From: a virus
Virus record (IMG/VR): IMGVR_UViG_3300018424_000307
Coordinates: 1-21,265 of that record
Length of the DNA: 21,265 nucleotides
Reading direction: 5' to 3' (one strand)
The position numbers were made by a program, and so were the translations under genes. Positions within the stretch are counted from its first letter, which is position 1, and each line of letters opens with the position of its first letter. Below, one piece after another: positions 1 to 21,265 of the stretch. A model generated the notes under the pieces. That model had not been told where the DNA came from, did not search any database, and worked only from the letters and a program-made list of their open reading frames with translations.

Positions 1-584
1 ATTTCTTGGCCAACGGTGCCGACTTGACCCGTGGCTTCTATTCCTGTAACGGTGACGTTTGTTTCTACCTCTACCGAAACAACGCCAACAAACACTTGCG
101 CTCTGCTTGGCGCTGTTATGGCTACGTTGGCATCGCCAATTATCGCCACAGATCCAACGGAAGTGGTGCCAGACAGCCCCGTTACGGGGACATTGGCATT
201 ACCAATAATTGAAACCGGGCCTATTTCCCCGGTGGCCGCAACCCCTGTAACAGATACGTTGGTTTCACCCGTTGCAGTTGCAGAACCTGCCGCTCCAGTA
301 GCCTCAACCCCTGTAACCGATACATTGGCTGCACCCGTTATGGTTACCGAATCTACCGCCCCAGTGGCCTCAACCCCTGTAACCGATACATTGCCCGTTC
401 CCGTTGCGGTTACAGAACCTACCGCTCCAGTGGCCTCAACCCCTGTAACCGATACAAAAGAATCCGACGCTATGGTTACAGAACCAACGGCTCCGGTAGC
501 GGCAACCCCGGTTACTACAACCGGTTCTATTCCAGCTTGGCTGGAAAACGCTACTTCGGCAAAACTGGCGGCGGAAAAAGCCAT
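1..584 (-). CDS. 22-residue-repeat virion protein, C-terminus beyond left edge
   Basis: An open frame starts at ATG 584-582 and runs off the window without a stop, giving 194 visible codons. The start has an AGAGGA Shine-Dalgarno 8 nt upstream and lies just after the stop of the preceding gene. The N-terminus reads MAFSAASFAEVAFSSQ. From about residue 25 the protein is a series of 22-residue units of the form VTGVxATGxxGSVTxxGxxNVS; four or five are near-identical and later ones diverge. The DNA repeats at exactly 66 nt (at about 235, 301, 367, 433 and 499). Val/Thr/Gly alternation suggests repeated beta-strands, as in phage fibre or spike proteins. Such repeats are familiar in marine phage structural proteins, but I cannot name a family. 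A role on the virion surface is inferred from the neighbouring fibre-like genes. The length is unknown because the end lies outside. Confidence 0.85.
   Translation of the reverse strand, partial: MAFSAASFAEVAFSSQAGIEPVVVTGVAATGAVGSVTIASDSFVSVTGVEATGAVGSVTATGTGNVSVTGVEATGAVDSVTITGAANVSVTGVEATGAAGSATATGETNVSVTGVAATGEIGPVSIIGNANVPVTGLSGTTSVGSVAIIGDANVAITAPSRAQVFVGVVSVEVETNVTVTGIEATGQVGTVGQE
235..515 (-). repeat. 66-nt in-frame tandem repeat
   Basis: The phrase GCCTCAACCCCTGTAACC, or a close variant, recurs at 235, 301, 367, 433 and 499, exactly 66 nt apart. It encodes the 22-residue units of the left-edge protein on the minus strand. More diverged copies continue toward position 1, with at least one 3-nt length change. 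Because the unit is a multiple of three, copy number can change without breaking the frame. Confidence 0.85.
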
Positions 585-585
585 T

Positions 586-861
586 TTATGCGTCCTCTGA
601 CGCTATGGTTATGCGGGCCCTTGCCACATCGTTCATGTGTGATTTCTTACAATGATTTTTTTCAAATACAAAAGCCGCGCAATCAAGAACTACACGCATT
701 GCTCCCCAGAACCAGTGTGATCGTTGTCGCCATGCGCGACCCGATACGGACTCGTTTGGGTTTTCGCTAATGAAAAAAACCACGTTAATTAGCTGGGATA
801 TCGCATCTCCAATGTGCCGGAAATAACTTATTACAACGTTAGTGATACTTTTTTGTGCCAC
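586..861 (-). CDS. Small conserved phage protein of unknown function (91 aa)
   Basis: The GTG start at 861 is set by a strong GGAGG five nt upstream, in the 11-nt gap after the previous gene. The protein has a central block NPNESVSGRAWR and a C-terminal block FEKNHCKKSH. These resemble a small phage protein family I recall with a (D/N)ETxSxRAWR...KNHCxKS pattern, often found near tail-fibre or lysis genes. A hydrophobic stretch QLINVVFFI lies at about residues 23-31, but it is too short for a confident membrane segment. The single Cys and paired His could be structural or metal-binding, which is untested. The function is unknown. It sits between a tail-assembly-like gene and the repeat protein. 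Confidence 0.75.
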   Translation of the reverse strand: MAQKSITNVVISYFRHIGDAISQLINVVFFISENPNESVSGRAWRQRSHWFWGAMRVVLDCAAFVFEKNHCKKSHMNDVARARITIASEDA

Positions 862-872
862 AGCTACCTCCC

Positions 873-1376
873 TTACAGAGTTTCGGCAAACTCAAACAGA
901 TCGTCCATTGCCTCGTCATCCAAGCCGAGCGCAGGCATCATTACTGCGACCCATACAGAGTTGCGCTCTACCGTAGAAGCGTACTCCCACTCAATCTGCA
1001 CCTTTGACTTATCTGGCTCTGGTATCAAAGCAAGCGCGTCCTGTATCTGCGGTAGGTAGCCTTGAGCCAGTAGAGCCAAGCGAGCCTGCCGCATCGTGAC
1101 AACCATAGTGCTACGCTTTTCTTCTGGCGTCCTGTCCCTACCGGTGTACGTCTGCCACCATTCGCCGTTGCGCTCCTCAATAGGGCCGCGCTCGACCAAA
1201 TCGAACGCCGTTTGCGAGTCGTGATTCAGTGGGTAAACATTGTATTCCGCAAGCGTTTCGTCAGGCACCACCGCAGGAAAAGACACGTTTGGATTGTCTT
1301 TTTTTACTTGGTCAAATGTGCAAGCGGTAGCCGCTCCATCAACGACTTTGCAGTATGGAAATTCAAAATACGTCAT
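873..1376 (-). CDS. Tail-fibre-assembly-like protein (167 aa)
   Basis: The N-terminal half (about residues 1-95) is an aromatic-rich domain ending in NGEWWQTYTGRDRTPEEKR. The C-terminal half is a helical block starting MRQARLALLAQGYLPQ, followed by PDKSKVQIEWEYASTVERNS and a final LGLDDEAMDDLFEFAETL. This C-terminal signature (RQARLALL ... QIEWEYA..V.R.S ... LGL.....D.LF..A..L) is characteristic of small phage proteins encoded next to tail fibres and often annotated as tail assembly or fibre chaperone proteins. The start overlaps the upstream stop by 1 nt (TAATG). The context, directly after two fibre-like genes, fits a fibre chaperone, but the biochemical role is inferred. Confidence 0.7.
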   Translation of the reverse strand: MTYFEFPYCKVVDGAATACTFDQVKKDNPNVSFPAVVPDETLAEYNVYPLNHDSQTAFDLVERGPIEERNGEWWQTYTGRDRTPEEKRSTMVVTMRQARLALLAQGYLPQIQDALALIPEPDKSKVQIEWEYASTVERNSVWVAVMMPALGLDDEAMDDLFEFAETL

Positions 1377-2041
1377 TAATTGTAAATCCTTATAATTGCC
1401 CCGCCGTTGAAGTCTCCAGCAGTGGTTACTGTATGCGCTACCGTTCCTGATGCGCCAGTTTTGTAGCTTACCCTACAGGCCCAACCCTGCGTCCCGCCGC
1501 CTTTACCTGTAGTAAAAGATTGGCTGAAAGCCGATGTAAACCCAGATGGAGTGCTGGGTATGCTCCCGGTTCCAGTGCTCAAAGTTTGCGTTGTTTCGTA
1601 AATAACGATCACATCGTCTGTTGTTACGGAAGACACCGATATGCTACCGCTAGTTGCCGCATCAACCGACGTATTTGCGCCACCATCAACAGCCAAAATG
1701 CCATATCCCGCTTCTCTACCGCCGCTCTCCGTCATGTTCAATGTGCCGCCGCTACTCACTGGGGCGCTGGAAGCTATGTTTAGGTAGTCGTTTCCACTTG
1801 ACCCCGTTGTAGCGCCTTGGGCAATAACGCCAGTTAGCGATCCCAGACTTGATGTGCCGCCGTAGGAATAAAAACTAAGTTCGTCTGCAATTTTCCCTTG
1901 TGAAAAAAGCAACACAAAATCGTCGGTAGACACTGTGATGGTTCCGGTACTCCCGCCACCCCCCGTCCCCTGCGTGGCGTCTACAAAGCTGATAGGGCTA
2001 CCTTTAGGTATCGCCGCCCTTATCATTTTATTTCTAAGCAT
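1376..2041 (-). CDS. Beta-rich tail or fibre-like structural protein (221 aa)
   Basis: After a short basic N-terminus (MLRNKMIRAAIPKG) the protein is rich in Ser, Thr and Gly with regular hydrophobic alternation, and ends in GDFNGGAIIRIYN. A GTGGGGSTGTITV linker at about residues 24-36 looks flexible. The composition fits a secreted or virion beta-sandwich such as a fibre head or adhesin. I recognise no catalytic motif. It follows the 381-aa fibre-like gene with a 1-nt TAATG overlap and has only a weak ribosome site (AGGCG), so it is probably translated by coupling. Met6 is an alternative start. Tail-tip or receptor-binding function is inferred from position and composition. Confidence 0.7.
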   Translation of the reverse strand: MLRNKMIRAAIPKGSPISFVDATQGTGGGGSTGTITVSTDDFVLLFSQGKIADELSFYSYGGTSSLGSLTGVIAQGATTGSSGNDYLNIASSAPVSSGGTLNMTESGGREAGYGILAVDGGANTSVDAATSGSISVSSVTTDDVIVIYETTQTLSTGTGSIPSTPSGFTSAFSQSFTTGKGGGTQGWACRVSYKTGASGTVAHTVTTAGDFNGGAIIRIYN

Positions 2042-3186
2042 TACGCCGCGCCTACAAATGCGCCGTACAAAGTGCCATTAACGTGCCACAGTTCAATGAT
2101 GTTATAGCCCGTCGTTTCAAGCGTAGGAGCAGAACCACCAACCCATGTGGTCGTAGGCCATGTGACTGTATAAGCAGAACCGTCATCAATCATCAGCGTG
2201 ACATACTCGCCGTCTGCGAGAGACTCCGTGAACGTCGTGTTTGCGGATAGCGTTTTGTATTGGATCGTGCCGTTGCTGGGATCAATCACCGTACCCGTTA
2301 AGCTGTACTGCTGTTCCTCGATGGCGTTTTGAAATTGCACCGTGCCGCTGGAATCAATCGTGATCGCTGTGCTGGTGGCGTTATCGTCGATGCCCGTTGA
2401 GGCAAAGTTGGTAAACGTGCCGGTAACGCCTATCTCGCTGGCGCTATTTTTGAACAAAAGTTGTGCGCCGCCATCTCGCTGAATTGACAAGCCGCCAACC
2501 CCGCCGCTTGACATACTAATTGTGCCATCGTTACTGCCATCTAGCTTAATAGTGGGGTTGGTTGCCACCCCGTTAGTGCTTTGTATTCTTAGCGTCGGGG
2601 CGACATCACCGCTAACAATATCCACAAGGTTTGCAGGCGCAGCGGTTCCAATGCCGATCTGCTGTGAGGAGTCAATCGTGATCGCGGTGCTTACGGCGTT
2701 ATCGTCGATACCGGTAGAGGTGAAGGTGCCATTGGCCGTTAAGTTGCCGCAGATCACCGTGGTGAACGTGCCTGCGGCGGCTATGGTGCCCCCGATGGTA
2801 GTGCCGTCAGCCGTGCCGCCGCTAAGAGTAAACGTCTTGATTGTTTGGCCGACCAAATCCCCCGCCGCATCAAGATACACCGACTTATCCGCAGGGTACG
2901 TAATAAACACGTTTTTTTCCCCGGCTTGAAGATTTACCGCGCTACCCGCGTTAGAGCTAGCAAGGACCGTGGTCCGTGTTAAGGTGTTCCCCCCAGAGGC
3001 ATACGTGCCAAGGCCTACCTCAAAGTCGTCGTTACCATCGTCCACGATTGCGTAGTAAGTGGTGTCGGTATCTGAAAGAACAGAGGAAAACGTCACAAAA
3101 TTATCCGCCGCGCCACCTAAAGTGATCGCCCCGGTTCCTGTAGAGGTAGTGGTTTCCTTTACCCGATCTTTAACGACAAGAGCCAT
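2041..3186 (-). CDS. Tail-fibre-like virion protein (381 aa)
   Basis: The N-terminal ~110 residues (from VVKDRVKETTTSTGTG through NVFITYPADKSVYLD) match a domain very common at the start of tail-fibre-like proteins in phage metagenomes. The middle is a repetitive beta region. The phrase TGIDDNA(V/T)STAITIDSS occurs twice, about 110 residues apart, once followed by QQIGIGTAAP, a signature of trimeric phage fibre shafts. The C-terminal ~85 residues end in YNIIELWHVNGTLYGAFVGAA, a common fibre tip type. The likely role is a trimeric tail or side fibre contributing to host recognition. No peptidase or chaperone domain is visible. It lies 2 nt after the 149-aa structural gene. Confidence 0.8.
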   Translation of the reverse strand: MALVVKDRVKETTTSTGTGAITLGGAADNFVTFSSVLSDTDTTYYAIVDDGNDDFEVGLGTYASGGNTLTRTTVLASSNAGSAVNLQAGEKNVFITYPADKSVYLDAAGDLVGQTIKTFTLSGGTADGTTIGGTIAAAGTFTTVICGNLTANGTFTSTGIDDNAVSTAITIDSSQQIGIGTAAPANLVDIVSGDVAPTLRIQSTNGVATNPTIKLDGSNDGTISMSSGGVGGLSIQRDGGAQLLFKNSASEIGVTGTFTNFASTGIDDNATSTAITIDSSGTVQFQNAIEEQQYSLTGTVIDPSNGTIQYKTLSANTTFTESLADGEYVTLMIDDGSAYTVTWPTTTWVGGSAPTLETTGYNIIELWHVNGTLYGAFVGAA

Positions 3187-3188
3187 TT

Positions 3189-3638
3189 TTACGCAATCCT
3201 GATAATGGCGTTAGACGCATCCGCAGTGGGGAATACAATTGTAAAGTCGCCCGCACTGGAAGACTTGTCTGAGCCAAAGTCCAAAACAAGAACCGTATTG
3301 GTTGTGCCAGTTCCAGCACCCGCAGTGGTGTTATAGATCAACGCGCCATGAGCATCAGTAATCGTTGCAGTGCTAAACGTCAGGTCAGCAAAATCAGTCA
3401 GCGCCGTGGTGCTTGAAGTGGTCGGCGTTATGTTAGTCAGCGTACCGCCGCCTGCCGTGTAGCCCGTGCCAACGATTTCATCAGTTGCCGTATAGTCCGT
3501 GGTGGCGGCGGTAAAGCTGGCATTGTTGTCGTACAAAGCAAGCTTAAACGTGTCCCCGGTGCCGGTTGTAAAATTGTGCTGTGCTTCCATCAGTTCTTTT
3601 TTGAAGGAAGTGCACATAAAGTTGCCAGTAAAAGCCAT
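3189..3638 (-). CDS. Conserved phage structural protein (149 aa)
   Basis: It starts MAFTGNFMCTSFKKELMEAQHNF and continues with TGDTFKLALYDNNASF, a pattern I recognise from small beta-rich proteins widespread in marine and other phage structural modules. The middle holds VGTGYTAGGGTLTNI and the end a short beta segment, IRIA. There is no signal peptide or membrane segment. It lies between the 96-aa conserved gene (1-nt gap) and the 381-aa fibre-like gene. A virion or tail component is likely. The exact place in the particle cannot be told from sequence. Confidence 0.75.
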   Translation of the reverse strand: MAFTGNFMCTSFKKELMEAQHNFTTGTGDTFKLALYDNNASFTAATTDYTATDEIVGTGYTAGGGTLTNITPTTSSTTALTDFADLTFSTATITDAHGALIYNTTAGAGTGTTNTVLVLDFGSDKSSSAGDFTIVFPTADASNAIIRIA

Positions 3639-3639
3639 A

Positions 3640-3930
3640 TCAGAGTCTCCTAATCATTTCGGCTAAATCTTTATGCCCCGCATCACACAGGGCATTGAAG
3701 GTTGTCGTCCTATCGCTTTGAACCATTTCCTTCATATAAAAAACAAGAACAGACCTAATGTGTTTTTGAAACGCTTCGGCCTGATCTCTGATGACAGGAG
3801 GGGCGTTGTCAGAAACACTTATGATCTTGGATAAGCACCGTTCTGCTATTTCTTCTGGAGAAAAGCCACGATGGTTGGTCGTATGAACTTCAACGATCCC
3901 CGCCCCTATTTTACTCTCTTGGCCCATCAT
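3640..3930 (-). CDS. Conserved small phage protein near neck genes (96 aa)
   Basis: The protein is predominantly helical after a short N-terminus: GFSPEEIAERCLSKIISVSDNAPPVIRDQAEAF followed in the same chain by IRSVLVFYMKEMVQSDRTT. This organisation (PEE.A......KIISV......IR.QA.AF....R.V...YM...V.SDRTT) recurs in many phages directly beside adaptor or neck genes. The function is not established. Two ATG codons are adjacent (3930 and 3927); the first overlaps the upstream stop (ATGA) and was chosen. The C-terminal phrase ALCDAGHKDL resembles the C-terminus of the 189-aa protein at 6641-7210. Confidence 0.75.
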   Translation of the reverse strand: MMGQESKIGAGIVEVHTTNHRGFSPEEIAERCLSKIISVSDNAPPVIRDQAEAFQKHIRSVLVFYMKEMVQSDRTTTFNALCDAGHKDLAEMIRRL

Positions 3931-4577
3931 TGTTTAGGCCTTATGAGCATACCTGTGCGGTAGTTGTCGGTTACTTCTTTCGACTCGCCAAACTGTTTCA
4001 GACCAGAAAGCGCCATTTGGAATTGTTGCTGATAGTTTTGAAGGACATCCGGCTCACCTTTCATAAAGGTGTACGCCTCAATCAAAGTGCCATACAACAG
4101 CGCAAACGGAGCGTTTTCCGACAACCAAGACTGCTGGTTGTCTGAAAGGGCCGTCAAGCTCTGCGGGCGATAGTAATAGTGAAGCTCCACCACGTAGCTA
4201 TTGTCCGGCGTGGGGCTAATGACAAAATTGTCTCGGTCAAACAAAGCGTAATATTTAGGAGACCCCGTCGTAGAAGCCTTTGGACCAAACTCCTGCAAGA
4301 AGTTAACATCTTTGTAGTCCAAAAAGTTCTTGTTGCCGTCACCGTCCGTCCAAGACAATGAAAACGGAGATAAAAAATCCGATGGGCAGCCTAAATATTC
4401 TGCTCCAGAAGTCATGTTTCCCGTGGCGTTTTTGCGGAAATCCGTCAGTTGGACAAGCTTAAGTAGCTTTTCTTCCGCATTGCGGATAAACACGGGAAGA
4501 TTATTGACGAACGTGCTTTCGTCGTTTTCCGTGTAATCTTGTACCGCCTGCTTTAATTCACCGTATGTGAAACTCAT
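3927..4577 (-). CDS. Phage adaptor / neck protein, SU10-adaptor-like (216 aa)
   Basis: It starts MSFTYGELKQAVQDYTENDE and continues with FIRNAEEKLLKLVQL, a helical N-terminus typical of phage head-tail adaptors that dock under the portal. A beta-rich middle domain follows (YLGCPSDFLSPFSLSW, SPKYYALFDRDNFVISPTP, YVVELHYYYRP), then C-terminal helices (APFALLYGTLIEAYTFMKGE) that would embrace the connector. This layout matches the adaptor family named after phage SU10, and length is in the usual range. It probably forms a 12-mer ring between portal and tail. ATGA overlaps on both sides indicate tight coupling with its neighbours. Confidence 0.75.
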   Translation of the reverse strand: MSFTYGELKQAVQDYTENDESTFVNNLPVFIRNAEEKLLKLVQLTDFRKNATGNMTSGAEYLGCPSDFLSPFSLSWTDGDGNKNFLDYKDVNFLQEFGPKASTTGSPKYYALFDRDNFVISPTPDNSYVVELHYYYRPQSLTALSDNQQSWLSENAPFALLYGTLIEAYTFMKGEPDVLQNYQQQFQMALSGLKQFGESKEVTDNYRTGMLIRPKQ

Positions 4578-4879
4578 GTTGTTGTTACCGTAACGGAGCC
4601 ACAGATGCCGTAAACCACTGTGGGTCTAAAAGGAGGGCCAAAAACAAGCGGCACGGCCACCGGTACGTCCAAGGGCTCAACCCGGTCAGGGCGTGGGTTT
4701 CGCAACGCCTCCGGGTCTATCGCTTTACGTCGGGGCTCAAGCTGGGGGTGTTTAGGCTCGTATTCGTCCGGCCCTACCAACATGCCCGTCCACTCCCGCT
4801 TCATCTCGTTAAGCTTGTAGCGCTGTCCCGAGCGATCCGAAATGCCGTAAGCAAATTTTCCTGAAGCAAAGTTACCCAT
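4574..4879 (-). CDS. Conserved small phage protein between two connector genes (101 aa)
   Basis: The N-terminus MGNFASGKFAYGISDRSGQR is followed by RREW-like and EYEPKHPQLEPRRK phrases. I recognise this pattern (AYGISDRSG, then KHPQLEPRR and a DPEALRNPRPD tail) as a conserved small protein in marine phage neck modules. The aromatic-basic N-terminal half is followed by a Pro/Val-rich C-terminus ending VTVTTT. It has no obvious enzyme motif or membrane segment. It is sandwiched between the gp4-like and SU10-adaptor-like genes, with a 4-nt overlap to the latter, so a minor neck or virion component is a reasonable inference, but the function is unknown. Confidence 0.75.
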   Translation of the reverse strand: MGNFASGKFAYGISDRSGQRYKLNEMKREWTGMLVGPDEYEPKHPQLEPRRKAIDPEALRNPRPDRVEPLDVPVAVPLVFGPPFRPTVVYGICGSVTVTTT

Positions 4880-4881
4880 GA

Positions 4882-5547
4882 CTATGGCCTCTGATATGCC
4901 ATTGTCGGCTGAACATTAAACGACGCACGGTCTCTATCCTCAGAAGCCGCCCTCTCAAACTCTTCTTCATACACCGCCTTCAAAAGCTGAACCCTATCGG
5001 GAGCCCGCTTCATGGCAATGTAGTAAGCCAAGCCTGCCGCCAAACACGGATAAAACCGGAAAGGAATATCCATTGTGTTAGTGTACGTGTCCGCATCGTC
5101 TATACGCACAAGCTTGTCAATAATGACCGTATCTGTGCTGTTTTCAGGGACCGGCCACAGCTTAAGCGTGGGATTGATCTGCCGGTCCACAAAAAACTGT
5201 GACGGGCGGGCTTGCTGAGTCTTATTGGGGATATTGATGTAGTCGCTACGACTAATTCTATCAAGCGCGTAATCCGTGCTACTGCGACGGACCACCGCGT
5301 TCAAAATATCAATAGTAGACGCGCCTAAGTTGTAATCCCCAGTGCCCTGCGTAAGGGTTACCGTAGTCTGCTCAATGGTCCACTGATTAAGGCCCCGATT
5401 AGCCCAATCGGCAAGCATTAGGTTTAAAGACCGTTTTGCCGTCTTAAGGTCATAGCCGGTGCGGACCTCAAGTCCGCACCGCTCAAAGGCCTCTTCGATG
5501 TAATCGCTTACATCCAGTTCAAAATCAGTGGAGCCAGAAACAGCCAT
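4882..5547 (-). CDS. P22 gp4-like tail accessory / DNA-stabilisation protein (221 aa)
   Basis: After a short N-terminus the protein reads LDVSDYIEEAFERCGLEVRTGYDLKTA in two adjacent segments, then RSLNLMLADWANRGLNQWTI. This helical start is typical of P22 tail accessory factor gp4-like proteins, which bind below the portal and close the packaged head. A beta-rich middle follows (GDYNLGASTIDILNAVVRR, PTLKLWPVPENSTD), and then helices FYPCLAAGLAYYIAMKRAPDR with an acidic-basic tail. Length is close to P22 gp4 (about 166) plus an extension. Together with the 216-aa adaptor this gives two stacked neck proteins. The assignment is by fold-like pattern, not alignment. Confidence 0.7.
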   Translation of the reverse strand: MAVSGSTDFELDVSDYIEEAFERCGLEVRTGYDLKTAKRSLNLMLADWANRGLNQWTIEQTTVTLTQGTGDYNLGASTIDILNAVVRRSSTDYALDRISRSDYINIPNKTQQARPSQFFVDRQINPTLKLWPVPENSTDTVIIDKLVRIDDADTYTNTMDIPFRFYPCLAAGLAYYIAMKRAPDRVQLLKAVYEEEFERAASEDRDRASFNVQPTMAYQRP

Positions 5548-5550
5548 CAG

Positions 5551-6660
5551 TTAGCGGCCCCTTTTAACTGCGCCATAACCGCGCTTGGCCGCGCCACAGC
5601 CCACAGCACCACCGCTACGCATTTTCTTAACAGGACCCCCGCGCATTTTCTTAACAGGACCCCCGCGCATTTTCTTAACAGGACCGCCACGCGCTTTTTT
5701 GATTGGGCGGCTGGGAAGCAGATTTCCTTCCTCATCTCGCCCAACTGCTGTGTATTTGCTTTTGCTTGCTGGGTTAGTCGGGCGGACAGAACTCGTTTGT
5801 TTAGTTGACGTACTAGACGAGGTTTTTCTGCTGGTTCCGCTAGAAGGCAATCTTTTTGTTTTTTCCTGCTTAGTAACCGAGCCGCCACGAGCTTTTTTCT
5901 GCGGCGGATAAATTTCCTCTATTGTTACGGTGCCCCCGGGGAACATTTGGCCAAAAACTGTTGGATCAACACTTTTTAGTTTCGTCGCCAACTCGCTTTG
6001 GCTTTTTGAGCCCGCAATTTTCTGCGGTTTATACTTTCCTGTTCCCGTTTTCTTGGACTTCGCTGCGCTGTAATCTTCGCCAATTTGCTGTAAATCGCGA
6101 CGATTAAGGCCATGCTCGCGTTTCATAAGATCAAAGTTGACTGAGGCGGGTCCACCCTTTGCTTTTTTGACAGGTTTTTTTCTACGTGGTTTCGTTACCG
6201 CGCCGCCGCGAGCTTTACCCTCTGGTTCTGGTTCTGGCCCCATGGGGTAAATCTTCTCCATCGGCACCTTGCCCTTTACCCCCATTGCTGACGCAATTTG
6301 GTCATAAAGCTGTTGACTAATGCGCGGGCCTACCTCCGTCGATCCTTTCTCATATTCTCGATTTTTGCCAAGCGTATCCATTGCTGTTGTCAAATTTGCA
6401 AATTGAGAATGGTTTAACAGGGAGTCATCAAGCGCTGTTTGAGTAATATAAGGACTAAGGCGATTCCCCATTTCTGATCCAATCATGGGCCCACCCTTTC
6501 CTTTTTTGACAGGTTTTTTCTTCACAGCACCACCGCTACGCATTCTGGGCGGTTTTGCTTTTGCTTTAGGGGGCGCTTTAACTCCACGTTTTTCGGGAAA
6601 TCGTTTTGGCTTTGGAGTTATTCTCTTTTTTGGCCCTACTTTAGGTTTGATGCCCGGCAT
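5551..6660 (-). CDS. Lys/Arg-rich modular repeat protein with RGGxV motifs (369 aa)
   Basis: A very basic protein. Globular-looking blocks (about residues 56-145 and 172-252) alternate with Lys/Arg linkers containing [RK]GG[APS]V. The first two blocks end alike, EKIYPM...KARGGAVTK and EEIYPPQKKARGGSVTK, suggesting internal duplication. Residues 307-319 read GRDEEGNLLPSRP, a phrase repeated in the 517-aa protein near the right edge. The C-terminus has three near-perfect 8-residue repeats (KKMRGGPV) and ends GCGAAKRGYGAVKRGR. No enzyme motif is visible. It sits just upstream of the neck genes. Nucleic acid binding or being a DNA-associated or ejected virion protein is possible from the charge, but unproven. 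Its start overlaps the preceding gene by 20 nt. Confidence 0.75.
   Translation of the reverse strand: MPGIKPKVGPKKRITPKPKRFPEKRGVKAPPKAKAKPPRMRSGGAVKKKPVKKGKGGPMIGSEMGNRLSPYITQTALDDSLLNHSQFANLTTAMDTLGKNREYEKGSTEVGPRISQQLYDQIASAMGVKGKVPMEKIYPMGPEPEPEGKARGGAVTKPRRKKPVKKAKGGPASVNFDLMKREHGLNRRDLQQIGEDYSAAKSKKTGTGKYKPQKIAGSKSQSELATKLKSVDPTVFGQMFPGGTVTIEEIYPPQKKARGGSVTKQEKTKRLPSSGTSRKTSSSTSTKQTSSVRPTNPASKSKYTAVGRDEEGNLLPSRPIKKARGGPVKKMRGGPVKKMRGGPVKKMRSGGAVGCGAAKRGYGAVKRGR
5618..5689 (-). repeat. Three 24-nt tandem repeats encoding KKMRGGPV
   Basis: Units at 5618-5641, 5642-5665 and 5666-5689; the first two are identical and the third differs at two positions near its end. They lie in the C-terminal part of the 369-aa protein and preserve the frame. 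Near identity at DNA level points to recent duplication or active copy-number change. Confidence 0.9.
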
Positions 6661-7210
6661 CGCATAATCTCCTGTGTAAAGATTGTCTTTTGTTCCAAAG
6701 ATTTGCAGTTGAAACTTCTTTCATGTACTGCTCATAATACCCTTTTTCTCTTAGTTTTTCCGCAGCTATTTCTAGCTTAGAAAGCCTTTGAATAAACGTA
6801 ATTGCGTACAAATCCTCCACTAAATGGGGAAACGTTTGGTCAAAAACCTCCTCGTCTTGATCATCCTCCGGGTGGAATCCCATAACCCACAGGTCTTTTT
6901 GAATAAAAATACCCATGGATATGGCGTCATTGATGCCATCTAAATACTCGTGATATTTCTCCGGGTCTTCTTCGTAAAACAACTCAACGTAACAAACTAC
7001 GTCAAATTTGTCGTCAAACTGAGATAAAGCCGTGTACAGGCCTTGTTTTTGGTCAGAATAGCTAAATGAAAATCCTACGCGACCATCTGCCCATGCCTTT
7101 TTAGCATAAGGACATGCTGGAAGATTGTTGAAAAACGGGTGAGGAGTTTCAAGCGCGTGGCTAGACCAACCCCGTATTTCCTGTTGAATTTGTTGCTCTA
7201 GCTCTAGCAT
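6641..7210 (-). CDS. Conserved protein with NLPACPYAKKA motif, function unknown (189 aa)
   Basis: The N-terminal helix is followed by HPFFNNLPACPYAKKAWADG (about residues 24-43) with one Cys (C33) in a LPxCPYAKKA loop, a conserved arrangement I recall from proteins in marine phages and bacteria of unknown role. The middle (FDVVCYVELFYEEDPEKYHE, then ISMGIFIQKDLWVMGFHPED) looks like an alpha/beta fold, with an acidic stretch EDDQDEE. The C-terminus is helical and basic, ending LHRRLCDAGHQT. It has no signal peptide. Unlike its neighbours it looks like a compact soluble enzyme or binding protein. Redox or metal chemistry at C33 is conceivable but unproven. It overlaps the next gene by 20 nt. 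Confidence 0.7.
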   Translation of the reverse strand: MLELEQQIQQEIRGWSSHALETPHPFFNNLPACPYAKKAWADGRVGFSFSYSDQKQGLYTALSQFDDKFDVVCYVELFYEEDPEKYHEYLDGINDAISMGIFIQKDLWVMGFHPEDDQDEEVFDQTFPHLVEDLYAITFIQRLSKLEIAAEKLREKGYYEQYMKEVSTANLWNKRQSLHRRLCDAGHQT

Positions 7211-7530
7211 TAGGCATACCGCGTTCGCTTTCTTCTGTTAGACAAGACTGCTCCGCAGCCTTTATTTAGCTTACGCACCTCGCCGCCAGATTTAAAACTA
7301 ACTTTGGCCGCTTTAGTGTTAGATACCACCTGTTTACCCTTTGCGCCCTCACGCTTTTTCTTTCTAGCGGTAGAGGCTCGCTCAGATTTGCTTAGGCTTT
7401 GGGCCTTAGATCGCGGCAAACAACGGTCAGGATTCTTTTTGTCTTTGGAAGTGCCGCATTCACCCGCAATATTGCCACTGCTATCAATGCGAACCCACTC
7501 TTGATCCCGCCATTTTTTAAGCTCGCCCAT
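7210..7530 (-). CDS. Small basic protein, DUF6321-like pattern (106 aa)
   Basis: The sequence ELKKWRDQEWVRIDSSGNIAG leads to ECGTSKDKKNPDRCLPRSKA and SLSKSERASTARKKKREGAK. It matches a pattern (KW..E.WV.I ... CGR......P.C.P..KA..M....R.S...KK) that I recall from small basic phage and environmental proteins listed as DUF6321. The C-terminus carries SGGEV (residues 81-85) and GCGAVLSNRRKRTRYA. Three cysteines and high Lys/Arg suggest a small metal-stabilised or disulfide domain and nucleic acid affinity, both inferred. It belongs to a run of four basic, Cys-containing genes. The 1-nt overlap with the next gene indicates coupling. Confidence 0.7.
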   Translation of the reverse strand: MGELKKWRDQEWVRIDSSGNIAGECGTSKDKKNPDRCLPRSKAQSLSKSERASTARKKKREGAKGKQVVSNTKAAKVSFKSGGEVRKLNKGCGAVLSNRRKRTRYA

Positions 7531-7533
7531 AAC

Positions 7534-7761
7534 TTATTTTTTACCTTTGGCGTAATTTGGGTCTTTGCAATATTTACTGGCGGCCATGTTGGCATATGCC
7601 GAAGGAAACGTGTCAAAAGTACGTTTTGCCCACGCTTTTCCTTCAGGACAAATCTTGCTTCCTTTACTTTTTGCAGAGGCATCGCCTCCTTTTCGCAAAT
7701 AAGTAACTTGAAGCTTGGTTTGTTTGGGCCCTGTCTTAACTCGGGAACCACAACCGCCCAT
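7534..7761 (-). CDS. Small cysteine-containing basic protein (75 aa)
   Basis: The start is set at ATG 7761 (MGGCGSRVKTG), preceded by GGGGG and just 2 nt after the upstream stop. A longer in-frame extension to 7821 would run back into the neighbouring gene and lacks a ribosome site. The C-terminal half reads KICPEGKAWAKRTFDTFPSA and AASKYCKDPNYAKGKK, a conserved small-phage-protein pattern (CP.GKA.AKR.F...PSAYAN..A...CKDP.YAK). Four cysteines, including C-G-C-like and C...C spacing, could bind metal. It probably accompanies the neighbouring basic proteins. The function is unknown. Confidence 0.75.
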   Translation of the reverse strand: MGGCGSRVKTGPKQTKLQVTYLRKGGDASAKSKGSKICPEGKAWAKRTFDTFPSAYANMAASKYCKDPNYAKGKK

Positions 7762-7763
7762 TT

Positions 7764-7967
7764 TTACCCCCAGAATTTGGCTGCAATCGGTGAAAGCACA
7801 ATAAGCACCGCAATCCCCCAAATTTTTAGGTCCAATTTGCTTAATGCTTCAGAATTTTTAGAAATAAGCTCTTTTTGGTCGTCTAATCGCTCTTCAATGC
7901 GCTTGTATCGCAAATTGCATTCCGCCTCGTGTTTCTCTAGCCGAGACAATACCTCTTCAACCTGCAT
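7764..7967 (-). CDS. XhlA-like coiled-coil protein with C-terminal membrane segment (67 aa)
   Basis: The start ATG 7967 has AAGGTG 9 nt upstream, within the upstream gene's stop region. Residues 1-45 form an amphipathic charged helix (MQVEEVLSRLEKHEAECNLR, then RIEERLDDQKELISKNSEAL) and residues 49-66 one hydrophobic segment (IWGIAVLIVLSPIAAKFW). This coiled coil plus one C-terminal TM is the architecture of XhlA/hemolysin-type holin-associated proteins. It lies 6 kb from the main lysis cassette, among virion genes. It could equally be a membrane-associated virion protein. Confidence in the gene is high, in the lysis role moderate. Confidence 0.7.
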   Translation of the reverse strand: MQVEEVLSRLEKHEAECNLRYKRIEERLDDQKELISKNSEALSKLDLKIWGIAVLIVLSPIAAKFWG

Positions 7968-7977
7968 TGTTAACACC

Positions 7978-8262
7978 TTACCACGCTTTACAAGACCAAT
8001 ATCTTGCAGTGAACTTGTCTTTTGCCGTATCGCAACTGTGACGCGCCCTAAAATTGCTCCTGCGCCCCGGCTGAGACTTTTTAATCGACATATTTGGGTC
8101 GCCAAAACGCACCAGCTTAACTTCAGTGCCTTTTTTGGCCAAAACAGCACTCTTTTTAGACTTTCCGGGAGTCTTTTTTGGCTTGTTATAACCCGAAAAC
8201 GTTTCACCTCGGTATTGTAATCTGCCTGAAGGAAGCCTTTTTACGTCTTTAGTGGTCGCCAT
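7978..8262 (-). CDS. Small basic protein ending RYWSCKAW (94 aa)
   Basis: The N-terminus KRLPSGRLQYRGETFSGYNK is followed by a Lys-rich linker, KLVRFGDPNMSIKKSQPGRR, and the C-terminal SFRARH-like block NFRARHSCDTAKDKFTARYW ending SCKAW. The pattern (FGDP.M.IK...P.RR..FRARH.CD...DK..ARYWSC..W) is one I recall as a conserved small protein in many marine phages. Two Cys and one His (H75-C77 region, C91) could make a small metal-binding site. It has no known function. It overlaps the upstream 267-aa gene by 1 nt (TAATG). It is probably a virion or DNA-associated basic protein, by context only. Confidence 0.75.
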   Translation of the reverse strand: MATTKDVKRLPSGRLQYRGETFSGYNKPKKTPGKSKKSAVLAKKGTEVKLVRFGDPNMSIKKSQPGRRSNFRARHSCDTAKDKFTARYWSCKAW

Positions 8263-9065
8263 TACGCTAACTGTTCGCCGTTTCTGATGTAAATGATCTC
8301 TAAAGCGGCAGAGATATCAAATGTGACGCTTGCCGAGGAAGATACTGCCCGCACTTCAATGTCTGTTTTTTCCGCAAACGGAATCGGGACAACCAAGCTG
8401 TTTTCGATGTGCATTCCCGTGGTAAGAGACTTAACGTCTTTGCTTTGAAACACCTCTCCATACGGCCTAGCAACAAGCAACAACTTGCATACAGCAGGCG
8501 TGTTTGAGGTTGTGCCGTTGGAAGCGTCATACTGCATCAGGTAACCCGTGTAGCCTGCCGGGACGGTCCATAGCGCCATCAGGGTTTGGTTTGTCCCGTC
8601 GCCGTTGACCGTGGCATAAATGTTTGCCGGGACGCCCGTGGTAACGGTGCCTGTGCCTGCGTAAATGATCCCCGCATTTGCGCCACCCGAACCCGCAGAG
8701 CGAACAATCATCCTATTTATCCGAAGATAAGACTGGGTGGTATTTACTGCTGTTTGACCGTTTAAGGTTACAACCTCGGATATTTCGTTGTAATCGCCAT
8801 CAAGTCCAAACAACTGAACGGTTCTAGCCCCCGTGCCCGCCGAAGTGTCATCGGTAGAGCTACTGGAAACCTTCAACACCGACGCGGAGGTCAGATATGA
8901 GTACAAACCGCCCTGCGACCAAACAGTTTCAATGGAATCGGCAATTTCCGGGTTGTTACCAAACTTGTAAATGGACTCGTGGTAGGCGATCTGGCCCCTA
9001 GCCACTTGTAATTCAAAAGGCTCACTGGTGCCTATTCGAGTAATTGAAGAAACTTCGCGAGCCAT
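8262..9065 (-). CDS. Conserved virion structural protein (267 aa)
   Basis: A beta-rich protein with phrases widespread in marine phage structural proteins: YKFGNNPEIADSIETVWSQG, then SYLTSASVLKVSSSS, TDDTSAGTGARTVQLFGLDG, LNGQTAVNTTQSYLRINRMI and NAGIIYAGTGTVTTGVPAN. It ends in LEIIYIRNGEQLA. It has no signal peptide or TM. The family is a known virion component (often called virion structural protein) without a settled role; a fibre, spike or capsid accessory is possible. The start at 9065 has AAGGT overlapping the upstream stop. It follows two smaller beta-rich proteins. Confidence 0.8.
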   Translation of the reverse strand: MAREVSSITRIGTSEPFELQVARGQIAYHESIYKFGNNPEIADSIETVWSQGGLYSYLTSASVLKVSSSSTDDTSAGTGARTVQLFGLDGDYNEISEVVTLNGQTAVNTTQSYLRINRMIVRSAGSGGANAGIIYAGTGTVTTGVPANIYATVNGDGTNQTLMALWTVPAGYTGYLMQYDASNGTTSNTPAVCKLLLVARPYGEVFQSKDVKSLTTGMHIENSLVVPIPFAEKTDIEVRAVSSSASVTFDISAALEIIYIRNGEQLA

Positions 9066-9074
9066 GTCAGTACC

Positions 9075-9347
9075 TTAGCTGTAAAACACTGTTAATGCAG
9101 TGATATTAGTCAGCGTTCCGATATAAATATCGGACACTTTTATACCTTCGTCTGGGATGTTGACCGAGTGCGTCTCGCTAGCAACAAAATCTAAATCCAA
9201 AACAGTAGCTCCGCCGTTACCATCTGTAATGGTCAAACGGGGCGTTCCAGTAGTGGTTAGAACTTGAATCTGGCGAATACGAGCGGGCCCCACCGACGCG
9301 GAGCCCGTCCCGGTCAGACGCTTTGCTTTTACGTCTGAATTAGCCAT
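9075..9347 (-). CDS. Small beta-rich virion-type protein (90 aa)
   Basis: The sequence MANSDVKAKRLTGTGSASVG leads into ARIRQIQVLTTTGTPRLTIT and ends in VSDIYIGTLTNITALTVFYS. It is a short beta-sandwich-like protein of a type repeatedly found downstream of phage capsid genes. It has no charged active site. AAGGA lies upstream of the ATG at 9347, directly abutting the stop of the 137-aa gene (TAAGGA). A head or fibre accessory component is inferred; no specific family is named. Confidence 0.7.
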   Translation of the reverse strand: MANSDVKAKRLTGTGSASVGPARIRQIQVLTTTGTPRLTITDGNGGATVLDLDFVASETHSVNIPDEGIKVSDIYIGTLTNITALTVFYS

Positions 9348-9356
9348 TACAATTCC

Positions 9357-9770
9357 TTATGCGATTGTTGCGCCGTTGTTGCCCACAACTACCCAACCTG
9401 CTGTTGTGCCGTAAACAAGAACTACGCCATCGCCTACATCACCAAAAGTAATGGTGGTGCCCCCAGCAAGTGTAGTGGGAGTCAAAATTGCGGTATCGCC
9501 AGCGGCGCTTTCTGCAACGTATGTGATAATTTTTACCTGACCAGCAGAGCCGTCGGCAAGTGTCAGCGCATCGCCAGTGTTTTCTGCCGTGATTTCGGTG
9601 ATCAGGTTTGTAATATCTACCGCACCCGCTCCGGTCAAGTCTTGAACACTGCCGGTAATGATGTCGGAATAAGAAGTGCCTACTGTAATTGCGCCAGTGG
9701 TCGCGTTTTTAGATACGGACTGAAAACCGTTCTCTGAACGAACGGGTCCGTTAAAGGTAGTGTTAGCCAT
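9357..9770 (-). CDS. Beta-rich structural protein after the capsid terminator (137 aa)
   Basis: It begins MANTTFNGPVRSENGFQSVS, a start seen in many marine phage structural proteins, and ends GTTAGWVVVGNNGATIA. Composition is Thr/Gly/Val-rich and it has one DGxxGQV turn-like segment. The ATG at 9770 has AGGAG 8 nt upstream. It is the first gene after the intrinsic terminator that follows the capsid gene, so its transcription depends on read-through or on a promoter in 9771-9837 that I could not identify confidently. It is a likely virion component. Confidence 0.75.
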   Translation of the reverse strand: MANTTFNGPVRSENGFQSVSKNATTGAITVGTSYSDIITGSVQDLTGAGAVDITNLITEITAENTGDALTLADGSAGQVKIITYVAESAAGDTAILTPTTLAGGTTITFGDVGDGVVLVYGTTAGWVVVGNNGATIA

Positions 9771-9837
9771 GTGAGTCTCCTGTCGTGGCCAGTGTCACCC
9801 GCACTATGCGGATGTCAGGGTTTGGTTATTTTACCAC

Positions 9838-9868
9838 GCAAAAAGAAAGGGCGGCAAATGCCGCCCTT
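9838..9868 (-). terminator. Intrinsic terminator after the major capsid gene
   Basis: On the minus strand a perfect 9-bp stem, AAGGGCGGC / GCCGCCCTT with loop ATTT, is followed by TCTTTTTG. The high GC stem and T-rich tail are the classic Rho-independent signature. It starts 19 nt after the capsid stop. It may end or reduce the transcript so that the capsid message is made in excess of downstream genes. Confidence 0.85.
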
Positions 9869-9870
9869 GT

Positions 9871-9886
9871 TAGATCCGAAGATCTA
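9871..9886 (-). other. UUCG-tetraloop hairpin abutting the capsid stop codon
   Basis: The minus strand reads TAGATC-TTCG-GATCTA directly after the TAA stop (9889-9887): a 6-bp stem closed as C(UUCG)G, one of the most stable tetraloops. It sits 2 nt before the intrinsic terminator hairpin. It could protect the 3' end of the capsid mRNA against exonucleases. Confidence 0.7.
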
Positions 9887-10792
9887 TTAGGCTCCGGGGG
9901 AGCCAAACACACAACGCCAATCGGAAACACCGAAACTGTAACGCTCACGCGCCTTGAAGCGCATGTTGCCAGTGTCGAAGTCACCTTCCATAGCAGTCTT
10001 GATGGGGCTGCGGTTGAACAGCTTAAAGCCGTTAGGAGCGTCAGTCTTAAGGAAAAACGCAACCGTATCGGTCAAGAAGTGGTTCACAACAGCGCCATCC
10101 GGGATCATTCCCATAGACTTCATTGCGTTGAGGTCGTTGTCAGCCGTACCCGGGCGAAGGTTGGAGTTGATCACTCGCTCTGCAATAAATTGCAGTTCCT
10201 TCGGGATAATCAGCTTCATGCCACGTACCGCGATCTTCAGACCACGCTCGTCGGTGAAACCAGCGATGTCAATCAGCATCTGCTCAAGAGAAGTCTCGTT
10301 GAGATCAGCCGCTACAGACAGTTGGTTACGCTGGTTGCCTGACAGAGAGGGGTGAGCAGAAGAACACAGAGCAGCGCCGTCACCAACGGGGAAGCTGGTG
10401 CTGAACGCATTGTTCAGAATAGATGCTGCTTTGATCTGCTTGGTTTGTGACATAGATCGTGCCAAAGCACGGGTATAACGAGAAGCCAGACGATCATACA
10501 GATTGTCTTCGATAGCTTCTTCCGTAATGCTAAAGGCAAGAGCAATAGTCTCGTGAGTGTAACGAGCAGTGAAAGTCTCCTGCGCGTCATCAAACGAGAT
10601 AGAGCCGCCTTCTGACTTAACCGGCGCAGTGCCGAAGCCAGACAGCATTACTTCTTCTTCAAAAGCACGGTCTGAAGACTCTTCGTCGAAGATCTCAGAG
10701 TGCTCTTTTTCGTAGCGATCATATTCAAGGCCGAAGAGAGCGTTTAGTCCGGGCTCAAGCTCCTTCGCCAATTGTGCGCGAGAAATAGCCAT
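9887..10792 (-). CDS. Major capsid protein, Mu gpT-like (301 aa)
   Basis: A single-domain capsid protein with the layout of the Mu gpT-like (HK97-fold) family: an N-terminal LAKELEPGLNALFGLEYDR, FEEEVMLSGFGTAPVKSEGG, then ARYTHETIALAFSITEEAIE and YTRALARSMSQTKQIKAASI, followed by a VGDGAALCSSAHPSLSG loop and a GLKIAVRGMKLIIPKELQFI segment. Length is close to Mu gpT (about 305). It is preceded by scaffold-like and decoration-like genes and by a GroES-like gene, the expected capsid assembly set. It would form the icosahedral shell. The start ATG at 10792 has GAGGG upstream. It ends directly at a UUCG hairpin and terminator. Confidence 0.85.
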   Translation of the reverse strand: MAISRAQLAKELEPGLNALFGLEYDRYEKEHSEIFDEESSDRAFEEEVMLSGFGTAPVKSEGGSISFDDAQETFTARYTHETIALAFSITEEAIEDNLYDRLASRYTRALARSMSQTKQIKAASILNNAFSTSFPVGDGAALCSSAHPSLSGNQRNQLSVAADLNETSLEQMLIDIAGFTDERGLKIAVRGMKLIIPKELQFIAERVINSNLRPGTADNDLNAMKSMGMIPDGAVVNHFLTDTVAFFLKTDAPNGFKLFNRSPIKTAMEGDFDTGNMRFKARERYSFGVSDWRCVFGSPGA

Positions 10793-10807
10793 AATTAGGC
10801 CCTCTTA

Positions 10808-11422
10808 TTAAACACCAGTGGTGTCGGTCATGAACGGAGTGTTGAGTTTCACCTTGAAATGAACGCCAGCCGAAGCATAATCGTTATTTGCAGGATCATT
10901 TACAACGCCAATTACACGCAATGGAAGCGTGGCTGTGGTATTTGCGCTAGCAACGTTTAGTTGGGCGGTAGACCGACCATTACTAGAGCTTCCATCTTGC
11001 GCAGAAGTACCCAAGCTACAATTAGAGTGAACCAAAGCCAAAGCACCTGCGCGGTTAGTCACAGAAGCATCTGCGGCAACTACAAAAGTGTGGCTGGGAT
11101 CATCTACTACCAAAGCTTTTACCGGGTAGTTAGTGTCTACCGACACACTACCGGAACCGGGCCAATAGTTTAGCCAAGTGGGTTTTTTGGTGGCTGAATC
11201 GACATACTCAATGCCGATCAAAACACCTAGAGCATTACCATCACCAGCAGTGCTGGTAATTCTTTGGATCGTACCGTCTGCAACAGGTTCTACCAGACCA
11301 AACTGATAGATAGGATTCGCCTCAGACGAAGAAATTTCGTACTCAGACGTACCGGTGCTGTTAACACCGCTACCTACTACACCGACAGGACGAAGACCAA
11401 AGGCAGTTTCTTGGTTTGCCAT
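10808..11422 (-). CDS. Head decoration-like protein (204 aa)
   Basis: It begins MANQETAFGLRPVGVVGSGV, matching the (MANx..APFGLRPV) start of a widespread small phage protein encoded next to the capsid gene and usually taken as a head decoration or capsid-stabilising protein. Repeated Thr/Ser/Gly segments and ALGVLIGIEYVD suggest a beta-barrel. The C-terminus reads VHFKVKLNTPFMTDTTGV. A GAGGAAAT ribosome site precedes ATG 11422. It sits between the conserved 160-aa gene and the capsid gene. The role is inferred from family and position. Confidence 0.75.
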   Translation of the reverse strand: MANQETAFGLRPVGVVGSGVNSTGTSEYEISSSEANPIYQFGLVEPVADGTIQRITSTAGDGNALGVLIGIEYVDSATKKPTWLNYWPGSGSVSVDTNYPVKALVVDDPSHTFVVAADASVTNRAGALALVHSNCSLGTSAQDGSSSNGRSTAQLNVASANTTATLPLRVIGVVNDPANNDYASAGVHFKVKLNTPFMTDTTGV

Positions 11423-11448
11423 GAGTTATTTCCTCGTTCTGTGCGGCC

Positions 11449-11931
11449 CTATTTCTTAGAGCCGCCAAAAGTTACACGACTTTGACGCTCGGGCTTGCCG
11501 ATTGTCATAGTTGGATGAGCGTTTTCCCGCAACATATCCGACTCAACTGCTTCCATTTGATCCGCGTTTCTATCGGCAAAATACCGAGCGCGTTCCTCCA
11601 CAGTTTCAATCGGAATACGAGCGAGCATCAGACCACCCACACCAAACACACCTTCATATTTACCTGAATCAATTACCGGGGCTTCAAAGTCGGGGTATTC
11701 ATCTTGGCGAACAAGCTCATAGCCTTCTCGCAATCTGGCAGAAATGTTTTTCGTGTCATCAAAACCACGAACTTCTGCACGAATCCACCGATGCTTATAG
11801 CCCTCTGGTGCAGGCGGTGCATCTAGCATAGACGGGGGAGCCCAAGGCTTACGCCTACCTTGTTTCTCCCTTGACGATGCATCACGTGAGGAGCGTTTAA
11901 TGCCCTCAAAGCCTTTCTTCTCTTCGGACAT
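11449..11931 (-). CDS. Conserved capsid-adjacent protein (160 aa)
   Basis: The start is placed at ATG 11931 (MSEEKKGFEGIKRSSRD), with AAGGAG 7 nt upstream; that site overlaps the stop codon of the scaffold-like gene. A longer frame reaching 11991 overlaps that gene and has no ribosome site of its own. The N-terminal 40 residues are basic and probably flexible. Then PWAPPSMLDAPPAPEGYKHR introduces a compact domain (WIRAEVRGFDDTKNISARLR, VRQDEYPDFEAPV, GVGGLMLARIPIETVEERAR), ending near TIGKPERQSRVTFGGSKK. I recall this pattern beside scaffold and capsid genes in many marine phages, without assigned role. A head assembly or decoration function is plausible. Confidence 0.75.
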   Translation of the reverse strand: MSEEKKGFEGIKRSSRDASSREKQGRRKPWAPPSMLDAPPAPEGYKHRWIRAEVRGFDDTKNISARLREGYELVRQDEYPDFEAPVIDSGKYEGVFGVGGLMLARIPIETVEERARYFADRNADQMEAVESDMLRENAHPTMTIGKPERQSRVTFGGSKK

Positions 11932-11935
11932 CACA

Positions 11936-12826
11936 TTACTCCTTAACGTATTTCGCGTATTCTTCAAGCGGCACTCCCAACTTTTTAGCAATTGCTACTT
12001 GGGTCGGGGAGAGTTTGACCCTTTTTCCGTTGCGCCCAGACACACTGCTAGAACGTGAAACTCCAGCCACATTCTGAGCGGGTCTGCGGCTGGCTGACGA
12101 ATTGGCTCCAAACTTATGCGGGAATTCCCGCCTAATTCTAGAATCAAGCTCATTATAGTAGTCATTTGATTGGGGATCAAATCCTTCATCTTCAATGAGT
12201 TTCTTATGGATGCCAAATGCGGCAAATGTCATCGCTTCGTCTTGCCCAAACCACGAGTTCTTTTCGGCCCATTTTTCCGCTTTTGCGTCGGGGCGTTGAG
12301 ACTGTTGAGAATGTTGCTGGGCCGATTGTTGCGCCTGCATTTGCCGGTAATATTCTTGCTCTTCAGCATATCTTTGGGCTTGCCTTTGCGCTTGCGAATA
12401 GTTGTTGCCTGCTATTGCTAACTGACTAAGTTCTTTTTGCGCTTGCAATTGTGCATCAGCATCCCCTAATTCTACGGCTCGCTTGAGGTTGGCTTCAGCT
12501 TGTCGTTGTTGCAAAGACAACCGGTTGCCGTATTCCGACATATACCCGTGATCAAGGTTTTGCATACGCTGTCGAATTTGATTCGACTCCTGCTGAACGT
12601 TTTGCGCATACCTAATCGCTTCTTCGCGTTGACGCTCGGCGTCCCGCATTTTCTTGGTCAAACGATTGATTCGTTTTTGTACGGATTCGCTGTAATTTTC
12701 AAGCTCGTCCTGTTGTGGCTCTTGATTGGCAACTTCGTCCGTGTCCGCCGTTTCGACTTCTACTTCAGTTTCTACCGCATCACCTACTTCTAACTCATAT
12801 TGAGCTTCTTCCGCAGCACTACTCAT
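11936..12826 (-). CDS. Scaffolding-like coiled-coil protein (296 aa)
   Basis: Order: an acidic N-terminus (about 1-45), a long Q/R/E-rich coiled coil (about 50-190, with QKRINRLTKKMRDAERQREE), a conserved block WAEKNSWFGQDEAMTFAAFG and YYNELDSRIRREFPHKF, and a basic C-terminus with SPTQVAIAKKLGVPLEEYAK. The acidic-coiled-basic architecture and gene position (just before decoration and capsid genes) fit a capsid scaffolding protein that is lost during maturation. The C-terminal helix-turn-helix-like end is characteristic of phage scaffold proteins, which use it to bind capsid. GGAGG lies 7 nt before ATG 12826. No protease domain is visible. Confidence 0.75.
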   Translation of the reverse strand: MSSAAEEAQYELEVGDAVETEVEVETADTDEVANQEPQQDELENYSESVQKRINRLTKKMRDAERQREEAIRYAQNVQQESNQIRQRMQNLDHGYMSEYGNRLSLQQRQAEANLKRAVELGDADAQLQAQKELSQLAIAGNNYSQAQRQAQRYAEEQEYYRQMQAQQSAQQHSQQSQRPDAKAEKWAEKNSWFGQDEAMTFAAFGIHKKLIEDEGFDPQSNDYYNELDSRIRREFPHKFGANSSASRRPAQNVAGVSRSSSVSGRNGKRVKLSPTQVAIAKKLGVPLEEYAKYVKE

Positions 12827-12838
12827 GCTGATTCCTCC

Positions 12839-13285
12839 TTACAGGCTAAGAATGTCTTCTGGATCTTCGATTACAGCCAAAATCTCATCATCGTTGATAA
12901 TGCGGCATTCGCCACCTTCAATACGAAAACGAGATCCGGCATATCGCGCAAAAACTACCCATTGTTTTTCTTCACACCAAGGCCCGTCAGGGAACTTGTC
13001 CGTGTCTTTGTAACAAAGTGGCCCTTGCTTCACCACATACCCAACCACCGTTTGGATTTGAGTGTCGTCAAGAACTTTGTTTGGAATGTAGATACCACCT
13101 TCGGTGGTTTCTTTACCGCGATAAGGAAGGATAAGCATTCTCCAGCCGGTGGGCTGAGGCATACGATCTAAAAGGCTTTTGTCCATCGCGTCGGGATCAA
13201 GTACCTTTTGTTTTGGTGCGGTGTACAAGGATTTGACGCCTTCTTTGGCAGCATCAAGATCCAATGCTTCTGCAACATCAGTCAT
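12839..13285 (-). CDS. GroES-like co-chaperonin (148 aa)
   Basis: The start ATG 13285 has AGGAG 7 nt upstream and overlaps the preceding gene's end (8 nt). A longer frame to 13306 extends back into that gene and was rejected. Residues 1-45 are an extension. From 46 on the chain follows the GroES fold: MPQPTGWRMLILPYRG, a mobile loop KETTEGGIYIPNKVLDD (about 59-74), VVGYVVKQGP, then an insertion with CYKDTDKFPDGPWCEEKQ, and a C-terminal FRIEGGECRIINDDEILAVI. GroES partners host GroEL; phage versions (such as T4 gp31) help fold the major capsid protein. Two cysteines in the insertion could form a disulfide. The N-terminal extension is unusual for GroES. Confidence 0.9.
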   Translation of the reverse strand: MTDVAEALDLDAAKEGVKSLYTAPKQKVLDPDAMDKSLLDRMPQPTGWRMLILPYRGKETTEGGIYIPNKVLDDTQIQTVVGYVVKQGPLCYKDTDKFPDGPWCEEKQWVVFARYAGSRFRIEGGECRIINDDEILAVIEDPEDILSL

Positions 13286-13475
13286 TAAATTGCTCCTGTT
13301 GTTCAAGCAGGCCCGAGAGTTCCTGTGAAATGTAATTCAGAGCAGACAATTCCCCCATGAGGTTTTGGTACTGCTCCATGGATTTAACATGATTGTTTTC
13401 CAACAATTCTAAAATGTGCGTTTTGCGGTCTTTAACCGCTCGTTGGATAAACTGAGCTAACTGTATAAAGTCCAC
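13278..13475 (-). CDS. Small coiled-coil phage protein (65 aa)
   Basis: A short amphipathic, nearly all-helical protein (MDFIQLAQFIQRAVKDRKTH, then MGELSALNYISQELSGLLEQ). The start is GTG at 13475 with GGAG 5 nt upstream; a nearby ATG at 13477 is out of frame. A similar protein beside GroES or scaffold genes is familiar in marine phages, without known role. It is the first gene after the 13485-13525 hairpin and overlaps the GroES-like gene by 8 nt, so it may start a transcription or processing unit. Confidence 0.7.
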   Translation of the reverse strand: MDFIQLAQFIQRAVKDRKTHILELLENNHVKSMEQYQNLMGELSALNYISQELSGLLEQQEQFND

Positions 13476-13484
13476 ATGCGCTCC

Positions 13485-13525
13485 ATCTTAGAATGTCGTA
13501 TCTATATAACACGACGATCTAAGAT
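13485..13525 (-). other. Long intergenic hairpin
   Basis: Outer arms ATCTTAGA (13485-13492) and TCTAAGAT (13518-13525) are perfectly complementary (8 bp). After a 2x2 internal loop, inner arms GTCGT and ACGAC (13495-13499, 13511-13515) add 5 bp, with an 11-nt AT-rich loop. It fills most of the only sizeable gap (13476-13531) between the lysis cassette and the head-assembly genes. There is no following T run, so an ordinary terminator is unlikely. It could be an RNA processing site, a repressor operator or an mRNA stabiliser. Confidence 0.7.
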
Positions 13526-13531
13526 AGGCAA
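13503..13531 (-). promoter_or_regulatory. Candidate sigma-70-like promoter within the hairpin region
   Basis: On the minus strand TTGCCT (13531-13526) lies 17 nt upstream of TATATA (13508-13503), an ideal spacing with 4/6 matches in each box. It would drive the 65-aa and GroES-like genes and the capsid operon. The same bases form the 13485-13525 hairpin, so both cannot be confidently claimed and chance match is possible. Confidence 0.35.
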
Positions 13532-13879
13532 CTAATATGTCCAGATAACGGGGGTAGCGGTGCGTATATCTACGTGTACAAAAGCTTTGGCTACGCCTAT
13601 TCCGTTAAAGCCAAGCTCTAGCGCTTTTTCGACAATAATACGCCTTTGCGCACCATCAGAAATCGCAATGTCTGCAGCAATCCCCTGCGTGTGTGTACCG
13701 GGCTTTTCTTTGACCGCTTCAATAGAATGTTTGGGAGAGCGATATCCCGAGCTAATAATAAATGGAAACCCGCAGTTTTCGCGCAATTGATCTAAAGCTT
13801 CTACAAATTCCGGTTTAATTTCGTTTTGGCCCGTTTCTCTGCATTTAAACTCGTCTAGCGTAAAGTGCTTGTAGCTCAT
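13532..13879 (-). CDS. Endolysin: M15 family peptidase (115 aa)
   Basis: A compact zinc-dependent D-Ala-D-Ala-type carboxypeptidase/endopeptidase. SSGYRSPKHSIEAVKEKPG carries the family's Arg (R47), HTQGIAADIAI gives the His-xn-Asp zinc ligands (H63 and D70), and VHVDIR supplies the terminal HxD (H102 and D104). These match the M15 pattern found in phage L-alanyl-D-glutamate or D-Ala-D-Ala endolysins. It is short and has no signal peptide or wall-binding domain, so export by a holin is expected. The 4-nt overlap with the upstream two-TM holin-like gene (ATGA) fits a lysis cassette. Confidence 0.9.
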   Translation of the reverse strand: MSYKHFTLDEFKCRETGQNEIKPEFVEALDQLRENCGFPFIISSGYRSPKHSIEAVKEKPGTHTQGIAADIAISDGAQRRIIVEKALELGFNGIGVAKAFVHVDIRTATPVIWTY

Positions 13880-14073
13880 TTTTCGCTCTTGCTTACAAAA
13901 AGTCCAAACGATCCGGTAAGCGCTCCCGTCATTACAGAAACTAAGGCTGCTTGTTCTGGGCTAGGATCCGGCAGTGTCATAAACCACTCTACAACCCGGT
14001 AAGTCATAAAAGTCATTGCTAAAATTAAAATTCTAGGAGCAAGACGCCAATCATCTAATTGGGCGGGAGTCAT
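13876..14073 (-). CDS. Two-TM holin-like protein (65 aa)
   Basis: Two hydrophobic stretches: about residues 12-32 (LAPRILILAMTFMTYRVVEW) and 41-61 (QAALVSVMTGALTGSFGLFV), with a short PDPSPE turn and a charged C-terminus (SKSEK). This is a class II-type small holin architecture. The pattern (MTPAQLD.WR..PR ... EQAALVSV.TGA) is one I recall as a common phage holin-like membrane protein. Its position between the 3TM holin and the endolysin, with ATGA overlaps on both sides, supports a lysis role, either as pore former or antiholin. Confidence 0.8.
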   Translation of the reverse strand: MTPAQLDDWRLAPRILILAMTFMTYRVVEWFMTLPDPSPEQAALVSVMTGALTGSFGLFVSKSEK

Positions 14074-14471
14074 TTTTCGCGTGAAACGCCTTTAGTTTTT
14101 TCAAAAGTACGCAAACCGCCAAGGCCCAACATACCCAATAAAACCGTTAGCAAGCTTTCCATTTCAAATGTAGGAAGTTCAGGGGTGCTTGCACCAGACA
14201 ATGCCAAGCCAAAAACGACAAGAGGCTGGCCAACAAAGTGCCAAGCCAAAGCAATGCCGCAAGTCCACCCAACAAATGGCCGCCAACCTGCGACAAAAAG
14301 CGACTTATGCGCCGCTTCTGCTCGGTTAACTTCAAGTTGGCCCTTTGCCAATTCTTGAGCATGGCGCTCGGACATTGTAGCAATTTCATGGGCCAGCCTC
14401 GCTCGTTCGTCTGCATCTGGAATAAACTTGTCCAGCAATCCTGTTACGGGGCCAATTAAGGCGTCAAGCAT
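14070..14471 (-). CDS. 3TM holin family protein (133 aa)
   Basis: A helical N-terminal domain (about 1-56, with RLAHEIATMSERHAQELAKG) leads into the membrane part that begins with AGWRPFVGWTCGIALAWHFV (about 61-80), then QPLVVFGLAL (82-91) and a last segment LLTVLLGMLGLGGLRTFEK (107-125). The AGWRPF.GW motif and the LLG.LGLGGLRTFEK end are the signature of the 3TM phage holin family (Holin_3TMs). It would insert in the inner membrane and time lysis. It is followed by the second holin-like gene and the peptidase. Confidence 0.9.
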   Translation of the reverse strand: MLDALIGPVTGLLDKFIPDADERARLAHEIATMSERHAQELAKGQLEVNRAEAAHKSLFVAGWRPFVGWTCGIALAWHFVGQPLVVFGLALSGASTPELPTFEMESLLTVLLGMLGLGGLRTFEKTKGVSREK

Positions 14472-15781
14472 TAGAACATTCCGCCCCCGCCACCGCCACC
14501 GCCTTGCGACGGTGGTGGCGGTGTTGGTTGAGAAGCAGGCATTTGCGCTTGATACTCATTTGTGGTCGAGCCCTGTCCGGGGCCTTGATATGAGGTTGCG
14601 TTCGGATCTCCAAAATATCCGGGTGTCTGCTGAGTAACAGGGTTTGATACCGCCGTCTGCTGGAAACCACCGCCCGTTCCAAAGCTAGATGTCATGTTGT
14701 TGATTCTAGGACCAAAACCACCGCCGAAAGGACCAAAGCCGCCGCCACCGAAACCACCGCCGTAAGGATTAGGTCTGCCGAAACCACCGCCGTAAGGACC
14801 AAAGCCGCCACCGCCGTAAGGGTTAGGTCTGCCGAAGCCGCCGCCGTAAGGGCCGAAGCCGCCACCGCCGTAAGGATTAGGTCTGCCGAAGCCGCCACCG
14901 CCGAAACCACCGCCGAAACCACCGCCAAAAGAAGGGCGCATGTAGGGATTTAAAAGGCTAGCTATACCGCCACCAAAACCCATAAAAGGCTGTGGCCCCC
15001 TTTGCGGCAGGTAGGGCAGTGAGAAATCAAGCCGTGGCCCCAAGTTATACCCCGAGTTATACCCCGAGTTTTGCGGAGGGTTAAATATCTCTGTAACTGC
15101 GCCCAAGGGTGGCCGTCCCGTAGAGCCCATTGGGTCCCCCCCTCCCGGAATCTCAACGCCATTCGGAAGTGGCGTGTGACCTCCCGTTAAATCTGGGCCC
15201 GGAGTTATGCTGCCTACTTCTCCGCTAGGAATGCCTGTCATAGGGCCCAAGCCCGGAGGCAAAGGCATTGGTTGTCCTATGCCTCCTGTTCCCGGCGGAA
15301 CGTTAGGGGGTCTAGGCATTGGTTGTCCTATTAGATTTGGATCTGGTCCTATTAGATTTGGATCTGGATTGCTCATTTCCGGCGGCACATATATGCCGGG
15401 GTCGCCTTGTTCAAAAGGACCCCCCGTTCCAACCGTGGCTGTAATCGGAGGCAGTGCTGGTTGATTTTTATTAAGCTCAAGAAAGCCTTCCCCGCCCGGG
15501 GGACTTGCGTTGCCTAAGCCCGGAGGAGGAGGAGGGGGAGGATTAAATACCTCTGCATTTATCGGGCCTATGGGCCGTGGGCCCGGTGTTACTGGACCTA
15601 CGGGCCGTGGAAGAGGCCTTACTGAATTAAAAAACCCTGTATCATCAGGAATAAGACTTCTAAGATCCGTCCGTATAGGACGATTTCTGGGACCTGCGGG
15701 CCGTGGAGTAGGTCTAACAAACGGGTCGGATGATGCCGTCGCTTGAGGAGAGCTAATAGATCCTCTTTGATAAATAGCCAT
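14471..15781 (-). CDS. Pro/Gly-rich repeat protein (436 aa)
   Basis: Mostly low complexity. Residues 1-280 are Pro-rich with scattered PRPxGP and FNPPP phrases. Residues 280-360 are a Gly-rich block with 18-residue units RPNPYGGGGFGPYGGGFG. The end is PPPPSQGGGGGGGGMF. A short NPYMRPSF and a GGGIASLLNPYM segment break the run. No domain is recognised and no catalytic residue visible. Such a composition is expected to be disordered. It lies between the 66-aa basic protein and the 3TM holin, ending TAATG on the holin start. The role is unknown; a virion-associated or ejected protein, or an assembly factor, are possibilities. Confidence 0.7.
   Translation of the reverse strand: MAIYQRGSISSPQATASSDPFVRPTPRPAGPRNRPIRTDLRSLIPDDTGFFNSVRPLPRPVGPVTPGPRPIGPINAEVFNPPPPPPPGLGNASPPGGEGFLELNKNQPALPPITATVGTGGPFEQGDPGIYVPPEMSNPDPNLIGPDPNLIGQPMPRPPNVPPGTGGIGQPMPLPPGLGPMTGIPSGEVGSITPGPDLTGGHTPLPNGVEIPGGGDPMGSTGRPPLGAVTEIFNPPQNSGYNSGYNLGPRLDFSLPYLPQRGPQPFMGFGGGIASLLNPYMRPSFGGGFGGGFGGGGFGRPNPYGGGGFGPYGGGFGRPNPYGGGGFGPYGGGFGRPNPYGGGFGGGGFGPFGGGFGPRINNMTSSFGTGGGFQQTAVSNPVTQQTPGYFGDPNATSYQGPGQGSTTNEYQAQMPASQPTPPPPSQGGGGGGGGMF
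14707..14935 (-). repeat. 54-nt Gly-rich tandem repeats
   Basis: The phrase GG(A/G)TTAGGTCTGCC recurs at 14766, 14820 and 14874 (54 nt apart), framed by partial copies on each side. The units encode RPNPYGGGGFGPYGGGFG with mostly synonymous third-base changes. The near-identity with a multiple-of-three period suggests duplication and possible copy-number variation. Confidence 0.85.
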
Positions 15782-15792
15782 TTTTTATTCCC

Positions 15793-15993
15793 CTAGCAAC
15801 TCGTGAACCGTGAACCGCGGAGCGCGGCACCCATGCCTTTTTTCTTGCCCGTGGTAACTTTACCCATGGCCGTGTTAGGCGTTTTTTCTGCCTTGGCAGA
15901 GGCGTAGGGGATAGACCCCTGACCTTTAATTTCTGCCTTGTTTACAGGCTTTGGTGCGCTTGCTGCCGGAGCGCCATTAACTTTAACTTTCAT
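15793..15993 (-). CDS. Small basic protein ending AALRGSRFTSC (66 aa)
   Basis: An Ala/Lys/Gly/Pro-rich short protein: a Pro-Lys linker (SAPKPVNKAEIKGQGSIPYA) and a C-terminal KKKGMGAALRGSRFTSC. Such short basic tails ending in a GAALRG.RF pattern recur in marine phage structural regions next to portal genes. ATG 15993 follows the portal stop by one base, with AGGAA upstream. The single C-terminal Cys is notable. It probably accompanies portal or DNA packaging; the role is not known. Confidence 0.7.
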   Translation of the reverse strand: MKVKVNGAPAASAPKPVNKAEIKGQGSIPYASAKAEKTPNTAMGKVTTGKKKGMGAALRGSRFTSC

Positions 15994-15994
15994 A

Positions 15995-18448
15995 TCATTG
16001 ATTCCTGTCGAATCGCTGTTTCATTAATTCACGCTCCATCGCGGCATCAATTCTTGCCTGCGTCTGGCGCTCCTGACTAGCCAACCTTTGCTGGAACTCC
16101 GTAGCCTTGTTCTGCATACGCTGTTGATCAAGCTGCAATTCGGCTTGATCCATCTGGAACTCCTGTTGCTGGGCCTGCTGGTCCATTTGAAGCTCTTGTT
16201 GCTTCAATTGTATCAAAGGATCGGGTCCCTGTTGACCCTCTCCATTTATCTGCGCGGACAATTGCTTAAGCTGCTGGAACTCTTGCGCGTTAAGTTGCGC
16301 CGTCATTGCCTCCAACTCAAGCTCTAAGTCTGGCGTTAAGGGCTGTCCGCCGGTCTGCTGAATTAACTGCGCGGTAGCCATTTCTTGAGACTTTAACTTT
16401 ACATGCTCAAGTATATGTTTTTGCAAGGAAATTCCTGCTTGCGGTATGCCTTGAAGCATGGGCGACGAGCCAAATACCATGTGCGCCATAATGTGCGCAT
16501 CATGATCTTGACCCTCAAACGCTTTCAGTTGAACCATGTCAATCGCGTCAATGTTCTCCTGCGCAGGATCTTTCGGTATAGGATCATCCGAAGACGGCGC
16601 AATCAAAATCTTGTCAATGTCGTTGACTCCGAGCGCCTCATACATGCGGCGATAGGCTTCATGCAGGTCATGCATCTGCGGTGCCTGCATTGCCATTTCA
16701 AGTTGAGACTGTGCCAATGCAATGCGCTGTGCCTGAGAGAATGTGTTGGGGTTTGAAACAGGTACTACATCTACCCTGTCGTCAAAGTCCTGACGCATGA
16801 TGGCACGATCACCACCCGCTACCGCGTAAGGATACTCTTGCGGCAAATACTCCGACATGACGCGAGCAAGCAGCTTAAACTCCTGCTTCATGCCATAGTG
16901 CAGGCGCTTATGCACAGCACTCATGACCCGCGAACCTTGCTCCAACAACGCCACCGTGGTGCCTACTGCCGCCTGCTGGTTACCGTCGCCCACCTTCATA
17001 TCAGTGATCGTGGCAAACCGTTGGCCCGCATCTACTACAAAACCAAGCAATTGCATCAAAGTGCCGTCAGGCCCTTTGAAAGGCAACGGCATTAGAGAGT
17101 CGCGGATCGCGCCTCCCGGAGCATCGACATCACGGAATTCACCGGGCTGTAAGGGCTCCTCATCATCCCGTACCCGTAATCCCCGAGCCTTGAAGCCAGC
17201 AGGAAGATTAGAAAGAGTACCAGCATCAATAAGCTGGCGAAGAGCCGCCGTGGCCGTTCTGGACAGGCCGCCAATGGTATGGATAAGACCGAGACCATAG
17301 AATCCGAATCCCGGCAAAAATTTGTAATGAACGAAGTATTGAATTTTTTGTTTTTTGTCATCTTCTTCGCGGTAATTACGTCGGATAGAAAGGATTTGTC
17401 CAGTGTCCTCACTAATCGTAACCACATAAGGTATTTTAATGCCTGTTGGTTCACCATCTTCCCCTAATTCTTCAAACCCGGGCAGATCCAAGTTTACGTG
17501 GCACTCCAGCAACGTGCAGTCGTAATCCAAGTTTGAAGGCTCTATGCCCCCAAGCTTGTTCATTTCATCACGCACTTCGTCATCAGAGCCCTGCGTAGGA
17601 TGCACCGGAATATCGCTGTAAAAACCCATGATCTGCCGCTTTCGCAAATCATTCATGGACATCTTGACTACTTGAGTAATGTTTTCGCAAGAATCAAGGT
17701 CTGTTGCGCCATACGGCACAACAATGTCTTGAGCAGGCACAAACTTACTAACGGCGCGGTCTATGGCCTCGTCGTAATAAACTTTCTTAAAGGTAGAGCC
17801 TGCCAAAGGCAGATAGAACAGCATTTGATCAAATTCAGGAGTGTATTCCTCCATCACGTTTGTGATGTAGTAGTTCATAAACTCCTTTACACGGTACGCT
17901 TGCGCCTCATTTTCTTTTGTCTTTTCACCAACAACCGCCGTTCGGACCGGACCTGTTGGCGGCAAAAGCTCATTAAAGGCTTGCGCTTGGAATTGCGTTG
18001 CGGCCTCCGCAAGAAGCGGATGCGTTACGCCAGTTGCGCCCCGAAACGGCAGCGTTCTTTCTTCGTAGTTATAACCCAGAAGATCTAGGCCCTTAGAGTA
18101 AGCATCTTCCCACTCTGAACGGGAGGACTTATTAGCGTCAAAGTCGCTTAAAAGCTCAGAAGAAAGTTGACCAAGCTCTCTGTCGTCCAGTTCATCTGCC
18201 AAATTGCGATAAAAATCACCTTCATCCATGCCCATAAGGGCCATCGGATCAAAGTCAACGGTGACCCCACCGTCTTCCTCTTCTTCGATTTCTATGCCAT
18301 CTGGAAGCATTTCATTCATAGAACCGACAAAAGTGCCCGGAGCAGCAATCTCTATGTCTAGTTCCATTTCTTCTTCCGTAATCTCTGGTTGCATGGACGT
18401 ACCGTCCATCAAAGAAGAAAGAAGCGCTTTATCGTCGCCGTTAGCCAT
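15995..18448 (-). CDS. Portal protein, P22-like (817 aa)
   Basis: An acidic N-terminus (about 1-75, EMELDIEIAAPGTF and EIEEEEDGGV) is followed by the portal core, beginning near residue 125 with LLGYNYEERTLPFRGATGVT and TQFQAQAFNELLPPTGPVRT. The wing and stem region holds RRNYREEDDKKQKIQYFVHY, FLPGFGFYGLGLIHTIGGLS and RTATAALRQLIDAGTLSNLP, then GDGNQQAAVGTTVALLEQGS and HKRLHYGMKQEFKLLARVMS. The last ~130 residues are Q-rich helices (crown/barrel-like, as P22 portal's C-terminal barrel). P22 portal is about 725 aa; the extra length is at both ends. It forms the dodecameric vertex through which DNA is packaged. AGGAC lies upstream of ATG 18448. Confidence 0.9.
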   Translation of the reverse strand: MANGDDKALLSSLMDGTSMQPEITEEEMELDIEIAAPGTFVGSMNEMLPDGIEIEEEEDGGVTVDFDPMALMGMDEGDFYRNLADELDDRELGQLSSELLSDFDANKSSRSEWEDAYSKGLDLLGYNYEERTLPFRGATGVTHPLLAEAATQFQAQAFNELLPPTGPVRTAVVGEKTKENEAQAYRVKEFMNYYITNVMEEYTPEFDQMLFYLPLAGSTFKKVYYDEAIDRAVSKFVPAQDIVVPYGATDLDSCENITQVVKMSMNDLRKRQIMGFYSDIPVHPTQGSDDEVRDEMNKLGGIEPSNLDYDCTLLECHVNLDLPGFEELGEDGEPTGIKIPYVVTISEDTGQILSIRRNYREEDDKKQKIQYFVHYKFLPGFGFYGLGLIHTIGGLSRTATAALRQLIDAGTLSNLPAGFKARGLRVRDDEEPLQPGEFRDVDAPGGAIRDSLMPLPFKGPDGTLMQLLGFVVDAGQRFATITDMKVGDGNQQAAVGTTVALLEQGSRVMSAVHKRLHYGMKQEFKLLARVMSEYLPQEYPYAVAGGDRAIMRQDFDDRVDVVPVSNPNTFSQAQRIALAQSQLEMAMQAPQMHDLHEAYRRMYEALGVNDIDKILIAPSSDDPIPKDPAQENIDAIDMVQLKAFEGQDHDAHIMAHMVFGSSPMLQGIPQAGISLQKHILEHVKLKSQEMATAQLIQQTGGQPLTPDLELELEAMTAQLNAQEFQQLKQLSAQINGEGQQGPDPLIQLKQQELQMDQQAQQQEFQMDQAELQLDQQRMQNKATEFQQRLASQERQTQARIDAAMERELMKQRFDRNQ

Positions 18449-18485
18449 GTGATTTGTCCTGTGCTTTATGCAATTCTATCACGCC

Positions 18486-19214
18486 TTAGTTGCCGCAAGT
18501 TATTGATGTTGCGCCTGTGGCAGGGTCCGCGGTGGCAGAACATATAACAGGATCGGGTATCTCTAAAAGAATGTTTTCTAGGCCAGAGGTGTACGTTGAC
18601 CAAACATCGCTGTACAGCGCATTGTTTCCTGCATCCAACGTGATTAACCCCTGTATCGCATTGGTTCCCAGAGTTGTAACTCCGCTAATGCCCGCAGTGC
18701 CGAGCGTAACGTTGGAGTCAATGCCTGCGATGCCCAGTGTCACCATGCCGTCAACAAACGGTGTGTAATCAATGTTCCCAATTACATCGCCCGTTATCTG
18801 ATGAGCATCCACAAACGAGCCATACAAAGCCTGATTGTCTGCAGACTCCGCAGAAATACGAGCCAAATCAACTTGGCTGTTGTACCGCGCCATGGTCTTA
18901 GCCGAATCTGCTTGCATCCACATCATGCCCAAACTGGTCACAGGAGTAGCCAAAACAGACGCCCACTGAAGCGCCTCTGACTGTTGTGGAATCGGCTGGA
19001 TAGATTGCGTGTTAGTCAAAGCAAGCGCCATGACTGCGGCACTTGCCGCTTGACCATCTCCAGACGCGGCAATCTTGGACAAAGCATCAAACTTAGCTTG
19101 ATGCGCCAAAGCATTTGCCTCTGCCGTCTTCTGCACCGCCTCATAATATTGTGAGCTAGAACTAGCGCACCCCGTTATAAAAACCGCTAAAACCATTATC
19201 GCTAATGCTTTCAC
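18486..19214 (-). CDS. Phage-encoded lipoprotein (242 aa)
   Basis: It begins MKALAIMVLAVFITGCASSS: a positively charged start, hydrophobic core and lipobox ITGC (C16). After Cys comes a Ser cluster and an amphipathic Ala-rich helical domain (YYEAVQKTAEANALAHQAKF, then AASAAVMALALTNTQS). The C-terminal part has several nearly parallel segments (VTLGIAGIDSNVTLGTAGIS and GVTTLGTNAIQGLITLDAG), suggesting repeated beta strands. The protein is predicted to be exported and anchored to a membrane, with no Cys apart from the lipobox and two at the C-terminus. It could be a spanin-like, superinfection-exclusion or virion-membrane protein. It starts at GTG coupled to the previous gene through GTGA. Confidence 0.75.
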   Translation of the reverse strand: MKALAIMVLAVFITGCASSSSQYYEAVQKTAEANALAHQAKFDALSKIAASGDGQAASAAVMALALTNTQSIQPIPQQSEALQWASVLATPVTSLGMMWMQADSAKTMARYNSQVDLARISAESADNQALYGSFVDAHQITGDVIGNIDYTPFVDGMVTLGIAGIDSNVTLGTAGISGVTTLGTNAIQGLITLDAGNNALYSDVWSTYTSGLENILLEIPDPVICSATADPATGATSITCGN

Positions 19215-19336
19215 TTCTTTTTCCCCTTCTTAGCTAAATATGCCTTGTACGCCCGCTCGGCGGAGGCGCGGCTGGTATACATCGCCTTACCCTTACCAAT
19301 GCGGTATTTTCCATTTGAAGCTTTAGTTACTGGCAA
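19211..19336 (-). CDS. Small basic protein with TTG start (41 aa)
   Basis: The frame ends in TGA at 19213-19211, overlapping the lipoprotein's GTG start (GTGA). Read upstream, it gives VTKASNGKYRIGKGKAMYTS and RASAERAYKAYLAKKGKKK. An in-frame TAG stands three codons upstream of TTG 19336, so only TTG (with AGG 5 nt upstream) or the internal ATG at codon 19 can start it. The pattern KYRIGKGKAMYTS.ASAERAY.AYLAKK looks like a conserved short phage protein. It is helical and Lys-rich. The function is unknown; the location before a lipoprotein gene and after a disordered protein gives no further clue. Confidence 0.65.
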   Translation of the reverse strand: MPVTKASNGKYRIGKGKAMYTSRASAERAYKAYLAKKGKKK

Positions 19337-19349
19337 AACTACCTATCCC

Positions 19350-19367
19350 ACGCCGAATGTCCGGCGT
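19350..19367 (-). other. 6-bp hairpin in the gap before the 41-aa gene
   Basis: ACGCCG and CGGCGT (19350-19355 and 19362-19367) pair perfectly around a 6-nt loop. The hairpin sits between the stop of the 517-aa gene (19389) and the ribosome site of the TTG-started gene, without a T run, so termination is not indicated. It could affect access to that ribosome site. Confidence 0.5.
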
Positions 19368-19388
19368 CATAAACATATTCTTAGCTAC

Positions 19389-20942
19389 TTAACCCGCCAT
19401 GGGCATGATGCCCTGCTGCATCGTGGGCGGTGGTCCGGGGGCCGTGGGCGGTGGTCCGGGCGGCATCATACCTTGTGGGGGCATACCCCCCGGTGGCATA
19501 CCCGGTGGGCCCTGTGGAGGCATCATACCTTGCGGCGGGGCTCCGGGCGGACCTTGCGGCGGCATCTGTTGTTGCATCATCTGCTGTTGTTGCTGTTGCA
19601 TCTGCTGCTGTTGTTGCTGTTGTTGCTGTTGCGCAATTTTTTGCATCGTGCGCTTAAATGCCGCCATCTTTCGATCACGGTTCACGGCGTCGGCGTTTTG
19701 ATATTTCAACAGAAAAGACTCAATCCCTTCTCCGCTAGCAGGCGTTTCATCTTTAACCATTAAACTAGCAATACCTTCGCCAACTTCGCCGCCATCTTTC
19801 ATGCCGGGAGGGGGTTCTTCCGTGGCCGGGGGTTCTTCCGTGGCCGGGGATTCTTCCGTAGCCGGTGGTTCTTCCGTGGCCGACTCTACGCCAGCATCGG
19901 GAGAAGACATTCCCAAATCAACTTCGCGTTCTTGCGAGGCTAAATAATCGTCTATGGCTTTTTGAATGGCTGATGCATCAATGCCCATAAAACCCGTGTC
20001 AAAAAAATCTGGCAACGTGTCGATGCCGGAAGGCGTGTATGAGTCTTCAGCAGCTTTTGTCGCGGCCCGCCGTTCGATTTCTTTTTCCATTGCGTCTTCA
20101 TCAAAAAAATCAGGAGTGCGGCGGCTACGGGCTTTGCCCATAAACGCAGAAAAATCTCCAAAATCAGGGAGCATATCGCCCGAAAACCCTAAGCTAGGCG
20201 CGGTGTCTGGCCCTTCAAAAACAGGGGGCGGGGCAGGTGGCGGTGAAGTCGGCTCTTTTGGCGGTGGAGGCGGAGGCGGCGGGGGTTCTTCTACATATGT
20301 TTTTTCGTCGCCTTCGTACAAGGGCAGCGAATTTGTGTCTACAAAAACGTCTCTTTTAAAAGCTTCACTGGGAGCAACAAAAACATCTTGTAATGCGTTT
20401 GCGCGAGCCGCATCTGAAGGGCGACTTGGCAATAAATTGCCTTCTGCATCACGGCCAATTCGCACCTGCTCGGGCATTACTGACTCATAGCCGTAAGTTT
20501 CTGTGAAACTAGAATTGGGCCGGAAACTGCCGGTCTCAGCGTACTGATCGTTCAAGAAGTTTGTCAAAATATTGACTCGCCTCATGCTATCAGAGTTAAA
20601 ATCTGAGCCGCTAAAATCTAGCTCTCCCGCTCGGTTTAGGAACGACGAAGAGTTAGACAGCTCAGTGCCCTGCTCCGCAGACTCTGAAAACCACTTTAAA
20701 AACCAGTTGTAGTCTTTTTCGTTAAGAAGGCCCAAATCCCGCATCGTATCTACAACTTGACGATTGGTAGCGCCCTCTTTGAAGCTCATTGTGCCGTCAG
20801 CGTTTTTGATCAAATAGTCCGGTAAAGCGGGAGGCTTGTACGGAGTAGTAAAGGGATTACCCCCACCGCCAAAAGGGTTGTCGAGATAGTTCCTTAAGTT
20901 ATTTCGCAAATATTCATTTAGATATCTATTTGGTACAGGCAT
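19389..20942 (-). CDS. Large Pro/Gln-rich disordered protein with GRDxEGNLLPSRP motif (517 aa)
   Basis: Residues 1-215 are the only compact part (YLNEYLRNNLRNYLDNPFGG, then VVDTMRDLGLLNEKDYNWFL and MRRVNILTNFLNDQYAETGS), with GRDAEGNLLPSRP at 163-175, a phrase also present in the 369-aa protein. A Pro run (219-228) opens a disordered part. Three similar phrases, LPDFGDFSAFMG, TPDFFDEDAMEK and LPDFFDTGFMG, look like linear interaction motifs. Four ATEEPP-type units are followed by MKDGGEVGEGIASLMV, a helical stretch, and a poly-Gln tract with a PPQG(P/M) tail. No enzyme motif is visible. The function is unknown; a virion assembly or ejected protein are possible. It overlaps the upstream gene by 1 nt (TAATG). 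Confidence 0.75.
   Translation of the reverse strand: MPVPNRYLNEYLRNNLRNYLDNPFGGGGNPFTTPYKPPALPDYLIKNADGTMSFKEGATNRQVVDTMRDLGLLNEKDYNWFLKWFSESAEQGTELSNSSSFLNRAGELDFSGSDFNSDSMRRVNILTNFLNDQYAETGSFRPNSSFTETYGYESVMPEQVRIGRDAEGNLLPSRPSDAARANALQDVFVAPSEAFKRDVFVDTNSLPLYEGDEKTYVEEPPPPPPPPPKEPTSPPPAPPPVFEGPDTAPSLGFSGDMLPDFGDFSAFMGKARSRRTPDFFDEDAMEKEIERRAATKAAEDSYTPSGIDTLPDFFDTGFMGIDASAIQKAIDDYLASQEREVDLGMSSPDAGVESATEEPPATEESPATEEPPATEEPPPGMKDGGEVGEGIASLMVKDETPASGEGIESFLLKYQNADAVNRDRKMAAFKRTMQKIAQQQQQQQQQQMQQQQQQMMQQQMPPQGPPGAPPQGMMPPQGPPGMPPGGMPPQGMMPPGPPPTAPGPPPTMQQGIMPMAG
19813..19884 (-). repeat. Four 18-nt tandem repeats encoding ATEEPP-type units
   Basis: Units at 19813-19830, 19831-19848, 19849-19866 and 19867-19884, each a copy of GGTTCTTCCGTGGCCGGG with few changes. 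They encode the EEPPAT series of the 517-aa protein. The multiple-of-three period keeps the frame. Confidence 0.85.
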
Positions 20943-21265
20943 TACCGCATTACCTCACGACGAAACAGACTGCCTACCCCAGACTGCACGGGGCCGCCTT
21001 GGTTAAAATTAATTGACATTCCTTGCATTTGCGCCAAAGCCTGTTCAATCGCCGCCAATTGTTCTGGAGAAAGGTCGGGCATACCCGGAGGGGCGGTAGG
21101 CGCAGGGGGCGGTGGTGCCGTCGGTTTTGGCGGCTCCACGGGAGTGGGAGGAGGAGGAGCCATCGGCTCTAAACCCATGTCTGGAATCGGGGAAGGTCCA
21201 CCCGGCATCGGAGGGGTGCCCGGCATCGGAGGGGTGCCCGGCATCGGAGGGGTGCCCGGCATCGG
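20942..21265 (-). CDS. Proline-rich protein, N-terminus beyond right edge (107 aa visible)
   Basis: The frame is open to the right edge (the codon above 21262 is CCG), so the ATG at 21262 is probably an internal Met of a repeat and not the true start. Visible repeats MPGTPP are followed by a Pro-rich linker and then a short helical segment MPDLSPEQLAAIEQALAQMQ, ending GMSINFNQGGPVQSGVGSLF with RREVMR at the C-terminus. The terminal GGPV and GVGSLF resemble motifs in the 517-aa and 369-aa proteins. Upstream genes, possibly the terminase, are outside the window. The function is unknown. Confidence 0.75.
   Translation of the reverse strand, partial: PMPGTPPMPGTPPMPGTPPMPGGPSPIPDMGLEPMAPPPPTPVEPPKPTAPPPPAPTAPPGMPDLSPEQLAAIEQALAQMQGMSINFNQGGPVQSGVGSLFRREVMR
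21209..21262 (-). repeat. 18-nt tandem repeat encoding MPGTPP at right edge
   Basis: Three identical units of CGGAGGGGTGCCCGGCAT at 21209-21226, 21227-21244 and 21245-21262; the next unit begins at the edge, so the array may continue. Perfect identity suggests recent expansion, or an assembly ending in a repeat. Confidence 0.9.

Follow-up and report, generated by a model that had tools for sequence, protein, structure and literature searches.

A variable portal-adjacent cassette in a podovirus-like lineage, with exchangeable proteins that share a candidate C-terminal loading tag

The window, by which we mean the whole stretch of DNA analyzed here, is a virus record from IMG/VR of 21,265 bases. 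On its minus strand, the gene order is a gene open at its 5' end at the right edge, followed by those coding for a 517-aa protein, a lipoprotein-like protein, the portal protein, a 66-aa protein, a 436-aa protein, a GTA-type holin, an M15 peptidase, GroES, and the head proteins. Related loci are referred to below by L numbers. The features of the region are as follows.

20942-21265, minus strand: C-terminal 107 aa of the 5'-open right-edge protein, a Pro-rich linker coded by 18-nt repeats and then the conserved end FNQGGPVQSGVGSLFRREVMR (ORF list, alignment)
21201-21265, minus strand: 18-nt tandem array coding for PGTPPM units, 3.6 copies, 100% matches (TRF, Markov control)
19389-20942, minus strand: 517-aa protein with an ordered N-terminal region, Pro/Glu-rich linkers, a helix at residues 418-458, a Gln/Pro/Met linker, and the end MQQGIMPMAG (ORF list, alignment, structure model)
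19810-19882, minus strand: 18-nt tandem array within the 517-aa gene, coding for EEPPAT units, 4.1 copies, 90% matches (TRF)
19570-19628, minus strand: poly-Gln tract of mixed CAA and CAG codons in the 517-aa gene (TRF)
19323-19388, minus strand: fossil of the C-terminal tail of a cargo gene (see below), reading VAKNMFMTPDIRRGIGSFASN and then a stop, in frame directly after the stop of the 517-aa gene
18486-19214, minus strand: lipoprotein-like protein of 242 aa with a GTG start and a Cys after ITG (lipobox recognized by eye)
15995-18448, minus strand: portal protein, 817 aa (phrog_1216, E = 2.5e-60)
15793-15993, minus strand: conserved small protein, 66 aa, between the portal gene and a second variable slot (ORF list)
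14471-15781, minus strand: 436-aa Pro/Gly-rich protein in this second slot (between portal and holin), with GGGFG units and the end GGGGMF
14754-14900, minus strand: 54-nt tandem array coding for FGRPNPYGGGGFGPYGGG units, 2.7 copies, 92% matches (TRF)
14070-14471, minus strand: holin of the GTA_holin_3TM type, which bounds the second slot on the right (Pfam PF11351, E = 3.6e-23; phrog_3427, E = 8.5e-35)
11936-12826: candidate scaffold gene matching phrog_28737, whose function is unknown in PHROGs

The assignment of the last of these as a scaffold gene is suggested by its position ahead of the genes for the head proteins; the phage co-chaperonin GroES is coded at 12839-13306 (Cpn10, E = 1.7e-8). 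The start of the 517-aa gene overlaps the upstream stop by 1 nt (TAATG), as does the start of the holin gene with the stop of the 436-aa gene, and these overlaps would be of the kind found in translationally coupled operons. The lipoprotein-like gene is swapped for one coding for an unrelated 148-aa protein in eight relatives (L018, L026, L036, L038, L039, L041, L042, and L043). In the relative L162, the portal has a match to Pfam SU10_portal (E = 1.8e-13); L162 and another portal relative, L163, come from metagenome bins named Rhodobacteraceae and Maricaulis sp., a weak hint from two bins, with contamination possible, at alphaproteobacterial hosts for the lineage. Elsewhere in the window, a 369-aa Lys-rich protein (5551-6660) has KKMRGGPV repeats coded by a 24-nt tandem array (3.3 copies, 5618-5699) and has the pattern GRDxEGNLLPSRP in common with the 517-aa protein; in the ORFs of the window and of L002 to L081, matches to this pattern are limited to these two proteins, the copy of the 517-aa protein in L002, and a 517-type protein in L021. 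At the left edge, a 194-aa frame (3-584, minus strand) is cut by the window end and contains 66-nt repeats (227-509) coding for VTGVEATGAVGSVT-like units; the opposite strand is also open here.

An earlier note on this DNA had drawn attention to three long proteins rich in Pro, Gly, and Gln around one portal gene, with in-frame repeats of 18, 18, and 54 nt and a poly-Gln tract. ORFs, TRF, and composition confirm this. TRF reports 10 rows with a best score of 252 for positions 14471-21265 and none in 50 first-order Markov simulations of the same region. Pro makes up 30.8% of the right-edge protein, 13.5% of the 517-aa protein, and 19.5% of the 436-aa protein, of which a further 23.6% is Gly; in the remaining 25 listed window proteins, Pro ranges from 1.3 to 12.9%, a maximum that the 517-aa protein barely exceeds. 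All three are thus Pro-rich, but the one at the right edge is not seen as a long protein in the window, being a 107-aa fragment cut by the window end. Its complete gene is found in L002 (1518-3206), where it starts 6 nt after the stop of the large terminase gene (TerL) and codes for 562 aa, with an Asp9-Asn38 tract specified by GAC repeats and then AAC/AAT.

L002 overlaps the window over 10,525 nt with 2 mismatches, and L003 does so over 4,578 nt with 1 mismatch. A third contig, L167, has 1 mismatch over the first 3,816 nt from the start of the 517-aa gene, 15 more within the last ~90 nt, and 7 substitutions without a change in length in the 323 nt containing the right-edge array. L002, L003, and L167 are metagenome contigs of the short-read type and not long reads. 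The end of L003 falls inside the 54-nt array, as might be expected if the arrays were assembly artefacts or noncoding repeats, but array lengths are equal in the window, L002, and L003 wherever they are covered. Furthermore, dN/dS within the 517-aa, 562-aa, and 436-slot families is 0.12 to 0.43 in 12 of 13 pairs, the 13th having saturated dS, so that every pair with usable dS lies below 0.45; for the portal, the values are 0.05 to 0.09 (three pairs). An artefactual or noncoding origin is hence largely refuted and retains a negligible probability; as judged from these ratios, all three protein families are under purifying selection and are coding genes. The presence of several low-complexity proteins around one portal gene is accordingly correct as first described.

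In the 562-aa family, eight aligned proteins display a conserved middle domain and a conserved GG[PA]V..G[IV]GxLF end, with a Pro-rich linker between them in some members; in five of the eight, the linker is absent and the middle domain runs straight into the end. The 517-aa family conserves the N-terminal region, a GG-containing segment with GxGIESFL, the helix, and the final MQQGIMP. Between the helix and this end lies the Gln/Pro/Met linker, which ranges from 7 to 79 residues across 21 proteins. The earlier suggestion that the copy number of the repeats may evolve fast is partly borne out: linker length varies across this family, and the arrays covered in L002, L003, and L167 are unchanged in length. 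The AlphaFold model of the 517-aa protein (mean pLDDT, 58.3) has 229 of 517 residues below 50 and confident stretches at about 33-154 and in the helix at 418-458, and that of the 562-aa protein (mean, 50.7) has 327 of 562 residues below 50. The description of these proteins as intrinsically disordered thus holds for many residues and fails for the confident parts of the 517-aa model. Confidence is low in the linkers of the 517-aa protein, which agrees with the alignments in indicating that the repeats are length-variable linkers between conserved blocks.

These low-confidence models retrieved nothing at E ≤ 0.001 in fold searches against PDB and BFVD (517-aa protein) and PDB (562-aa protein), and a renewed search for relatives of the 517-aa protein recovered two near-identical contigs and nothing else. 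Matches of the 517-aa protein to Pfam P22_portal (E = 0.36) and TFIIA (E = 0.00074, below the cut-off) lie in the Gln-rich stretch and were attributed to its composition. The 517-type protein of L037 (1497-3605) has a weak match to DUF4214 (E = 0.0021, below the cut-off). The earlier note had also raised roles as condensate formers or assembly scaffolds, in which case the proteins could form condensates or a scaffold-like matrix through their FG, Gly, Pro, and Gln repeats. The GGGFG-rich 436-aa protein with its relatives in the same slot and the Gln/Pro tracts would suit such a role, but the repeats are short or absent in orthologs that keep the ends, as in the linkerless 562-type proteins and in 517-type linkers of as few as 7 to 8 residues, and we regard it as very improbable.

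Comparison with the best 80 of 404 relatives found by a portal search revealed that the gene content of the TerL-portal interval varies from phage to phage around the order TerL, 562-aa gene, 517-aa gene, (cargo gene), lipoprotein gene, portal gene. The third gene of this cassette, which is absent from the window, codes for what we term the cargo protein, with an exchangeable body and a conserved C-terminal tail, typically of 33 aa, with the pattern GGGVxSLAPVARNMF...RGVGAY. Of the 21 loci that extend from TerL to the portal gene, 19 have a cargo protein with the tail; the two that lack it are L002, the twin of the window, and L078. Tagged proteins with a visible start measure 165 to 1190 aa, except for a possibly broken 152-aa frame in L070. 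A profile of the tail recovers every full-tail cargo protein with iE of 1.1e-19 or better and, outside the slot, only six small proteins of 68 to 97 aa at iE < 1 (0.007 to 0.027). Such small proteins (L031, L040, L045, and others) contain KMA[KT]GGMV[KR]GYSPIA, which resembles the start of the tail. An independent scan in which the tail was the sole query added 72 loci, many of them on contigs already in the locus set, and 69 of these have the tail at the strict cut-off. It is in frame at the C terminus in all 69 and within 2 residues of it in 66; a portal gene lies downstream in 68, and the remaining contig, L143, ends in the lipoprotein gene.

A composite GG...G[IV]G pattern, composed only after the sequences had been inspected, occurs among the C-terminal 70 residues in 45 of the 107 slot proteins (36 from the cargo family, 7 562-type, and 2 unassigned; lipoprotein-family proteins and identical ends not counted), against an average of 0.04 after shuffling and none of 490 other ORFs from those loci. 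The ends of the 562-aa family were tried as instances of the cargo tail and rejected: their profile scores of -0.9 to 3.4 are matched by 9 to 106 of 300 shuffles and by 11 to 102 of 437 other C termini, so that the two resemble each other weakly and have no significant likeness. The SGIGAYAP part of the tail is resembled by the N termini of four 517-type proteins (L012, L022, L033, and L037), with profile scores of 4.0 to 7.8, which at most 2 of 300 shuffles reach; the best of 437 other N termini scores 3.1. The genomes of these four proteins have no 562-type gene after TerL.

The 436-aa protein does not carry the cargo tag. The gap between the portal and holin genes is either ~200 to 220 nt long, with the small gene alone, or longer, with a low-complexity protein, and 18 of the 23 complete proteins of at least 200 aa from this slot have Phe as their last residue (counting both the window and its twin). 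The 436-aa protein is a low-complexity protein analogous to the cassette companions and located in a second variable slot. The portal-holin-slot proteins of L033 (12647-13519), L035, and L051 look similar by eye, and together with the weak DUF4214 match in the 517-type protein of L037 this may reflect a domain that moves between slots.

Most of the bodies of 44 cargo proteins, many of them 5'-truncated at contig ends, have no enzyme domain recognized by Pfam. At E ≤ 0.01, the matches are to DUF6973 (10 proteins), the putative metallopeptidase DUF6782 (9), DUF6884 (5), LPD23 (4), and ART-PolyVal (1), several of them under the curated cut-off; those above it are ART-PolyVal and DUF6884 in L081, DUF6884 in L072, and DUF6782 in L009 and L021. 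In L081, the ART-PolyVal (ADP-ribosyltransferase) domain occupies residues 849-1039, just ahead of the tail at 1053-1069; the core of the tail is repeated internally at 496-514 and, by eye, also at the N terminus. A weak match to phrog_4529, "minor head protein and DNA pilot," occurs in 3 of the 44 (best E, 0.00089). By domain content, single cargo relatives, such as L081 with ART-PolyVal and DUF6884, would be of the polyvalent type, and the proteins of the window itself would not.

In the pairs examined, the boundary between body and tail is sharp. L014, L015, and L018 have portal DNAs that are 99.6 to 99.8% identical and a 102-nt tail that is identical save for one base of the stop codon, and immediately upstream of the tail start GGCGGCGGC (GGC GGC GGC) their DNAs are unrelated; the bodies are thus exchanged at the first codon of the tail. 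In L018, the gene downstream of the tail differs too, leaving the tail as an island of identity relative to L014 with unrelated DNA on both sides. L009 and L052 (portal, 99.3%) keep the tail with unrelated adjacent bodies and have a domain further upstream in common. When whole bodies were clustered by single linkage, domains in common drew most cargo proteins together (52 in one cluster), and we therefore relied on mutually dissimilar bodies and on the 200 aa adjacent to the tail. In a set of 51 bodies, 9 were found to be mutually dissimilar, including the 562-aa protein, and 413 of 1,275 pairs are similar at E ≤ 0.01. After the removal of five near-duplicate loci (from 55 to 50), 42 of 1,225 pairs combine tails that are at least 90% identical with no detectable homology in the adjacent 200 aa; the converse holds for 6 pairs. 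Across the 50 loci, tail identity tracks portal identity, compared over the first 700 aa (Spearman 0.65; none of 999 Mantel permutations as high), and its correlation with body identity is 0.13.

The correlation with the portal can be explained by linkage of neighboring genes in one genome. The tail peptide appears to matter beyond what linkage alone gives, because its dN/dS-like ratio is 0.11 over codons 1 to 14 and 0.32 over those that follow (125 pairs), i.e., it evolves under purifying selection. The same values bear on the alternative that what preserves the tail DNA is mainly its use as a short arm of homology in recombination, with the peptide having no targeting role. Swap boundaries exactly at the tail in the examined pairs and the island of identity between L014 and L018 are what this explanation would predict; the strong amino acid constraint and the in-frame C-terminal position of the tail in every strict match argue against it and make it improbable.

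The window preserves a trace of this history. The frame after the stop of the 517-aa gene corresponds to the final 21 codons of a cargo gene and matches intact tails at 61 of 66 nt in L004, 61 of 66 in L159, and 57 of 66 in L073; its junction is identical in L002, L165, and L003. This remnant indicates that an ancestor of the window phage had a cargo gene and lost its body. In principle, the remnant could still be expressed through a 17-codon ATG frame or by read-through of the stop. The fossil illustrates that a phage can lose the payload and still retain the other parts of the cassette.

The nearest cultured or complete relatives are the HTVC023P-type pelagiphages and DSL-LC04, with portals 53 to 59% identical. 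Their TerL-portal interval holds one or two hypothetical proteins, with a "PcfJ-like" annotation in DSL-LC04, and differs in that the tail was not found in them or elsewhere in the cultured-phage collection (tblastn, E up to 10). GB2A, Pag-Yong1, QDWS535, and CRP-901 have an empty slot, implying that it is dispensable in the wider group. No description of the tail was found in the portions of the open-license PMC literature consulted, and these genes are not mentioned in the sections of PMC9599517, PMC10149686, and PMC10386132 used here. For HTVC027P, late and early gene classes have been assigned in a transcriptome, according to the portion of PMC12753301 used.

Several known systems offer partial parallels. 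MuF proteins, such as SPP1 gp7, a capsid protein that binds the portal and whose gene is next to that of the portal, include polymorphic toxins in which, as in our system, a gene beside the portal gene joins one conserved part to exchangeable parts (PMC5576092, in the sections considered). However, the 562-aa, 517-aa, and cargo genes are found upstream of the portal gene rather than immediately downstream, where only the 66-aa and 436-aa genes are located, and the polarity is reversed, a variable N-terminal part being followed by a constant part in the form of a short tail. MuF toxins belong to temperate phages, whereas the phages studied here are not known to be temperate. Given this opposite polarity and the lack of a MuF domain in Pfam scans (E up to 0.01 to 1) of the window proteins, 10 cassette proteins, and the 44 cargo proteins, many of which are 5'-truncated, we do not file the system under MuF. 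Polyvalent proteins occur in phages and conjugative elements, and those of phages with portal-terminase packaging have been predicted to be packaged (PMC5512222, in part). Some cargo bodies resemble them in possessing ART-PolyVal, the putative metallopeptidase, or LPD23 (below the cut-off), as well as in occurring in portal-terminase phages; a constant tail with swapped bodies is not described for them in the parts of PMC5512222 considered, and the window lacks such a body, its low-complexity proteins matching no polyvalent domain in Pfam. By analogy, the system might work like MuF toxins or polyvalent proteins, with reversed polarity and no detected MuF domain.

The ejection proteins of T7-like and P22-like podoviruses, for which domain swapping has been described, are likewise mosaic, variable in length, and found in short-tailed phages (PMC8954989, in the sections used). 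The 562- and 517-type proteins scanned have no match to ejection-protein families at E up to 0.01, and no such family was retrieved when the 562-, 517-, and 436-aa proteins, with their relatives, were compared with PHROGs. The T7 and P22 ejection genes also differ in gene position from the arrangement here. Scaffolding proteins differ from the cassette genes in both position and variability, being coded by an essential and conserved head gene that adjoins the capsid gene.

Taken together, we favor the reading that the cassette, in this podovirus-like lineage, is a slot next to the portal gene for proteins that are internal to the virion and probably ejected, with the tail as a candidate loading tag; a probability of about 55% applies to the internal, ejected reading as a whole, and the tag is its bolder and less probable step. 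The TerL-portal interval is an exchangeable cassette, and its proteins probably travel inside the head and leave it with the DNA. The tail would serve as an address that directs the cargo to the procapsid interior, the simplest route being attachment to the portal or to an internal core, and the partly disordered 562- and 517-aa proteins may be internal partners of the cargo. Their disordered linkers could let ordered segments thread the narrow portal channel or could simply tolerate changes in length. More tentatively, we consider it possible that a tag of ~33 residues loads interchangeable payloads into the heads of marine podoviruses, with the low-complexity companions acting as a flexible apparatus for loading and threading. 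Of the roles proposed in the earlier note, that of ejected proteins fits best because the TerL-portal slot of relatives carries polyvalent-type proteins; their location in the virion is itself inferred.

A competing explanation, which we find unlikely though deserving of weight, is that the 562- and 517-aa proteins, and also the 436-aa protein, are assembly factors, such as chaperones of portal assembly or packaging accessories, whose site of action is the cell and which are not ejected. Their genes belong to the packaging module, two of them in the TerL-portal interval and one beyond the portal gene, the proteins combine ordered or helical parts with flexible linkers, and a slot that is variable or empty in wider relatives is compatible with accessory roles. 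Against this, the polyvalent-type enzymatic bodies in the slot of relatives have no obvious role in assembly, and the swapping of bodies ahead of a fixed tail suits cargo better.

Under the preferred reading of the slot as a site for loaded and ejected proteins, the low-complexity arrays are explained as linkers in a module under exchange rather than as its functional core. If the tail is indeed a packaging tag, the choice by podoviruses of the proteins loaded into the head would become testable with a short peptide, and abundant uncultured marine phages would hold a reservoir of injected, early-acting proteins that could be mined by the tail alone.
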